From: Bacteroidota bacterium
Lineage (GTDB): Bacteria; Bacteroidota; Bacteroidia; JABEUT01
Length of the DNA stretch: 64,000 bases
Reading direction: 5' to 3'
Assembly: GCA_013288345.1 (NCBI GenBank)
Contig: JABDCA010000001.1
Coordinates: forward strand, 77,417-141,416
In this document: piece after piece, positions 1-64,000 of the stretch
Numbering within the stretch: the first letter of the stretch is position 1
Layout of the letters: each line of letters begins with the position of its first letter
The notes under the pieces: model-generated
Told to the model about the DNA's origin: nothing
Seen by the model: only the letters and a program-made list of their open reading frames with translations
Database searches by the model: none
Made by a program: the position numbers and the translations under genes

Positions 1-153
1 CAACAAAACTGTTTCGAATCGCTCGATGCACCTGTTACCGTTATAGGTTCTGAAAATGTACCGGCAGTACCTCTTAATTCAATACTGGAACATGTGGTGT
101 TACTCAATACCGAAAAGGTTTCGGCTGCCATTGAAAAACTTTTAGCTTACTAA
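1..153 (+). CDS. 2-oxoacid dehydrogenase E1 component, beta subunit (C-terminal fragment)
   Basis: The window opens inside a gene read in frame 1 that ends with TAA at 151-153, leaving 50 residues. The visible tail contains FESLDAPVTVIGSENVPAVP followed by a short helix ending in KLLAY. This resembles the C-terminal transketolase-like domain of E1 beta subunits of pyruvate or branched-chain 2-oxoacid dehydrogenases, where a DAPV..V...D/NVP.P segment precedes a final helix. Known role of the family: with the alpha subunit it performs thiamine-diphosphate-dependent decarboxylation and passes the acyl group to lipoyl-E2. The substrate cannot be decided from this fragment. It ends 9 bases before the next gene, so co-transcription is possible. 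Confidence 0.72.
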   Translation, partial: QQNCFESLDAPVTVIGSENVPAVPLNSILEHVVLLNTEKVSAAIEKLLAY

Positions 154-162
154 TACTTAATT

Positions 163-753
163 ATGTTACATTCCTTTTTAAAGAGTAGAACACTGCAAAC
201 AGTTGCAGTTTTATTACTTACAGGTTCAGTTATTGCATTAACCAATACCTCCTGCAAACGAGGCCCAGACTATACCAAGCAAGTTGCTGTATTGGATAGC
301 CTTAGCAAAGTAGTTCATAAAGCAGATTCTGCACTTTCGCTTATCGATACAGTTACCATTAAGAAAGATGCCGATCATGTAATGATGTCACTTGAACTTA
401 TTAAAATGGCGCATAAGGATAGTATGAGTAAAGGCGCTGCTGAAATATTCAGGAACTTTAGTTCGGTGCGCTGGCAGTTAGAAACGTTTATGGGCAGGCG
501 CACAGTAATGCGTATTGAAATGCATAAATCTGTTGATCAGCTTAACCACCTTAGCCACGATTTGAAGCTCAACCTTATTAAGGCCGACAGCGTTCCGATG
601 TATTATAGCACCGAAGTAAAGAAGGCGAGCTTACTTATTGAAAGTGAAAAGATAGGCGTTCAGGGTTTGAACAACCAAATGCCTTTATACAACCTTATTG
701 CTCCGCAAGCCGATTCGCTTATTGCGCTTGTAAAGAGCCATAAGGATATCTAA
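163..753 (+). CDS. Putative lipoprotein, unknown function
   Basis: The protein has 196 residues. The N-terminus has basic residues, a hydrophobic stretch (about 12-27) and a lipobox-like LTNTSC with Cys at about 31, so it is probably an envelope lipoprotein. The mature part is helical and charged, with no motif I recognise. It lies 9 bases after the E1 beta tail and 16 bases before a secreted TPR protein on the same strand. The TPR protein is the likelier functional partner. Function unknown. Confidence 0.75.
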   Translation: MLHSFLKSRTLQTVAVLLLTGSVIALTNTSCKRGPDYTKQVAVLDSLSKVVHKADSALSLIDTVTIKKDADHVMMSLELIKMAHKDSMSKGAAEIFRNFSSVRWQLETFMGRRTVMRIEMHKSVDQLNHLSHDLKLNLIKADSVPMYYSTEVKKASLLIESEKIGVQGLNNQMPLYNLIAPQADSLIALVKSHKDI

Positions 754-769
754 GCATTAAACAACATAC

Positions 770-2602
770 ATGCGCAGGCTGTTATTAATATTCGTATTCT
801 TTTCAGGCCTTGCCAATTATTGCTTCGCCCAAAGTTCGACCGATGAAGAACTTGCCCAGCAATACTATTTCGACAAGCAATACGATAAGGCAGTAGTGTA
901 CCTTGAAAAGGTATATGCCAAAAGGCCTTCGAATATGGTTTACCATAATTATATTGATTGCCTTATACACATTAAAGATTATAAAACTGCCCAGAAGGTT
1001 ATAAAGAAGCAGATTAAAGTAGAGCCCGATAACCTTATACTATGGCTCGATATGGGCAATACCTGCACAATGGCAGGCGATGAGAAAGGTTCGGCCGATG
1101 CTTACGAAAAAGCAATTCATAACATGACAGCGGACCGTACCCAGATCATTGGCTTGGGTAAAGCTTTCGTTGACGATAAGTTATATGACTATGCATTAGA
1201 AACTTACAAGAAAGGCAAAAGCATGCAGAAAGGCCAGTACCCCTTTATATTTGAAACAGCTGCTGTATATAAGGCAAAAGGGGACATTGAAAACATGACC
1301 GATTGCTACCTCGATGCACTGGTAATGTCGGAAAGTTATATACAAAGTGTGCAGGATGCCTTGCAGATAAATGTAGGCGAGAATGCCGATGCCTCACAGA
1401 ATAGCATTATCCGGAAAGAGTTATTGAGGTATATACAGAAGTACAGTGACAATGAGGTATTCCCTGAGTTGCTGATATGGATGCTGATAGAGCAGAAGAA
1501 TTATGCTGATGCATTGGTGCAGGTTAAAGCCCTTGATAAACGCAAGCATGAAGGCGGACTTAGATTAATGGAACTTGCACGAACCTGCGTTGCTAATGGG
1601 GCCTATGATATAGGCATACAGGCATACCAGTATGTTATAGACATGGGAGCGAAGAATGACAATTATGTTTCATCGCGTGAAGAACAATTAAAAGCCATGT
1701 ACGATAAGCTTTTATCGGGTGGTGATTATACTAACGAACAATTGTTAGCCATTCAAGCGAAGTTCAGAAAAGGGCTTGATGAGCTTACGCGCTATGCCTA
1801 TACTGTACCACTTATGACCGACCTTGCTCACCTTGACGCCTTTTACCTTCATAACGATTCCGAAGCTATTGAACTAATGAACGAAGCTATTGACTTCCCG
1901 GGTATAGCTGCTATTACCCGTGCCCGCTGCCAAATGGAACTGGCAGATATATTACTTGCTTCAGGGCAAATATGGGATGCATCATTGATGTATTCGCGGG
2001 TTGAGACAACCTTTAAAGAGGAGCCAATTGGTGATGAAGCTAAATTGAAGAATGCTACTATTTACTATTACACGGGCAACTTTAAATGGGCAAAATCGCA
2101 GTTAGATATACTTAAGGGTGCAACTACAAAGCTTACTGCCAATGATGCCATGGCGCTGTCGCTTCTTATTACCGATAACACCGACGACTCGGCTCACCTA
2201 CAACCAATCATACTATTTGCCCATGCCCAGTTGCTCGATTTTCAGAACCATGAGGATAGTGTAGCTATACTTATCGATTCGGTTTATAACATGACCGAGA
2301 CGCGCACACTTAAAGAGCAGATAATAATGATGCGGGCGCAAATGGCTGAAAAGAAAGGCAAACCCGAAGAGGCAATGAAATACTATGAACAGGATGTAAA
2401 AGAATACCCTGATGGCATGTTCCCAGACAGGGCCTTATATTATATGGCGCAACTCGAAGACAAGAAACTGCATGACCTTAATAAATCGGCAGAGTACTAT
2501 AAGCAGATTATCATCAGTTACCCTGGCAGCATTTACATTGAGAATGCCCGCGAACGATACAGGCATCTTTCAAAAGATGATGCTCCTCCGGCAGTAAACT
2601 AA
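770..2602 (+). CDS. Secreted tetratricopeptide-repeat protein
   Basis: The protein has 610 residues. A signal peptide is visible (MRRLLLIFVFFSGLANYCFA, cleavage probably before Q21). The rest is helical with TPR-like units, for example around residues 27-60 (YYFDKQYDKAVVYLEKVY), 65-125, and near the C-terminus (PEEAMKYYEQDVKEYPDG and NKSAEYYKQIIISYPGS). Proteins of this build are typically periplasmic or outer-membrane-associated scaffolds in Bacteroidota. The final repeats resemble those of YbgF/CpoB-type proteins, but there is no coiled-coil domain to support that name. It probably forms an operon with the lipoprotein just upstream and converges on the permease gene 7 bases downstream. Confidence 0.85.
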   Translation: MRRLLLIFVFFSGLANYCFAQSSTDEELAQQYYFDKQYDKAVVYLEKVYAKRPSNMVYHNYIDCLIHIKDYKTAQKVIKKQIKVEPDNLILWLDMGNTCTMAGDEKGSADAYEKAIHNMTADRTQIIGLGKAFVDDKLYDYALETYKKGKSMQKGQYPFIFETAAVYKAKGDIENMTDCYLDALVMSESYIQSVQDALQINVGENADASQNSIIRKELLRYIQKYSDNEVFPELLIWMLIEQKNYADALVQVKALDKRKHEGGLRLMELARTCVANGAYDIGIQAYQYVIDMGAKNDNYVSSREEQLKAMYDKLLSGGDYTNEQLLAIQAKFRKGLDELTRYAYTVPLMTDLAHLDAFYLHNDSEAIELMNEAIDFPGIAAITRARCQMELADILLASGQIWDASLMYSRVETTFKEEPIGDEAKLKNATIYYYTGNFKWAKSQLDILKGATTKLTANDAMALSLLITDNTDDSAHLQPIILFAHAQLLDFQNHEDSVAILIDSVYNMTETRTLKEQIIMMRAQMAEKKGKPEEAMKYYEQDVKEYPDGMFPDRALYYMAQLEDKKLHDLNKSAEYYKQIIISYPGSIYIENARERYRHLSKDDAPPAVN

Positions 2603-2608
2603 ACCCTC

Positions 2609-4099
2609 TTACTGAGGTAAGTTCTCCTTACCAATATTACTGTGGTGGCGGCTATAGAGGAAGAAGATAATCAGTCCGAATACCATCCAACCCAAAGCAG
2701 TAATAATAGTTACAGGATCTTCTGAACAAACCATGGCACCGCAAACAAGTATACCCAGAATTGGAACTGCGGGTACAAGCGGAGTCCTAAATGGGCGGGC
2801 CCTGTCCGGATCTGCTTTGCGCATTATTATTATGCCCAAACAAACCAGTATGAAAGCCAGTAAGGTTCCAATTGAGGTAAGGTCACCGGCAACGCTTTCA
2901 GGTATAAATGCCCCAAAGAAACCAACGAACAAGAAAAGGATTATGTTCGATTTATAAGGAGTCCTGTATTTAGGATGCAGGTCAGAAAATACTTTTGGAA
3001 GAAGGCCGTCGTTCGACATAGAGTAGAACACACGTGATTGGCCCAACAACATCACCAGTATTACCGATGAGAAACCAGCCAAAATAGCCACTGTAACTAA
3101 GGTCGCAAGCCAGTGCATATGCATGTATGTATCGATAGCATAACTTACCGAAGCTTCCTTACCGGCCCTTAAAAAGTCAGCAAACGGAGCAACACCGGTA
3201 AGTACGTGGGCAAACAAAATGTACAATATGGTACAAACAGCCAGTGAACCAAGAATACCAATAGGCATATCGCGCTTTGGGTTCTTTGTTTCCTGTGCCG
3301 CAGTAGATACAGCATCGAAACCTATGAATGCAAAGAACACAACAGCCGCACCACTTAGTATACCACCCCAGCCATGGCTACGGGCGCTACCGGCATAATC
3401 AAAAATCTTACCATTGCCTAAATCAACAGGCTTGGCATTATCAGGTATAATATAAGGAGTATGGTTTGCAGGAACAATAAAGTGCCAGCCCACGGCAATA
3501 AACACCAATACAATAGAAACCTTTACAAATACTATTATGGTATTTACTTTGGCTGACTCTGCTGTACCTCTAATAAGTAATAAAGAGAGAATAAGGAGGA
3601 TGAAAAGTGCCGGAAGGTTAATAATACCATGTTCGCCTGCAGCCGAAACAGCCTCGAAAGGCGAATGGCATAGGGAATAAGGTATGGCCCCACCCAGCAG
3701 TTTATTCAGGTATTCGCTCCAGGCGATAGATACAGTAGCTGCACCCAGCGCATATTCAAGTACCAATGCCCAACCAATGATCCAGGCAACTAATTCGCCC
3801 ATTGTGGTATAAGCATATGTATAAGCACTACCGGCAATAGGTATCATAGATGCAAATTCTGCGTAGCATAACCCAGCAAAAAGACAGCCCACGGCTGCAA
3901 TTAAAAACGATATGGTAACAGCATTCCCTGCATGCTCACTTGCGGCTGCCGCTGTACGTACAAAAAGTCCGGCACCTATAATAGCGCCTATGCCCAATGC
4001 CACAAGCGAAGTAGCCGTTAATGTCTTCTTTAAGCCGTGTTCGTTGTTCTCGGCATCAGCTAAAAGCTTAGTAATGGACTTTTTCCTCCAAAGTGACAT
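2609..4099 (-). CDS. APC-family amino acid permease (CAT-like)
   Basis: The protein has 496 residues from the ATG at 4099, and hydrophobic segments for about 12 membrane helices. The motif GIGAIIGAGLFVRTAAAA near the N-terminus matches the first broken helix of APC-superfamily transporters, and YAEFASMIP plus GSAYTYAYTTMGELVAWIIG follow as in cationic amino acid transporters. The family moves amino acids across the inner membrane by proton coupling or exchange; substrate is not readable here. The open frame continues 52 codons upstream to 4255, but that part is not membrane-like and would overlap the divergent gene starting at 4244, so I chose the inner start. The C-terminus shows a DPDRARPFRTPLVPAVPILG stretch typical of the family. 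Confidence 0.9.
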   Translation of the reverse strand: MSLWRKKSITKLLADAENNEHGLKKTLTATSLVALGIGAIIGAGLFVRTAAAASEHAGNAVTISFLIAAVGCLFAGLCYAEFASMIPIAGSAYTYAYTTMGELVAWIIGWALVLEYALGAATVSIAWSEYLNKLLGGAIPYSLCHSPFEAVSAAGEHGIINLPALFILLILSLLLIRGTAESAKVNTIIVFVKVSIVLVFIAVGWHFIVPANHTPYIIPDNAKPVDLGNGKIFDYAGSARSHGWGGILSGAAVVFFAFIGFDAVSTAAQETKNPKRDMPIGILGSLAVCTILYILFAHVLTGVAPFADFLRAGKEASVSYAIDTYMHMHWLATLVTVAILAGFSSVILVMLLGQSRVFYSMSNDGLLPKVFSDLHPKYRTPYKSNIILFLFVGFFGAFIPESVAGDLTSIGTLLAFILVCLGIIIMRKADPDRARPFRTPLVPAVPILGILVCGAMVCSEDPVTIITALGWMVFGLIIFFLYSRHHSNIGKENLPQ

Positions 4100-4243
4100 A
4101 GAAATAAGATTTAATGATTTATTAGGCATAAAGATATATAAGTTTTGATATGTACACCCCCGAACCCATAAAAAAGCTTTTGCGCTAAAATTCTTGTTAT
4201 CAAAGTGTTGTATTTCATATTCTTTTACTATATTTACATTACT

Positions 4244-4987
4244 ATGCTGAAACAACTCAAGTACCCTGCCCTGTTTTTGTTCGCATTTTTTGCACTAGCA
4301 CTCGCAAAAATCAACGCACAGGATAAAATCACTTTCATTGCCCCAGACAGGTTATTGGTAACAGGCGACCTTTACTTTGTAAACGACTCCCTACCTTATA
4401 TGATATTATGCCACGACTTAAAATCGAGCCGTGGAGAATATAAAGACCTTGCTCACCGTTTCAACAAACTAGGCTATAACTGCATAGCGCTCGATATGAG
4501 AGTGGGCGGTACAAAGAACGGAGTACAAAACGAAACCGTATCGATGGCAGATGCCAAACACATGGCCACCAAGCCAATCGATTCGGAAATTGATATTACA
4601 GGTGCTATTAACTATGCATATGGCAGAAGCAATAAAAAGGTTGTATTAGTTGGTAGTGGTTATTCTGCTTCATTAGCTCTGTATCTTGGTTCTACTAATC
4701 CTCGTATTGCAAGCGTATTTGCTTTTAGTCCTGCCGATTATTTTAACGGAACTCTCGATACAAAGACTGCTTTCCCAAAATGCACTATCCCTGTATTTGT
4801 AGCTTCTTCAGTTGCTGAAGCTTCTGCCGCCAAGGCTTATGTATCAGGTATTCCTTCATCTAAGGTTACTATGTTTTCGCCTGCTAATGGCGGTGCACAT
4901 GGTACAGATGCACTTCTATCTACTACTGAAACCAACCATGATTACTGGTTATCAATCTTAATGTACATTCGCCAGGTACAACACTAA
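4244..4987 (+). CDS. Secreted alpha/beta hydrolase-fold protein
   Basis: The protein has 247 residues from the ATG at 4244. A longer frame from 4205 only adds a hydrophobic leader that would mask the signal peptide. The N-terminus (MLKQLKYPALFLFAFFALAL...INA|Q) is a signal peptide. An alpha/beta hydrolase fold is suggested by ILCHDLKSSRGEYKDLAHRFNKLGY, the nucleophile-elbow-like GSGYSAS, and a late His in GGAHGTDAL. The elbow is G-Y-S-A-S rather than the strict GxSxG. Enzymes of this type hydrolyse esters or peptides, and the substrate is unknown. The gene is divergent from the permease and convergent with the MazG-like gene, which ends 5 bases away. Confidence 0.78.
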   Translation: MLKQLKYPALFLFAFFALALAKINAQDKITFIAPDRLLVTGDLYFVNDSLPYMILCHDLKSSRGEYKDLAHRFNKLGYNCIALDMRVGGTKNGVQNETVSMADAKHMATKPIDSEIDITGAINYAYGRSNKKVVLVGSGYSASLALYLGSTNPRIASVFAFSPADYFNGTLDTKTAFPKCTIPVFVASSVAEASAAKAYVSGIPSSKVTMFSPANGGAHGTDALLSTTETNHDYWLSILMYIRQVQH

Positions 4988-4991
4988 GTTT

Positions 4992-5345
4992 CTACTTCTT
5001 CAGTTTCGGATTTCTCTTGTGACGGTTCTTATCGCGCTTACCCTTCTTTTCAATATTCTTTACAAATGCTTTTTGTAAGTCAATACCTGTTTGGTTCGAT
5101 ATGCAAATAAGTACAAACAACACATCAGCTAATTCTTCTGCCAGATCTTTACCCTTATCCGATTTTTTAAACGACTGTTCTCCGTATGTTCTTGCTATTA
5201 CTCTAGCCACCTCTCCCACTTCTTCAGTAAGCATAGCCATATTTGTCAGCACATTAAAGTAACGCACCCCTTCTTTATTAATCCAGTCATCAACAAATTT
5301 CTGGGCTTCTGTAATTGTCATTTTTGAATATTTATTCTTTTCCAT
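4992..5345 (-). CDS. MazG-like nucleotide pyrophosphohydrolase
   Basis: The protein has 117 residues. The metal-binding pattern of all-alpha NTP pyrophosphatases is visible: EEVGE (about residues 42-46) and, one helix later, EELADVLFVL with Glu and Asp four residues apart. Members hydrolyse (d)NTPs to NMP and pyrophosphate in the cytosol, often for house-cleaning of damaged nucleotides. The C-terminus is a Lys/Arg-rich tail (KKGKRDKNRHKRNPKLKK). It starts 11 bases after the dtd stop on the same strand, so the two are probably co-transcribed. The pairing makes sense as two small quality-control enzymes. Confidence 0.88.
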   Translation of the reverse strand: MEKNKYSKMTITEAQKFVDDWINKEGVRYFNVLTNMAMLTEEVGEVARVIARTYGEQSFKKSDKGKDLAEELADVLFVLICISNQTGIDLQKAFVKNIEKKGKRDKNRHKRNPKLKK

Positions 5346-5356
5346 TCCTCACTATG

Positions 5357-5809
5357 TTACTGTTTGTTTTTTGTATCTATCGTAATTGTCACTGGCCCAT
5401 CATTCACCAAACTTACTTCCATATGCGCGCCAAATTTTCCGGTTGCAACGGGCTTGCCTAATTCTTTTTCGAGCATGGTTACAAACGTATTAAATAAAGG
5501 CAATGCTTTTTCGGGCCTTGCTGCTTGTATGTATGATGGGCGGTTGCCTTTTTGGGTGCTGGCATGTAAGGTAAACTGGCTCACCACCAACATTCCGCCA
5601 TTAACCTCTTTCACCGAAAGGTTCATCTTTCCTTCTGCATCACTGAATATACGCAGGTTGGCAATCTTTGCACTCAGCCATGTCGCATCCTCTTCTGTAT
5701 CGGCTTCTTCAATACCGGCTAGTATCAATAGTCCGAGCCCGCAAGCGCCTATTACAGTACCATCTACTTTCACTTCTGCTTTTGTTACTCTTTGTATTAC
5801 TACTCTCAT
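5357..5809 (-). CDS. dtd: D-aminoacyl-tRNA deacylase
   Basis: The protein has 150 residues, the usual DTD length. It starts with [17 protein letters not shown] and carries the two active-site signatures: SQFTL (with [13 protein letters not shown]) and the Gly-Pro motif near the C-terminus (NDGPVTI). Known role: it removes D-amino acids and glycine mischarged on tRNAs, using the cis Gly-Pro motif to reject L-aminoacyl-tRNA. It lies directly upstream of the MazG-like gene and about 100 bases downstream of the radical SAM gene, with a palindromic repeat in the gap. Confidence 0.95.
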
Positions 5810-5819
5810 AATTTATGAT

Positions 5820-5905
5820 AATGGAACACGGATAACACTGATTGGACCGGTCTTCACTGATTTATCTGTGTTAATCTGCTGTATCCGTCTCATCCGTGTT
5901 CCATT
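5820..5905. repeat. Palindromic intergenic repeat with 14-bp arms
   Basis: Perfect 14-bp arms AATGGAACACGGAT (5820-5833) and ATCCGTGTTCCATT (5892-5905) enclose a 58-base centre rich in spaced ACTGAT / CGGAT / TCTGTGT words. The whole lies between dtd and the radical SAM gene. Its make-up resembles the short-period ACGGAT-type repeats seen in many environmental bacterial genomes, some of which flank GxxExxY genes (general knowledge, not checked). No gene is inside it. It could form a hairpin in the transcript. Confidence 0.75.
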
Positions 5906-5909
5906 GTAT

Positions 5910-6977
5910 TTAAAACAAAGATAACTGTTCATGCCCTTTGTGCTTAAAAAGGCTTAAGTCAAATTCCATTTTTGGTGGAGTACCCATATATTTTTTTACA
6001 GCTACTTTAAATAACTGACGTATAGATTCCGCTACATTTCCTTCACCTCTCATCCTAGTACTCCATCTTGAATCATTAACCTGTCCGCCGTGGCAATCTG
6101 CAATCTGGTTCCATACTTTGCTTGCTCTATCAGGGTAATTTTTCTCCAACCAGTCCTTAAATATTTCTGCAATCTGTCCGTTAAGGCGCACTATGGTATG
6201 CCCTGCACGCTGTGCTCCGTTTTCGGCTGCTGCTTCTATAACCTTGGGTACATCGTAACTGGTAAGCGAAGGAATGATTGGCGCCACCATCACTCCGCAG
6301 GGTATGCCATTGGCTGAAAGTTGTTTCAACACATTCAACCTGTTCTTGTATGTAACAGTTCGCGGTTCCAGTTTCAATCGCAGGTCCTCATCGAGTGATG
6401 TAATGGTTACCATTACATGCACCAGGTTCAGTTTGGCCATTTCGGTTAGTATATCCAGGTCGCGCAGTATAACGGCGTTCTTGGTTATCATGCTCACGGG
6501 GTTGCGGTACTTCAGGCAGACTTCCAGCATGCTGCGGGTTATCTTCAGCTTGCGTTCAATGGGTTGGTAGCAATCGGTATTACCCGAAAACATAATAGGG
6601 CCGGGCTCCCAACTGGCTTTCTTAAAAAGCTCTTCTAATAAAACCGGAGCATTTTTCTTTATCAGTATTTTTTGCTCAAATTCCATACCGGCACTATAGC
6701 CCCAAAACTGGTGCGAATTGCGGGCATAGCAATAAAGGCAACCATGTTCGCAACCCTGGTAAGGGTTCATAGAATATCCACCTATATCTGGGCTATCAAC
6801 CTTGTTGACAATAGTTTTAGGAAACACCTCTATGTACTGTGTATGGTGGTTCTCCATTAACGAATCTTCATCAATGCCCTCCCAATGCTCCTGTACATAA
6901 CTGGTTTTAAAAAACCTGTTGGTAGGGTTTATTTGCGCACCACGTCCGTCAAAATATTCTTTCTTTTCCGTTTCCAT
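5910..6977 (-). CDS. PA0069/Rv2578c-type radical SAM protein (SPL-like)
   Basis: The protein has 355 residues. The radical SAM cluster motif CxxxCxxC is seen at Cys76, Cys80 and Cys83 (GCEHGCLYCYARN). The preceding GYSMNPYQG and the later MFSGNTDCYQPIERKLKITR are characteristic of the PA0069-type family related to spore photoproduct lyase. Radical SAM enzymes use a 4Fe-4S cluster to cleave SAM and make a 5'-deoxyadenosyl radical. This family's substrate is not established to my knowledge, though a DNA-repair role is often suggested from SPL similarity. It is the first gene of a minus-strand run with dtd and mazG. A LexA-like palindrome lies about 380 bases upstream (7355-7373). Confidence 0.88.
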   Translation of the reverse strand: METEKKEYFDGRGAQINPTNRFFKTSYVQEHWEGIDEDSLMENHHTQYIEVFPKTIVNKVDSPDIGGYSMNPYQGCEHGCLYCYARNSHQFWGYSAGMEFEQKILIKKNAPVLLEELFKKASWEPGPIMFSGNTDCYQPIERKLKITRSMLEVCLKYRNPVSMITKNAVILRDLDILTEMAKLNLVHVMVTITSLDEDLRLKLEPRTVTYKNRLNVLKQLSANGIPCGVMVAPIIPSLTSYDVPKVIEAAAENGAQRAGHTIVRLNGQIAEIFKDWLEKNYPDRASKVWNQIADCHGGQVNDSRWSTRMRGEGNVAESIRQLFKVAVKKYMGTPPKMEFDLSLFKHKGHEQLSLF

Positions 6978-7100
6978 TTAATTGTACTTAACATAATATA
7001 CTAAGGGGTACCCAACTGATACCCCCCTGTTACACCTTAATATGTTGATTTTCAATTTCATTTGCTTAAAAAATAATAACACTTTGATACCCCCCCTACT

Positions 7101-7128
7101 GTCATACTGAGTCTGTCGAAGTATCTCT
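7101..7128. repeat. Solitary REP-like sequence
   Basis: The segment GTCATACTGAGTCTGTCGAA and the following GTATCTC match the kind of short dispersed sequence (GTCAT.CTGAG..TGTCGAAG.ATCTC) found in intergenic DNA of many Bacteroidota. Only one copy is in this window. It explains the small spurious frame here (6978-7193). Recognition is from memory, so confidence is moderate. Confidence 0.5.
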
Positions 7129-7301
7129 TCCATATTAAGTGCGTGTGGGTCGGTGTTAGTATTCGCATCTCTATTAATTTTATTGGAGCTCATGATTATT
7201 AAGCTATTATAATTCTATTGAGGCTTAATAATTGGCGGAAACTGGCGGTTTCTGGCGGTGCAGCGTTTTCATTTTTCACTTTTAGTTATTCACTTTTCAC
7301 T

Positions 7302-7324
7302 TAAATAAGCCTTTGGCTTATTTA
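7302..7324. terminator. Hairpin in the 6978-7443 intergenic region
   Basis: Arms TAAATAAGCC and GGCTTATTTA with a TTT loop form a perfect 10-bp stem. The 466-base gap between the divergent radical SAM gene and the lipoprotein operon also holds three spaced GGCGG words near 7236-7258, this hairpin, a 19-bp palindrome and the operon promoter. The hairpin has no clear gene to terminate, so it may be structural or regulatory. Confidence 0.45.
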
Positions 7325-7354
7325 GCACAAATATAAACATTTTATTTATTATTG

Positions 7355-7373
7355 TTGCTAATATATTTAGCAA
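7355..7373. promoter_or_regulatory. Candidate operator, 19-bp palindrome
   Basis: TTGCTAATATATTTAGCAA has perfect 7-bp arms TTGCTAA/TTAGCAA around TATAT. Each of the two sites at the promoter of the XRE-S24 regulator (35015-35033 and 35070-35088) matches it at 16 of 19 positions. It sits just upstream of the -10 of the lipoprotein operon. I infer it is bound by that LexA-like regulator or a relative. Confidence 0.6.
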
Positions 7374-7407
7374 TTGGGCGATTGTTCATAAATTATTTTA
7401 ATTTCAT

Positions 7408-7415
7408 TATCTTTG
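7408..7415 (+). promoter_or_regulatory. TAnnTTTG -10 element of lipoprotein operon
   Basis: TATCTTTG is an exact match to the Bacteroidota -10 consensus TAnnTTTG, 28 bases before the ATG at 7444. A TTG at 7382-7384 could serve as -33, although the spacing is a little long. Confidence 0.6.
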
Positions 7416-7443
7416 AATAACGAGTTTCAGAGACCACCTTACC

Positions 7444-8649
7444 ATGCGATATAAATATTACATACCATTCTGCCTTTTACTAATATGTTTTGGTATTTAT
7501 AGTTGCAAGCCCAAAAAGAACTACATAGTAAAGGTGAAGTTGGTAAAGCTTACCGAAGATAACATGTTCGATAGGGACATGATAACCGATTACCTGTTCG
7601 ATGCAGAAGAGCTAAAGGTAGATTCATTGAAAAATAAAAGCGAACACCTTTTTTTACTTGGCATTGACCAATACAAAAACAAAAAGAACCCTGAAGCTGC
7701 AATTAGCCTATTCAAAAAATCTATACTTCTTTTCCCTGACGCTAAAACATATTATGAACTAGGGGATGCATTATTAGAAGGGCAGGAAAAACATCCTGAA
7801 AAAGACAGGCTGAAGATGGCAGTAAATGCTTATAAAACATCTGCCGACCTTAATTTTCAGCCTTTGTCGAATTTGTATTACAATATGGCCTGTGCCAATA
7901 ATTTAATAGGCGAGGGCTATGGAGATGCATTGGATAATATAAGAACTGCTTTTGTAAATGGCTTTACAGATACAACCCGCCTAAAAGAAGACACACGCAT
8001 TAATTTACTTGTAAGTATTGATGGATATAAGGACCTTGTATTTTCCTTAAAGAATAAAGTCACCAAGAAAAGCGGAGAAAGTTTTTTCGACACTTACATG
8101 AATGCCTTCCCGGTTGTATCACAACCATTTAAAATAGATACAAATAAAGTAGCTATGGAAGATTACAAACAATCTATCAGTTATGACTTTGTAAAGTTTA
8201 TTCCTGAAATGGAAAATGTACAGTTCGGCAGAATGGTATCGAACGATTTTTTTTATGTTGCTAAAGTCGCTGAAACTGCCAACTATATAGCGTTGATATA
8301 TTCCTCCGATTCATACTTTGGTTCAGATATGCAGCCCGTTAATGTAAACTTAGTAACGTACGATAAAGTGGGTAATATAATATCGAACAGGCTTTTTGCC
8401 GGGCAGTTTTCTGTCGAAAAAATAAGAAGCGGAAAAATAGAAAACAACATAATTACCTTGCAAGACTATAAAAGAACATGGAAGTATAAGACGGACAGTA
8501 TTGCCATTTATGATAATAGAGTAACAAAGTATGAGTTACTGCAAACTGCAACATTTATGATAAATGATTCGGGAAGAATAATCAAACAATCTGTTCCCGA
8601 TAAATTTAATGATTCTTCTGCCGTAGCTTCAACCGATACTCGCAAATAA
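7444..8649 (+). CDS. TPR-like lipoprotein, family A, copy 1
   Basis: The protein has 401 residues. A lipoprotein signal ends in IYSC (Cys at about 21) followed by KPKKNY. The N-terminal half has TPR-like helices (PEAAISLFKKSILLFPDAKTYYELG, LYYNMACANNL). The C-terminal half is a beta-rich domain with FIPEME, IALIYSS, LVTYDKVGNII and ITLQDYKRTWK. The same layout is found in the genes at 9957 and 12537, giving three paralogs in one operon. The context ACCATGCGAT around the start codon is shared by all three and supports this start. Its stop overlaps the next start (TAATG). It is likely anchored in the outer or inner membrane facing the periplasm. Function unknown. Confidence 0.85.
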   Translation: MRYKYYIPFCLLLICFGIYSCKPKKNYIVKVKLVKLTEDNMFDRDMITDYLFDAEELKVDSLKNKSEHLFLLGIDQYKNKKNPEAAISLFKKSILLFPDAKTYYELGDALLEGQEKHPEKDRLKMAVNAYKTSADLNFQPLSNLYYNMACANNLIGEGYGDALDNIRTAFVNGFTDTTRLKEDTRINLLVSIDGYKDLVFSLKNKVTKKSGESFFDTYMNAFPVVSQPFKIDTNKVAMEDYKQSISYDFVKFIPEMENVQFGRMVSNDFFYVAKVAETANYIALIYSSDSYFGSDMQPVNVNLVTYDKVGNIISNRLFAGQFSVEKIRSGKIENNIITLQDYKRTWKYKTDSIAIYDNRVTKYELLQTATFMINDSGRIIKQSVPDKFNDSSAVASTDTRK

Positions 8650-9923
8650 TGAAAACCCGTATAACAACATTTTTAATAATAGGGGCATTAATTATTCTTC
8701 TGTCGGCTTGCAGCCAGCGGGTTGAAACAATTGTAACAGAGGTGCCGGCCTTACGTGTGAGCAATATATTCAATTCTGATTCAGTATATCTTTATATGGA
8801 AAGATATAAAGGTGAGCATAAAGAAATTGGAGATTTCTACCTGAACGGTAGTAAAGAACTGCTTAAAACTGATCCTGTAAAAGCCCTGCACAATGCAAAA
8901 CGAGCCATAACACTTAACCCCACTAAAGAGGCATATAAACAATTGATAGCTTGTTTAAGCAATAATGAAAAACCTAATTGGGGAGAGATTGAAAACGCAT
9001 ATATTCTTCTTATACTTCCATTCACTGATTTAGATCATTCTTCAAAATCAAAATTCACCCGAGATTATTTGTTTGAAGAACCAGATGAAACTTTATTACA
9101 GGATTTTCTAGTATTCAACATTAATACATCCGGGCTTGTTTGGGGTATAAATAGCCCATACGGACCATATGTTATTGGGTTTGCACTTCCAGATAACATG
9201 AAGTCAATGGCACATGACTTAAAAGCAAAGGTATTAAGTGATAAAAGGCTTAAAATAGATACGACAAGTGAAGATTACAAAAATGTCTTGATACAATTCC
9301 TCTCCCCACAGGAGCTAAAAGATTACCTGGCTAAAGAATCTACTTTTAAATATTTTCTATCCACTATTAAAGATACCACATCAATTTTTGAAATGGACAA
9401 GAATTATGTTCCCCAGTTTGACTATGATAATTTTAATGGACGGGGGAATTGGGATTATTATGACGTGTTAGGATATACTCCAATTTCGTACCTCTATAAA
9501 ACATATATACCTGAGGCAATAAAGGACAGTAACTGGAATGGGGCATACAATTTTGAACACACCCTTAAAATAAATGATTCAATAAACGCTTTAATTTATT
9601 CTATCGATACATCTACTATTGCTTGCCCTGTCGCAATGCGGCATATTTACCACCGCCTTGTTATTTATGGCAGAAACCACCGCATCATTTCTACCGATAT
9701 TGTAGCCAATCAATCGGGTGATGAATTGGCAACTGTAAAATTTAATCATAACAAATACACGATTACGCATTACAAGCGATACTGGGAAAAGCCCTATATA
9801 AAGGGCGATTTTGATAATTACCTTGTAAAAACTGAACAACTGAGTACAAGTGAATATGAAATTAAAGCTGATGGAGCTATAGCAAGAGTATTTGATTCAA
9901 CTAAACAGGAAAGTGCACTTTAA
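8649..9923 (+). CDS. Lipoprotein, family B, copy 1
   Basis: The protein has 424 residues. The lipobox is LSAC, with Cys at about 21. After a short TPR-like stretch (DPVKALHNAKRAITLNPTKEAYKQL) comes a middle region unlike family A. The C-terminal part has INALIYSIDTS, IACPVAMRHIYHRLVIYG, and YTITHYKRYWEKPY, which parallels the C-terminal domain of family A (IALIYSS, LVTYDKVGNII, DYKRTWK). It is paralogous to the gene at 11265, with which it shares CP..MR.IYHRL and KFNHNK.TIT.YKRYWEKP. Start codon overlaps the previous stop, which implies translational coupling. Function unknown. Confidence 0.83.
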   Translation: MKTRITTFLIIGALIILLSACSQRVETIVTEVPALRVSNIFNSDSVYLYMERYKGEHKEIGDFYLNGSKELLKTDPVKALHNAKRAITLNPTKEAYKQLIACLSNNEKPNWGEIENAYILLILPFTDLDHSSKSKFTRDYLFEEPDETLLQDFLVFNINTSGLVWGINSPYGPYVIGFALPDNMKSMAHDLKAKVLSDKRLKIDTTSEDYKNVLIQFLSPQELKDYLAKESTFKYFLSTIKDTTSIFEMDKNYVPQFDYDNFNGRGNWDYYDVLGYTPISYLYKTYIPEAIKDSNWNGAYNFEHTLKINDSINALIYSIDTSTIACPVAMRHIYHRLVIYGRNHRIISTDIVANQSGDELATVKFNHNKYTITHYKRYWEKPYIKGDFDNYLVKTEQLSTSEYEIKADGAIARVFDSTKQESAL

Positions 9924-9956
9924 ATTATACTAAACTCATTAATGAAACTATCTTCC

Positions 9957-11261
9957 ATGCGATTAAAGTATTTTTCGAAGCTTAGCATTCTACTATTAAG
10001 CTTTACTCTTTGGAGTTGCAAGCCCAAGATTAATTATAAGATGCAGCTATCTCTTACCCGTCTTACAAAAGAGAATATTTATAATAAGGAACTGGTTGGC
10101 AATGCAATTTTTGATGCTCAGGAATTGCAAATAGATTCATTGGATAAAAAGAGTAACAGGTTGTTTCTAAAAGGTGTCGACCTATATAAAAACAAAAAAG
10201 ACCCTGCTGCTGCAATTGAGGTATTCAAACAATCCTTGCTGGTTTTCCCGCGTGTAGAAACTTATTATGAAATTGGTTCTGCCTTAATGGATATGCAGGC
10301 AACTGAACAAGGAAAAGATAAAAACACAAAACTACATGAAGCTTTACAGGCGTATGAGGTAGCGGAACACCTGCATTATCAACCTATTTATTCTGTTTAT
10401 TACAATATGGCTTGCGCTGATAACTTACTAGGTTATGATGATAGCACTAAGAGCATTGACAGAATATCATTGAATTTAAACCAAGCAGTTATTAACCTGC
10501 GCAATGCTTTTATGAATGGATTTAATGATACTGCCAAACTTTTACATGACGAAAGGTTGAGCTCACTTATAAAGACAGGTGAGTTTAAACAATTAATGGA
10601 CCAATTAGATGCACAAAAAAATACTTTCAAACCAGAAACAATTTATGACTTGTATGTAGCCTCATTCCCTAACCTCCCACAACCTTTTGTTATTACGTAT
10701 GACAGTGTTGATATGAGAGCATACCATGTACTGGTAAGTTTTGATTTTGCCCGTTTTATTCCTGAAATGGAAAACACTGAATTTGGAAGAGATGTTTCGC
10801 ACGACTATTATGCGGTTGGTAAACTTGCTACAACACCACTTTATACAGCAATTATTTATACTTCAACCGAATTTAACTATGCGCCTGTTTATACCAAACT
10901 GGTAACCTATACACCCAATGGAAATATTATAGACAGCAGGGTAATTTCGTGTCATTGCACACCTGAAAAAGTTAAGACGGTGCGAATTGAAGGCAATATA
11001 ATTACTACAGAAGAGTATAAAATAACATGGAAGACCCCTAACCAGGGTTTTGTTTATTTTGATGATGATGGTCTTGGCCCCGGCCAGACTGCAGTTTATG
11101 ATAGTGTTACTCAGGAAACAACTATTGTAACTGATACCGCTAAAGCCAAGCCGAATACAATCATTAAAACCGAATTATTAGAGAAAGAGGTTTACAAGCT
11201 GACCACTATTGGTAAGATAGTACCCATAAATGGCGATTCAACTAAAGTTACATTCAACTAA
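9957..11261 (+). CDS. TPR-like lipoprotein, family A, copy 2
   Basis: The protein has 434 residues from the ATG at 9957. I prefer this to the ATG at 9942 because the sequence CCATGCGAT around it matches the other two family A starts. The lipobox is LWSC, followed by KPKINY. TPR-like helices (DPAAAIEVFKQSLLVFPRVETYYEIG, VYYNMACADNLLG) precede a C-terminal domain with FIPEMENTEFGRDVSHDYYAVGK, YTAIIYTS, LVTYTPNGNIIDS and ITTEEYKITWK. A segment between the last strands (about 362-410) is longer and Thr/Asp-rich compared with copy 1. There are 33 bases between it and the family B gene upstream. Function unknown. Confidence 0.83.
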   Translation: MRLKYFSKLSILLLSFTLWSCKPKINYKMQLSLTRLTKENIYNKELVGNAIFDAQELQIDSLDKKSNRLFLKGVDLYKNKKDPAAAIEVFKQSLLVFPRVETYYEIGSALMDMQATEQGKDKNTKLHEALQAYEVAEHLHYQPIYSVYYNMACADNLLGYDDSTKSIDRISLNLNQAVINLRNAFMNGFNDTAKLLHDERLSSLIKTGEFKQLMDQLDAQKNTFKPETIYDLYVASFPNLPQPFVITYDSVDMRAYHVLVSFDFARFIPEMENTEFGRDVSHDYYAVGKLATTPLYTAIIYTSTEFNYAPVYTKLVTYTPNGNIIDSRVISCHCTPEKVKTVRIEGNIITTEEYKITWKTPNQGFVYFDDDGLGPGQTAVYDSVTQETTIVTDTAKAKPNTIIKTELLEKEVYKLTTIGKIVPINGDSTKVTFN

Positions 11262-11264
11262 AAT

Positions 11265-12518
11265 ATGCAAGCTTATTCAATGAAACCTATATATAGAACT
11301 ATATTTTTCTTAATAGCTATGAGTTTCTTCAATGCTTGTAAGCCAAGCATTAAAACAGTAGTAGTAACCGTTACACCCTTAAAAGAGAGCTCACTTTATA
11401 ATCCCAATGACGTATCTAATTATCTGAAAACATATAAGGATACCAATAAAGATTTAGCATTAGATTATTATTCAAAAGCAAAGCATACTTTAGTTACCCC
11501 ACCACAAAAAACCTTGTATTATTTAAAGAGGTCATTAAGCCTGCATCCTGATTTTGACAATTATAAAGAGCTTGCTTGGCAGTTATATGCAGGAAAGGAT
11601 TACAAGGAAATGAATGACCTGTACCGCATGCTGGTATTCCCTATAAATGGTTCAAACAACAACTATGTATTTAGTAAACCTAGCCCTTCAATTATTATAG
11701 ATTATGTTGTGTCGAATATTTTAGCCTATAATATAGTATGGAACAATAAGGCCGAACAAGTGGCCCTTACTGATAACCTGGGCTTTAAAATGGATGATAT
11801 AAAAGAAGGTGTTCTGAAAGACCCGAGAATAACATTAACAAAACCTACTACTGAAAACCGCAATGCACTTTGGGCACTTTTAACTAAAGATGAAAAGCTG
11901 CAATACTATAAGGATGATTCTCTGCCAGACAATTACGTACTGCATATTAATGATACTGCAACCATTTTTGAAATTGATAAAAAAGATGTTCAGCAATTTG
12001 TATACCGTGATTATGCAGGTTCAATGAGAGGAAATTACTATAATGAGACTCATGGTAGCTACCAGGAGTCCGACGATGAAGGCTTTGGAAAATTAATTAT
12101 GGAAAACAACCGATATTCAAAATATAATTTAACTGCGCATATGATGGATTATAATTTTGAACGTAGTTTTTCTTTTAATGACTCCATTAATGTATTTATT
12201 TATGCTATTGACACTTCAGAAATAGCATGCCCAAAGGACATGAGATGCATTTACCATAGGCTCCTAACTACTACTAAAAAAGGAGCTATACTAGATGACA
12301 AAATAGTTGCTCTGCAGTTAGGTGAGCAGCTTTCAACTTTAAAGTTCAACCATAATAAGTTCACCATTACATATTATAAACGTTATTGGGAGAAGCCATT
12401 CACAAAAAATGATTTTGATAATCATCTGTTAAATAAAACTGAAGAGCTTGGAGACGTGGACTTTGAAATTACGCCAGCAGGCATGATTGAAAAAATCCGA
12501 AAACCTCATAGAGATTAA
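11265..12518 (+). CDS. Lipoprotein, family B, copy 2
   Basis: The protein has 417 residues from 11265; an alternative ATG at 11280 (MKPIYRT) gives a tidier signal peptide. The lipobox is FNAC, then KPSIKT. Like copy 1 at 8649 it has an N-terminal helical region (TLYYLKRSLSLHPDFDNYKELAWQL), a central region ending in IFEIDKKDVQQFVY, and a C-terminal domain with INVFIYAIDTSEIACPKDMRCIYHRLL and KFTITYYKRYWEKPF. Only 3 bases separate it from family A copy 2. Function unknown. Confidence 0.83.
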   Translation: MQAYSMKPIYRTIFFLIAMSFFNACKPSIKTVVVTVTPLKESSLYNPNDVSNYLKTYKDTNKDLALDYYSKAKHTLVTPPQKTLYYLKRSLSLHPDFDNYKELAWQLYAGKDYKEMNDLYRMLVFPINGSNNNYVFSKPSPSIIIDYVVSNILAYNIVWNNKAEQVALTDNLGFKMDDIKEGVLKDPRITLTKPTTENRNALWALLTKDEKLQYYKDDSLPDNYVLHINDTATIFEIDKKDVQQFVYRDYAGSMRGNYYNETHGSYQESDDEGFGKLIMENNRYSKYNLTAHMMDYNFERSFSFNDSINVFIYAIDTSEIACPKDMRCIYHRLLTTTKKGAILDDKIVALQLGEQLSTLKFNHNKFTITYYKRYWEKPFTKNDFDNHLLNKTEELGDVDFEITPAGMIEKIRKPHRD

Positions 12519-12536
12519 AAACTAAAAATACATACC

Positions 12537-13904
12537 ATGCGATTTACAAACTTTATTAAGCTCAGCATTTTAGCATTAGGCATTTGCGTATTAGGCTGCA
12601 AGCCAAAAGTTAAAATAAACCCAAAATTGAAATTGTCGTTATCAAGCCTTACAGTAAATAATATTTATGACAAGCATCTTGTAAGTGGAGCCGTTTTTTA
12701 CGCGAACACACTTAAAACAGATTCGCTGACCAAAAAGAGCAATGCATTATTTGCAAAGGGTGATGATTTGTATAAGAATAAAAAAATGCCTGATTCGGCT
12801 ATTGTATTGCTTAAGCAATCGTTAGTGGCACTGCCGCAACCAAACACTTATTTTGAAATAGGCCAGGTATTGATGGATATGCAAAGCAGTGCAAAATCAG
12901 ACACAAAAAAATCTGAATTGAATGAAGCCTTGCAGGCATACGATATGGCAACTTTTTTACATTATCAGCCGCTTGCTGTTATTTACTATAATATGGCCTG
13001 TGCCGATAACTTATTAGCAAGTTATGATAGCGCAATCGATGGAAATAAAATGTCGTTCCATTTAAGCCAGGCCATTTTTAACCTTACTAATGCTTTTGAG
13101 CATGGCTTTAACGACACTGCCACACTACAAAAGGATGGGAGGCTGACCTCGTTAATTAATACAGATTCGTACAGGCAGATAATAACACAGTTAAATGCCA
13201 AAACAGATTTTGATAAGTATAAAGTATTATTTCCTGTTCTTACTCAACCTTATGCTAATTCGGTTGATAGCCTGGATATGAAGGGCGCTGAAATAAGTAC
13301 TGATTTCGCCTCTTTTATTCCGGGTATGGTAACTACACACTTCGACAGGGGCGTAAACCAGGATTACTATGCAATTGGAAAAATTGCAGAAACTCAGGCT
13401 TATACGGCCCTTATCTATTCCACTTCATTATTCGATGGTATGGAAGACCCTGAGTATTGGCAGGGGCCAAACATGGTCTCTACCTTTTTGTTGACATATT
13501 CTCCAACAGGGACTGTTATCGATAGCTTGCTTATTTCGTGTCGCTGTACCGAAGAAAGCGCAAAGACTGTAAAAATCGCAAACAACATTATTACAACACA
13601 AGATTATACATTAACCTGGAAATATTCCGATTCTGTTATGAATAATTTTCAAAGCAGAATTTTCGAACTGCAACAGAAGCAGGAGGAGTATACTGAGAAC
13701 ATTACTAATACCAATGCAACTGATACTACACAGCAAAAAAACCTTCAAAATGAACTTACTGATGTCACCACCCAGGTTGATTCGTTAAACACAATTAACA
13801 ATGCCGTAGTAAAGAAACAATTAGGCGATAAAAAATCGTACAGGTTAAAAGATGATGGTAAAATTGAAGAAATACATGAGTCAGCTAAAACCGCTATGAA
13901 ATAA
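12537..13904 (+). CDS. TPR-like lipoprotein, family A, copy 3
   Basis: The protein has 455 residues, with lipobox VLGC followed by KPKVKINPK. It repeats the family A plan: TPR-like helices (PDSAIVLLKQSLVALPQPNTYFEIG, VIYYNMACADNLLA), FIPGMVTTHFDRGVNQDYYAIGKIAE, TALIYST, LLTYSPTGTVIDS and ITTQDYTLTWKY. It differs by an extra Gln/Asn/Thr-rich probable coiled coil near the C-terminus (about 375-430). It is the last gene of the five-gene operon. Its TAA stop abuts the left arm of the palindromic element that follows. Function unknown. Confidence 0.83.
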   Translation: MRFTNFIKLSILALGICVLGCKPKVKINPKLKLSLSSLTVNNIYDKHLVSGAVFYANTLKTDSLTKKSNALFAKGDDLYKNKKMPDSAIVLLKQSLVALPQPNTYFEIGQVLMDMQSSAKSDTKKSELNEALQAYDMATFLHYQPLAVIYYNMACADNLLASYDSAIDGNKMSFHLSQAIFNLTNAFEHGFNDTATLQKDGRLTSLINTDSYRQIITQLNAKTDFDKYKVLFPVLTQPYANSVDSLDMKGAEISTDFASFIPGMVTTHFDRGVNQDYYAIGKIAETQAYTALIYSTSLFDGMEDPEYWQGPNMVSTFLLTYSPTGTVIDSLLISCRCTEESAKTVKIANNIITTQDYTLTWKYSDSVMNNFQSRIFELQQKQEEYTENITNTNATDTTQQKNLQNELTDVTTQVDSLNTINNAVVKKQLGDKKSYRLKDDGKIEEIHESAKTAMK

Positions 13905-14193
13905 GAAACTGTTTAAATTTCATTTCAGAAATTTTGTCCAAATGGATCCCTTTGGGATATTACGAAGCAAGTAGGATTCCTCACTCCGCCGCCAACTGGC
14001 GGGCTCGTTCGGAATGACAAATTCGCTTGGTCTTTGAGGAGGGAAAGGGGTGCGGGCTTCGCCCGCACCCCTTTCCCTCCTCTCTCTCTGATATAAACTG
14101 CCTGTCATTCCGAACCGCGGGTTGGCGGTGAGGAATCCTACCATCCGGGAAAACCGCCCTTTTAAATAAAAACATGAAATTCAAACAGTTTCT
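13904..14193. mobile_element. MITE-like nested palindromic element
   Basis: About 290 bases between two convergent genes form a nested palindrome. Outer arms AGAAACTGTTTAAATTTCAT (13904-13923) and its inverted copy at 14174-14193 differ at one of 20 positions. Inside, TAGGATTCCTCAC (from about 13971) and GTGAGGAATCCTA (to about 14140) are inverted, next to GGAATGACA / TGTCATTCC. The core 14036-14082 is a perfect 22-bp-arm hairpin. No protein-coding content is convincing. This looks like a non-autonomous mobile or REP-type element; no transposase is in the window. Confidence 0.75.
14036..14082. terminator. Perfect GC-rich hairpin, 22-bp arms
   Basis: Arms run 14036-14057 and 14061-14082 with a 3-base loop TTC; the sequence around the loop is GTGCGGGCTTCGCCCGCAC. 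It is the core of the MITE-like element. It has no U-tract but is stable enough to act as a transcription barrier for both converging genes. Confidence 0.6.
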
Positions 14194-14196
14194 AAA

Positions 14197-14850
14197 TCAA
14201 ACAGGAATAGAACTTCCTTTCAATTTCCAGTTTCTAATTAGCAATTCGGCTATTATCAAATTGGGTATCCAACTTAGCCATGCCACCAGGCAATACATTT
14301 GTGTGGAGTGCAGATGTATAAAGTGCGGCAGCACCAATACATATAACCGTAATGAAACAGCAGTTAAGGTTAATGCATAACTACGATACATATTAGCAAG
14401 GTGCAATTTGATTTTTTTCTGAACTGCATTTCTGTACGCCAAAAAAGTAAACAACCACCAAAGGGCAGCAGTAATGGCAAATGAAATTTTTGCTACTACT
14501 CCCCCATTAGCATAAAGCGCCATTACAAAACCTGCCGGGGCGGTAAATAGCAAAATGAGTATAACGTATAGTTTACCCAATTGGCGATGCACCTTCGGCC
14601 ATTTTATCATAATGGGTTTAACAAACTGGAATATACCTATAAGCAATACAAAAGTACCGGTACCCACATGTATATAAAAAGCCTGCCTCCATATAGATAA
14701 ATGCAGAACAGCTTGCTTGGTAAGTAAAAATCCAATATCGTGCCTGAATGAAAAATAAGGAATGGATATCCTTGCCATGAGGTAAACAAAGAATAACATT
14801 ACCCCTATCAGTGATATGGCAAATACTTTTTTAAGAGTGTGGTTTGTCAT
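14197..14850 (-). CDS. DUF2306-type membrane protein
   Basis: The protein has 217 residues from the ATG at 14850 (MTNHTLKKVFAIS). The frame extends upstream to 14925, but that part lies wholly in rsgA and is not membrane-like. About six hydrophobic segments are visible, with motif-like pieces IHVGTGTFVLLIGIFQF and HRQLGKLYVILILL, plus HLANMYRSYALTLTAVSLRL. His residues in FYIHVGTG and VHRQLGK are typical of the DUF2306 (YozB-like) family, which may be haem-linked, although function is not established. The start overlaps the end of rsgA by 20 bases, so the two are coupled. Confidence 0.8.
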   Translation of the reverse strand: MTNHTLKKVFAISLIGVMLFFVYLMARISIPYFSFRHDIGFLLTKQAVLHLSIWRQAFYIHVGTGTFVLLIGIFQFVKPIMIKWPKVHRQLGKLYVILILLFTAPAGFVMALYANGGVVAKISFAITAALWWLFTFLAYRNAVQKKIKLHLANMYRSYALTLTAVSLRLYVLVLPHFIHLHSTQMYCLVAWLSWIPNLIIAELLIRNWKLKGSSIPV

Positions 14851-15781
14851 TTTTCTTGTACCTTTTCTCTTCGCTGGCTTCATTAAGGAACATACTAAGG
14901 TAGCTCTCGTAACGCGACATTGCAATATTACCTTCCTCTACCGCTTTTATTACAGCACAGCCGGGTTCGTTAATATGCATGCAACTGTTGAATTTGCAAT
15001 TGGCACGGTACTCATTCATTTCCCTGAAATATTGCGACAACTCATATTTAGTAATATCGGCAATGCCGAACTCCTGTATACCGGGCGTATCGATAATAAA
15101 GCCCCCAATAGGTAACGGTATCATTTCAGAGAAGGTGGTCATGTGCGTACCTTTTTGATGTGCATCTGATATAACGCCTACTTTCCGGTTCATGCCCGGT
15201 ATAAGCCTGTTTATAAAGGTAGATTTACCAGTACCCGACATTCCGCAGAGGAGCGTAACTTTATCTTTACATAGTTGTATAAGCTCTACAGTAGATTTAT
15301 CGTCGAGCAATGAAATGGCAATACAGTGATAGCCTATGTTTTCATAAACTGCCATACGCTCCTGCATATCTTCCAATTCCTCTTCATCGTATATATCTAT
15401 CTTGTTGAATATAAGATGAGCTTCTATACCGTATGCTTCGGCTGTGGTAAGTATTCTGTCAATAAACGTATTATGCGTTTTGGGCTGGCTAATGGTAACA
15501 AGTATAAACACCTGGTCCATGTTGGCAGCAATGATCTGGTATTGCTTCGATAATTTTTTCGACTGGCGTATAATATAATTCTTCCTTGGCTTAACCGCCG
15601 ATATAACATGGTCATCGGGTGGTGATGGCATAAACTCCACCTGGTCGCCTACCACCACAGGGTTGGTAGTAGATACATTTTTGGTTCGCATAAGGCCCTT
15701 AAGGGTACACAGCACCACCTCACCGCTTTCGGTAAGCACATTGTAGGTCTGCCCCATTGTTTTTAATACTGTGCCTTGCAT
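14831..15781 (-). CDS. rsgA: Ribosome small-subunit-dependent GTPase A
   Basis: The protein has 316 residues. It has an N-terminal OB-fold region (about 1-70) and a circularly permuted GTPase domain with the order G4 (NKID), G1 (GMSGTGKST), then G3 (DTPG). A C-terminal zinc site is visible in CKFNSCMHINEPGCAV with an upstream Cys/His context. The known role is GTP hydrolysis during late maturation of the 30S subunit, in the cytosol. The domain order and length fit the family fully. It is followed by an overlapping DUF2306 gene. Confidence 0.95.
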   Translation of the reverse strand: MQGTVLKTMGQTYNVLTESGEVVLCTLKGLMRTKNVSTTNPVVVGDQVEFMPSPPDDHVISAVKPRKNYIIRQSKKLSKQYQIIAANMDQVFILVTISQPKTHNTFIDRILTTAEAYGIEAHLIFNKIDIYDEEELEDMQERMAVYENIGYHCIAISLLDDKSTVELIQLCKDKVTLLCGMSGTGKSTFINRLIPGMNRKVGVISDAHQKGTHMTTFSEMIPLPIGGFIIDTPGIQEFGIADITKYELSQYFREMNEYRANCKFNSCMHINEPGCAVIKAVEEGNIAMSRYESYLSMFLNEASEEKRYKKNDKPHS

Positions 15782-15898
15782 TCCAATTTATCTTTTCTTT
15801 CTGTTTTCTTAAAACAGATTCTCTCCAGAATTTCTTTTAATCTTTACTTTAGAATTACTTTTTAGTTTTGTAAAAATACATCTATATAATTCCCCTTT

Positions 15899-16930
15899 AT
15901 GAAAAAAATAACATTTATTACAGCAAGTTTATTACTTACTGCCACATTTACTTCGCTAAATGCACAATCGCATTACAAAATAGCCGACAAAATAAGCCTT
16001 GAAGGTGATGGTGGCTGGGATTACATTGCCGTTGACGATAATACCAATAAACTATATGTTTCGCATGGCACAGTGGTACAAATAGTTGATTTAAGCACCA
16101 ATAAACTGGTTGGCACCATACCCGATACCAAAGGTGTGCACGGCATTGCTATTGCTTCCGACCTTAACAAAGGTTTTATAAGCGACGGTAAAGATTCGGC
16201 TGTTACTATTTTCGATTTGACTACCATGGCAGTTATTGCCAAAATAAATGTTACCGGCAAAAACCCAGATGCAATTTGCTATGATAAAGTAAATCAGCGC
16301 GTACTTACCTTTAATGGCCGCAGCAGCAATGCTACCGTTATTGATGCCAAAACAAATACTGTTATAGGAACCATTGCATTACCGGGCAAGCCTGAATTTG
16401 CAGTAGCTGATGGCACAGGTAAAATATTTTTCAATCTGGAAGACAAGAGTATGATCTGCTCTGTAGATACCAAAACCATGAAATTGGGCGAAACATGGAG
16501 CATTGCCCCCGGTGATGGGCCAAGTGGCTTGGCAATTGATACCAAAACACGCAGGCTCTTTTCGGTATGCGATAATAAACTGATGGTTATAGTAAATGCC
16601 GATAACGGTAAGGCTATAACTACACTGCCCATTGGCGACGGTGTAGATGCAGTTGCATTTGACAATGGAAGCAACAAAATATACAGTTCAAACGGCGATG
16701 GCACACTTACTGTAGTAGAAGAAAAAGATGCAAATACATTTACAGTCCTGGAAAACGTTGCTACTCAAAAAAGGGCGCGCACCGATTGTGTTAATTCAAA
16801 AACACATCATATATATTTACCAACTGCTGAATTTGGCACCGCACCTGAAGCTACCAAAGAAAATGCGCATCCAAGGCCACCAGTTAAGCCGGGTTCATTT
16901 ATAGTACTTGATATAGTTCCGGTTAACTAA
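15899..16930 (+). CDS. YncE-family secreted beta-propeller protein
   Basis: The protein has 343 residues. A signal peptide (MKKITFITASLLLTATFTSLNA|Q) is followed by repeated blades of the YVTN/YncE kind: NKLYVSHGTVVQIVDLSTNKLVGTIP, GFISDGKDSAVTIFDLTTMAVIAKI, ATVIDAKTNTVIGTIALPGKPEFAV. Such seven-bladed propellers are periplasmic or surface proteins that bind ligands or partners. Catalysis is not indicated. The gene is transcribed alone, divergent from rsgA, and ends before a strong bidirectional terminator. Confidence 0.85.
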   Translation: MKKITFITASLLLTATFTSLNAQSHYKIADKISLEGDGGWDYIAVDDNTNKLYVSHGTVVQIVDLSTNKLVGTIPDTKGVHGIAIASDLNKGFISDGKDSAVTIFDLTTMAVIAKINVTGKNPDAICYDKVNQRVLTFNGRSSNATVIDAKTNTVIGTIALPGKPEFAVADGTGKIFFNLEDKSMICSVDTKTMKLGETWSIAPGDGPSGLAIDTKTRRLFSVCDNKLMVIVNADNGKAITTLPIGDGVDAVAFDNGSNKIYSSNGDGTLTVVEEKDANTFTVLENVATQKRARTDCVNSKTHHIYLPTAEFGTAPEATKENAHPRPPVKPGSFIVLDIVPVN

Positions 16931-16996
16931 AACCTAATCTGCCTCCCTTACAGGGGAGGAGACCAAGTGCTATCCCCCTATTAAGGACAAGCACGC

Positions 16997-17031
16997 AAAT
17001 AAAAAGGCTTCCATTGGAAGCCTTTTTATTT
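16997..17031. terminator. Bidirectional intrinsic terminator
   Basis: Sixteen-bp perfect arms (AAATAAAAAGGCTTCC and its complement) flank an ATT loop. A-rich on one side and T-rich on the other, it can end both the YncE-like gene (plus) and the Fe-S gene (minus, ending at 17058). Confidence 0.88.
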
Positions 17032-17057
17032 GAATATATTTTGTTGCGATAATATTA

Positions 17058-18404
17058 TTATACCCCACTCGTCCAGTTCAGCCTGTCAGATGCAGGGAAC
17101 TGCCATGGTGCGCCGTTGTTCTCTACATTATTCATCATCAATGCCAATTCTGATGGCGCGGCTGATTGCTCCATTACTAAAAACCTGCGCAGGTCGACTA
17201 TAATAGAAAGAGGATCGATATTTACAGGACATTCTTCCACGCAAGCATTGCACGATGTGCATGCCCACACTTCTTCGGCGGTTATATAGTTGAACAATAA
17301 AGATTTGCCATCATCTACAAACTTGCCACCATTCTTATCCATGTTCTTGCCTATCTCCTCCATCCTATCGCGCGTATCCATCATTATTTTGCGGGGCGAT
17401 AACATTTTGCCCGTTTGGTTGGCTGGGCAGCTCGATGTGCATCTTCCGCACTCGGTACATGAATAGGCATTCATCAGTTGTATGCCACTCAAATCGAAAA
17501 TATCTTTTGCACCAAAGCGTTCAGGCGGCGCAGCAGCAGCATCGGGTGGTACACTGCTCGGGTCGAGCATAAGTTTTACTTCGCGTGTTACCGATGCCAG
17601 GTTGGTGAATTCTCCTTTAGGGTTAAGGTTTGAATAATACACATTAGGGAATGCAAGCAAAATATGGAAATGCTTTGAATAAGGTATATAGTTCAAGAAG
17701 GCCAATATGCCAATAATGTGGAACCACCAGCAAAAATGTTCAATGAATTCAAGGCTCGATATTGACATACCATTAAATAACCACAACATAGAATTACTAA
17801 CTGAGAATCCAGCAGCTAGTTGTGCGGATACTCCATCCAACATACCATTGGTATTAATACTATAGTTATGTCTCTCAATAAGTGTACCGGTAGCATCTAA
17901 GGTTAAAAAAGCTGTCATTAAAAGTATTTCTGTAATAAGTATAATGTTGGCATCGGTACGAGGCCAGGTGGTCATTTCCATGCTCCAAAAGCGCTTTAAC
18001 TTGCCAATGTTACGGCGTATAAGAAATATAGCACACGATACAGCAACAGCAACAGCTAAGTACTCAAATGCATTGATCAGGAATGTGTATAGCTGGCCGA
18101 CCTGTGAGAATATTCGGTGTGTACCTGCAATACCGTCAATCAATATTTCTAACACTTCAATATTTATAATAACAAACCCTGCATATACAAATACGTGTAG
18201 CACACCAGCAAACAGACGTTTTACCATTTTCGACTGCCCAATGGCAACCATAAACATGGCTTTCCACCTTTCGCCAGAACGGTCGCTACGGTCGAATGGC
18301 TTACCCAGTTTTATGTTGCGGCTTATTTTACCTGCTGCCTTTGCAAAGAGCACAACAGCAATAATAAGGACTATTAAAAATATTATTTGGGAGAGGTACT
18401 GCAT
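17058..18404 (-). CDS. Membrane-anchored 4Fe-4S dicluster oxidoreductase subunit
   Basis: The protein has 448 residues. The first 250 hold about five membrane helices, like the gamma subunit of nitrate reductase or HdrE. A cytosolic ferredoxin-like domain follows with two cluster motifs: CTECGRCTSSCP (about 317-328) and CTSCNACVEECP (about 384-395). Proteins of this type pass electrons between a quinone pool and a partner, usually an HdrB-like (CCG-domain) subunit encoded next door. Here no such partner gene is present; the next gene downstream is on the opposite strand. It starts 3 bases after the MCE gene and is co-transcribed with it. Confidence 0.85.
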   Translation of the reverse strand: MQYLSQIIFLIVLIIAVVLFAKAAGKISRNIKLGKPFDRSDRSGERWKAMFMVAIGQSKMVKRLFAGVLHVFVYAGFVIINIEVLEILIDGIAGTHRIFSQVGQLYTFLINAFEYLAVAVAVSCAIFLIRRNIGKLKRFWSMEMTTWPRTDANIILITEILLMTAFLTLDATGTLIERHNYSINTNGMLDGVSAQLAAGFSVSNSMLWLFNGMSISSLEFIEHFCWWFHIIGILAFLNYIPYSKHFHILLAFPNVYYSNLNPKGEFTNLASVTREVKLMLDPSSVPPDAAAAPPERFGAKDIFDLSGIQLMNAYSCTECGRCTSSCPANQTGKMLSPRKIMMDTRDRMEEIGKNMDKNGGKFVDDGKSLLFNYITAEEVWACTSCNACVEECPVNIDPLSIIVDLRRFLVMEQSAAPSELALMMNNVENNGAPWQFPASDRLNWTSGV

Positions 18405-18407
18405 TAA

Positions 18408-19373
18408 TTAGTCTTTTTTGCCAAAGAGTGAAAAATGTACATAACGACCCGGGTGCAACCTCATATCCTGCAATAAGGCATCGAGCTGGCCCGAAGCGCC
18501 TGTAAGCTTCTTATACAATGTAGTATCGTTAGCAAGCATACCGAGTGAGCCTTTGCCTTTGTTTATCTTTTCGAATACCTGTGCCGTATAATACAATGTA
18601 CTGTCGGCATTATCAATAGCGCCCTTCAGGTTAGCTTTTGCAAGCGAATCGGTTATGTTCGAAATATTATTAATGGCATTGCCTAATTGCTTGCTATTTT
18701 TTGCCAATGCTGTAGATATCTCATCAATCTTACCCAATATATCGCCTACACGTTGTTTCTGAGTAGCTACCAACTCATCCATATTGGCCGACATGGTTTC
18801 AAAATGCTTGAGGGAAAGATTAATACTCTCAATACTCTGAGTAAGGTTGTTCTGGGTTTTTTTACTGAAAACGCCCTTTATAATTGCCATGGTTGAGTCA
18901 ATGGATGATATTAACTCCTCTGTTTTGTTCTTTAATGGTAATACCTGTGCGCTTACCTGATCTTTCAGTGTCATTTCCATAGAAGCGGCAAGGGTATCTT
19001 TATCTTTCACGAATTCTGTCTGGCTTCCATTTGTCAAATCAAGCTGAACGGCCCTGTTGCCAAAAAAATCGCTGGTTATACGGGCAACAGCTCCTTTGGG
19101 TATCTGCACATCGTGATCGGTAATAAGCATGGTAATTAATACCTTGCCGCTGGCATTACGTTCCAACTCTATATTCTGCACCAACCCAACATGGAACCCG
19201 TTTATAAGTACAGGGTTCGACGGTAATAAGCCCTCTACATTACCGTAAACAGCATAAAGTTTTTTACTGGGAGAAAATATATTAATACCCTTGAGGAAGT
19301 TGAGCCCATATATGAGCATAGACAAGGCCACTACAACTATTATTCCTGTTTTAACCTCTTTCTTTATCTTCAC
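18408..19373 (-). CDS. MlaD/MCE-domain lipid transport protein
   Basis: The protein has 321 residues. One N-terminal membrane anchor (about 9-28) is followed by an MCE domain (about 38-115: LYAVYGNVEGLLPSNPVLINGFHVGLVQNIEL, IPKGAVARITSDFFGNRAVQL). A long helical C-terminal part (about 135-300) carries repeated Ser/Asn-rich heptads. MlaD-like proteins form hexameric rings that shuttle phospholipids between the membranes with an ABC transporter. No MlaE/MlaF genes are in the window. It leads the two-gene minus-strand unit with the Fe-S protein. Confidence 0.9.
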   Translation of the reverse strand: MKIKKEVKTGIIVVVALSMLIYGLNFLKGINIFSPSKKLYAVYGNVEGLLPSNPVLINGFHVGLVQNIELERNASGKVLITMLITDHDVQIPKGAVARITSDFFGNRAVQLDLTNGSQTEFVKDKDTLAASMEMTLKDQVSAQVLPLKNKTEELISSIDSTMAIIKGVFSKKTQNNLTQSIESINLSLKHFETMSANMDELVATQKQRVGDILGKIDEISTALAKNSKQLGNAINNISNITDSLAKANLKGAIDNADSTLYYTAQVFEKINKGKGSLGMLANDTTLYKKLTGASGQLDALLQDMRLHPGRYVHFSLFGKKD

Positions 19374-19469
19374 AATTTATCGGGTATAGATTACAAAAAT
19401 AACGATTATACCGAATAAGGGCTTTTATATCCTTTTTGCACCATCATTTAACTTGATAATCTGGCCTTA

Positions 19470-20936
19470 TTAACCCTTCTTTATTGTATCGTGCAGTACT
19501 TTAACTGCCTGTTCCATTTCTTTGGTATTCATCCAGCCAAAGCCCATACGCGTATAATTTAGTTTTTTGCCTTCGGGGCTATGTATCAGCCCGTTCGAGA
19601 GAATAATGCCTTTCCGCCTTACTTTATCAGATAGTTCGGGCAGTGAAACTTTTTTATCGAATTGAGCCCATATAGCAAGGCCACCTTCAGGTATTTTAAA
19701 ATCAATAACATCGCCCAGCCTGTCTTTTAGCAGGGCACAGGCAAAATTGCGGCGTATATGATATTCCTTTAATGCCTTTTTCATGTGCCTGCGCATTTCA
19801 CCAAACAGAAACAGCTCCGCTACAGCTTTCTCCATTATAGGGTCGCCCTGCACATCTATTATTTGTCTGAGCTTACTTAACTCATCAATTATTTTTTTTG
19901 GCGCAGCCACATACCCTATACGCAGCGATGGTGCCACCGTTTTACTTAATGTGCCAATATATATTACCATGCCCTTTTTATCGGCGCTGGCAAGCGGCAA
20001 AATAGGGTTACTCTCATAATGAAAATCGTAGTCGTAATCATCTTCAATTATCACAAACTTGTATTGCTCGGCAAGAGCCAATAGCTTCATTCTTTTAGAT
20101 GCACTAAGGGTAACCGTTGTAGGATAATGGTGATGTGAGGTAACATAAATGGCCCTTATCTTCTTCTTTTTGCACAATTGTTCTACCTCATCCACATTTA
20201 TTCCATCGTTTTCAACTTGTACTCGCAATAGTTTAGCCCCACAGGTTATAAGTGCTTTATCGGCATAATAGTAATTGGGTTCACCTACTATTACATTATC
20301 GCCCGGTGTAATAAGCACCCTTGCAGCTAAGTATATGCCCATTTGGCTTCCGCGAGAGATAAAAATATTTTCAGGCCTGGTATGCAGGCCACGGGTACTA
20401 TTCATATGGTCCGATAAAACATTCCTCAGGTCCGCATTACCCTGTACATCAACATACGAAAGGTTATACAGCCACGATTTACGGTTGATGATACCCTTAT
20501 ATGTTTTAGCCAATTGTGTAATGGGCACAAGCCTTACATCAGGCCCATCGTGAAAGCCTATCAATTCTCTGTATGGTATAGATGGGACTTTAATGTCAGT
20601 GTTTATTTTTAGTACATAGCCCGGGCTTTGCAAGCTATCGGGTACTTGTTCTACCGTATTCCACTTAAGGGGTTTCACTTCGGGCAAATGGGTATTTACA
20701 AATGTTCCCTTGGTAGAACCTGAGAATATCCAACCCTGGGCATCTAACTCCTCGTAAGCATTTACAACAGTTTTCCGGTGAACTTTTAGCATAACCGAAA
20801 GCTCTCTGCTCGAAGGCATTTTACTGCCCGGCTTTATAGTGCCGTCCTGTATCCTGTTAATAATAGCATTACTTATCTGTAAGTATACAGCTACAGGTGA
20901 TTTTTTATTAATTGCTATTGTATTTGGTGAAAACAT
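19470..20936 (-). CDS. MocR/PdxR-type GntR regulator with aminotransferase domain
   Basis: The protein has 488 residues. An N-terminal GntR winged helix (about 12-78: VYLQISNAIINRIQDGTIKPGSKMPSSRELSVMLKVHRKTVVNAYEEL) is joined to a class I aminotransferase-like domain (about 110-480). The PLP lysine context is visible in YIGTLSKTVAPSLRIGYV, preceded by IIEDDYDYDFHYE. MocR regulators bind PLP and DNA as dimers and control vitamin B6, GABA or other amino-acid genes. No pdxS/pdxT lies nearby, so the exact target is unknown. A repeated operator lies directly upstream and suggests autoregulation. Confidence 0.9.
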   Translation of the reverse strand: MFSPNTIAINKKSPVAVYLQISNAIINRIQDGTIKPGSKMPSSRELSVMLKVHRKTVVNAYEELDAQGWIFSGSTKGTFVNTHLPEVKPLKWNTVEQVPDSLQSPGYVLKINTDIKVPSIPYRELIGFHDGPDVRLVPITQLAKTYKGIINRKSWLYNLSYVDVQGNADLRNVLSDHMNSTRGLHTRPENIFISRGSQMGIYLAARVLITPGDNVIVGEPNYYYADKALITCGAKLLRVQVENDGINVDEVEQLCKKKKIRAIYVTSHHHYPTTVTLSASKRMKLLALAEQYKFVIIEDDYDYDFHYESNPILPLASADKKGMVIYIGTLSKTVAPSLRIGYVAAPKKIIDELSKLRQIIDVQGDPIMEKAVAELFLFGEMRRHMKKALKEYHIRRNFACALLKDRLGDVIDFKIPEGGLAIWAQFDKKVSLPELSDKVRRKGIILSNGLIHSPEGKKLNYTRMGFGWMNTKEMEQAVKVLHDTIKKG

Positions 20937-20939
20937 ACT

Positions 20940-20980
20940 GGACTATGTTAAATATTGTTAATGGACTACCTAGATAGTCC
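20940..20980. promoter_or_regulatory. Candidate MocR operator (GGACTA repeats)
   Basis: GGACTA occurs at 20940-20945 and 20963-20968, and its inverse TAGTCC at 20975-20980. The last two form the palindrome GGACTACCTAGATAGTCC. Direct plus inverted repeats of one short word, placed between the -10 and the start codon, are typical of MocR/PdxR binding sites. AAATATTGT (20950-20958) and ACAATATTT (20987-20995) add an outer inverted pair. Confidence 0.6.
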
Positions 20981-20987
20981 AAATGTA
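20980..20987 (-). promoter_or_regulatory. TAnnTTTG -10 of the MocR gene
   Basis: Read on the minus strand this is TACATTTG, an exact match to TAnnTTTG, 44 bases before the ATG at 20936. It abuts the TAGTCC half-site, so a bound regulator would block transcription. Confidence 0.55.
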
Positions 20988-21193
20988 CAATATTTTTGTT
21001 CCAGAGATTTAAAAACAAGTTCTATACATATTAATCCTCCCCGCACCCATAGGAAATTACTGTTCCATGGGACTAAGTGTACTTGGTTAGGGATAAATTC
21101 AGGGCACCAGGGGAGGATTTCTCAATTTCCAGCCTATTTTACTATAAAACAGCCTGCTTTATCAGGTATCTGCACAACAGACTGATTTTTTTT

Positions 21194-21201
21194 TACTTTT
21201 G
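21194..21201 (+). promoter_or_regulatory. TAnnTTTG -10 of tRNA-Ser
   Basis: TACTTTTG followed by CG lies 20 bases before the tRNA 5' end. The same TAnnTTTGCG form precedes the tRNA-Pro gene (47801-47810). The region 20996-21190 contains no convincing gene. Confidence 0.6.
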
Positions 21202-21221
21202 CGTTCCGTTTTTCGGGAATA

Positions 21222-21311
<90 letters not shown>

Positions 21312-21321
21312 AAAATAAAAT

Positions 21322-21344
21322 GCCGCTGAAAAGCGGCTTTTTTG
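21322..21344 (+). terminator. Intrinsic terminator of tRNA-Ser
   Basis: Stem GCCGCT / AGCGGC with loop GAAA, followed by TTTTTTG, starting 11 bases after the tRNA. Confidence 0.85.
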
Positions 21345-21379
21345 TTTTAAGCCACCCCAATTGGGATCATCGAAGATAA

Positions 21380-21401
21380 TCCCCCCCTCTCAGCAAATAA
21401 A
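21380..21401. repeat. Partial duplication of the tRNA-Ser 3' end
   Basis: ATCCCCCCCTCTCAGCAAAT and the next bases repeat the tRNA 3' end and flank (ATCCCCCCCTCTCCGCAAAA from 21296) with one substitution and one lost A. The copies are about 85 bases apart, after the tRNA terminator. It may be an attachment-site scar or a local duplication. Confidence 0.55.
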
Positions 21402-21405
21402 AAGC

Positions 21406-21433
21406 AACCCCACATTTTGTGGGGTTTCTTTTT
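21406..21433. terminator. Intrinsic terminator
   Basis: Stem AACCCCACA / TGTGGGGTT with TTT loop, followed by a T-rich tract on the plus strand and preceded by A-rich sequence. It can serve the antiporter gene ending at 21434 on the minus strand as well as read-through from the tRNA. Confidence 0.8.
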
Positions 21434-22675
21434 TTATTTTATCTGAGTAAATACATCACCCTCTGGTTTCTCTTCCCCAAGCAGTATTGTATCCGTTTCT
21501 GAGTATTGGGTTTTGGTAAACATCAACCCAAGCATCATTATTAAACTTGATACTATAATTACATAATAAAGTATGCCTAAGTTAAATGCCTGCGATACAA
21601 AGCTTGCCGGTATGCTATAAAAAAGCACAACCGTTACAAGGCCACGTGGGGCAACAAAAAGCTCGGGTATAACATGCACTTTTGATATAAACCTTAGAAA
21701 GACATAACGGGCAAGCAGCACACAGGCTATTATGGCAGTGCCGGTAATTACTACTTCAGGTGCAAGCAGCAATTTAAGGTTCATGGTATAGCCAAAAAGG
21801 ATAAAGAAAAAGGTACGAACCAAAAAAGCAGACTCTGCAGTAAGTAGTTTCAACTCTAATGTTACCAATGACATTTTTTCAATGTATAATACCTTTGCGA
21901 GCTTGCCTTTAATAAAATACTTGTTGTTATTAAGCATTACACCAAATGTAAGTATCAATAATAATGACGGAAGGTGAAATACTTTCCCGACAGAGTAAAC
22001 CAGAATAAGAATGGCAAAGATGAGAAACGATTTAATATGACTCGTAATTCGGTTGAGCATAAGTACCAGCAATGCCGAGCTGATAAAAGAAATAACAATA
22101 ATGTAAAGCAGGTTCAGAAAGAAATCTTTAAATGCATCTGACGAAAATGCATTATCGAGAATAGCAAAATCAAAGACCATAATACCCACTATATCTGAGA
22201 AGGTGGATTCATAAATAATAAATTCTTTTTTATGCTCACTAAGATCTTTTACTGACGGTATAGCAATGGCGCTACTTACTATACCCAGCGGAATTGAATA
22301 GATAACGGAATTGCGGAAAGGCATCCCCAGGTAATTATGAAGGACCAGATAAATTAAGGCACAGGTTCCGGTCAGTATCAAAATTGAAGATAAAAATGAT
22401 TTGCCTACCAACGGAAGTTTTTTGCGTGTTACTTCCAGATCAAGTGAACCCTCCAGCACTATCATAATAAGGCCTATCGTTCCAAAAAGATCAAGAAGTA
22501 CGCTTGTATTGTTCAGTTGAAACCCAAATCCATCACCCAAGAATCGCAAGCCAATACCAGTTGCTAACAATAACATTACTGAAGGTATTTTTATATACTT
22601 AGCAACTATATTGAACAGGTATGAGAGTATTATTAATACACTTAAGGTAATTAGTATGTTGTTGGTATTTACCAT
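21434..22675 (-). CDS. Cation:proton antiporter (CPA family)
   Basis: The protein has 413 residues, with 11-13 hydrophobic segments and almost no soluble part. IKIPSVMLLLATGIGLRF near the N-terminus and SIPLGIVSSAIAIPSVKDLSEHKKEFIIYESTFSDIVGIM in the middle are hallmarks of the Na+/H+ exchanger fold, with the acidic pair ES..SD in the transport site. It exchanges Na+ or K+ for protons across the inner membrane. The usual C-terminal regulatory domain (TrkA or USP) is absent. It is a single-gene unit, divergent from the AlkZ-like gene. Confidence 0.87.
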   Translation of the reverse strand: MVNTNNILITLSVLIILSYLFNIVAKYIKIPSVMLLLATGIGLRFLGDGFGFQLNNTSVLLDLFGTIGLIMIVLEGSLDLEVTRKKLPLVGKSFLSSILILTGTCALIYLVLHNYLGMPFRNSVIYSIPLGIVSSAIAIPSVKDLSEHKKEFIIYESTFSDIVGIMVFDFAILDNAFSSDAFKDFFLNLLYIIVISFISSALLVLMLNRITSHIKSFLIFAILILVYSVGKVFHLPSLLLILTFGVMLNNNKYFIKGKLAKVLYIEKMSLVTLELKLLTAESAFLVRTFFFILFGYTMNLKLLLAPEVVITGTAIIACVLLARYVFLRFISKVHVIPELFVAPRGLVTVVLFYSIPASFVSQAFNLGILYYVIIVSSLIMMLGLMFTKTQYSETDTILLGEEKPEGDVFTQIK

Positions 22676-22797
22676 TTATACAAAGATACGATAGTAGCTT
22701 AGAAACTATTGAGAATGGTTACATCTGGTCATAAAAAATAAAAGAGTAATTAAACACCTCAAAAAAATCGTATTTTTATTTCGAATAAAATGAGCAG

Positions 22798-23880
22798 ATG
22801 ACATTATCCGATATTGCTACCATACGCCTGTATAATCAGCAACTTGCGCAAACTACTTTTAAAAAGCCGCAAGACTTAGTGAGTTATATGGGAGCAATAC
22901 AGGCACAAGATTATGCTATGGCAAAATGGGCAGTTGGAATCAGGCTTCCGGATTCTACCAATAAAGAAATTGAAGCCGCGCTTAACAGCGGAACAATTAT
23001 CCGCACCCATATAATGCGGCCTACATGGCACCTTGTTGCTGCCGATGATATATACTGGATGCTTGAATTATCTGCGCCACACATGGTTTCCTCTATGAAG
23101 GGAAGGCACAGGGAACTGGAACTGACTGAAGAAATTTTCTCAAAAAGCAATACAGTTATTGAAAAGGTATTATCAAACTCAAAAAAGCATTTAACCCGCG
23201 ATGAATTAATGACCGAGCTTAAAAAAGCTAAAATTGTCATTAACCAATATACCTCTATACATATAATGTATAGGGCAGAATTAGATGGAATAGTTTGCAA
23301 TGGTGAGATAAACGGTAAAAAACAAACCTATGCACTTTTATCCAGTAGAGCTAAACAAACCAAAAAGATAACAAGAGAAGAAGCCTTAGCTAAGCTTGCA
23401 AAAAAATATTTCACCAGTCACGGCCCTGCAACCATACAAGATTTTTTATGGTGGTCGGGCTTACCGGCTAAAGATGCACGCAATGCTTTTGAAATGGTCA
23501 AATCAAATTTTGTTTCAGGAACCATTGGCGCTGATACCTATTGGTTTTCTAATTCTATTCGCGTTCCTAAAAGCAAAACAACTTCAGTTCATTTGCTACC
23601 TGCATTCGATGAATTTATTATCAGTTATAAAGACAGAAAAGCATCTATTCATATAGACCACCAAAAGAAAGCTTTCACAACTAATGGCATCTTTAAACCT
23701 ATTATTGTTGTAAACGGCCAGGTAACAGGTATTTGGAAACGCACTATAAAAAAAGACAAAGTAGTTATAGAACCAAGTTTCTTTAAGAATTCAAATAAGT
23801 TATCGAAAACCATACTCGAAAAAGCTGCTGAACCTTTTGGGAAGTTTTTAAATATGAAAACAGAAATAAAAATGCGCTAA
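22798..23880 (+). CDS. AlkZ-like winged-helix DNA glycosylase family protein
   Basis: The protein has 360 residues. It matches the HTH_42/DUF1006 family in layout: MGAIQAQDYAMAKWAVGIRL near the N-terminus, RTHIMRPTWHLVAADDIYWML, GPATIQDFLWWSGL and LLPAFDEFIISYKDR. The Gln35-Ala-Gln37 triplet fits the catalytic Q-x-Q motif of AlkZ-type glycosylases, which excise alkylated bases or open interstrand cross-links. This subfamily (AlkZ-like) is less studied, so the substrate is inferred. It heads a run of tightly spaced plus-strand genes and lies 1 base before the DinB gene. Confidence 0.85.
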   Translation: MTLSDIATIRLYNQQLAQTTFKKPQDLVSYMGAIQAQDYAMAKWAVGIRLPDSTNKEIEAALNSGTIIRTHIMRPTWHLVAADDIYWMLELSAPHMVSSMKGRHRELELTEEIFSKSNTVIEKVLSNSKKHLTRDELMTELKKAKIVINQYTSIHIMYRAELDGIVCNGEINGKKQTYALLSSRAKQTKKITREEALAKLAKKYFTSHGPATIQDFLWWSGLPAKDARNAFEMVKSNFVSGTIGADTYWFSNSIRVPKSKTTSVHLLPAFDEFIISYKDRKASIHIDHQKKAFTTNGIFKPIIVVNGQVTGIWKRTIKKDKVVIEPSFFKNSNKLSKTILEKAAEPFGKFLNMKTEIKMR

Positions 23881-23881
23881 T

Positions 23882-24355
23882 ATGGAAATGTCAAAATATC
23901 TTATCGATACTTTCAACTACAACAGTTATGCAAACAAAAAAGTGCTTGAAAAAGTAATGCAACTGAAAGATAAAGAACCTGCAATGAGGTTTATGAATCA
24001 TTTGGTAAATTGCCAGTATAGATGGATGGCAAGAATAACACACGACCCTAAAGAAAGTAAAATGAGCTGGTGGGACCCAACATACTCAATTGATAATTGG
24101 ATAATTGAATGGGATAAAAGCATAAAGCTCTGGATAGATTATTTATCGGAGAAAACAGATGATGAAATATCTCAATTTGTAACCTACACCGGAACTGATG
24201 GAGGACAATGGAGTGCAAAGCCTCAGGATATTGCATTGCAATTAAATTATCACTCTATACATCACCGGGCACAAATACAAACCATAATAAGGCAACAAGG
24301 GCTCGAGCCTGATTTTGTTGACTATATTGGAACTGTTTATAAAAAACTAAGTTAA
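23882..24355 (+). CDS. DinB-family four-helix protein
   Basis: The protein has 157 residues. It has the helical bundle pattern of the DinB/YfiT superfamily with likely metal-binding His residues in FMNHLVNCQYRWM and in NYHSIHHRAQI, the latter a signature of the family. Members are metal-dependent thiol S-transferases or of unknown activity, and despite the name do not polymerise DNA. It is 1 base after the AlkZ-like gene and 1 base before the ICMT-like gene, so the three are surely co-transcribed. Confidence 0.87.
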   Translation: MEMSKYLIDTFNYNSYANKKVLEKVMQLKDKEPAMRFMNHLVNCQYRWMARITHDPKESKMSWWDPTYSIDNWIIEWDKSIKLWIDYLSEKTDDEISQFVTYTGTDGGQWSAKPQDIALQLNYHSIHHRAQIQTIIRQQGLEPDFVDYIGTVYKKLS

Positions 24356-24356
24356 T

Positions 24357-25037
24357 ATGGGAATCGGCAAAATAATATTCACGCTCATTTACATAATGAT
24401 CTACCCTACGTTAATTCTTTTTCTTTCGGGTGATTGGCTCTGGGTTGAAGGTTGGATATTTAGTATTTGGTTAACTACACTTTGCTTTACAACAATTATA
24501 TATCTGTATCGCAAGAACCCAGCATTACTGGCTGAAAGATACAGGAAGCCCGGCACTGGCGATCAGAAAGGATGGGATAAATATGTGGTGTATTGCCTGG
24601 CTGTAGGCTTTTTAGGCTGGATCATAATTATGCCCTTAGATGCAAAAAGATTCGGATGGACCACTTCATTTCCTTTATTCTTAAAGATTTTAGGAGGCAT
24701 TGAATTGATATTCTCTTTCTTTCTTTTTTTTCGCGCCTTTGCCGATAATGCTTTTTTATCGCCTTTAGTGCGTGTACAAACTGAACGAAAACAGGAGGTC
24801 GTTTCTACCGGTGTATATGGCTTTGTGAGGCACCCCATGTATTTAGCAGCATTATTGCTTTTCACGGGATCCCCGTTATTAATGGGCTCTATTTATGGCT
24901 TACTTTTTGGCTTAGCGCTTACACTTCTGTTAGCTATCCGATCGCTGGGTGAAGAAAAAATGTTGCTGAATGAATTGGAAGGATATGCCGATTACAAGAA
25001 GAAAGTAAAATACAGGTTGATTCCTTTTATCTGGTAA
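24357..25037 (+). CDS. Isoprenylcysteine carboxylmethyltransferase-family membrane protein
   Basis: The protein has 226 residues with about five membrane segments. The C-terminal half has the family signature GVYGFVRHPMYLAALLLFTGSPL and the closing EEKMLLNELEGYADYKKKVKYRLIPFIW, which form the SAM-binding site in ICMT/PEMT-type enzymes. The bacterial members methylate unknown small substrates or lipids, so the prenylated-protein substrate of eukaryotes should not be assumed. Start and neighbours are tightly packed (1 base before, 7 bases after). Confidence 0.85.
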   Translation: MGIGKIIFTLIYIMIYPTLILFLSGDWLWVEGWIFSIWLTTLCFTTIIYLYRKNPALLAERYRKPGTGDQKGWDKYVVYCLAVGFLGWIIIMPLDAKRFGWTTSFPLFLKILGGIELIFSFFLFFRAFADNAFLSPLVRVQTERKQEVVSTGVYGFVRHPMYLAALLLFTGSPLLMGSIYGLLFGLALTLLLAIRSLGEEKMLLNELEGYADYKKKVKYRLIPFIW

Positions 25038-25044
25038 TATAATT

Positions 25045-25992
25045 ATGAATCGCTTAGACAGGCTCACTTCTATTTTAATTCAACTGCAATCGAAAAGAGT
25101 AGTTACAGCACAGGAGATTGCTGAACGATTTTCTATTAGCCTGCGCACCGTTTACCGCGATATACGTACATTAGAAGAAGGCGGAATACCATTATCGGGA
25201 GAAGCTGGCGTTGGCTATTCTATTATGGATGGCTATCGTTTGCCACCCGTAATGTTTACAAAGGAAGAAGCTACTGCTTTTTTAACCGCCGAAAAACTGA
25301 TTGAGAAACTCACAGATGAATCGACAGATGAAAGTTATAAATCGGCCATGTACAAAATAAAATCTGTACTGCGTGCCACCGAAAAAGATTACCTGGAAAC
25401 ATTAGATAAGCATATAGAGGTTATTGATAGCCCTTATGTGCCGACCGAAAAACTACAATCGGGCAGAATACCTGTTATTTTAAAAAGCATTTCAGAAAAA
25501 AATATTCTGAGTATTGATTATTTTGCAAACCATAGTCAGGAGAAAACCAAAAGGAACGTTGAGCCTGTAGGTATATTTTACATGCGCCTATACTGGCATC
25601 TGGTCGCCTATTGTCATTTACGCAAAGATTACCGGAACTTCAGGATAGACAGAATATCCAGCCTGTCCAGAACAAACCAATCTTTTGAAAAGGAACATCC
25701 TTCACTGAACTCATTTATACAAAGAATAACAAAAGACGAACTGATACATAAGGTAGTAATGCGGGTAGATAAAAAGATAATGAAGCATTTTGGCGATCAG
25801 AAATATTATAATGGCTTTGTTTCGCAGAAGGAATTAAAGAATGATATAGAAATGACTTTCCTAGCGCCTTCGATAGAAGGCTTTGCACGCTGGTATATGA
25901 TGTTTGGCGACAGTGCCGAAATTATCAGTCCGCCTGAGTTAAAGGCGGCCATTAAAAAGATAAGCATAGCTATTTCTAAAAAAATGAAATAA
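25045..25992 (+). CDS. YafY-type HTH-WYL transcriptional regulator
   Basis: The protein has 315 residues. A DeoR-like winged helix is at about 1-55 (RLDRLTSILIQLQSKRVVTAQEIAERFSISLRTVYRDIRTLEEGGIPL). A WYL domain (about 140-225) contains IDYF, the modified WYL-like core GIFYMRLYWHLVAYCHLRKDYRNFRIDRI, and the WCX-like C-terminus. WYL proteins sense ligands, sometimes nucleic acid, and often control DNA-repair or defence genes. It is the fourth gene in the AlkZ-like run and may regulate it. Confidence 0.88.
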   Translation: MNRLDRLTSILIQLQSKRVVTAQEIAERFSISLRTVYRDIRTLEEGGIPLSGEAGVGYSIMDGYRLPPVMFTKEEATAFLTAEKLIEKLTDESTDESYKSAMYKIKSVLRATEKDYLETLDKHIEVIDSPYVPTEKLQSGRIPVILKSISEKNILSIDYFANHSQEKTKRNVEPVGIFYMRLYWHLVAYCHLRKDYRNFRIDRISSLSRTNQSFEKEHPSLNSFIQRITKDELIHKVVMRVDKKIMKHFGDQKYYNGFVSQKELKNDIEMTFLAPSIEGFARWYMMFGDSAEIISPPELKAAIKKISIAISKKMK

Positions 25993-26062
25993 TTTTTTGG
26001 CTACTGACATAGGGTTGTCACTCTGTGGTTGTTAGTTTGCATTATAATTAAAAACTAAACCT

Positions 26063-26554
26063 ATGAAAATGACAGAGATGTTCTTAAAAGAAATGGCACA
26101 GGAAGCCGAAATTACCCGCAAAATGCTTTCACGTATTCCGAAAGATAAGTACGACTGGAAGCCCCACGAAAGAAGTATGAGTGTAAAGCAACTAGCCTGC
26201 CACATTGCTGAATTACCTGAATGGGTAAGCATGGCTATAAATGCAGATGAGCTTGATTTTGAAAAGGCACCTTATGCGCCTAAAGAAGTAAAAACCAATA
26301 AGGAAGTACTTGCCATATTTGAAAAAGCCAATGCAACGGCTAAAGCTGATCTGGAAAAAGCCAAGGATGATATTATGCCAAAGAATTGGGTAATGCGCAG
26401 CGGAAAAGACATTTATTATGAAGCCTCAAAGGGCGAAGTAATTCGCATGACCTTTAACCAAATGGTACACCACCGTGCGCAAATGGGTGTATTTTTACGC
26501 CTGCTAAATGTGCCAATACCTGCCAGTTACGGACCAAGTGCCGATGAGCATTAA
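26063..26554 (+). CDS. DinB-family four-helix protein
   Basis: The protein has 163 residues from the ATG at 26063. His residues in QLACHIAELPEWV and NQMVHHRAQMGVFLRLL supply the metal triad of the DinB superfamily. It is only distantly similar to the DinB protein at 23882. The final segment LLNVPIPASYGPSADE is common in DUF664/DinB proteins of Bacteroidota. It follows the WYL regulator by 70 bases and could be transcribed separately. Role: probable metal-dependent transferase, substrate unknown. Confidence 0.87.
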   Translation: MKMTEMFLKEMAQEAEITRKMLSRIPKDKYDWKPHERSMSVKQLACHIAELPEWVSMAINADELDFEKAPYAPKEVKTNKEVLAIFEKANATAKADLEKAKDDIMPKNWVMRSGKDIYYEASKGEVIRMTFNQMVHHRAQMGVFLRLLNVPIPASYGPSADEH

Positions 26555-26573
26555 TTCTAAGCACTGTTAAGGG

Positions 26574-26589
26574 ATTTTGTATATTAGTT
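26574..26589 (+). promoter_or_regulatory. 16-bp promoter-like repeat, copy 1
   Basis: ATTTTGTATATTAGTT is repeated exactly at 28621-28636. TATATTAG resembles the TAnnTTTG -10. It precedes the start codon at 26607 by 17 bases. Confidence 0.45.
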
Positions 26590-26606
26590 CTATCAATTAA
26601 TAAAGA

Positions 26607-26990
26607 ATGGCTAAGATCTATACTATATTATTAGACGGCAATAAAATAGCGACATCAAAACTTGAATATGGTGACCCTCCTATGGGAGTTGTCTTTGGAG
26701 AGATCGATTTTCATGAAAAGCCTTTGACCTATGATTTTTTTAGTGCTTATTGTAAAAACAATGGTGTGAAGGCTACTGAAGATCCTGAAGATAAATTGAT
26801 AAATACAGAAACAATTCCAAGACTTAAAGTGGTTAATGAAACTGGTGCAGAAATAAAAGGCATTGGCTGCTATATTGAAGGGATGGACTCAGATGGATTT
26901 CGCCTGAATATTATTGGTATTCCTGAGGCTGTTTACAAAGAAGAATTCCCTCACCATATTAAGGCTTACGAAGAAAAATTTAAAAATTAA
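26607..26990 (+). CDS. Hypothetical protein
   Basis: The protein has 127 residues, with no signal peptide. It starts MAKIYTILLDGNKIATSKLEYGDPPMGVVFGEIDF, which reads as an antiparallel beta start, and ends in a helix (VYKEEFPHHIKAYEEKFKN). I recognise no named family. It is 3 bases before the SRPBCC gene, with its own promoter-like element upstream, so it likely starts a transcript covering SRPBCC and MpaB-like genes. Confidence 0.78.
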   Translation: MAKIYTILLDGNKIATSKLEYGDPPMGVVFGEIDFHEKPLTYDFFSAYCKNNGVKATEDPEDKLINTETIPRLKVVNETGAEIKGIGCYIEGMDSDGFRLNIIGIPEAVYKEEFPHHIKAYEEKFKN

Positions 26991-26993
26991 ATT

Positions 26994-27425
26994 ATGAGAC
27001 ACGACCTGAAAGTATCAGAATCAGTTGAAGTAAATGCAAGCCCTGAAAAGGTTTGGAAGGTATTAACAACACCCGATATTATTAAAGAATATTTATTCGG
27101 CACGGAGACTATAACCGATTGGAAAGTGGGTAGTGAAGTGGTTTTTCAAGGCGAATACCAGGGGCATAAGTATAAAGATAAAGGTATAATTAAAGAAAAT
27201 GTTTTACACAAACGCATAAGTTATAGCTATTGGAGCGGCTTTTCAGGAACAGAAGATAAACCTGAAAATTACAGCATAGTGAGTTATAACTTAGATTCGA
27301 AAGATGGAAAACATACAACCTTTACCTGGTCGCAAGCGGGTTATGCCAACGAAGAAGGACAAAAACATTCGCAAAGTGGCATGACTGCTTTTTTAAAACA
27401 GATAAAAGAAATAGCAGAAAGATAA
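26994..27425 (+). CDS. SRPBCC (AHSA1-type) domain protein
   Basis: The protein has 143 residues and consists of one START/SRPBCC fold: VSESVEVNASPEKVWKVLTTPDIIKEYLFG, DWKVGSEVVFQGEY, and a closing long helix (SGMTAFLKQIKEIAE). This matches Aha1-like (AHSA1) bacterial proteins, which bind hydrophobic ligands in a deep cavity; their ligands are mostly unknown. Its stop codon overlaps the next start by 1 base. Confidence 0.88.
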   Translation: MRHDLKVSESVEVNASPEKVWKVLTTPDIIKEYLFGTETITDWKVGSEVVFQGEYQGHKYKDKGIIKENVLHKRISYSYWSGFSGTEDKPENYSIVSYNLDSKDGKHTTFTWSQAGYANEEGQKHSQSGMTAFLKQIKEIAER

Positions 27426-28597
27426 TGCTGCCCAAAAGGTTCACCTACCCTTCTCCGGGCTTTTCACACTACTGGAATGACGGTGCAGGCAGGAAAATGC
27501 TCCGGAAATTAGATGCAGTACCTGATAAGAAGAGCATTGAGGATAATGCGAAACTACTTTTGGAATATGATGAACCTGGCGACCGCGTTATAAAAGAAGT
27601 CTTTGAAAAGATCGGATTCCATAAAGCAAGCCAACTGATAGATGAAGCCCTTACTAAAGGGCTTCATTCAGTTAATGATGTTCCCGAATCAGTTCGACAA
27701 CTATTTGCTCAGGTCGAAATTATTCCCGATTGGGTAGATAAAGATTTACTTCATGCAGGCTCATCTTTCTGCCGCAGGGCAGGCACGCTTGGACTCATTG
27801 TATTACGCGATTATTGCTTAATGGGTGGTTATGAATCGTCAGCCATTAACAAACCGCTTATATATACGCAAGCCTTAAAAAAAGGCGCAGCCAAACGTAT
27901 GGCAGAAACCATTGACTTTTGGGTTAATGTAACCGGAGAGAATGCAATGGAGCGACATTCGATTGGTTTTAAGAGCGCTATAAAAGTCCGACTGATGCAT
28001 GCCTACGCAAGAACATCAATACAAAAAATGCCCGACTGGAGCAACGAACAATGGGGTGTACCCATTAACCAATGCGATATGGTGGCTACTAACTTAGGCT
28101 TCTCTTTAGTTTTTATGGAGGGTTTAAAAAGGGTTGGCTTGGTTCCAACTGAAAAAGAAATAAAAGGAGTTCTACACCTGTGGAAGTATATAGGGTATTT
28201 ACTGGGCATACCTCCCTCCTATTTACCGGATACAGAAATTGAAGCTATTGCAACGCTTTACAAATGGACTATTACACAATCAGCTGCCGATGAGGATACA
28301 AAAGCGCTGGCAGATGCTTTGCTGAAAGAGCCTCTCTCAGCAGCATTTGCAAAACACCTTTGGCAGAAAAAATTTGTAGTAGGAGCTCATCTTGCATATA
28401 ACCATTACTTTTTGGGCAAACGTGCTTGTGAGGCAATGGGCTTGCCTAAAACAATTTTCAGGTATTACCCGTATTCGGTAAAATTCCTAAACCGGATATT
28501 CGAGTTCTTAACTCCTTACAACACTTCCGTTAATATTGGGCGAAAAAGGCAAGAGCTGATTAAAGCTTTATACCTGAGGAGCCACGGGTATAGTTAG
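27425..28597 (+). CDS. MpaB/DUF2236-type haem oxygenase-like protein
   Basis: The protein has 390 residues. The motif VRLMHAYARTSIQ with the downstream WGVPINQCDMVATNLGFSLVFMEGL is diagnostic of the DUF2236 family, which includes latex clearing protein (rubber oxygenase) and fungal MpaB. The His in LMHAYAR is a likely haem axial ligand. Family members cleave C=C bonds of isoprenoid chains with O2. The real substrate here is unknown. There is no signal peptide. It overlaps the SRPBCC gene by 1 base, and a lipid-binding SRPBCC partner would suit a hydrophobic substrate, though this is conjecture. Confidence 0.85.
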   Translation: MLPKRFTYPSPGFSHYWNDGAGRKMLRKLDAVPDKKSIEDNAKLLLEYDEPGDRVIKEVFEKIGFHKASQLIDEALTKGLHSVNDVPESVRQLFAQVEIIPDWVDKDLLHAGSSFCRRAGTLGLIVLRDYCLMGGYESSAINKPLIYTQALKKGAAKRMAETIDFWVNVTGENAMERHSIGFKSAIKVRLMHAYARTSIQKMPDWSNEQWGVPINQCDMVATNLGFSLVFMEGLKRVGLVPTEKEIKGVLHLWKYIGYLLGIPPSYLPDTEIEAIATLYKWTITQSAADEDTKALADALLKEPLSAAFAKHLWQKKFVVGAHLAYNHYFLGKRACEAMGLPKTIFRYYPYSVKFLNRIFEFLTPYNTSVNIGRKRQELIKALYLRSHGYS

Positions 28598-28620
28598 GCT
28601 AAACTTCATAATTGGTCTGA

Positions 28621-28636
28621 ATTTTGTATATTAGTT
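28621..28636 (+). promoter_or_regulatory. 16-bp promoter-like repeat, copy 2
   Basis: ATTTTGTATATTAGTT, identical to 26574-26589, 18 bases before the ATG at 28655. The shared spacing to the start codons suggests a common promoter. Confidence 0.45.
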
Positions 28637-28654
28637 AAAGCATTCTGAAGTATC

Positions 28655-29050
28655 ATGAAATATTTATACATATTAATTCTGACGCTATTCATTTCAACAG
28701 GTCAGAAAACTCCATTAGGTAAATTCCACTGCATCTTTGGATACGATCACTACAATTTGACTTTAAAAAAAGATAGTACGTTTGAACAAAAAAATGGGAG
28801 TTGCACCTGGACTTATCTTGCAAAGGGCAGATGGAAAGTGAAAGCAGATACGATTCAATTAATTGCCGAAAAGGTCTATGATGTTCATGGTGGCAGACGA
28901 AAAGAACTTATTACTGATACATGCTCATTTTTATATCGTCTATACAAAACAATGAATGAAGTGGTTATTAAACAGGATACCTTGGGGATATTAAAAAAAT
29001 CCGATGGACAAGTTTACTGTACAAGATTTAAATTGGTTAAGGAAAAATAG
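28655..29050 (+). CDS. Hypothetical secreted small protein
   Basis: The protein has 131 residues. A short signal-like leader (MKYLYILILTLFISTG) is followed by a beta-rich domain: LGKFHCIFGYDHYNLTLKKDSTFEQKNGSC, then YLAKGRWKVKADTIQLIAE. This alternation (FxL..DSTF....... GxW....DTI.L) resembles small lipocalin-like or NlpE-like barrels in Bacteroidota. Cys residues may form disulphides. Function unknown. Last gene of the plus-strand run, convergent with the gene at 29071. Confidence 0.7.
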   Translation: MKYLYILILTLFISTGQKTPLGKFHCIFGYDHYNLTLKKDSTFEQKNGSCTWTYLAKGRWKVKADTIQLIAEKVYDVHGGRRKELITDTCSFLYRLYKTMNEVVIKQDTLGILKKSDGQVYCTRFKLVKEK

Positions 29051-29070
29051 AAACTAACTGTATTAAGTAA

Positions 29071-30393
29071 TTAATTCTTCTCAACGAAATTTACGCCCAT
29101 CTCTTCCAGTTCATCCAAAAGCGGATTGTAAATTTCTGGTACTGTAGGTATGCAAACACCTTTCAGTTTTATCTGATCGGTTATAATAAGTTTGGTAAGT
29201 ATGCCTATTGGTAAGCCTACAGTCTTAGCCATAGCGGTATGTATAGCATCGTCGCCTTTTACAACTAATGAAGAAGTAATGAATTGCATTTTTCCTTTCA
29301 GTTCATACTCAAACTGGTGCTGCATCACAATCATATCTATATCGCCATCCTTCAGCTTCCATTTTTCCTCTAACTGGGCCTGCAATATTTGTGCAGGACT
29401 GGCGCTCCTTATGGCAATGGGCCTGTTTTCAAACATACCCGCCCATTCAAGCATGTCCATTATTTTACCTTTAACAGGTATGCCCACATAATCAGCCAGC
29501 CTGTGTTTAATATCAGCTTTACCAGCGGGAATGAATGATTCAATAAATTCCCTCAGGGTCATTTTTTCAGAACCTTCTATGTGATATGTATCATCGGTAA
29601 TACCTAATTGCACAAACACATTCCATGCTTCGCAATAGCCAGGCATGCGCAGGGTTCCGCGTATAAGTGTAGGTATATCTTCAATACCGTATATCGAACG
29701 ATAGCTTAATGAATCTCTGTTTGCATAGCCTTCAAAATCGCCCCAGCCCTCCACGTGCGTTTTTTCTATCCGGGTAAAAAGCTTGTTGTATGGTACGTAT
29801 GCATACTTTCCGTTTTCAATAAACTTAGCAGTGCCTTGCCCAGCCAATATTACATTGCGTGGGTTCCAAGTAAATTTATATCCCCATGGGTTATCATTCG
29901 ATTCCGGCGCAACCAGTCCGCCGGTATATGATTTAAAGCTTAGCAGTTTACCGCCTTCGCTTTTTATATGGTCAATAATTTTCATGGCCGATGCGTGATC
30001 AATACCCGGGTCGAGGCCTGCTTCGTTCATTAATATAATGCCAGCTTTGCGTGCATCAGCATCAAGGGCTTTCATTTCGGGCGATACATACGATGCGGTC
30101 ACCATCGACTTTTTCATGCTCACACACTGGCTTGCAATTTTCGGGTGCAGAAAAGCAGGCAGCATAGATATTACTATATCCGCTTTGCTTATTTCATTAT
30201 GTGTTTGCTTTTCATCAGCAATATCTAATGCAATAGGCCTTGCAGAAGCATGTCCTGCTGTTTTTTGTTTTACAAGATCTAATGAAGTATCAGCAACAGT
30301 AACTTCGTAATTGTACTCTTTTGCGTTATTAAGTAAATAGGTTATAAGTGATGAAGCTGATCTGCCGGCACCAAGTATGAGTATTTTTTTCAT
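29071..30393 (-). CDS. Saccharopine dehydrogenase-like oxidoreductase
   Basis: The protein has 440 residues. A Rossmann start KKILILGAGRSASSLITYLL (about 2-21) binds NAD(P). SMLPAFLHPKIASQCV, MNEAGLDPGIDHASAMKIID and the following SYTGGLVAPESNDNPWGYKFTWNPRNVILAGQG match saccharopine reductase (Lys9-like) proteins. Those act in lysine metabolism, linking aminoadipate semialdehyde and glutamate to saccharopine. In bacteria they may serve lysine degradation. Direction cannot be told. It overlaps the FAA hydrolase gene by 4 bases, so both are coupled. Confidence 0.88.
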   Translation of the reverse strand: MKKILILGAGRSASSLITYLLNNAKEYNYEVTVADTSLDLVKQKTAGHASARPIALDIADEKQTHNEISKADIVISMLPAFLHPKIASQCVSMKKSMVTASYVSPEMKALDADARKAGIILMNEAGLDPGIDHASAMKIIDHIKSEGGKLLSFKSYTGGLVAPESNDNPWGYKFTWNPRNVILAGQGTAKFIENGKYAYVPYNKLFTRIEKTHVEGWGDFEGYANRDSLSYRSIYGIEDIPTLIRGTLRMPGYCEAWNVFVQLGITDDTYHIEGSEKMTLREFIESFIPAGKADIKHRLADYVGIPVKGKIMDMLEWAGMFENRPIAIRSASPAQILQAQLEEKWKLKDGDIDMIVMQHQFEYELKGKMQFITSSLVVKGDDAIHTAMAKTVGLPIGILTKLIITDQIKLKGVCIPTVPEIYNPLLDELEEMGVNFVEKN

Positions 30394-31001
30394 TTTACTT
30401 CGAAGTCCAAAAGTTTCTCATTTTCTAAATATGCTTCCAGTCTGTCGCCAACTTTTACTGCACCCACCCCCACAGGAGTACCGGTATATATCAAATCGCC
30501 AATACGCAGAGTTACAAATTGCGAAACATATTCAATGATAGTATCAAAAGAAAATAAAACATCTTTGGTATTACCTTCCTGAACGGTTTTGCCATTTATA
30601 TCAAGCTTAAAAGAGAGATTGCTCATGTCCTTATAATCTTCTTTCGACTTCATAGTACCTACTACTCCTGAACTATCGAACCCCTTTGCTTTTTCCCATG
30701 GCAGGCCTTTAGCTTTACATGCGGCTTGCAAGTCGCGGGCAGTAAAATCAATCCCCACTGTAACTTCATCGTAATATTTTGATGCAAATTGCTTTTGAAT
30801 GTTCTTACCATTTTTACATACGCGCAATACCACTTCTACTTCGTGATGCACATCGCTTGAAAATTTCGGGTAGTAAAAAGGCGAGTTATTCTGCAACAGT
30901 GCTGTATCGGGTTTCATAAAAAACACGGGTTCTGTTGGTGTTTCAGCCTTCATTTCTTTGGCGTGCTCAGCGTAGTTGCGCCCTATGCAAAGTATTTTCA
31001 T
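30390..31001 (-). CDS. Fumarylacetoacetate hydrolase-family protein
   Basis: The protein has 203 residues, short for the family and consisting of the catalytic core only. Motifs: MKILCIGRNYAEHAKEM, HHEVEVVLRV with the metal-binding Glu residues, and LIYTGTPVGVGAVKVGD. Members are Mg2+-dependent hydrolases, isomerases or decarboxylases of 1,3-diketo acids such as acylpyruvates. The small size resembles acylpyruvase (FAHD1-type). Immediately followed, with a 4-base overlap, by the saccharopine dehydrogenase-like gene. Confidence 0.9.
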   Translation of the reverse strand: MKILCIGRNYAEHAKEMKAETPTEPVFFMKPDTALLQNNSPFYYPKFSSDVHHEVEVVLRVCKNGKNIQKQFASKYYDEVTVGIDFTARDLQAACKAKGLPWEKAKGFDSSGVVGTMKSKEDYKDMSNLSFKLDINGKTVQEGNTKDVLFSFDTIIEYVSQFVTLRIGDLIYTGTPVGVGAVKVGDRLEAYLENEKLLDFEVK

Positions 31002-31041
31002 ATTATAATTGAGTTAATAATTAATCAGTGTTTGCTTGTTT

Positions 31042-31080
31042 TTCAACACAGAGATACAGAGTAAAAAGAGTTACACAGAG
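31042..31080. repeat. Left inverted repeat of GxxExxY unit
   Basis: This 39-bp segment starts TTCAACACAGAG and ends ACACAGAG. Its inverse with a few changes lies at 31461-31500. It contains the stop codon of the GxxExxY gene. Confidence 0.75.
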
Positions 31081-31505
31081 TTTAAATCACCATTAATTTT
31101 TCTTCGAATACCATCTTTTAATAAAGTCACATTAAAATTGATGAGCAGTCCTATTTTCTTATCTGCTAACTTTAAATAGGTTACCAATTGAGATTCATGA
31201 ACTGGAAGAAGAGTTTCTACTGATTTAAATTCAAGAATAACTAATTCATTTACCAACATATCAATAATAAATTCTTTGTTCAGTTTTTCTCCTTTGAAAG
31301 TAACAGGGAGAAGCACCTGCCTCTGAACATATAATCCTGCTTTCGTCATAACTCTTTCCAGACATATCTCATAAACTGATTCCATCAAACCAGGACCAAG
31401 TTCTTTATGTACTTCAACACAACATTCAATAATCTTATAAGTAAGATTATTATAATCTTTCTCTGTGAAACTCTGTTTACCCTGTGAACTCTGTGTTGAA
31501 CTCAT
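31071..31505 (-). CDS. GxxExxY protein (PD-(D/E)XK nuclease-fold)
   Basis: The protein has 144 residues. It contains the eponymous G-x-x-E-x-x-Y (GLMESVY in ELGPGLMESVYE) and a nuclease-like core with Asp in FIIDMLVNE followed by ILEFKSVE, so D...ExK of the PD-(D/E)XK fold. The family's biological role is unknown. Its start codon overlaps the TPR gene's stop (TAATG). Inverted repeats of 39-40 bp (31042-31080, 31461-31500) lie almost exactly at the gene ends and encode the first roughly 15 and last few residues. That suggests the gene moved in as a unit. Confidence 0.88.
   Translation of the reverse strand: MSSTQSSQGKQSFTEKDYNNLTYKIIECCVEVHKELGPGLMESVYEICLERVMTKAGLYVQRQVLLPVTFKGEKLNKEFIIDMLVNELVILEFKSVETLLPVHESQLVTYLKLADKKIGLLINFNVTLLKDGIRRKINGDLNSV
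31461..31500. repeat. Right inverted repeat of GxxExxY unit
   Basis: This 40-bp segment ends CTCTGTGTTGAA, the exact complement of the left repeat's outer end. It encodes part of the N-terminus of the GxxExxY protein and stops 4 bases from its start. Confidence 0.75.
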
Positions 31506-32557
31506 TATTTCAGTTTCGCTTTCACTTCTTTATACGATGCCTGTGCCTCTACAAAATCAGGCCTTTGTTTTATAGCATGTGCAAAATCTGTTTCTGCATT
31601 TGCAAGGTCATTCATTTCCTGGTAACAATTTCCTCTGGCATAATATGCCATTGTATAACTAGTATCACTTTTAATTGCTTTGCTAAAGTAATAAATGCCC
31701 TTCTTATAGTCCTTGCCATTTAAATAATAAATAAAGCCAAGGTTATATAATGCAAATTTATAGGTAGAATCTAGTTGCAAAAGCTGGGTGTATGAATTTA
31801 TAGCATTATCATAATCACCTTTAGTCTGGTAGAACATGCCCTTATCGTAATAAGGCTCAACACTATGCGGATCGGCATTAAGTGCAGCATTAAAATAATC
31901 AACCGCATGTATACTTCCCTTTCTTGAATAAATTAAGCCCAATTGAATATCAGCATCGAAATAAGAAGAGTTTTGTTCTATGGCAGTTTGCAGGCTCGAT
32001 ATAGCTTTAGTTGTATCATGCACTTCAAGGAAAATCATCCCCTTCATAAAATAAGCTTTAGCCAAATGCACATTTATACGCAAAGCCTTATCTGTTAATT
32101 CAATAGCATCTTTATACTTCTTAACATAAAAATAAATCTCGCCAAGCTTTAGCAGTGCATCTGTATTAGCAGGGTTAAGTACAATACATTTTTCAAATGC
32201 AGCCTTAGATTCGCGGGTATGTCCCAAAACAAACTCTGCATCCGCCAGGCTATTATAATACTTGTCCTTAGTGCTGTCTATTTTCACCGTCTCAGTAAAA
32301 TCCTTCTCAGCACGGGTATATTTTTTTTGCAATGCTTCAAGCTTTCCCCTGTTCCAATAAGCATTGGCATCTAAAGGGTGGCCCATGATATACGCCGAAT
32401 ACCATTCGATCTTTGCGGAAATAGTATCAGCAGCAACATGGCTCGTATCCTTACCATGCTGCTGCTGTACCTGTTGTGAATTGCTATTCTTGCAAGCTGT
32501 GAGAGCCAATGTGATTCCCAGAAGTCCTGCAAAAACCGCACGAAAAGTTAAATTCAT
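31505..32557 (-). CDS. TPR lipoprotein
   Basis: The protein has 350 residues. A lipoprotein signal ends LALTAC (Cys at about 22). About seven canonical TPR units follow from residue 60, e.g. [60 protein letters not shown] and [31 protein letters not shown]. It is probably a periplasmic scaffold. Its start overlaps the recA stop by 4 bases (ATGA), so it is translated with recA, which is an unusual partnership but seen on other Bacteroidota contigs in my recollection. Confidence 0.88.
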
Positions 32558-33603
32558 ACTTTCTGTGCGAGGGCGTCTTTAATCTTGTTTTCTATTTCTT
32601 CAGCCAGTTCAGGGTTATCATTAAATATTTGCTTAACAGCTTCCCTTCCTTGTCCGAGGCGTGTTTCGCCATAGCTGAACCAGGCACCGGCCTTTTTAAC
32701 TACGTTCTTCTCTACTCCAAGGTCAACAATTTCGCCAACCTTCGAAATACCTTCTCCGTATATAATGTCGAACTCAGCCAGGCCAAAAGGAGGGCAAACT
32801 TTATTCTTAACCACTTTTACACGGGTACGGTTACCTACCACTTGCTCGCCTTCTTTAATTTGGGCAATACGGCGGATATCTAAACGAACCGAAGCATAAA
32901 ACTTAAGTGCATTACCACCGGTGGTTGTTTCAGGGTTACCGAACATAACACCAATTTTCTCTCTCAATTGGTTAATGAACACGCAGCAGCAACCGGTTTT
33001 ATTAATAATTCCGGTAAGCTTACGCAGCGCTTGCGACATTAACCTCGCTTGCAAGCCCATCATCGAATCACCCATTTCGCCTTCAATTTCGGCACGTGGG
33101 GTAAGCGCAGCTACTGAGTCAATAACTACCATATCTACAGCACCCGAACGAATCAGATTTTCTACAATCTCAAGGGCTTGTTCGCCGTTATCGGGTTGCG
33201 ATATAAGCAAGTTGCCAATATCAACACCAAGCTTGGCTGCATAAAAACGGTCGAAAGCATGCTCCGCATCAATAAAGGCAGCAATACCACCGTTGCGTTG
33301 CACGTTTGCAATTGCATGCAGTGCCAATGTTGTTTTACCTGATGATTCAGGGCCATAAATTTCAACTACACGGCCTTTAGGATAACCACCAACACCTAAC
33401 GCTATATCGAGTGTGAGTGAACCTGTTGGTATCACTTCTATCGAATCGCCAGGGGCATCGCCCATTTTCATAATGGTACCTTTACCATAGGTCTTTTCAA
33501 TCGTCTCAATGGTAAGCGCTAAGGCTTTCAGTTTTTCTTTGTTCGCCTCTTTTACTGCGTCTTTCTTCTCTGCTTTTTCTACTTTTTCTGCTACTTTTTC
33601 CAT
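32554..33603 (-). CDS. recA: Recombinase RecA
   Basis: The protein has 349 residues. Walker A is GPESSGKT (about 84-91), and the DNA-binding loop regions are seen in [16 protein letters not shown] and [20 protein letters not shown]. The N-terminus carries a Lys/Glu-rich extension of about 20 residues ([20 protein letters not shown]), common in Bacteroidota. It mediates strand exchange and activates self-cleavage of LexA-like repressors. A LexA-like XRE-S24 regulator lies upstream on the same strand, but I find no copy of its operator directly before recA. Confidence 0.97.
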
Positions 33604-33639
33604 GGTAATTTGCTTTTGTTGTTTGTGAATTATTAAAGT

Positions 33640-33647
33640 TAAAGATA
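33640..33647 (-). promoter_or_regulatory. Possible recA -10
   Basis: On the minus strand this reads TATCTTTA, seven of eight matches to TAnnTTTG, about 36 bases before the recA start. Confidence 0.35.
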
Positions 33648-33686
33648 TATAATTATGTACTGACTACTCTATTAAGTTTTGAACAT

Positions 33687-34085
33687 TTACGCCCTCTGAT
33701 AGTTGAAATTGGGTTCATTAAAGTACCCCATTGATTGTTTGCTTTTCGCCTCTTCTAACATGCTAACTGCAGGTATTTGAATATAGTCTTGCTTAAGCCC
33801 GTATTGCATTGCATAATGCTTAGCCTGGTTCATCATTTTCGCCAACACTTCATTAACCGCAAAATCAATAACTTGCCTGTAATCGGTATGATAGCTGCCA
33901 TTTAAATAATTAAGGTTTATACTTCGGTTTGCTTTTATTATTATCGAATACTCTCCAGTCATTTCAACCGCTCTATCCTTACCTGCAAAAGTCTGCAAAT
34001 ATTTTATCCTTATTTTTATGCTATAACTTAAAGGTACCTCACCTGCCTTTGATACCTTTTGCAGGGTTTTCATTTGTATAAGCAA
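33687..34085 (-). CDS. Hypothetical protein, probable C-terminal part of a frameshifted gene
   Basis: The frame has 132 codons from a TTG at 34085; the first ATG is at 34073. The text reads KTLQKVSKAGEVPLSYSIKIRIKYLQTFAGKDRAVEMTGEYSIIIKANRS and then a helical part with a C-terminal tail NEPNFNYQRA. I recognise no family. Upstream, the same frame continues to a stop near 34145 without ATG, while the ORF at 34087-34227 in another frame leads into it. The two probably make one protein of about 179 residues interrupted by a single-base shift near 34100-34123. Confidence 0.6.
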   Translation of the reverse strand: MLIQMKTLQKVSKAGEVPLSYSIKIRIKYLQTFAGKDRAVEMTGEYSIIIKANRSINLNYLNGSYHTDYRQVIDFAVNEVLAKMMNQAKHYAMQYGLKQDYIQIPAVSMLEEAKSKQSMGYFNEPNFNYQRA

Positions 34086-34086
34086 C

Positions 34087-34227
34087 TCATCCTTTTCGGT
34101 AGCATTTAAAATACAGGTTTTTTGAATTACCGTGAAACAAGCCTAAGCTAATTTCAAGTGGATCGTGTTTAATTAATTCAGCAACTGAGTCAACAAACAT
34201 AGAGGGCAACCTATCTATCTTTCTCAT
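34087..34227 (-). CDS. Small ORF, probable N-terminal part of the frameshifted gene
   Basis: From the ATG at 34227 it reads MRKIDRLPSMFVDSVAELIK, then HDPLEISLGLFHGNSKNLYF, and ends with TGA at 34087-34089 after KCYRKG (46 residues). The ATG is 23 bases downstream of the S24 regulator stop, so it is placed as the next gene of that transcript. The frame of the following ORF is +1 relative to this one. A run of six A (minus strand, about 34118-34123) and a TTTTAAA run offer places for a sequencing or real indel. Confidence 0.5.
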   Translation of the reverse strand: MRKIDRLPSMFVDSVAELIKHDPLEISLGLFHGNSKNLYFKCYRKG

Positions 34228-34250
34228 AGTATTATTTTTAATTGAGGCTC

Positions 34251-35015
34251 TCATTTCTTAATTCTTTCAAATTCTATTTTCAAATCGCGCAACATACTCA
34301 TTATGCTTTCCAGATTCAATTCCTCAGGTTTGTTCTTCGATGTATTTATGGCACATTGGTATTCCCAAACCTCCAAAATATCTTCTGCTTTTACTTTATA
34401 AGGCTCGTACACCTTATTATCAGAATGCAAACTAAGTGTACCATCTTCCTTTACATTACTATATACACGCTTGTAAACCAAACCCTCATCGCGGGTTACC
34501 AAAATATAGGTTTGTCCGTCTTTTACTTCTCTTAACGATTCCATGTACTTGCCTATAACAAAGCTTCCATTGGTAAGCGGAGGCATTGAATCGCCCTTTA
34601 TTGGGAAAGCCCTGTGTTTGCCTACGGGTAGAAAAGGGAAATTCATGTGTTGCAGGCTTTCAATATATTCCGGATCTGCATATCCATTAAGATACCCCGC
34701 CTGCGCTTTAATGGGTACTACTTCAACTAGGTCATTACCATTTTTATCTACCATTATAGGAAACAGAATTCGGTTTTCACCCACTTTCATCAAATCTTCC
34801 GGTTTAGTTTTAGATAAATTGGCACGCAGGAGGGCATCTATGGCAACATGAAAATAATCAGCGAATTTTATTAATAGATCATAAGGTGGTTCAGCTCGGC
34901 CTTCTTCATAAGATGCTAAACGGCCTCTTGGAATGCTTAACTCGGTAGCAAGCGATTCCTGTGAAAGGTTCCGTAGGGCTCTGAGTGTTTTTATGTTTTT
35001 ATCTATTAGCGACAT
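34251..35015 (-). CDS. XRE-S24 LexA-like transcriptional regulator
   Basis: The protein has 254 residues from the ATG at 35015 (MSLIDKNIKTLRALRNLSQE). An upstream GTG at 35033 is possible but lies inside the promoter. An XRE helix-turn-helix (about 5-58: LSQESLATELSIPRGRLASYEEGRAEPPYDLL) is joined to an S24 peptidase domain. The catalytic Ser is in IKGDSMPPL, and the Lys is probably in GLVYKRVYSN. Such repressors cleave themselves when RecA filaments form, releasing target genes. There is an exact TAnnTTTG promoter, and two similar 19-bp palindromes sit at it, implying autorepression. Confidence 0.87.
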   Translation of the reverse strand: MSLIDKNIKTLRALRNLSQESLATELSIPRGRLASYEEGRAEPPYDLLIKFADYFHVAIDALLRANLSKTKPEDLMKVGENRILFPIMVDKNGNDLVEVVPIKAQAGYLNGYADPEYIESLQHMNFPFLPVGKHRAFPIKGDSMPPLTNGSFVIGKYMESLREVKDGQTYILVTRDEGLVYKRVYSNVKEDGTLSLHSDNKVYEPYKVKAEDILEVWEYQCAINTSKNKPEELNLESIMSMLRDLKIEFERIKK

Positions 35016-35033
35016 TGACAATATATTTAGCAC
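35015..35033. promoter_or_regulatory. Candidate operator O1 of the S24 regulator
   Basis: TTGACAATATATTTAGCAC matches the palindrome at 7355-7373 at 16 of 19 positions and shares its TATAT centre. It covers the region between the -10 and the start codon. Confidence 0.55.
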
Positions 35034-35062
35034 AAAATTACCAAGTATTTTATCAATTCAAA
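35033..35062 (-). promoter_or_regulatory. Promoter of the S24 regulator
   Basis: On the minus strand TTTG (35062-35059), 18 bases, then TAATTTTG (35040-35033) match the Bacteroidota TTTG/TAnnTTTG promoter. The transcript would start about 12 bases before the ATG. Confidence 0.6.
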
Positions 35063-35069
35063 TAGTTGA

Positions 35070-35088
35070 ATGCTATTATTTTTAGCAA
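35070..35088. promoter_or_regulatory. Candidate operator O2 of the S24 regulator
   Basis: ATGCTATTATTTTTAGCAA matches the 7355-7373 palindrome at 16 of 19 positions, with the same 7-5-7 spacing. It lies just upstream of the -33 element. The rest of the 35089-35313 gap shows no gene. Confidence 0.55.
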
Positions 35089-35313
35089 TATGACATAACT
35101 AATTGATTTACAGTTAATTATTTTTGATAAGAAAATCATCAAATTGAAAATATTTTTATCCAATCAGATAAATTACTCCTTTTTTAAGCTGCTAATTTCT
35201 TCATTATAGTGACCTATTTTGAGATTTAGACTATATCTATTGAATCAACTTATATTATTAATGAACCTTCATTCACAGTAATTGTCCTTCATTCTTTCTT
35301 CATGCTACCGCCA

Positions 35314-35321
35314 TACCTTTG
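35314..35321 (+). promoter_or_regulatory. TAnnTTTG -10 of first Lys-rich gene
   Basis: TACCTTTG, exact consensus, followed by TTCTCATAAACTAACCAAT, a leader that is repeated before the second gene. Confidence 0.65.
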
Positions 35322-35355
35322 TTCTCATAAACTAACCAATAAAATTAAAACTGTC

Positions 35356-35565
35356 ATGAAAAACTTAAGTTTAATCCTCGCTTCACTGGTTCTTTTCGCT
35401 GGTGTATCTTTTGCAAGTCCTATTACAAAGAAAAATGTAAAGCAAGACAAGGCAAAAACTGAAACAAAGAAAACTGAAAAGAAAGAAGACAAGAAAACAG
35501 ATAAGAAAGAGGTGAAGAAAGACACCAAGAAAACCGAAACCAAAACTACTACTGACAAAAAGTAA
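35356..35565 (+). CDS. Small secreted Lys-rich protein, copy 1
   Basis: The protein has 69 residues from the ATG at 35356. The longer frame from 35302 would include the promoter. A signal peptide MKNLSLILASLVLFAGVSFA precedes SPITKK. The mature part of about 49 residues is made almost only of Lys, Glu, Thr, Asp (KTETKKTEKKEDKKTDKKEV and similar), so it should be disordered and very basic. A near copy follows at 35749. It has its own promoter and terminator. Possible roles include binding to anionic envelope polymers or nucleic acid; none is established. Confidence 0.8.
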   Translation: MKNLSLILASLVLFAGVSFASPITKKNVKQDKAKTETKKTEKKEDKKTDKKEVKKDTKKTETKTTTDKK

Positions 35566-35583
35566 TTAGTTTGGCTCTTGCCT

Positions 35584-35616
35584 AAAAAAAGCCCCGCACT
35601 AGTGCGGGGCTTTTTT
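35584..35616 (+). terminator. Terminator of first Lys-rich gene
   Basis: GCCCCGCACTAGTGCGGGGC, a perfect palindrome, flanked by A7 and T6. Confidence 0.92.
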
Positions 35617-35706
35617 ATTTGTGCTAAACAAATCAGGTACAGTTTTATTTTAACGAATCTTAACAGTCGCTCAATTCCTCTTCACTTATTCTTCATTCTG
35701 CCACTA

Positions 35707-35714
35707 TACCTTTG
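35707..35714 (+). promoter_or_regulatory. TAnnTTTG -10 of second Lys-rich gene
   Basis: TACCTTTG with the same TTCTCATAAACTAACCAAT leader as the first copy. Confidence 0.65.
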
Positions 35715-35748
35715 TTCTCATAAACTAACCAATTAAATTTCAACTGTC

Positions 35749-35952
35749 ATGAAAAACTTAAGTTTAATCCTCGCTTCACTGGTTCTCTTCGCTGGTGTAT
35801 CTTTTGCAAGTCCTATTGTTAAGCACGTAAAACAAGACAAAGCAAAGACTGAAAAGAAAGAAACAAAGAAAGAAGAAGCTAAGCCTGCTGCCAAGAAAGA
35901 GGTAAAGAAAGAATCTAAAAAGACCGAAACCAAAGCTGCTGACAAGAAATAA
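35749..35952 (+). CDS. Small secreted Lys-rich protein, copy 2
   Basis: The protein has 67 residues. Its signal peptide and first residues (MKNLSLILASLVLFAGVSFA, then SPI) are identical to copy 1, and the DNA of that part is nearly identical too. The mature part diverges by Ala-containing repeats (EEAKPAAKKEVKKESKKTET). Promoter, leader, gene and terminator are all duplicated, which points to a recent tandem duplication of a complete transcription unit. Function unknown; likely a disordered polycation in the envelope. Confidence 0.82.
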   Translation: MKNLSLILASLVLFAGVSFASPIVKHVKQDKAKTEKKETKKEEAKPAAKKEVKKESKKTETKAADKK

Positions 35953-35976
35953 TCATCTTGTAAGCTCTTACACGAA

Positions 35977-36006
35977 AAGCCTCGCACCAGTGCGGGGCTT
36001 TTTTTT
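35977..36006 (+). terminator. Terminator of second Lys-rich gene
   Basis: Stem AAGCCTCGCA / TGCGGGGCTT (one G-T pair), loop CCAG, then T8 in all. Confidence 0.9.
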
Positions 36007-36020
36007 ATTGCCAAAATACA

Positions 36021-36085
36021 ACCCCAACCCCTAAAGGGGCTTTAGAACGCTTTATGCATTTAAAAAAACCTTTAGGGGCAGGGGT
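36021..36085. repeat. Inverted repeat, ACCCC..CCCCTAAAGG type
   Basis: ACCCCAACCCCTAAAGG (36021-36037) is inverted at 36069-36085 as CCTTTAGGGGCAGGGGT, one mismatch. Such repeats are frequent between genes of Bacteroidota. Confidence 0.65.
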
Positions 36086-36126
36086 AAAAGAATCAATGTA
36101 TATTTATAGCTCCAATTTTATCGGCA

Positions 36127-38496
36127 GTGAAAACCCTACCCCTGGTATTTGTCCTGTTTTTTGGTTCCATGACTAATGTGTTTGCCCAACACCATAAGGC
36201 AGATTCTATTAAATATGTGTTGGCCAATGCCAAACAGGACACGGTTAAAATAGGTGCATTATTTGCCCTGGCATCCGAAATGGAAACCAGTAATCCGGAT
36301 AGCTCGTTACTACTAAGCCGTCAATCGTTGGCATGGTCACGTAAAATTTCGTGGGTAAAAGGTATTATAGGATCGGTATATGATATTGGTGTTTATACCT
36401 ATGTAAAAGGAGATTTAAACACAGCACTGGTATATGAGGATAGCGCACTGGCAATGTGCAGCACATACAAAAATACCGAGAGGTTGAATTCTATATATAA
36501 TATGTTGGGCAATATTACTTCTGATCAGGATAAGTATGCCATTGGGCTCGACTACTATTTTAAAGCGCTGGCAATAGACACTATCATCAGTAAAAAATCG
36601 CTTGCCGACCTGTATAATAATATAGCCTTAGACTATCAGGATATAGCTAATTATGTAAATGCAGAAGTATATTACTTTAAGTCGGAAAGAATATACGAAG
36701 ATGAGAATAACCAGGAAGGCATTGCAACTGTTAATACCAATTTGGGGAATTTATATGAAATGCAGGGTGACTTAAAAAAAGGAATAGAATGCAAGTTTAA
36801 AGCATTGAAAATAGATAGTTCATTTAATAATCAGGAGAACCTGATCTTTGATTATCAGAATATAGGGCACAGTTATTTAATAAAAAATGATTATGCCGCA
36901 ACTCTTATTTACACTTTCAAATCGCTGAATGCAGCAAAAAAAATGGGGGTTACTTCTCAGGCCTATGCTTCTTATTCAAACATAGCAGAAGCATTTCTCG
37001 ATATTTATCACTTCGATTCAACTGCTAAAGAATTTACATATATGGCTTACGGAAATAAGGTGTCTATTGAGCGCACCGCCATGCTCGATTCTGCACTAGT
37101 ATATGAGCAAAAGTGTATAGAATCGGCCAATGCAGCGAATAACAAGACCAGCCTTATTACAGCTTATATGGGAATAGGCAATGTATATAATTTAAGGAAA
37201 GAAGAAATTCGTGCAATAGCATTCTATCAGCATGCATTTGATATTGCCGATAGCGTGGGCGTTTTACAGGAAAAGATGGATGCATCGAAAACACTTGGGC
37301 ATGCATTTGCAAGTGTAGGCAATTATCAATCGGCTGCAAAGTATCTCGATATAGTTATTAAGCTTAAAGATTCTATTTTTAGTCAAGACAAGCAAAAGGC
37401 CATCGGCAATATAGAGGCTCAATACGACTACGATACAAAACTACTTGCACAGAAAAAAGAACGCGAAAAAGAAGAAGCCGTTGCGGCAGAAAAAGACAAA
37501 CGCCAAAAATTTGTTATCGTAGGTATATCTGCCGGGCTCGGATTTGTACTTATATTTTTAACATTGCTATTCAGGCGTTTTAAAATAACCAATGAGCAGA
37601 AAAAGATAATTGAGACACAAAAGAAAGATGTAGATGCTGCATACAGGCAGTTGAACAGCACCCATGCCGAGTTGCAGGAAAAAGACAAAGACATTACAGA
37701 CAGTATTGCTTATGCCCGCAAAATACAAAGTGCCATACTTCCATCGGAAGATTCATTAAAAGAACAATTGGGAGAATGTTTTGTACTGTATAAGCCACGC
37801 GATGTGGTAAGTGGAGATTTTTATTGGTTCCATTCCCTTGGCAACAAGTTAATATTTGCAGTGGTAGATTGTACAGGCCATGGTGTACCCGGTGCGTTTA
37901 TGAGCATGATAGGCAACAGCATACTTAACCAGGTGGTTATTGAAAACAAAGCCAGCCATACATCTGATATATTAGGTCAAATGCGCAATAACTTATTAAA
38001 ACAATTGCAGCAAAAAGGACAAGAGTCTGTATCGCGCGATGGTATGGATATGTCAATATGTATTTGGGATAAGGATAAGAACACGCTGGAATATTCAGGC
38101 GCTAACAACCCGCTCTACCTCGTACGGAAGAACATAAGCAGCACTGCTTCTCAAAACCCAAAACTAAGGCCACATGGCAACAATATGCTTGAGCTATTGC
38201 CTGACAAACAACCAATAGGTTACCAGGAAGGCAAAATGGAAATAAATTTCAGCACACAAACCATACAACTGCAAAAAGGCGATTCGGTTTATATTGCATC
38301 GGATGGTTACCACGACCAGTTTGGAGGAGAGAAAAATAAAAAATTCACCTCACGTGCATTCCGCGACCTGCTTGTTTCATTAGGAGATAAGCCAATAGCA
38401 CAACAAAAGCAAATACTCGATGGCACCATTGAAACATGGAAAGGTACTTATGCCCAAACGGATGATATTTGTGTAATGGGTATTAAGATTTCTTAG
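36127..38496 (+). CDS. TPR sensor with SpoIIE/PP2C-type phosphatase domain
   Basis: The protein has 789 residues from a GTG. A signal peptide (to about 20, NVFA|QHH) leads into roughly eight TPR units (about 40-420) in the periplasm. A membrane helix (about 463-483), a coiled coil (to about 530) and a cytosolic SpoIIE phosphatase domain (about 545-789) follow, with metal-site motifs SGDFYWF, VVDCTGHGVPGAFMSMIG and the late DDICVMGIK. Such proteins dephosphorylate anti-sigma-factor antagonists or other Ser/Thr phosphoproteins in response to an outside signal. The partner switch proteins are not in the window. It overlaps the convergent DUF2252 gene by 14 bases. Confidence 0.88.
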   Translation: MKTLPLVFVLFFGSMTNVFAQHHKADSIKYVLANAKQDTVKIGALFALASEMETSNPDSSLLLSRQSLAWSRKISWVKGIIGSVYDIGVYTYVKGDLNTALVYEDSALAMCSTYKNTERLNSIYNMLGNITSDQDKYAIGLDYYFKALAIDTIISKKSLADLYNNIALDYQDIANYVNAEVYYFKSERIYEDENNQEGIATVNTNLGNLYEMQGDLKKGIECKFKALKIDSSFNNQENLIFDYQNIGHSYLIKNDYAATLIYTFKSLNAAKKMGVTSQAYASYSNIAEAFLDIYHFDSTAKEFTYMAYGNKVSIERTAMLDSALVYEQKCIESANAANNKTSLITAYMGIGNVYNLRKEEIRAIAFYQHAFDIADSVGVLQEKMDASKTLGHAFASVGNYQSAAKYLDIVIKLKDSIFSQDKQKAIGNIEAQYDYDTKLLAQKKEREKEEAVAAEKDKRQKFVIVGISAGLGFVLIFLTLLFRRFKITNEQKKIIETQKKDVDAAYRQLNSTHAELQEKDKDITDSIAYARKIQSAILPSEDSLKEQLGECFVLYKPRDVVSGDFYWFHSLGNKLIFAVVDCTGHGVPGAFMSMIGNSILNQVVIENKASHTSDILGQMRNNLLKQLQQKGQESVSRDGMDMSICIWDKDKNTLEYSGANNPLYLVRKNISSTASQNPKLRPHGNNMLELLPDKQPIGYQEGKMEINFSTQTIQLQKGDSVYIASDGYHDQFGGEKNKKFTSRAFRDLLVSLGDKPIAQQKQILDGTIETWKGTYAQTDDICVMGIKIS

Positions 38497-39703
38497 CCTG
38501 CTTAAAGAAACCCTTATCATAAGCGTCGCAGTATGCCTTATAATACTTATCAGTAGTTGCTAATGTCCTGGTGGAATATTCAAGCAACATCTTTTTTACC
38601 TTACTGCTTTCTTTTGCATAATTTATAAGTGTATCGGTAATAGCTGAGCCGTCTCGTCCTCCACTTCGCAAATTGCTCCATGCGCAAATGGCAGCCATAT
38701 CCTCCAATATGTTCTTCAGTTTTTTTGTGTTTTCCTTAAATAACCTGTAATCAATTCTATCTGCTGATGGCTGCAATTCTTTCAATACAAAATTCCGTTT
38801 ACCCATATTAATACTTGCAAGCAATGCAGGTGGGGCAGATAGGGTCCTTTTTTGTACCTCAACCACCCGATCACCTTCGTTCTTCCACTTAGGCTGTTTA
38901 ACTTTAATGTTGTTCTCGAGGCACGATGGGAATGCTTCTTTAAGATCGAGTAAAAAGTAACCATCGGGTTCTCCCCTGCCTTCTACTAAAACAGCATATC
39001 GCCTTAGTCCAAGGCTCGATGTACCGGCAATTCGAAATGCAACGTCTTTTACTTTATAAAAGCCCGGATTAGTAGTTCCTGTTGCCCATTGAGAAATTCT
39101 TGTTGCAACCTCTTCTTTTTGAACTTCACTGATTGGTAATGTATGCACATTATCTATTACCAGTTTTATATGTCCTTTTTTCATTACTGTTCGCTTATCA
39201 ATAAATGCTTTCCGCTTCCTACTCTGCACTTTCTCCAAAAACTTCCGCATAACACCACGGGTTGTTTCCGGTTGCAATTCACGTATATAGCCTTCAGCAA
39301 GTTTTTCAAAATAAATATCAATAAACACATTGCACAGATCCTGTGCTTCGCCTGCTTTTAACTTCAGGCTGCCTGCAGATATATAAATACTCATCAACAT
39401 CCTGCTTATATCAATCAGTAATGGCCCCAGCACACATTCATCAAAGTCATTCACTCCAAAATATGTCATTCTATTATCGCCTTTATAGCTGCCTAAGTTT
39501 TCCAGGTGCAGGTCTCCGCTCAGCCAAACATTAGGCGCATCATGCAAAAACGAATTTGCAGGTATATCTGCATACAGCAAATGCGGAATTGCACGGTAAA
39601 ACCTATATTTATCTTCGCGCATGGCCTTATACTTCCGCTTTAGCAGATCAGGTAAACGGCCCTTGTTATATTCTTTTATTTTTTCTGCAATTTCATTACT
39701 CAT
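38483..39703 (-). CDS. DUF2252-family protein
   Basis: The protein has 406 residues. WLSGDLHLENLGSYKGDN and NDFDECVLGPLLIDISRM mark the DUF2252 family, which has a kinase-like (aminoglycoside-phosphotransferase) fold: the HxxN and DFD-like motifs correspond to the catalytic loop and Mg2+ site. IAGTSSLGLRRYAVLVEGRG forms the substrate or nucleotide region. The function of the family is not known. The end overlaps the convergent phosphatase gene by 14 bases. Confidence 0.87.
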   Translation of the reverse strand: MSNEIAEKIKEYNKGRLPDLLKRKYKAMREDKYRFYRAIPHLLYADIPANSFLHDAPNVWLSGDLHLENLGSYKGDNRMTYFGVNDFDECVLGPLLIDISRMLMSIYISAGSLKLKAGEAQDLCNVFIDIYFEKLAEGYIRELQPETTRGVMRKFLEKVQSRKRKAFIDKRTVMKKGHIKLVIDNVHTLPISEVQKEEVATRISQWATGTTNPGFYKVKDVAFRIAGTSSLGLRRYAVLVEGRGEPDGYFLLDLKEAFPSCLENNIKVKQPKWKNEGDRVVEVQKRTLSAPPALLASINMGKRNFVLKELQPSADRIDYRLFKENTKKLKNILEDMAAICAWSNLRSGGRDGSAITDTLINYAKESSKVKKMLLEYSTRTLATTDKYYKAYCDAYDKGFFKQAKKS

Positions 39704-39859
39704 AAAGGTGCTTCTTTAAATACAGTATAGTGTTCCACTAAAATACTAAAATCTTTGCACCCTTGTAGTTTTAATAACCATCATTGTACAGCCCTGAAAA
39801 AGAACAAGATATCTATTCCTTTTCTGTAGCTTTGCTTCTTATCAGCTAAAACAAAAAGA

Positions 39860-40579
39860 ATGCCTATAATAAGGAAAGTGTTTAATAAACTGCAACCGCC
39901 ACCAACCTCTGCCAGGCATTACGAGTACTCCATGCTCTTCTCGGCCGATGATGATGCCGGAAAGCCTTCTAAACGATTACTTGATATAGCTATTGACTCG
40001 GCAAAACTTGCAATGCAAACCAATTTAGATGATATAGCACAACGAACAAAACAAGGGAATTATCTTGATGTTTGGCCAGGCGAACACTATAAACTCCTTT
40101 CGGGCATAGTGCAAACCCTGAAACCAAAACTTGTTATTGAAATAGGTACAGAAAAGGGCCTATCAGCTCTTTGCATGAAAAAATATTTATTGCCTGGCAC
40201 TAAGCTTGCAACCTTCGATCTGATCGATTGGAAAAAATATCCGGGCGGAGCACACTTAAAAGAAACTGATTTTGCTGACAAAAGCTTAGTTCAATATACC
40301 GATGACCTTTCATCGAAGGAAGGGCTGAAAAAACATGCTGAACTATTGAAAAATGCAGACCTCATTTTTTTAGATGCGGCTAAAGATGGTACTCAGGAAC
40401 AGATGTTTATAGATAATTTTAAAACAATTGATTTTGTTAATGATCCTATACTTATTTTTGACGACATACGCCTTTGGAATATGTTAAAGATATGGAGAGA
40501 TATTCCTCTCTTTAAACTCGATATAACATCTTTTGGCCATTGGTCGGGAACAGGATTAGTAGAATGGAAGAAATTTTAA
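39860..40579 (+). CDS. Class I SAM-dependent methyltransferase
   Basis: The protein has 239 residues. Motif I is LVIEIGTEKGLSALCM (about 93-108) and a later acidic strand reads LIFLDAAKDGTQEQM, as in O-methyltransferases of the CmcI or catechol type. The closing IFDDIRLWNM strand and helix suits metal-dependent O-methyl transfer. It stands at the head of the polysaccharide region, so it may methylate a sugar, but that is inferred from position. Confidence 0.78.
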   Translation: MPIIRKVFNKLQPPPTSARHYEYSMLFSADDDAGKPSKRLLDIAIDSAKLAMQTNLDDIAQRTKQGNYLDVWPGEHYKLLSGIVQTLKPKLVIEIGTEKGLSALCMKKYLLPGTKLATFDLIDWKKYPGGAHLKETDFADKSLVQYTDDLSSKEGLKKHAELLKNADLIFLDAAKDGTQEQMFIDNFKTIDFVNDPILIFDDIRLWNMLKIWRDIPLFKLDITSFGHWSGTGLVEWKKF

Positions 40580-40643
40580 ATTATACAGGCAAGAAAAGAC
40601 GAATGAAACAAATTATTCAGCGCTTTTTAAATTCCGTATTGTA

Positions 40644-41924
40644 GTGATAAAAAAGTTTTTATTTGGTTCGGCGTTTGCAAAAAACATATTTACACTGGTA
40701 AGCTATACGGCGCTTGCACAGGTAATAAACTTCGGCTTTAACATTTTACTCGCGCGCATTTATGGCCCTTCAGCTTTTGGTGCACTTACTGTATTCACTT
40801 CCCTCATTTCTTTTGTAACGGTTGTTTCCTGCGGCAAATACGACGTAGCTATTGTTGCTGCCGCCGATAAGCAGGATGCCGAAGGACTGGTATCATTAGG
40901 TATGTGGATAACCTGGCTAACTGCCATTGCAACAGCCATTGCAGCCTGGGTTGTATATGCAGTACCTCTGAATTTTTACAATCAGAGTGCGGTAAGGCAT
41001 TGGTTCTTTGTTATTCCAGTTTCGTTGGTGTTGCTTAGCCTGTTCCAGCTTTTTTGGATGTGGAACGTACGCGAAAAAAGATTTAACCGAGTATCATTCC
41101 TGCGCCCGCTTGAGGCAACGGTGAATAATGGAGTAGCGTTATTGTTAAGAGGCTATGAAGCAACAGGATTATTGATAGGAACTATTGCAGGGCAAACTGT
41201 TTCAGCAGTTCTTATTATGATTCTCACTATACGAAAAGATGGCTGGAAATTGGTCACCTATCCTGTAAATAAACTTACCAAGCTGGCTGCCAAATATTCC
41301 GAGTTTCCTAAAATAAATATACTGCAGGGCTTTGTAGATGCTATACAAATGAGCATTATTGTATTGGTGGCATCGGCTTATTTTTCTGCAGCAGAAATTG
41401 GTTACTACGGTATGTGTATGCGTGTGCTGCAAGTTCCGGTGAGGTTAATCGTTTTACCTTTTTCTCATGTCTTTTTTGCTGAGGCATCAGAAACATATCG
41501 CGAGGGTAAAGACATGTATGGACTCGTAAAACGTATTACACTCCAGACCGGTGCAATAACTATTGCCATACCTATAATACTTTTATTTGCAGGCTCTTTT
41601 CTTTTCAAAACTATTTTTGGCCCTCAATGGGGCGAAGCCGGTATTTACGCAGCTGCTCTCTCTCCATGGATATTTTTCGATATGTTACGCGCACCAATTG
41701 TACAGATAGCATCTATACTTGGCAAGCAAAAGATTATATTATTCCTTACCCTTGCATCGAATGCTGTATTAGTTGCTGTAATTGCCATTGGTCTAGCATG
41801 CCATGTAAATTTCTTAATACTGCTTACACTAATCTCCATTACCCAAAGCCTTGTAAATATTGCTATGATACTTGTAATTTTCAATATGGCACGTAATGCC
41901 ACTCCGCAAAAACCTACAGTGTAA
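40644..41924 (+). CDS. Wzx-type lipopolysaccharide/polysaccharide flippase
   Basis: The protein has 426 residues from a GTG. Twelve or more hydrophobic segments fit the MOP/MATE-like flippase fold. Near the N-terminus NFGFNILLARIYGPSAFGALTVFTSL shows the typical LAR.yGP..fG element of O-antigen translocases. It moves lipid-linked sugar units from the inner to the outer face of the cytoplasmic membrane. Its stop overlaps the start of the next glycosyltransferase by 1 base. Confidence 0.88.
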   Translation: MIKKFLFGSAFAKNIFTLVSYTALAQVINFGFNILLARIYGPSAFGALTVFTSLISFVTVVSCGKYDVAIVAAADKQDAEGLVSLGMWITWLTAIATAIAAWVVYAVPLNFYNQSAVRHWFFVIPVSLVLLSLFQLFWMWNVREKRFNRVSFLRPLEATVNNGVALLLRGYEATGLLIGTIAGQTVSAVLIMILTIRKDGWKLVTYPVNKLTKLAAKYSEFPKINILQGFVDAIQMSIIVLVASAYFSAAEIGYYGMCMRVLQVPVRLIVLPFSHVFFAEASETYREGKDMYGLVKRITLQTGAITIAIPIILLFAGSFLFKTIFGPQWGEAGIYAAALSPWIFFDMLRAPIVQIASILGKQKIILFLTLASNAVLVAVIAIGLACHVNFLILLTLISITQSLVNIAMILVIFNMARNATPQKPTV

Positions 41925-42787
41925 TGATATACGACTGTTTTACATTTTTTAATGAGCTTGACCTGCTTGAGATACGTATGAATACACTTAACAGTGTAGT
42001 AGATAAATTTGTACTTGTAGAAGCTACACGCACCCACCAGGGAAAAGAAAAGCCATTGCACTACGCCGAAAATAAAGCCCGATACGCTGCATTTGCCGAT
42101 AAAATCATTCATGTGGTGGTAGATGAATATCCACCTTATGAAGGAGAGTCGGCATGGGTATTAGAACATCATCAACGTAATATGATAAGTAAAGGGCTCA
42201 AAGACTGCAAGCCTAACGATACGGTACTTATATCGGACGTTGATGAAATACCGGATCCAAAACAAATTTTGCATTTTAAAGATAAAAGCGGGATAAAAAT
42301 ATTCCGCCAGAAGATGTATTACTACTTTATTAATTGCATGAGTGCTACCTATAGCAGTAGCTATCGTTGGAATGGTACAATTATGGCAAACTATAATAAA
42401 TTGGGGCGAATACAGGATTTACGGGAACTAAGCATGCAATTGTCAAGCGTGTTTCATGTAAAAACTATTAATCGCATTTATTGGCGGTTATGGAAATTGC
42501 GCAACACTACTCTTAAAGGCAAAAAGATTGTGTTTATACCCGATGGGGGTTGGCACTTTAGTTATTTAGGTGGAGAAGAAATGATACTAAAAAAACTAGA
42601 AGCCTTTGCACACACCGAATACAACAAAGCAGAATACAAGAACATTGAAACCATCCGCAAAGCCATAAAGAACGGGGATGATATTTTCGGAAGAGATTTT
42701 AGATATAAAAATGTACCGCTAGATAATTCCTTTCCGAAATATATTGTAGAGAACAAACAGAAATTTGCCCGGCTTATTTCTGAATAA
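41924..42787 (+). CDS. Glycosyltransferase family 17-like protein
   Basis: The protein has 287 residues. MIYDCFTFFNELDLLEIRMN, VLVEATRTHQGKEKPLHY, the acidic ISDVDEIPDP and IPDGGWHFSYLGG are characteristic of GT17, the family of eukaryotic beta-1,4-N-acetylglucosaminyltransferase III and its bacterial relatives. It probably adds one sugar to a surface glycan, using a nucleotide sugar at the DVD motif. There is no signal peptide. Its end overlaps the convergent GT4 gene by 14 bases. Confidence 0.87.
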   Translation: MIYDCFTFFNELDLLEIRMNTLNSVVDKFVLVEATRTHQGKEKPLHYAENKARYAAFADKIIHVVVDEYPPYEGESAWVLEHHQRNMISKGLKDCKPNDTVLISDVDEIPDPKQILHFKDKSGIKIFRQKMYYYFINCMSATYSSSYRWNGTIMANYNKLGRIQDLRELSMQLSSVFHVKTINRIYWRLWKLRNTTLKGKKIVFIPDGGWHFSYLGGEEMILKKLEAFAHTEYNKAEYKNIETIRKAIKNGDDIFGRDFRYKNVPLDNSFPKYIVENKQKFARLISE

Positions 42788-43955
42788 GTTGTTTTAAGAG
42801 CGCCTGAATCAAACCATTCACATCCATTGCCCACTTATCCCAATTAAGACTGCTTTCAAAAAGGTCTCTCGAGTTTTTCCGCAGGCTGTAATACCTTTCA
42901 TCGCTACTGAATATATTTTTAATTACTTCAGCATATTCTTTTCCGCCAGATTGGTATGGCAACAATACTCCATTAATGCCTTCTTTAACTGCGCCCGAAA
43001 TACCACCGGTGTTTGCAGCAATAGATAGCAATCCGAACGCACTTGCTTCGCAAAACACAACCCCAAAGCATTCGCTGCGGCTAGGCAGAATTAGAAAATC
43101 AGATTCTAAGAGGAGTTTCTTAAATACCTCCGAATCAGTTGCATTATTTTTATTTAAAAAGGAAATCACTTTCATTTTTGGGTGAACAAAATTTGCAGGA
43201 GGTACACATCCGCACACAGTAAGTTCAGTATCTATTCCCAGTGCATTCAATTGATTTAATGTATCAAAAGCAATTGGGCCACCTTTCCTTTCCCAATTCA
43301 CACCCAAAAAAAGAAGCTTACAAACAGTTTTCTTTTTTTGAGACAATACAGTTTCTCTATCAGGAATACTATCAATGTTTGCGCCTAAGGGATTTATATA
43401 CACCTTGGCTTTATCAATACCGTAATAGTTTATAGCTGAATTTGCAGCCCATTCAGAAGGGAATAACGCCAGAGTTGATTTAGCAAGAGCCATACGTTCT
43501 ATTGCATTACCCTCGTCCTCTGATTTTTTTTGCAGGTTAGTATAGGCAGGATAATACCCAATCATGTTCGCAAATGTAGTATCGCTCAGGTAAACAATAG
43601 GAGTATTGGTTTCGAGAAATGCAATATTGGAAGATGAGGCCGGAGCAAAAATAATATCGTATTTACCTTGCTTTAGTTTATCAGTAAATATTTTCCCATA
43701 AGCTTTGGCAAGCGCTACGCTATGCCTGTATTCAAAACGCTTACCTGTAAGTTTTTTTGAAAGATACGACTGGGCCTTGCCTCTTATCAATGCTAATTCG
43801 GGCTTAACAGGGCCTATATAATGTACATCGCCACAATTGCGTTCGAGCGCTTTTGCCATATAGTAATGAATCCCCGACCAGGAACGTTTATCATGCGCAT
43901 CGGTAGAAGTAAGGAATGCAATCTGAAGGCGGGCTTTATTCATATCTTTTAACAA
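42774..43955 (-). CDS. GT4-type glycosyltransferase
   Basis: The protein has 393 residues with two Rossmann-like halves (GT-B). The C-terminal donor-site pattern is visible: KLLFLGVNWERKGGPIAFDTL, then LLPSRSECFGVVFCEASAFGLLSIAANTGG with the E-x(7)-E arrangement of retaining GT4 enzymes. It transfers a sugar from a nucleotide donor to a growing glycan at the cytosolic face. It is the only minus-strand gene in the 39860-47730 stretch. Confidence 0.88.
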   Translation of the reverse strand: MLKDMNKARLQIAFLTSTDAHDKRSWSGIHYYMAKALERNCGDVHYIGPVKPELALIRGKAQSYLSKKLTGKRFEYRHSVALAKAYGKIFTDKLKQGKYDIIFAPASSSNIAFLETNTPIVYLSDTTFANMIGYYPAYTNLQKKSEDEGNAIERMALAKSTLALFPSEWAANSAINYYGIDKAKVYINPLGANIDSIPDRETVLSQKKKTVCKLLFLGVNWERKGGPIAFDTLNQLNALGIDTELTVCGCVPPANFVHPKMKVISFLNKNNATDSEVFKKLLLESDFLILPSRSECFGVVFCEASAFGLLSIAANTGGISGAVKEGINGVLLPYQSGGKEYAEVIKNIFSSDERYYSLRKNSRDLFESSLNWDKWAMDVNGLIQALLKQLIQK

Positions 43956-44045
43956 AGTTAGGGTATTGCATAAATCTGCATTAATTAATATTCGGCCAGT
44001 TAAAATATTTATCTTTATCGCACACTATTGCCCTCTCCTTATACT

Positions 44046-45323
44046 ATGCCTGAAATAGAAAGTAAACAAAGCGTTGCCAGCCTTCAAAGGCTTTCTTATC
44101 TCCTGGTCATTTTCTTTTGCTATGTAAGTGTTTCGCCTGCCATACGCGTTTTTTTAGTAGGCGCTAATGCCATGAGCAATCTTTACGAGGCAGCTATAAC
44201 GGTTGTGCCCGATCTGCTATTTGCAATCATTTTTGTTCTGAGCCTTCTGTTTTATGTTAAAAATGAAAAATTCAAACTCACTCTTTTTGATAGAATAGTA
44301 TTGTTCTATTTTTTCTTTAACCTGGTTTACGGAACCATTATATCAGGCACACCTTCAGTTGCCATGCGTGGGTTCAGGTTAACTTATTTTCCGGTTATAT
44401 TTTATTTCATCGGGCGTTTATACTTTAGAGAAAAAACCGGGATGAGTAGCAAAACAACAAACTTTCTCTTCCTTGGATTACTTACCCAGGGAGTATTGGC
44501 GATCGTTTTTTATTTCATGGGCTTCGAAACTTATTTCCTGAAGATAACACACAATGTACAGCTATCTTATTTTATTCCGCGTATGGGTGGCTTTATACTC
44601 ACACCTGTTTGTTTTGGCACTTTAATGTCACTAACAGGAGGATATTTTTTTTACAGGTTATTATCGGGTAAATCGGCTTGGAATTACCTATTTATCGCCC
44701 TATGCTGGACCTGTGTTTTTTTAAGCGTTTCCCGTGGGCCAATTATGGCATTCTTTATTGGCTTCATTTTGCTTACCATAATCTTCAAAGCATGGAAAAA
44801 AGCGTTGATCGCATTAGTAATCATATTCGCTGCATCAGCTATATGGTCATATATCCTTACCGGTTCATTCAATATAATTGGCTGGCTATTCAGTTCAACT
44901 GTTGATACAATTGGCTTAGGCGAAGGCATTACCCGTGTGGAATTATGGAGGCGTTCATGGCATAGTTTTCTGCAGCGTCCTTATGGCTTTGGACTCGGAC
45001 ATGCAGGTGCCATGGCGAACAGGTTCTTTAAAGGTACAACTGTACCTGCAGCAGTTTATACTACCGATGGCTGGTTTTTAAAACTTGCTTGCGAAACCGG
45101 TATACCAGGTTTACTATCGTACTTTACGCTTTGTTTTTATTACCTCGCTTTAGCTAAACGAAATTTAGCAAAGCAAATGAACACCCTTGTACCTTTTGTT
45201 TTTGTATTATTCTTAATGGTAAATGCAATATGCGTGGTATCAAATACCTTCGACTTCTACCCTGTTATTGGGCTTGTATGGCTGCTTATGGGTTATTCAA
45301 TAAATATAATTGAGCAACAGTAA
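44046..45323 (+). CDS. O-antigen ligase/polymerase-like membrane protein
   Basis: The protein has 425 residues from the ATG at 44046. A TTG six codons earlier is a weaker choice. About 11 membrane helices are visible, with a periplasmic loop near the C-terminus (about 290-345) holding GEGITRVELWRRSWHSFLQRPYGFGLGHAG. That loop contains the Arg/His pattern of the Wzy_C/O-antigen ligase family. It either joins O-antigen to the lipid core or polymerises repeat units. The end overlaps the next frame slightly. Confidence 0.85.
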   Translation: MPEIESKQSVASLQRLSYLLVIFFCYVSVSPAIRVFLVGANAMSNLYEAAITVVPDLLFAIIFVLSLLFYVKNEKFKLTLFDRIVLFYFFFNLVYGTIISGTPSVAMRGFRLTYFPVIFYFIGRLYFREKTGMSSKTTNFLFLGLLTQGVLAIVFYFMGFETYFLKITHNVQLSYFIPRMGGFILTPVCFGTLMSLTGGYFFYRLLSGKSAWNYLFIALCWTCVFLSVSRGPIMAFFIGFILLTIIFKAWKKALIALVIIFAASAIWSYILTGSFNIIGWLFSSTVDTIGLGEGITRVELWRRSWHSFLQRPYGFGLGHAGAMANRFFKGTTVPAAVYTTDGWFLKLACETGIPGLLSYFTLCFYYLALAKRNLAKQMNTLVPFVFVLFLMVNAICVVSNTFDFYPVIGLVWLLMGYSINIIEQQ

Positions 45324-45345
45324 TACTTCCTTTCCTATTGGTATA

Positions 45346-46788
45346 ATGGAAAATAAATCTAAGTTGCTATTCCGTTTTTATATCCCCATTGCTTTGTTGT
45401 TGCTGGCATATACCACCTACCGTGCCTGTGTTTTATCATTAACCATAGACGAGGCATTTACCTATGTCCATTTTGTACCGCAAAGTTTTTTAGATATCGT
45501 TTTATACCGTGTAAACGTAACTGCAAACAACCATATTTTAAACACCTTACTGATAAAGCTGTTCACCTCTTTCTTTGGAAATAGCGAACTGATTATAAGA
45601 CTTCCGAGTTTATTGGGGCATGTAACCTTTCTTATTGCTTCGTACCTTATAGTAAAAAAAATAAAGAGCCCTGCCATTGCTTTATTGGGTTTCATTTTAC
45701 TGAACTTCAATCCTGTATTGCTCGACTTTTTTTCACTTGCCCGTGGATATGCAATGGCCAGTGCCTTTACACTTATGAGTCTTAATTTTGTACTCGACTA
45801 TTATTTACTGAAGGAAAAAAGAGTGCTCATACTTTCATTCTTATTTGCCTTTCTTGCAGTATTAAGCAACTTCTCGACACTTATTTTTTATTCATCACTC
45901 TTATTGATTTTTGCTTTCTTTTTCTTGTTTGAATTAAAAACTTCAGCTACAGCAAAAGAGTTGTTCAAAAAATATGTTCCCATATTGTTATTTACTTTAC
46001 TACTGGCAATTACCATAGCCGTGCCTATTTGGAAATTGGTAAAAGACAATCAACTTTACTTTGGTGGTGAGAATGGCTTCTGGATTGATACCGTATGTAG
46101 CTTAACAGATTGCACTGCATTTTTCAAATCGTACCAAACACCATTCACCCTATTTCTGCAAAAGCTAATTATAGTGACTCTTATCTGTTCAATAATATTA
46201 CTTGTTGTGACCTTTCTCCGTAAAAAAGAAAATCATTTGCTTTTATTAACTTTTCTGTTGCTAATGCTTCCATGTACTATATCTGTGCTGCAACATATAC
46301 TTATTGGCAGTATGTTTATGGAAAACCGAATGGGCCTTTTTCTCATATCTCTTTTTGTGATTCACTTATTGTTTTTAGCTGATTCTTTTAATTTTTCAGT
46401 AGCTGTGAAAAACATTACCACTTCTGTAATTGCGTTATTATCAATAACTATGTTATGCCACACTGTGTATTGTGCCGATATTACTACATCGTTGCTTTGG
46501 AAATATGATTGCCAGAGCAAAGATCTGGTAAATGATATTGAAGCCATTCACGATAAAACCAATAAGGATATAAACCTGGGAGTATATGTATTTTATGAGC
46601 CAGCTGTATCCTATTATAAAATAAGAAGGAACCTGAACTGGCTTACTATAACAAACACATTTACATCACATATTCCCTGTAATTATTATTATATTGCCTC
46701 ACCCGAGCAGGAAAACGACAGCATAGGCATACAACATAAAACGATTTTAAAAACATATAAAATAAGTGGAGCATCGTTGGTTCAGTAA
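45346..46788 (+). CDS. GT-C membrane glycosyltransferase (GT39/ArnT-like)
   Basis: The protein has 480 residues from the ATG at 45346. A TTG at 45310 is within the previous gene. About 11-12 hydrophobic helices are visible. The first periplasmic loop has SLTIDEAFTYVHF, the Asp-Glu motif of GT-C enzymes that use lipid-linked sugars, and a later RLPSLLGHVTFLIASYLIV matches PMT_2-type proteins. It transfers a sugar from a polyprenyl-phosphate donor on the outer face of the inner membrane. Confidence 0.82.
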   Translation: MENKSKLLFRFYIPIALLLLAYTTYRACVLSLTIDEAFTYVHFVPQSFLDIVLYRVNVTANNHILNTLLIKLFTSFFGNSELIIRLPSLLGHVTFLIASYLIVKKIKSPAIALLGFILLNFNPVLLDFFSLARGYAMASAFTLMSLNFVLDYYLLKEKRVLILSFLFAFLAVLSNFSTLIFYSSLLLIFAFFFLFELKTSATAKELFKKYVPILLFTLLLAITIAVPIWKLVKDNQLYFGGENGFWIDTVCSLTDCTAFFKSYQTPFTLFLQKLIIVTLICSIILLVVTFLRKKENHLLLLTFLLLMLPCTISVLQHILIGSMFMENRMGLFLISLFVIHLLFLADSFNFSVAVKNITTSVIALLSITMLCHTVYCADITTSLLWKYDCQSKDLVNDIEAIHDKTNKDINLGVYVFYEPAVSYYKIRRNLNWLTITNTFTSHIPCNYYYIASPEQENDSIGIQHKTILKTYKISGASLVQ

Positions 46789-46809
46789 TACCAAAACAAG
46801 TAATAAAAG

Positions 46810-47730
46810 ATGAATAGCCCCGGAATAAGTGTGATTATTGTTAGTTATAATGCATTCGATTATCTCGATAAATGCATAGCTACACTTTTATTACAAAAAA
46901 ATATCGACCTTGAAATTATAGTAGTAGATAATAATTCACCTGATGGCACTGTTGACCTGCTCGTTAAAAAATACCCTTCGGTAAAAGTTATTGCCAGTAA
47001 AAAAAACCTTGGATTCTCTGGCGGAAATAATGTGGGGATTAAACAAGCTACAAAGGATGCGGTTCTTCTATTGAACCCAGATACCGAATTAATAGAGAAC
47101 GATTCATTAGCTAAAATGAGTGAGCACCTGCTTTCTGATACCAACATAGGTATACTTGCACCTATGCTTTTAAATACCGATGGCACATTTCAGGCATCTT
47201 TCTGGGATTTTCCAAGTGTTGCAGATATAGTATCGGAACTGTTTTACCTGCACAGGATTCAAAAAAAAGATGCACCCCTACTTCCAAATCCTGTTCCTGC
47301 AGCTTCAGGTGCCGCACTGTGCCTTACAAAAACACTTGCTGATGAATTAGGCGGCTTAGATGAGAATATGTTTTGGATGGAAGATACTGACCTATGTTTT
47401 AGGGCAACGGAGGCAAAGAAACAGGTTATATATTACCCTGATATTAGAATCATTCATCACGGAGGCAAAAGCTCAGCTAATAATTACTCTATTAGCATAC
47501 CCAATCAAGTGATGAGTAAAATAAAGTATTTCAAAAAAAATGCTTCCTGGTTAAAGTTCATAAGTAGCGATATTCTCACTTTTTTCTTTATTCTTAGTCG
47601 TTTGCTTGTATTCGCAATACTGTCTTTATCGGTAAATACCATGTATAAGCTGAAAACCAAGGCTTATTTTACTGCTCTTGTCTACTATTTCCGCTATAAT
47701 TTTGGCGGAAACAAGGAAATAATCAGGTAA
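46810..47730 (+). CDS. GT2-family glycosyltransferase (rhamnosyltransferase-like)
   Basis: The protein has 306 residues. The GT-A start SVIIVSYNAFDYLDKCIATLL, the VVDNNSPDGTVDLL stretch, the FSGGNNVGIK motif and the LLNPDTEL acidic motif fit GT2. LGGLDENMFWMEDTDLCFRATEA is the classic catalytic-base region of rhamnosyltransferase-like members. It ends with a membrane-associating hydrophobic segment (about 250-275). It is the last gene of the first sugar cluster. Confidence 0.92.
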   Translation: MNSPGISVIIVSYNAFDYLDKCIATLLLQKNIDLEIIVVDNNSPDGTVDLLVKKYPSVKVIASKKNLGFSGGNNVGIKQATKDAVLLLNPDTELIENDSLAKMSEHLLSDTNIGILAPMLLNTDGTFQASFWDFPSVADIVSELFYLHRIQKKDAPLLPNPVPAASGAALCLTKTLADELGGLDENMFWMEDTDLCFRATEAKKQVIYYPDIRIIHHGGKSSANNYSISIPNQVMSKIKYFKKNASWLKFISSDILTFFFILSRLLVFAILSLSVNTMYKLKTKAYFTALVYYFRYNFGGNKEIIR

Positions 47731-47800
47731 GCCCCAATTATACCTTTAAAGGTTATTTTAACCATTTTCATTAAATATTTTAATATAATGTGTAAATCAT

Positions 47801-47808
47801 TATCTTTG
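47801..47808 (+). promoter_or_regulatory. TAnnTTTG -10 of tRNA pair
   Basis: TATCTTTG followed by CG, 30 bases before tRNA-Pro. Confidence 0.65.
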
Positions 47809-47838
47809 CGCCCTTCTAAAAAGTTCTGTCTATAGTAT

Positions 47839-47913
47839 CGGGGTGTAGCGTAGTCTGGTTATCGCGTCTGCTTTGGGAGCAGAAGGTCGTCGGTTCGAAT
47901 CCGGCCACCCCGA
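47839..47913 (+). tRNA. tRNA-Pro (anticodon TGG)
   Basis: Acceptor stem CGGGGTG/CACCCCG with discriminator A, anticodon arm TCTGC-TTTGGGA-GCAGA giving TGG, T arm with GGTTCGAATCC. CCA is not encoded. It is 18 bases from tRNA-Arg. Confidence 0.96.
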
Positions 47914-47931
47914 CTGAGATAAAAGAAGCCC

Positions 47932-48005
47932 GATTCCGTAGCTCAGTTGGATAGAGCAACAGATTTCTAATCTGTCGGTCGTGAGTTCGAATCTCGCCGG
48001 GATCA
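47932..48005 (+). tRNA. tRNA-Arg (anticodon TCT)
   Basis: Acceptor stem GATTCCG/CGGGATC (one T-G pair), discriminator A, anticodon arm ACAGA-TTTCTAA-TCTGT giving TCT. CCA not encoded. The 48006-48272 stretch after it shows no further gene. Confidence 0.96.
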
Positions 48006-48272
48006 CTACTTATTTATCAACGCACTGATTAACAAGGCATTAAACCTATTTCATAATAGGTGCCTAGTACCCATTTCCACCCTCATTAGGAGCCCTTATT
48101 GATCCATCTAAGGCATTCTGGCATACCAATTTCTAGTTTATTAAGGTATTTTCTTTATAAATCCTGTGCTGAGAAGCTTCGTTATTATTTATTTCACAAA
48201 TAATGATTTATGACTGAATATTTGGAAATTAAAGAAATCTTTTCAATCTTTATGTAAACAAATTCCTCCCTG

Positions 48273-50126
48273 ATGAAAAAAACTATATTACTTACAAGCG
48301 CTTTACTTTCTGTTTCTTTCCTGTTTGGGCAAGAAACTATTGTGAATCCTGATGGTTCCCACTACAAGCAGTGTACCAGTTTTTCAGTTTCGCACCCCTT
48401 GCGTGACTTGGCTAAAGAATTTCCTGCTCCTAAGCCTGATGGCAAAGCACGCTTAACCGGTGATAACGAGCAGCATGAAAAAATGCGTGAGAAAAGGAAG
48501 TATGACCCTAATACTCTTCCTGCTACCGATCCGATTATTCAAAGCATTTCGGGTACCCTCGCAGCCCCTGCACCTATTGAGAATTTTGACGGACAGGAAA
48601 GTTCACAAGGTTACCAGCCTTTAGATGATAATGGTATGGTAGGCCTCAAGAACTTTGTTCAAACAGTCAATTCAGATTACCAGGTATTTGATAAAACAGG
48701 TAAAGCCTTAACCAGCTCAGCTGTACTTTCTTCTCTTTTTCCAGGTTCGGGCGACCAGGGCGATCCGGTAACCATTTACGATAAGTTCGCTGATCGTTGG
48801 ATCATTGAAGAATTTGATGGCAGTTGCTACTGCACAATGATGTTTGCAGTTTCAAAAACATCCGATCCTACAGGTGCATATTACATTTATAAGTTCACAC
48901 CCGATGCAAGCGATTTTGCCGATTACCCTAAATATACAGTATGGTCTGATGGGTTTTACCAAACCTGTAACTGCCAGAATGATAAGGTAGTTGTTTACGA
49001 TAGGACAAAAATGTTGGCTGGTGATAATACTGCCGGCTTCATTTCAATACCATGGACGAACCCAGGAACCGGTGGAGGCTTCTATTGCCCTATGACATTG
49101 AATGCCGATGGTACTTTACCACCATATGGTTCACCAAACTTCTTGCTTTATTACAATAGCGCAAGCTGGGGAGCAGGTTATAACGATGAAATTGTAATAG
49201 ACAAAATAACTGTTAACTGGACAGCAAAAACCGGTAGCTATTCTGCTTATCAAACTCTTGCTACAACCCCTATTAATGATGTATTCAATAATAAAATCGA
49301 CCAAAAGGGGGCAACTAATAGCCTTGATCCTTTAGACGGATTCTTTTCGTACCGTATTCCATATCAAAGATGGGGTAAATACAATTCGGCAGTTATGGTT
49401 AGTGCAGTTAATACCAGTGGCAGCAGCGCTTCAGTAGCTGGCTTAAGGTGGTACGAAATTCGCCAGGATACCACTAGCAAACAATGGAGTATCTATCAGC
49501 AATCAACCTATGCACCTGCAGATGGTTTAAGCCGTTGGAATGGTTCTATTGCCATGAATAACAATGGCGACATTGCAATGGGTTATTCAACTTCAAGCAG
49601 CACTGCATACCCAAGCGACCGTTATACAGGAAGAAGGGCATGTGATGCGCTTAATTCGATGACAGTAACCGAGCAAGTTGCTTTTGCAGGTACTTCATCA
49701 GACCTAGGTGGTTCAGGCCGTTGGGGTGATTATTCAAATACATCAATTGACCCTTCTGATGGTGTTACTTTCTGGTCAACTAATATGTATGTTAAATCGG
49801 GTAATATGGCCACAAGGATTTTTTCTTACCAAATGCCTACCTGCGGCGTTACCGGAATTGGAGATATTGCTGAAAATGGAATGTCTGCTACTGCACATCA
49901 AAACGGTAACCAGTTAGATGTTATGGCTACTAAACTTCCATCGAATGATGAGTTGAATGTGGATATTTATGATGTGGATGGAAAACATATTATGGGTAAT
50001 ACTGTAATGCCTTCCTCAAACGAAGTTAAAACAAGCTTTGGTATTTCATCGCTTGCAAAAGGTATATACCTTGTTCGTGTAGGTAATGATAGCTATCAAC
50101 GAGTTGTAAAAGTGTCGGTACAATAA
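48273..50126 (+). CDS. Secreted protein with T9SS sorting domain
   Basis: The protein has 617 residues. A signal peptide (MKKTILLTSALLSVSFLFG|Q) is present. The main part (about 60-520) is a beta-rich domain with YDKFADRWIIEEFDG, repeated Trp/Tyr-Gly patterns and a Cys-rich spot SCYCTMM; it reads like a propeller or lectin-like module of unknown function. The last 80 residues (LNVDIYDVDGKHIMGN...SLAKGIYLVRVGNDSYQRVVKV) are a type A T9SS C-terminal domain, which directs export across the outer membrane and attachment to the surface. Single-gene unit with a strong terminator. Confidence 0.88.
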   Translation: MKKTILLTSALLSVSFLFGQETIVNPDGSHYKQCTSFSVSHPLRDLAKEFPAPKPDGKARLTGDNEQHEKMREKRKYDPNTLPATDPIIQSISGTLAAPAPIENFDGQESSQGYQPLDDNGMVGLKNFVQTVNSDYQVFDKTGKALTSSAVLSSLFPGSGDQGDPVTIYDKFADRWIIEEFDGSCYCTMMFAVSKTSDPTGAYYIYKFTPDASDFADYPKYTVWSDGFYQTCNCQNDKVVVYDRTKMLAGDNTAGFISIPWTNPGTGGGFYCPMTLNADGTLPPYGSPNFLLYYNSASWGAGYNDEIVIDKITVNWTAKTGSYSAYQTLATTPINDVFNNKIDQKGATNSLDPLDGFFSYRIPYQRWGKYNSAVMVSAVNTSGSSASVAGLRWYEIRQDTTSKQWSIYQQSTYAPADGLSRWNGSIAMNNNGDIAMGYSTSSSTAYPSDRYTGRRACDALNSMTVTEQVAFAGTSSDLGGSGRWGDYSNTSIDPSDGVTFWSTNMYVKSGNMATRIFSYQMPTCGVTGIGDIAENGMSATAHQNGNQLDVMATKLPSNDELNVDIYDVDGKHIMGNTVMPSSNEVKTSFGISSLAKGIYLVRVGNDSYQRVVKVSVQ

Positions 50127-50140
50127 GCGTATTTGTTTTT

Positions 50141-50186
50141 AAAAGCCGGAATGGATTTAGAAAATTCATTCCGGCTTTTTATTTTT
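50141..50186 (+). terminator. Intrinsic terminator
   Basis: AAAAGCCGGAATG and CATTCCGGCTTTT enclose a 13-base loop; a T-rich tail follows. It ends the T9SS protein gene. Confidence 0.9.
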
Positions 50187-50243
50187 CATCCCCTCTTTCA
50201 TACTAATTTGAAGCTATTGAATTAGTATTTTTACAAAGTCTCA

Positions 50244-50861
50244 ATGTTGCTTTTAATGGAATCAATTAAACCGCTTTTAGGTATTGCAGCAGTTTGTTTA
50301 GGCTTATTGGCTTATATAATTTATATAGCCAGCACCTTAAAGAACAAAATAAAGCCTCATGCCTTTTCGTGGTTATTATGGACACTTACTACAGCCATTG
50401 TATTTACCGCACAAATGGCCAAAGGCGCAGGAGCAGGCTCATGGTCGACAGGTTTCACCTGTGTTGTTTGCCTTGCCATAGGCATTATCTCTTTATTTAA
50501 ATACGATAAAGCTTACGCCCTATCTGACATATTGTTTATAGGTATTGCACTACTGGCTCTCTTACCCTGGTTTTTGACTAAAAACCCTACAGTTTCTGTT
50601 GTACTAATTGCAAGCATAGATGTTTTGGGTTATGGGCCCACGCTTCGTAAAAGCTATTATTTCCCACACGAAGAAAAAGCCATATCCTTTGGGCTTAACT
50701 CAGCAAAACACCTGCTTTCAATGTTAGCATTACAAAACTTTGAATTAGCCACATGGATATACCCTGCTTCGCAAATTTTCATGAATGGATTGGTTTTAGT
50801 GCTGGTTTTAGTACGAAAGAAACAACTGGCTGCAGAAAAAAGCAAAAGTGAACCTAACTAA
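50244..50861 (+). CDS. Multi-pass membrane protein, unknown
   Basis: The protein has 205 residues from 50244; an ATG at 50256 (MESIKPLLG) is equally good. Six or seven hydrophobic segments are visible. Conserved-looking pieces are KIKPHAFSWLLWTLTTAIVF, GAGSWSTGFTCVVCL and SIDVLGYGPTLRKSY, reminiscent of PQ-loop-like small transporters, where Pro in the helices (KPHAFSW, YGPTLRK) repeats. I cannot assign a substrate. It lies alone between the T9SS protein gene and the convergent sugar cluster. Confidence 0.7.
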   Translation: MLLLMESIKPLLGIAAVCLGLLAYIIYIASTLKNKIKPHAFSWLLWTLTTAIVFTAQMAKGAGAGSWSTGFTCVVCLAIGIISLFKYDKAYALSDILFIGIALLALLPWFLTKNPTVSVVLIASIDVLGYGPTLRKSYYFPHEEKAISFGLNSAKHLLSMLALQNFELATWIYPASQIFMNGLVLVLVLVRKKQLAAEKSKSEPN

Positions 50862-50874
50862 ATAGGGCTTTATA

Positions 50875-52134
50875 TTACTGTAAGGACTTATAAAACTCCA
50901 ATAATCTTGGTGTATGTTTTTTAAGCGATAACTTCTCTCTGTTCTCAGATAGGTTCTTCACCTGTATATCATAGGGCACTTTTTCTATAACTTTTCTTAT
51001 ATCGGCAAAAGTTTCTTTTTGAGGGACTACTATTCCCAGTTTATAGCGTTCTACCAGCCAGCTTTGATAAATCACATCAGCACTTGAAAGGATAGGTATA
51101 CCTGCCTCCACATAATTAAAGAGCTTTAAGGTGGTGGCATATTTATGTTTCAAATCTGACTGACCTGAATTTGCTTTAAAGAATGGCATAAGGCCATAGT
51201 GATACTTAGAAAGTTCACCGGGTAGATCTTGTTGCGCAACGGACGTATGAAAATGAAAGAATGGATTTTCTTTAGCAACTTGTTCGTATTCCATAAAATC
51301 GGCCCTAATAACAGAAGGACTAGGGTAAATATGAAAGTGTATCTTTTGTTTGGTAAGATATTCTATAAGCCAATGAAACTGCACCGAACCGTAATGCACT
51401 TTATCCCTATGCGAGCCCATTACACCGCCTGCATATACCAGGTGTATATCATCAGATGAAAATGTTTTTGGGGTAGAATAGAAATAATCATTATCAGCAT
51501 ATAAAGGAAAGAAAATACGTTTCTTCTTGCCTGTCACATCCCACATTCTCATACCCACAGCCGGTTCAAGGCTATGCGCTACAATACCATCTGATAATTG
51601 AAAACACTGTTTTTCAAAAGGCAATTCTTCTCTAAGCCAATTCAATGTTGAGTCGTGTCCGTAGTAGAGTATGAACACATCTTGATAATCGGTAATAACC
51701 GGTGCTGATGAATGATATTTTTTGCATGCTTCCAACGCTATGTATGGGTATTTACTTTTAGGTGCAAAGCCATGCAATACATAAGGGGCAGGCAAATTAC
51801 GCACAAGTCTTTTCAGGTGCCACTTGTTTCGGAATAAGATAACATGGTCCACCTCCTCGCTCGAAAACTTCTCTACAAAACCACGTTTGTGGCAAAGCAA
51901 TAGAGTTGTAAAATTTTCGTAGCGTTTGCACCATTTGGCTAACCTGGCTATACGGGGTGGTAAAAATTCACCCACATACATTATAATACGGGAGCCTGCT
52001 TTGTTGTTCTTCGTATCAAAATGGACTGGCATATTAATAAGCCACAGCATTGCATCCCAGCCTGACGTAATAATATCATAAATAAACCATTTAAGCTTAT
52101 TTATAAAAATATACATGGCGCTTAACTTAGGCAT
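50875..52134 (-). CDS. Glycosyltransferase-like protein (GT-B fold)
   Basis: The protein has 419 residues. A GT-B pattern is seen: SRIIMYVGEFLPPRIARLAKW in the N-half; a donor domain with DIHLVYAGGVMGSHR, YGLMPFFKANSGQSDLKHKYATTLKLFNYVEAGIPILSSADV in the C-half. The phrase KLFNYVEAGIPIL is typical of GT4-like enzymes acting on surface sugars. Specificity unknown. It is the last gene of the minus-strand polysaccharide operon (59040 to 50875). Confidence 0.78.
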   Translation of the reverse strand: MPKLSAMYIFINKLKWFIYDIITSGWDAMLWLINMPVHFDTKNNKAGSRIIMYVGEFLPPRIARLAKWCKRYENFTTLLLCHKRGFVEKFSSEEVDHVILFRNKWHLKRLVRNLPAPYVLHGFAPKSKYPYIALEACKKYHSSAPVITDYQDVFILYYGHDSTLNWLREELPFEKQCFQLSDGIVAHSLEPAVGMRMWDVTGKKKRIFFPLYADNDYFYSTPKTFSSDDIHLVYAGGVMGSHRDKVHYGSVQFHWLIEYLTKQKIHFHIYPSPSVIRADFMEYEQVAKENPFFHFHTSVAQQDLPGELSKYHYGLMPFFKANSGQSDLKHKYATTLKLFNYVEAGIPILSSADVIYQSWLVERYKLGIVVPQKETFADIRKVIEKVPYDIQVKNLSENREKLSLKKHTPRLLEFYKSLQ

Positions 52135-52159
52135 AGTTCAAAAACAGATAGTATTAGTG

Positions 52160-53656
52160 TTATACTTTATCCTGTGGGGTAAAGAACTTAATTTTTGTGT
52201 AATTATATATAAGGTCATTAACATCTTTCGAAAGCTTAAAATATAGCACAGCGCCACTATACAGAACAGTAATAACAGTCGACCTGACAGCTATATCGAC
52301 ATATTTATTATGCAAAAATGGAATTTGAGCTACTATTGCCCAAACAGCTATTGTAATAATTAATACCCAAAGGCAATTAATAGTGAATGGTTGCATTTTG
52401 TAACTATACTGCACAAAAATAAGGCGCAAAAGATTATATAAAGCAATACTGCAAAGGGTTGCAATAGCTGCGCCCAAAATACCATACATAGGTATTAAAA
52501 TAAGATTCATAGCTACGGTGGCAACTATTAAAAAAAGCATAAACCACAGATCTGATTTATACTTTTTAGAGGTAACAATAATATATCCGTTCAGCCCTGT
52601 AGCCATATCGATATACTTGGCCAGGGCCAGAAAAAAGAAAGTATACTTTGCAGCATAGTAATCTTTCGGCATAAATCTGAATATACAATCTATATTGCAC
52701 CATAAACCAAGAAACAACAGGCCGCCCAATACCATATCCACCAATGTTGCTTTTTCATAAAGATCTCGCATACCTTTCATGTCCTTTTCCTTCCAGTAAC
52801 GTGCAATAACAGGGTGGGCAATTTTTTGTATGGAGCGGTATGGCAAGGTCATTACCATGGCAATTAAAAACACAGTAGTATATATACCCGCTTGAGCAAG
52901 GTCAAGTTTTGCAGCAACCATCAGTGAATCTATACTAACCAATATAGTACCTCCCAAGGCACTCATTATGGTAAATATCCCGTATATGATCATAATTTTA
53001 AGGAAGCGATTGAATCTTTCGCTTTTTACCGGCCTCAAAAAAAGCTGCTTCAGGTAGGCCGTGTAGGCTAATAAAATTAAAGCAAGCACACAATTCCCAA
53101 GTACGTATAAAACAACAAACAGATGAAAATCAATTAATTTTAAAGCGTAAAGTAAAATGGTAACTGTAACCAGTAAGCGCCCAATAAGTTCATATGTAAA
53201 TGTAGCCACACCTGTTTTTAATAGCGTACGTAAGTATGATTCAAGGTATTGGAAATATAATAATCCGAATGCTAAGGGGATAGTGTAATAATAAAAATCA
53301 ATAAGCATAGGAGAATTTGCCTCATAGTGCTGAATAAATAAAGGCTTCAGGAATATAAATACCACCGTACACAATAAGAAACCAAAGGATACTACCGCAT
53401 TACCCCAAAAAAGGAAACCGTGATGCTGCTTTTCTTTTTGCTGAAAGTAGGGAAAGAACCGTATACTTATGCTATTCATACCCAATGCGGCAATTTGAGC
53501 ATAAAATACTGAAATATTATTTAAAATATTAATAAGCCCAACCTGTGGAAGTGTGAGAAAATTGGTAAAGAGCAATATTTTATTGAAATACCCTAAAGCA
53601 GCACCAGCGTATGAAAAGATAGTTAGCCGGATGCTTGCTTTTTGAATTATGCCCAT
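52160..53656 (-). CDS. Polysaccharide flippase (MOP superfamily)
   Basis: The protein has 498 residues and 14 likely membrane helices. It opens with KASIRLTIFSYAGAALGYFNKILLFTNFLTLPQVGLINIL, then has RFFPYFQQKEKQHHGFLFW and, late, a polysaccharide-synthesis C-terminal-like region (YGILGAAIATLCSIALYNLLRLIF). It is a second flippase beside that at 40644 and distinct from it in sequence. It exports a lipid-linked glycan. One base separates it from the nucleotidyltransferase-kinase gene. Confidence 0.85.
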   Translation of the reverse strand: MGIIQKASIRLTIFSYAGAALGYFNKILLFTNFLTLPQVGLINILNNISVFYAQIAALGMNSISIRFFPYFQQKEKQHHGFLFWGNAVVSFGFLLCTVVFIFLKPLFIQHYEANSPMLIDFYYYTIPLAFGLLYFQYLESYLRTLLKTGVATFTYELIGRLLVTVTILLYALKLIDFHLFVVLYVLGNCVLALILLAYTAYLKQLFLRPVKSERFNRFLKIMIIYGIFTIMSALGGTILVSIDSLMVAAKLDLAQAGIYTTVFLIAMVMTLPYRSIQKIAHPVIARYWKEKDMKGMRDLYEKATLVDMVLGGLLFLGLWCNIDCIFRFMPKDYYAAKYTFFFLALAKYIDMATGLNGYIIVTSKKYKSDLWFMLFLIVATVAMNLILIPMYGILGAAIATLCSIALYNLLRLIFVQYSYKMQPFTINCLWVLIITIAVWAIVAQIPFLHNKYVDIAVRSTVITVLYSGAVLYFKLSKDVNDLIYNYTKIKFFTPQDKV

Positions 53657-53657
53657 G

Positions 53658-55178
53658 TTATTTTAAAAAGTGCTGCACAAACCTTATAAGGTCTTTTTTA
53701 TAAACCGGGTGTGCATTACCAATAATTTCTACAGCCAATGCGCCAACACAATTACCAACAAAAGCAGCAATTTCGGGTGGTGTGTTGTTGTAAGCAAATA
53801 ATGTAGTTACCGATAATACCGCATCCCCCGCTCCCACTGAATCCTTTACAGATCTTGCAACAGCAGGCGCTTTTGTAATTTTATTTTTCTCGTACCATAT
53901 CGACCCTTCCTGGCCCAGAGTAATCTGTATTTTATCAGCCTTGGTTACCTTTTTCAGTTCTTTTACCAACGACTCCACATTTCCATAATTATCACCAAAT
54001 GGCAAGCGAAGTTCCTTTTCGTCAATCGATATGTAATCAACGTTCTTATATTTGGTAATGTAATTAAAACCATAGTTATTACTATTGGTTTGTGCATTTA
54101 CAGCTACATATTTACCTGCATCTTCGATGAACTTAATAATATTTGGTGTAATAAACCCATGACCAAAATCCGTTACAAGTACAACATCATATTTCGGGAG
54201 TTCCTTTTTTAAATATGTAATAACTTCTTTTTCAAGCTTTTCATCTATGTAATGGTCATTCATAAATGTCACCTCGAAGAGCTTAATGTTCATATACCTG
54301 TCAAGGTACCTTCTCTTTGTATTCGTTGGGCCGTCAGCTCTTTCAAAAAACTTAGTATCCACTCCTTGCGATACATTTTTCTTAATAACCTTATCCTGCA
54401 AGTTTTGTTTGCCCAGACATGTTACCAGTTTCACCTCACTGGCAAACTGCTCCAGATGATTGGCAACAGCTAATACACCACCTGCAAAAACTTCTTCGCG
54501 CATAAATATGCTCGATATAGTAGGAGATTTGGACGATTTACCTAGTGGAGAACAGTAATGGTATTCATCAATAATAGTATCGCCAATTACCATTATCTTC
54601 AACTTATTCAATTTTTCAATCTCGCCTAAAATATAATCAGCGTTATATTTTTTCTTTAATCTGTCAACAAAATCCTGAGTTTTAGAACCATGCGGATTAA
54701 AATGGCTATTGATAAGGTTTGACGAAGAAAATGTAATTTCTTCAGTAAAATAAAGCACACCACCAACTGCTTTAACAGCAGCCTCTTCATCGTATATGCC
54801 TTTGGTAAGGTCTTTTTCTTTGTCCTTATAATCTTGCCCTTTTACATAATAATCTGGCCTTATTAGCTTAATAGTTTCCACCGCAGTTGGCCAATGATTT
54901 AATGCAACGTAATCAACTGCTTCAATTGCCGCAATCGACTCCATACGTAGTTGCTCAGTAAACACAGGCCTTCCTGGGCCTTTATTCACAAACCTATCAG
55001 GTGTTAAAGTAACAATTACAATATCTGCCTTAGCTTTTGCAGCCTGAAAGTGTTTTATATGACCTGGGTGTAATAAGTCAAAGCATCCATGGCAATGAGC
55101 AATGGTTTTGCCTTCCTTCTTCAGCTTTTTGCATTCAACAGCAAGCTGTTCGAGTGTAAGTATTTTATTTTTCTGCAT
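53658..55178 (-). CDS. Nucleotidyltransferase-PfkB kinase fusion (HldE-like, reversed order)
   Basis: The protein has 506 residues. The N-terminal domain (about 1-155) is a cytidylyltransferase-like fold with HPGH at 37-40 (CFDLLHPGH) and EITFSSSNLIN. The C-terminal domain (about 190-506) is a ribokinase/PfkB fold with GDTIIDEYHY, a GGVLAVANHL element and the catalytic DSVGAGDAV. HldE, which makes ADP-heptose, has both domains but in the opposite order. The protein may phosphorylate and then nucleotidylate a heptose or other sugar for the glycan. No gmhA/gmhB is seen in the window. Confidence 0.85.
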   Translation of the reverse strand: MQKNKILTLEQLAVECKKLKKEGKTIAHCHGCFDLLHPGHIKHFQAAKAKADIVIVTLTPDRFVNKGPGRPVFTEQLRMESIAAIEAVDYVALNHWPTAVETIKLIRPDYYVKGQDYKDKEKDLTKGIYDEEAAVKAVGGVLYFTEEITFSSSNLINSHFNPHGSKTQDFVDRLKKKYNADYILGEIEKLNKLKIMVIGDTIIDEYHYCSPLGKSSKSPTISSIFMREEVFAGGVLAVANHLEQFASEVKLVTCLGKQNLQDKVIKKNVSQGVDTKFFERADGPTNTKRRYLDRYMNIKLFEVTFMNDHYIDEKLEKEVITYLKKELPKYDVVLVTDFGHGFITPNIIKFIEDAGKYVAVNAQTNSNNYGFNYITKYKNVDYISIDEKELRLPFGDNYGNVESLVKELKKVTKADKIQITLGQEGSIWYEKNKITKAPAVARSVKDSVGAGDAVLSVTTLFAYNNTPPEIAAFVGNCVGALAVEIIGNAHPVYKKDLIRFVQHFLK

Positions 55179-55186
55179 ACCTGAAA

Positions 55187-56176
55187 TTATTTACCAAGGT
55201 ATTTAAACCAATCTTTTGTAGCCTCTGCAATGCTTGCCGGTTCCCAAAGAGGAGCCTCTCTCCAATAATCAATATTATCAAGCATTATTTTCACTCCTTC
55301 TTCAAAACTAACAATAGGCTTCCATCCTGTCTTTTCTTTTATCTTGCTTGTATCAGCAAAGGTACAATCAGGCTCACCGGGGCGCTTAGGAACATATACA
55401 ATCTGCCCGCCTAAAAGTTCAACCAGCAGGTTAACACTATAGGTATTACCACTACCCACATTCATAATTTCTCCTGCACAATTATCTTTATTCGATGTAG
55501 TAACACATGCATTAACTACATCGGTTACAAAAGTAAAATCGCGGGTTTGTTTGCCGTCGCCAACCACTGTGTATGGTTTACCATTCAGTTTTTGAGCCAG
55601 AAAAACACCAAATACAGCGCCATAGGTACCCGATGTTCTGGCTCTTGGGCCATACACATTAAAAAAGCGGAGCGATGTAATATTCAAATCATATACCCTG
55701 TGCCAATGCTTACAATATTCTTCACCTACATATTTAGTAAGCGCATACGGATATTGCGGAGAAATAGCCTCTGTTTCGGGAGTAGGATATTTAGCAGGTA
55801 TCCCATAACATGATGAAGAGGCTGCATATATTACCCTTTGTATTTTTTGATGGCGACAAGCCTCGAGAACACTAATGGTACCATCTACATTAGAATGATG
55901 ATAATTCATTGGGCGCTCGATTGAAGGCACTATATCAGCCAATGCAGCAAGGTGAAACACCTTAACTACATCTTTAAACAAAGGCAATATTTTTTCATAG
56001 TCAGCAATATCAACACTGTGAAATGTTACTTTACTATTGCCTTTATGGTGTTCAATATTTCGCAGTGAACCACTGCTAAGGTTGTCAAGTATGACAACCT
56101 CATGGCCGTCATTCACAATCCTATCAACTAAATGACTGCCAATAAACCCGCATCCTCCTGTTACTAATGTTTTCAT
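55187..56176 (-). CDS. NAD-dependent sugar epimerase/dehydratase (SDR)
   Basis: The protein has 329 residues. It has the NAD motif TGGCGFIG (about 6-13), catalytic Tyr144-x3-Lys148 (YALTK) and upstream Ser in AASSSCYG. The later NVYGPRARTSGTYGAV and GDGKQTRDFTFVTDVV are typical of UDP-glucose/UDP-GlcNAc 4-epimerases such as the WbpP or GalE groups. It likely converts a UDP-sugar for the cluster. An exact substrate cannot be assigned. Confidence 0.88.
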   Translation of the reverse strand: MKTLVTGGCGFIGSHLVDRIVNDGHEVVILDNLSSGSLRNIEHHKGNSKVTFHSVDIADYEKILPLFKDVVKVFHLAALADIVPSIERPMNYHHSNVDGTISVLEACRHQKIQRVIYAASSSCYGIPAKYPTPETEAISPQYPYALTKYVGEEYCKHWHRVYDLNITSLRFFNVYGPRARTSGTYGAVFGVFLAQKLNGKPYTVVGDGKQTRDFTFVTDVVNACVTTSNKDNCAGEIMNVGSGNTYSVNLLVELLGGQIVYVPKRPGEPDCTFADTSKIKEKTGWKPIVSFEEGVKIMLDNIDYWREAPLWEPASIAEATKDWFKYLGK

Positions 56177-56191
56177 GTATATATTTTCAAT

Positions 56192-56914
56192 TTAAGCGCT
56201 CCACGTTACATTTTCTTTAATAACCCTTGCCGGTACGCCTCCAACCAAATTACCCGCTTCAACCGATTTAGTTACTACAGCCCCGGCCGCAACCACAATA
56301 TTATCATGCAAAACTACACCTTTTAGTATCATCGCCCTCTGCCCGAGCCAGCAATGGTCACCAATATGCACTTCTTCTATATCATTACTTAAGACATTAT
56401 CGAGTCCTGTGGTAAGTTTATGCCCATCATTATCACGTATTATTACGCCTTGTGCTATAAGGCAGTTTTCACCAATCTCAATATTTTTCAATGCAATAAT
56501 ATGAGAATCGCCATTAATCAAGGTACCATTCTTTATGCAAATCTTTGCATTAATTCCATAAATAGATACACCGGGGAGCAATGAAACATCTCCCTCAATC
56601 TCTAACGAAGAATTTACAAGATATATTTTACAACTGTCTTTTCGCGAATCATACGATCCTCCATCAAAATAGCCAAAGTCAATACCAATTTTCAGAGTTC
56701 CATTCCGAACTATAATATTAGAGTTTGATAAATTGAAAGCTGTTGAATGATGAATACCAATTTTTGATCCACCTTCTAACCTAATACTTCGTTTCACTAC
56801 CCAATACTTATGCCATGAATTATGGGCATATTTAACAGCATAAAACAGCTTTCCATAAAAAATCTGGATAAGGCCATACGACCTACTTGTTAACATTTGC
56901 CTGGCTCTGCCCAC
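56192..56914 (-). CDS. Hexapeptide-repeat acyltransferase
   Basis: The protein has 240 residues. From about residue 60 a left-handed beta helix is visible through repeats of the LIVxGxx type: LPGVSIYGINAKICIKNGTLINGDSHIIALKNIEIGENCLIAQGVIIRDNDGH, then IGDHCWLGQRAMILKGVVLHDNIVVAAGAVVTKSVEAGNLVGGVPARVIKENV. The ending GGVPARVIK is diagnostic of sugar O-acetyltransferases (LbetaH/XAT class). It transfers an acyl group, usually acetyl from CoA, to a sugar of the glycan. Neighbours are the epimerase and the DegT enzyme, so an amino-sugar substrate is plausible. Confidence 0.9.
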   Translation of the reverse strand: MGRARQMLTSRSYGLIQIFYGKLFYAVKYAHNSWHKYWVVKRSIRLEGGSKIGIHHSTAFNLSNSNIIVRNGTLKIGIDFGYFDGGSYDSRKDSCKIYLVNSSLEIEGDVSLLPGVSIYGINAKICIKNGTLINGDSHIIALKNIEIGENCLIAQGVIIRDNDGHKLTTGLDNVLSNDIEEVHIGDHCWLGQRAMILKGVVLHDNIVVAAGAVVTKSVEAGNLVGGVPARVIKENVTWSA

Positions 56915-56932
56915 TAAACTCTTACTGTTTTT

Positions 56933-58060
56933 CTACGAATGTTTTTTATAAAACTCAATAATGCAATCGGCTATATAGTTTACCTGTTCATCTGTCAATT
57001 CAGGGTAAACCGGAAGGCTGAGAATAGTCTCGGTTTGCTTTTCAGTAACCGGAAAATCACCTTTTTTATATCCTAAATATTTTGCGGCTTCCTGTAGGTG
57101 TATAGGCACTGGGTAATGTATTTTGGTATCAACACCCTGACTTGCCAAATATTCTTTAAGCTCATTTCGTTTATCTGTCTGTATAATAAATGTGTGGTAA
57201 ACAGCTTTTTCAAAGTCTTTATCGTAAGGAAGTATCATTTTTAAATCCTTCAATCTTTCGTAATAAAGCTTTGCAATAGCCCGCCTTCTTTCGGTCCACT
57301 TTTCTATATGCTTTAGCTTTACATTAAGCAGAGCAGCCTGCATATTATCAAGGCGGGAGTTATAACTCCAAAATTCACATTCATCGCGATTTTTCAGGCC
57401 ATGGTTCCTTGCCTTAAGCAAGTAGGCATAAACTTTTTCATCGTTAGTTGTTATCACACCACCATCGCCCGAAGCAGCAAGGTTCTTTAACGGATGTAAA
57501 CTGAAGCAACCTGTTGTACCCATGCTACCAACTCGCTTGCCTTTATATTCTGCACCAACAGCCTGTGCACAATCTTCAACTATGTGTATATTATGTTTTT
57601 TTGCAATTGCCAATAGCTCATCCATTGCTGCAGGGCGGCCGGTTAAATGCACAACTATAATGGCTTTTGTTTTAGTACTGATTGCTTTCTCAACCATTTC
57701 CGGGTCAAGGTTAAAATCTTCCCGTACATCAGCAAAAACAGGTTTTGCGCCAATTAATGCTATTGCCGAAGCTGAAGCTAAAAAAGAGTTAGGAGCTGTA
57801 ATAACTTCATCGCCATTCCCTATTCCCAATGCTTTAAGGGAAAGAAACAACGCATCAGTTCCGTTTGCCATACCCAGAGCATACTTGGTTTGCGCAAGTG
57901 TTGTAAAGCTTTTTTCAAAATTGGTAAGTGCCTCTCCCATTATAAACTGGCCACTTTCCATCACTTTCCAAAACTCGGTTATCAATTGCTCTTTTAAGGC
58001 AATATTCTGCAACCCCAGGTTTATATATGGAACTTGCATTTTTTTTGATGTAGCAAGCAT
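56933..58060 (-). CDS. DegT/DnrJ/EryC1/StrS aminotransferase
   Basis: The protein has 375 residues from the ATG at 58060, which overlaps the previous stop (TAATG). The ATG at 58039 (MQVPYINLG) is the more usual family start. The PLP lysine is in SLHPLKNLAASGDGG (Lys192), and GTDALFLSLKALGIGNGDEVI and VEDCAQAVGAEYKGKRVG are standard. It aminates a keto-sugar nucleotide with glutamate as donor. With the acyltransferase 18 bases downstream, it could produce an N-acylated amino sugar. Confidence 0.92.
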   Translation of the reverse strand: MLATSKKMQVPYINLGLQNIALKEQLITEFWKVMESGQFIMGEALTNFEKSFTTLAQTKYALGMANGTDALFLSLKALGIGNGDEVITAPNSFLASASAIALIGAKPVFADVREDFNLDPEMVEKAISTKTKAIIVVHLTGRPAAMDELLAIAKKHNIHIVEDCAQAVGAEYKGKRVGSMGTTGCFSLHPLKNLAASGDGGVITTNDEKVYAYLLKARNHGLKNRDECEFWSYNSRLDNMQAALLNVKLKHIEKWTERRRAIAKLYYERLKDLKMILPYDKDFEKAVYHTFIIQTDKRNELKEYLASQGVDTKIHYPVPIHLQEAAKYLGYKKGDFPVTEKQTETILSLPVYPELTDEQVNYIADCIIEFYKKHS

Positions 58061-59040
58061 TATTGTAAGTGTATTAATTGCATTAACTTAACGTTGAAAT
58101 ATTTTGGGCTTGAAAGTGAATCAGGAATATGGCCTGCCTCAAATTCACGTTTTAGATCAACAGAGGCTTCTTCGATTGTGTGCTTTGGTTCAAAGCCCAG
58201 TTCTTTCTTTATTTTTTCAGAAGAAATATGGTACGAACGGTGATCATCGGTAGGGGTGGTTATTATTTTAACATGATTGCCCACAGCATGTTTCACCATT
58301 TCAGCAATTTGCGATACTGTAAAGTTCTCATACCCGGCATTAAATATTTTACCTGCTATTTTCTCTGAAGGTAAAGTGAGAAGGAAACAATACAAGTCTG
58401 TCATATCTTCAATATGGATATTCGGGCGTTTTTGATCGCCTCCAAATACAGTAATCTCTCCTTTATTAACTGCAAGGTTGGTAAGTATATTCACAGTCAA
58501 ATCAAGCCTTAATCTTGGGCTATAGCCACATACCGTAGCAGGTCGGATAGTTAGTGTAGTAAATTCGGGTGATTGGTATTTACTGAGTATGGTTTCGCAA
58601 TTAGCCTTGAATTTAGAATAATCGGTAAGTGGCTCCAGCGGCATGTCCTCTGTTACATTAGGCGTTTCTTTAATACCATATACGCTTGATGATGAAGCAT
58701 AAATAAACCTCTTTACACCACTTTCTTTCGAGATTTTAACCAATGGTTCAAAAGCATCTAAGTTTATAGACTTACCCAATGTTGGGTTCAGCTCAAAGCT
58801 CGGGTCATTTGAAATACAAGCTAAATGTATCACTGCATCTTGCCCTGCTAATGTATTTTTAAGTAATTGCTGGTCTCTAATATCTCCTTTTACCTTTTTC
58901 AGGTTAGGATGATTTGGCAGAACATCTTCGCCATAAATCATAAGGTCTAATACCGTTACATCATAACCTTGTTTTAATAATTTAGGAACAAGAATAGCGC
59001 CTACGTAGCCTGCTCCGCCTGTAATAAATATATTCTTCAT
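58060..59040 (-). CDS. NAD-dependent sugar epimerase (SDR)
   Basis: The protein has 326 residues. NAD motif TGGAGYVG (about 7-14), Ser in YASSSSVYG, and a Tyr-x3-Lys in DYSKFK. The arrangement RPATVCGYSPRLRLDLTVNILTNLAV is typical of extended SDRs acting on nucleotide sugars, close to those annotated as UDP-glucose 4-epimerase or GDP-mannose 4,6-dehydratase relatives. It is the first gene of the minus-strand sugar operon. The next gene upstream, the giant Kelch protein, ends 93 bases away. Confidence 0.85.
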   Translation of the reverse strand: MKNIFITGGAGYVGAILVPKLLKQGYDVTVLDLMIYGEDVLPNHPNLKKVKGDIRDQQLLKNTLAGQDAVIHLACISNDPSFELNPTLGKSINLDAFEPLVKISKESGVKRFIYASSSSVYGIKETPNVTEDMPLEPLTDYSKFKANCETILSKYQSPEFTTLTIRPATVCGYSPRLRLDLTVNILTNLAVNKGEITVFGGDQKRPNIHIEDMTDLYCFLLTLPSEKIAGKIFNAGYENFTVSQIAEMVKHAVGNHVKIITTPTDDHRSYHISSEKIKKELGFEPKHTIEEASVDLKREFEAGHIPDSLSSPKYFNVKLMQLIHLQ

Positions 59041-59133
59041 AGTTAATTAAATGACCAACAAAGATACAAAAATGAGAAATGCTATCCCGAACTTTAGTCA
59101 GGATAGCATTCTCAATACAAACCCATCAATTAT

Positions 59134-62100
59134 CTATCTCGCAATCAACACCTTACACACATATACCTTGCTAGATGTTACCACCCTTACAAAATATGTT
59201 CCATCTGAAATATTTGCAAGATCCATCTCCTTTCTGATTGTTCCATTTGAAGAATGAGCTGCAGTATTATAAACTACTTCACCTAACAAGTTGGTTACTT
59301 GCAACATTGCTTCCTGATTATTCGGTGTACCATCTATTGCCAGCATGAATAAACCATTATTAGGATTAGGGAACAGTTTTATATCTGCTGAGTTTGACAG
59401 TGAAGTTATTCCAGTAGGACCTGTTGGTGAACTCAATTTTATCGGTTTAAATGCTATTGATTTTACCTGAGAACCTTCACGGTTTATAGCTAAAGTAATA
59501 TTGTAAGTACTATTTGTACTAAAAGAATGTGTTGATGTCCTCACTCCTATACCCGATACAATCTGGCTGTTTCCATCCCCAAAATTCCATGTATATGAAA
59601 CACTCTTCAGAGGCTTAGAAGGGCCATGAGAAAGTGAGTCATTACATACTGTGTCACTTATACTTACAAAAGAGATAATTGCACTATCGCCAGCTGTATT
59701 GTTTTTTACCGTATATGTAAATTCTGCATACAAACAACTGTCGGTTACAGTTGTATTGGCACATGCACTGCACCCTCCTGCATCTGTTACGCAACAGGTA
59801 TAGATTCCAGGGCTTGCTACTATTGATGTAGTGCTAGCTCCATTACTCCAGTGGTAGCTGTATGGCGCTGTTCCACCTGTAGCTGTTACCGTTGCACCAC
59901 CATCACTACAAGTATCACAGCTTGACCTTGCTGACTTAAGTATTACACCAAGTGAACAGGTATTTGATGCATTCGTTGCATTAGTAATAGTAACATTTAT
60001 TGTAGTGTCTGATGTACAGCCTGCCGTTGTATTTGACAGACTTAGAGTAACAGGATATGTTCCATTCTTTTGATAAGTATAGCTATATGGATTTCCATAC
60101 CCGTATCCTATACTATCGCCTGTATACCAATACAACTGTGTTGTACCTGCGGTAACCGTTGATGTGCTTGTAAAATTAACCTGACCATTGGAGCCGGTAG
60201 TATAGGTAAAGTCAGCTTTCAAATTACATATTGCAGCATTGCTTATTGTTACATAAATAGTTGTATCTGATGAACAACTACTGGTACTATCGGTAATAAA
60301 CAAGTTTATTCCATACGTGCCGTTATATCCATAAGTATAAAAGAAAGAACTGCCATTTCCACCACCACTATTGTTTCCTGCATTCCAATAGTATTGAGTG
60401 CCTGCTCCGGTACCACTTGATGTACTATTGCACGCTACCTGGCCATTCGAACCTGTGAATACAGTAAAGTCGCTATGCAGAGCACATGCAGCTGCGTTGG
60501 TTACAGTAACATTTGCTGTTGCATTCGAAGCGCATGAACCATTACTATCAGAAGCTACCAGTTTAACCAGATAGGTCCCATTATGTAAGTAGGTGTAGGT
60601 AAACGTACTTCCATTTCCATGGCCTTTACCATCACCCGCATCCCAGGCATATTTTGTACCTGAATTTGCTCCGCTTGTATTACTTGTAAATGTTACAAGG
60701 CCGGCTGAACCTGAATTACTGGTAAAGCCTGCAACCAATGAACATGTTGGAGGCAGTACGGTATCGCATGGGGTATATTGCCAAAATGAGTTTTGATACG
60801 TTCCTACACTGTCCAGTCCCGTTCCTATATAACCATAGTTGCCAATTGTAAACGCTGCTGAATAGGCTCGCTCTATTTTATTTACTCCCATATTGGTAAA
60901 TTCTGACCATGCCTTGCTTATTGTATCATATACATATCCAACAGGTGTTGGAACTGGATTCAAATAAGTTCCTCCATCGCCACCAGTACATACATATGCC
61001 TTACTTCCAATCACAAAAACCCTTGCGTCAAGCCCAATTCCAGTATATCCAGGATAATTAGCTATTGGCGTCCAACTATCATTTGTTGTATCATATTGCC
61101 AGAATGAAGTGTATCCGCTTCCGTCACCTCCACCTCCAACATAGCCATGGTTTCCAATCGTGAACGCAGCCATTCCATCAATGCCAGGTGCTGGTGAATT
61201 CTTTAATTGTTTCCATGCGTTAGTATGAGCATCATACACCCATACGTCATTTAAATAAGGAGAACCTCCTGCAGAGCCACCTATAACATATACTTTATGG
61301 CCTATTACAAACCAGGCTGCATCGTAACGTGGTTTACCTGGCAAACTTGCTTTCTGAGTCCAGCTATTAGTAGTGGTGTCATATTGCCACAAATCATTTG
61401 AACCGCCACCATTAGAATTATTACCACCCAGTCCTACATAACCTTTACCTTCTATTGAAAATCCGATAGGACTAAAATAGTAACCTGCTCCGGGGTAGTT
61501 TGCTATTGCACTCCATGTATTGGTTGTCTGGTTCCATTTATAAAAATCATTATAGTGAGCAGAACCATTAAAGCCACATCCTATAAAGCCATAGTGTCCT
61601 ATTGTAAAGCTTGTTCCGTAATCACGCGCTGCACCTGTAAAGTCCGACATCTTTGTCCATAAATTACACGTTGGTACAACTATACTATTAACTGTTATAA
61701 CTACTGCAGTATCAGATGAACATATATTTACACTGTCCGATATACTTAAAGTAACTGTATACGTTCCATTGCTTGCATAAGTATAGCTGAATGCAGTAGT
61801 GCTGCCTTTTCCTGTACTATCTCCCGCTGTCCAACTATACTTTGTTCCTGCTGTTACACCGGTCGATTTATTGGTAAAGGTTACCTGGCCATTATTTCCT
61901 AAGGTACTAGTGAAGCTTGCATGTAGCTTACACACGGGTGCCGTAGCTGTATCAGCACATGGATAATATTGCCAAAAACTAGTCTGGTAAGTTGACGTGC
62001 TGTCTATGCCTATTCCTATATAACCATAGTTGCCGATTGTAAATGCTGTTGAATAGGCTCTCTCTATTCCATTAGTTCCCATATTGGTAAATTCTAACCA

Positions 62101-64000
62101 TGCCTTGGTTATTGTGTCATACACATATCCAACGGGTATTGTTACCGGGTTCAGGTATGTACCACCATGTTGTCCTGTACAGATAAATCCACGGCTTCCT
62201 ATTACAAAAGCATGAGCTCCACCTACACCACCTGAATAAGGATAACTTGTTATTGATGTCCAGCTGTCGTTGGTTGTATCATATTTCCAGAAGGCTGTTG
62301 CGCTGGTACCATTAGCACCACCACCTACATAACCATTGTTACCTATTGCAAAACCAACTCCTCCATCTATTTCTGAGGATGGAAAATTATTTAGTTGTTT
62401 CCATGCATTAGTATGGGCATCATATACCCACACATCATTTAAGTAAGGTGAACCTCCTGAGGAACCACCTATCACATATAATTTGTGACCCATTACAAAC
62501 CAGGCTTCATCATAACGTCCGCTACCTGGCAAACTTGCTTTCTGAGTCCAGCTATTGGTAGTGGTATCATACATCCATAAATCTTTATTAACTCCACTAC
62601 TTCCATAACCTAGTCCCACATATCCTTTACCTTCTATTGTAAAACCAACAGGGCTATAATAGTAACCTGCTCCGGGGTAGTTTGCTATTGCACTCCATGT
62701 ATTGGTTGTCTGGTTCCATTTATAAAAATCATTATAGTATGTAGAACCATTAAAACCACATCCTATAAAGCCATAGTGCCCTATTGAAAAACTTGTTCCG
62801 TAGTCACGCGCTGCACCTGTAAAGTTCGACATCTTTGTCCATAAATTACACGTTGGTGCAACTATGTTGTTTATTGTAATGTTTATCGATGTGTCTGATG
62901 TACATGCACCTGAATTATCTGTTAATGAAAGTTTAACCGAATATGTGCCATTATTGGTGTAAGTATAATTAAATACATTTCCACTACCTGTACCTTTGGT
63001 ATCACCTGCATCCCAGACATACACTGTTCCTGAGCTTGTACCTGTAGAACTACTTGTAAAAGTAACCTGCCCGTCAGTGCCTTGACTATAATTAAAGTTT
63101 GCATGAATCGAACAAACAACTGGTTGGGTAGTGTCTGTATACTGCCAAAAGCTAGTCTGGTAGGTTGACGTGCTGTCTATGCCCGTTCCTATATAACCAT
63201 AGTTGCCGATTGTAAATGCTGTTGAATAGGCTCTTTCATTTCCATTAGCACCCATATTGGTAAATTCTAACCATGCCTTGGTTATTGTGTCATACACATA
63301 TCCAACGGGTATTGTTACCGGGTTCAGGTATGTACCACCATGTTGTCCTGTACAGATAAATCCACGGCTTCCTATTACAAAAGCATGAGCTCCACCTACA
63401 CCACCTGAATAAGGATAACTTGTTATTGATGTCCAGCTGTCGTTGGTTGTATCATATTTCCAGAAGGCTGTTGCGCTGGTACCATTAGCACCACCACCTA
63501 CATAACCATTGTTACCTATTGCAAAACCAACTCCTCCATCTATTTCTGAGGATGGAAAATTATTTAGTTGTTTCCATGCATTAGTATGGGCATCATATAC
63601 CCACACATCATTTAAGTAAGGTGAACCTCCTGAGGAACCACCTATCACATATAATTTGTGACCCATTACAAACCAGGCTTCATCATAACGTCCGCTACCT
63701 GGCAAACTTGCTTTCTGAGTCCAGCTATTGGTAGTGGTATCATACATCCATAAATCTTTATTAACTCCACTACTTCCATAACCTAGTCCCACATATCCTT
63801 TACCTTCTATTGTAAAACCAACAGGGCTATAATAGTAACCTGCTCCGGGGTAGTTTGCTATTGCACTCCATGTATTGGTTGTCTGGTTCCATTTATAAAA
63901 ATCATTATAGTATGTAGAACCATTAAAACCACATCCTATAAAGCCATAGTGCCCTATTGAAAAACTTGTTCCGTAGTCACGCGCTGCACCTGTAAAGTTC
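59134..64000 (-). CDS. Giant secreted Kelch/PKD protein with T9SS sorting domain (5' end outside window)
   Basis: The frame is open to the window edge, so over 1,600 residues are visible and the N-terminus is missing. An apparent start at 63792 is only a GTG inside a repeat. In order: Kelch-like propeller units (DLWMYDTTTNSWTQKASLPG, LYVIGGSSGGSPYLNDVWVY), each followed by a PKD domain, three times; then two further PKD domains, an SprB-like repeat (TVTATGGTAPYSYHWSNG), another PKD, and a T9SS domain (LFPNPNNGLFMLAIDG...GTYFVRVV). Such proteins act as surface adhesins or matrix proteins. Two repeat units are nearly identical at DNA level. Confidence 0.9.
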   Translation of the reverse strand, partial: NFTGAARDYGTSFSIGHYGFIGCGFNGSTYYNDFYKWNQTTNTWSAIANYPGAGYYYSPVGFTIEGKGYVGLGYGSSGVNKDLWMYDTTTNSWTQKASLPGSGRYDEAWFVMGHKLYVIGGSSGGSPYLNDVWVYDAHTNAWKQLNNFPSSEIDGGVGFAIGNNGYVGGGANGTSATAFWKYDTTNDSWTSITSYPYSGGVGGAHAFVIGSRGFICTGQHGGTYLNPVTIPVGYVYDTITKAWLEFTNMGANGNERAYSTAFTIGNYGYIGTGIDSTSTYQTSFWQYTDTTQPVVCSIHANFNYSQGTDGQVTFTSSSTGTSSGTVYVWDAGDTKGTGSGNVFNYTYTNNGTYSVKLSLTDNSGACTSDTSINITINNIVAPTCNLWTKMSNFTGAARDYGTSFSIGHYGFIGCGFNGSTYYNDFYKWNQTTNTWSAIANYPGAGYYYSPVGFTIEGKGYVGLGYGSSGVNKDLWMYDTTTNSWTQKASLPGSGRYDEAWFVMGHKLYVIGGSSGGSPYLNDVWVYDAHTNAWKQLNNFPSSEIDGGVGFAIGNNGYVGGGANGTSATAFWKYDTTNDSWTSITSYPYSGGVGGAHAFVIGSRGFICTGQHGGTYLNPVTIPVGYVYDTITKAWLEFTNMGTNGIERAYSTAFTIGNYGYIGIGIDSTSTYQTSFWQYYPCADTATAPVCKLHASFTSTLGNNGQVTFTNKSTGVTAGTKYSWTAGDSTGKGSTTAFSYTYASNGTYTVTLSISDSVNICSSDTAVVITVNSIVVPTCNLWTKMSDFTGAARDYGTSFTIGHYGFIGCGFNGSAHYNDFYKWNQTTNTWSAIANYPGAGYYFSPIGFSIEGKGYVGLGGNNSNGGGSNDLWQYDTTTNSWTQKASLPGKPRYDAAWFVIGHKVYVIGGSAGGSPYLNDVWVYDAHTNAWKQLKNSPAPGIDGMAAFTIGNHGYVGGGGDGSGYTSFWQYDTTNDSWTPIANYPGYTGIGLDARVFVIGSKAYVCTGGDGGTYLNPVPTPVGYVYDTISKAWSEFTNMGVNKIERAYSAAFTIGNYGYIGTGLDSVGTYQNSFWQYTPCDTVLPPTCSLVAGFTSNSGSAGLVTFTSNTSGANSGTKYAWDAGDGKGHGNGSTFTYTYLHNGTYLVKLVASDSNGSCASNATANVTVTNAAACALHSDFTVFTGSNGQVACNSTSSGTGAGTQYYWNAGNNSGGGNGSSFFYTYGYNGTYGINLFITDSTSSCSSDTTIYVTISNAAICNLKADFTYTTGSNGQVNFTSTSTVTAGTTQLYWYTGDSIGYGYGNPYSYTYQKNGTYPVTLSLSNTTAGCTSDTTINVTITNATNASNTCSLGVILKSARSSCDTCSDGGATVTATGGTAPYSYHWSNGASTTSIVASPGIYTCCVTDAGGCSACANTTVTDSCLYAEFTYTVKNNTAGDSAIISFVSISDTVCNDSLSHGPSKPLKSVSYTWNFGDGNSQIVSGIGVRTSTHSFSTNSTYNITLAINREGSQVKSIAFKPIKLSSPTGPTGITSLSNSADIKLFPNPNNGLFMLAIDGTPNNQEAMLQVTNLLGEVVYNTAAHSSNGTIRKEMDLANISDGTYFVRVVTSSKVYVCKVLIAR
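60781..64000 (-). repeat. Tandem Kelch-PKD coding repeats (about 1.17-1.19 kb units)
   Basis: Equivalent points lie at 60781, 61972 and 63145, so the periods are 1191 and 1173 bases, both multiples of three (397 and 391 codons). The two upstream units (from 61972 and from 63145) are almost identical, while the unit nearer the 3' end is more diverged. The outermost copy runs off the window. Confidence 0.88.

Follow-up and report, generated by a model that had tools for sequence, protein, structure and literature searches.

The palindrome at 7355-7373 is positioned between a radical SAM gene and a five-gene lipoprotein operon that diverge from it, within the window, by which we mean the whole 64-kb stretch of DNA that was analysed. 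It reads TTGCTAATATATTTAGCAA, has both 7-nt arms perfect, and is the sole zero-mismatch copy of TTGCTAA-N5-TTAGCAA in the window. The earlier note had drawn a connection from it to 2 similar palindromes at the promoter of an XRE-S24 gene, and these are present as described, TTGACAATATATTTAGCAC at 35015-35033 and ATGCTATTATTTTTAGCAA at 35070-35088, each matching 7355-7373 at 16 of 19 positions. The radical SAM protein is assigned from its sequence to the PA0069 family (NF033668) within COG1533/SplB, scoring above the family cut-off, an assignment that does not imply identity with spore photoproduct lyase. The putative -7 box on its side of the junction is also found in G001, a relative in the same genus, and together with the half-site TGCTAA it has the same layout as the promoter of the S24 gene. 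Table 1 collects the coordinates.

Table 1. Features of the window, with copies of the interspersed repeat elsewhere in the genome
Feature	Position	Strand	Remarks
PA0069-family radical SAM protein (COG1533/SplB-like)	5910..6977	-	NF033668 474 bits, cut-off 360; most likely target
Putative Bacteroidetes -7 box TATATTTG of radical SAM gene	7328..7335	-	followed directly by half-site TGCTAA (7327-7322); presumed promoter
Operator palindrome TTGCTAA-TATAT-TTAGCAA	7355..7373	.	between the radical SAM gene and the divergent lipoprotein operon
Putative -7 box TATCTTTG of lipoprotein operon	7408..7415	+	also in G001; presumed promoter
Five-gene lipoprotein operon	7444..13904	+	7444-8649, 8649-9923, 9942-11261, 11265-12518, 12537-13904; possible collateral target
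recA	32554..33603	-	first intact gene after S24, on the same strand
XRE-S24 repressor, 254 aa (P0001), non-canonical LexA (probable)	34251..35015	-	HTH_3 + Peptidase_S24; S143, K182, A106-G107 conserved
Operator next to S24 start codon	35016..35032	.	TGACAATATATTTAGCA on +
S24 core promoter box TAATTTTG (TAnnTTTG)	35033..35040	-	flanked by palindromes 35015-35033 and 35070-35088
Middle, weaker S24 operator	35039..35055	.	TACCAAGTATTTTATCA on +; between the other two
Upstream S24 operator	35071..35087	.	TGCTATTATTTTTAGCA on +; motif match and matrix score
Interspersed repeat copies, own genome	L006 1410-1589; L002 1427-1609; L012 1438-1611; L013 1415-1606; L188 1533-1741; others

The XRE-S24 repressor and its relatives

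P0001 matches HTH_3 (PF01381, 41.8 bits) at the N-terminus and Peptidase_S24 (PF00717, 33.1 bits) at the C-terminus, both in excess of the cut-off, and the LexA winged-helix domain (PF01726) is not among its domain matches, which list only HTH_3, HTH_19, HTH_31, and Peptidase_S24. A PDB search with the S24 profile gave no matches beyond the HTH domains of XRE-type proteins. Across 16 orthologues, G107, S143, and K182 are invariant and A106 is found in at least 90%, giving the Ala-Gly cleavage site and the Ser-Lys dyad. The ATG start codon is at 35015 on the minus strand, directly abutted by the first palindrome, and the promoter contains 3 operators of the CTAA-N5-TTAG type, the best of which (35071) has arms CTAT/TTAG with one mismatch to the core; promoters of S24 orthologues have exact cores. 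An EMSA-proven CTAA-N5-TTAG operator was described for the non-canonical LexA of Bacteroidetes by Sanchez-Osuna et al. 2021 (PMC8565304), and P0001 carries all the sequence features of that family that were tested, so by sequence it has the credentials to be a member. The earlier note's proposal of a self-regulated LexA-like repressor is supported by the operators in its own promoter and by the S24 family features.

That proposal depends on conservation at orthologous S24 promoters, and this is clear across the phylum. Relatives of S24 are widespread, in 44 of 60 genomes and at no fewer than 80 named Bacteroidetes loci, and in their promoters a TAnnTTTG box is surrounded by TGCTA-type palindromes, located at about -17 and about -40 relative to the start codon. 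A dinB gene is present on 36 of the 80 named S24 loci, often as a divergent neighbor. In 4 species of the genus (G000, which is the present genome, G004, G005, and G009), S24 is followed by recA on the same strand, an order that suggests co-transcription of the 2 genes, with recA apparently retaining a promoter-like box of its own. That promoter was discarded as an operator site, since no operator is visible there. The G004 S24 protein is 94% identical to that of the window, and the dinB promoter of that genome carries an operator pair. In G048, S24, dinB, a dnaE-type polymerase gene, and a PA0069 radical SAM gene form one cluster on one strand (L192 1322-7733) with operators upstream of S24, and in G014, S24 and the radical SAM gene are divergent neighbors with a palindrome in common. 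Together with the protein features and the operators at orthologues, this recA and dinB context makes the regulon proposed in the earlier note likely to be an SOS regulon. Elsewhere in the genus, G002 and G006 have a diverged form of S24 with other palindromes, S24 was not found in G003, and it was not found in G001, an assembly that is 60% complete, leaving the conserved junction site there with no visible regulator.

Two further observations belong to this neighborhood. The small ORF between S24 and recA (33687-34254, minus strand) is interrupted by a frameshift into pieces 34254-34087 and 34085-33687, where the G004 copy reads through. Divergent from S24, 35356-35565 and 35749-35952 on the plus strand encode 2 similar small lysine-rich proteins in tandem with near-identical signal peptides.

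Occurrence of the palindrome in the window and the genome

At 3 mismatches, the window holds 14 matches to the motif against 9.4 expected, a chance level that is not significant by itself, and that count was discarded as evidence. It is, along with the AT-rich intergenic setting, what can be said for the palindrome at 7355 having arisen by chance or being a site for an unrelated regulator. Against this, a second-order Markov null predicts only 0.006 occurrences of the exact 12-position core in 64 kb and 0.3 in a whole genome. A scoring matrix made from the S24-promoter operators of relatives and of the window, with the 7356 site left out, gives its top score in the window to 7356-7372 at 23.6, followed by S24 sites at 20.0 and 17.7 and then by 13.0, and 40 Mb of simulated sequence contained no score of 23.5 or more. 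Only one relative, G001, was found to share the radical SAM/lipoprotein junction, and it has an exact operator core there, TGCTAAATTACTTAGCA, which is kept despite diverged flanking DNA; the chance of a site at that junction is about 0.0014, judged from the genome-wide density of exact sites in G001. When the junctions of G000 and G001 were aligned with plain MAFFT, the 2 palindromes did not fall into register. An identical 17-mer, TGCTAATATATTTAGCA, lies upstream of the G362 orthologue of the radical SAM gene (L335). Also against an unrelated regulator, the second S24 protein of the present genome (C74, 125-2024), divergent from a dinB-type gene, has a different promoter palindrome, TGTAAAAATATTACA. 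We consider chance or an unrelated regulator very improbable. The second palindrome suggests 2 separate damage circuits, and paralogues with diverged palindromes have also been described (PMC8565304).

Genome-wide counts come from searching an assembly of 87% completeness for patterns. The earlier note had looked to an excess over random frequency, and there is one, 56 sites with up to 2 mismatches versus 15 for a reversed control, but the best sites are mostly in an interspersed repeat or in coding sequences. Among the 12 with at most 1 mismatch, 6 are in an interspersed repeat, 5 are inside coding sequences, and the remaining one is 7355. Because repeats and coding sites inflate the numbers, the genome-wide count was discarded as direct evidence. 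A degenerate pattern gave 11 sites, with only 7356 and the S24 promoter being intergenic outside repeats. So few sites of that kind imply that the regulon of the S24 repressor may be small, as far as the assembled part of the genome goes. Exact operator cores were seen in relatives upstream of a methyltransferase-like gene (L084 1501-1517, G007) and of a TonB-receptor-like gene (L094 1501-1517, G001), both names being guesses from sequence.

The repeat is about 120-190 bp long, with conserved arms CATTGTTAATAACAATGAATAACAATAGAA ... AATTGATAATCAATA around a variable central hairpin that is often TTGCTAA-N5-TTAGCAA. About 15 distinct copies were examined, and in about half the center resembles the operator, while about half have no palindrome. 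A composite TTGAnnATCAA-N12-17-TGCTAA has 8 matches and none in the reversed control; the composite box is common to repeat copies, 2 promoters of G004 (those of S24 and dinB), and the S24 promoter of G009 (L285, L288, L290), and in the repeats TTGAnnATCAA stands at nearly the same spacing to the operator as in those promoters. It is doubtful, though conceivable, that the repeat is a mobile or decoy SOS element, spreading operators or titrating the repressor. A site on C5 near an Ada-like gene sits in a repeat copy and was discarded as a further target, being unproven. The question for 7355 is whether its palindrome is a copy or relic of this repeat with no link to the S24 regulator, as might be proposed from the share of the best genome sites that repeat copies account for and from the presence of the repeat in G001 as well (L090). 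The repeat arms do not flank 7355, where the match at 7355-7386 is only 3.3 bits with E = 2.7, and they are absent from the G001 junction site too. These absences, the copies with no palindrome, and the occurrence of the palindrome in other families, at the radical SAM orthologues of their genomes, make a repeat origin very unlikely.

The probable target of the junction operator

The earlier note had offered envelope lipoproteins or a DNA-repair radical SAM enzyme as members of the regulon, and these fared differently. Upstream regions of 83 radical SAM orthologues from across the class include 20 that score 15 or more, versus 0.15 expected, and 18 exact CTAA-N5-TTAG cores, versus 0.56 expected. 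Orthologues of the lipoprotein genes occur in few genomes, and none of 13 such loci elsewhere has an operator. On the operators at its orthologues and this absence at lipoprotein loci, the radical SAM gene, rather than the lipoprotein genes, is most likely the target, and the promoter used would be the minus-strand one near 7335. PA0069 itself may belong to the Pseudomonas LexA regulon, although the papers searched gave no confirmation of this.

The reverse assignment, in which control by the operator falls mainly on the lipoprotein operon and envelope lipoproteins belong to the SOS response of this lineage, draws on the distribution within the genus. The operator is found exactly in the 2 genomes where the lipoprotein operon lies beside the radical SAM gene, G000 and G001, and is absent from the 3 with radical SAM alone (G002, G003, and G006), which have a different gene upstream. 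In G001, the operator also overlaps the place where the -33 element of the lipoprotein promoter would be expected. In the present genome, the site is upstream of the -33 region of the lipoprotein promoter, and this, the 13 lipoprotein loci, and the recurrence of the radical SAM family as a target, including in the published regulon (PMC8565304), weigh against lipoprotein control, which we regard as unlikely. The link of the lipoprotein operon to the operator rests on proximity, and the operon may be affected in passing. Assigning the operator to the radical SAM gene does have a cost, since it lies 395 bp from the start (524 in G001), where orthologues typically have about 30-80 bp, so that a long leader must be assumed. 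The leader contains a GTCATACTGAGTCTGTCGAAG stretch resembling one that flanks the G001 repeat copy (L090), so insertions may have displaced the operator from the radical SAM gene.

Judged from sequence, then, 7355-7373 is very probably a binding site of the cell's own SOS repressor, a LexA substitute, and the fuller reading, that it is an operator of the XRE-S24 repressor most likely serving the radical SAM gene, is one that we hold with good confidence. By analogy with the published family, in undamaged cells a repressor dimer would bind TGCTAA-N5-TTAGCA at the 3 sites of its own promoter and at the junction. Upon DNA damage, RecA filaments would trigger repressor self-cleavage at Ala106-Gly107, and the cleaved repressor would fall off, so that S24, followed by recA, would be induced together with the probable target at the junction, the radical SAM gene; the divergent lipoprotein operon might be affected as well. 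Mitomycin induction and binding were shown experimentally in other species of the non-canonical LexA family, and its predicted regulon includes recA, dinB, and splB-type radical SAM genes (PMC8565304).

The present system resembles that family in its HTH_3 and Peptidase_S24 domains with Ala-Gly and Ser-Lys conserved, in having several CTAA-N5-TTAG operators at its own promoter, and in a regulon that appears to take in dinB, recA, and a splB-type radical SAM gene. It differs from the published cases in that sites clear of both repeats and genes are very few in this genome, that S24 immediately precedes recA in the genus, and that the junction operator, at an unusually long distance from the start of the radical SAM gene, also faces a lipoprotein operon with which it is shared. 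With canonical LexA it has in common a presumably self-cleaving S24 repressor of damage genes and palindromic operators, but P0001 has a phage CI-like HTH_3 in place of a LexA winged helix, and the operator is different.

The SOS system itself was already known. Reading the palindrome in SOS terms is sound, with better support for the radical SAM gene as target than for the lipoprotein operon. Motif counts here need caution, inflated as they are by a repeat bearing the same palindrome. These findings assign an uncultured lineage of Bacteroidota to the non-canonical SOS system, itself described only recently, and show a gene order in which the SOS repressor immediately precedes recA. They also add comparative evidence, obtained independently, that in this class the SOS response recurrently targets the PA0069-family radical SAM gene.
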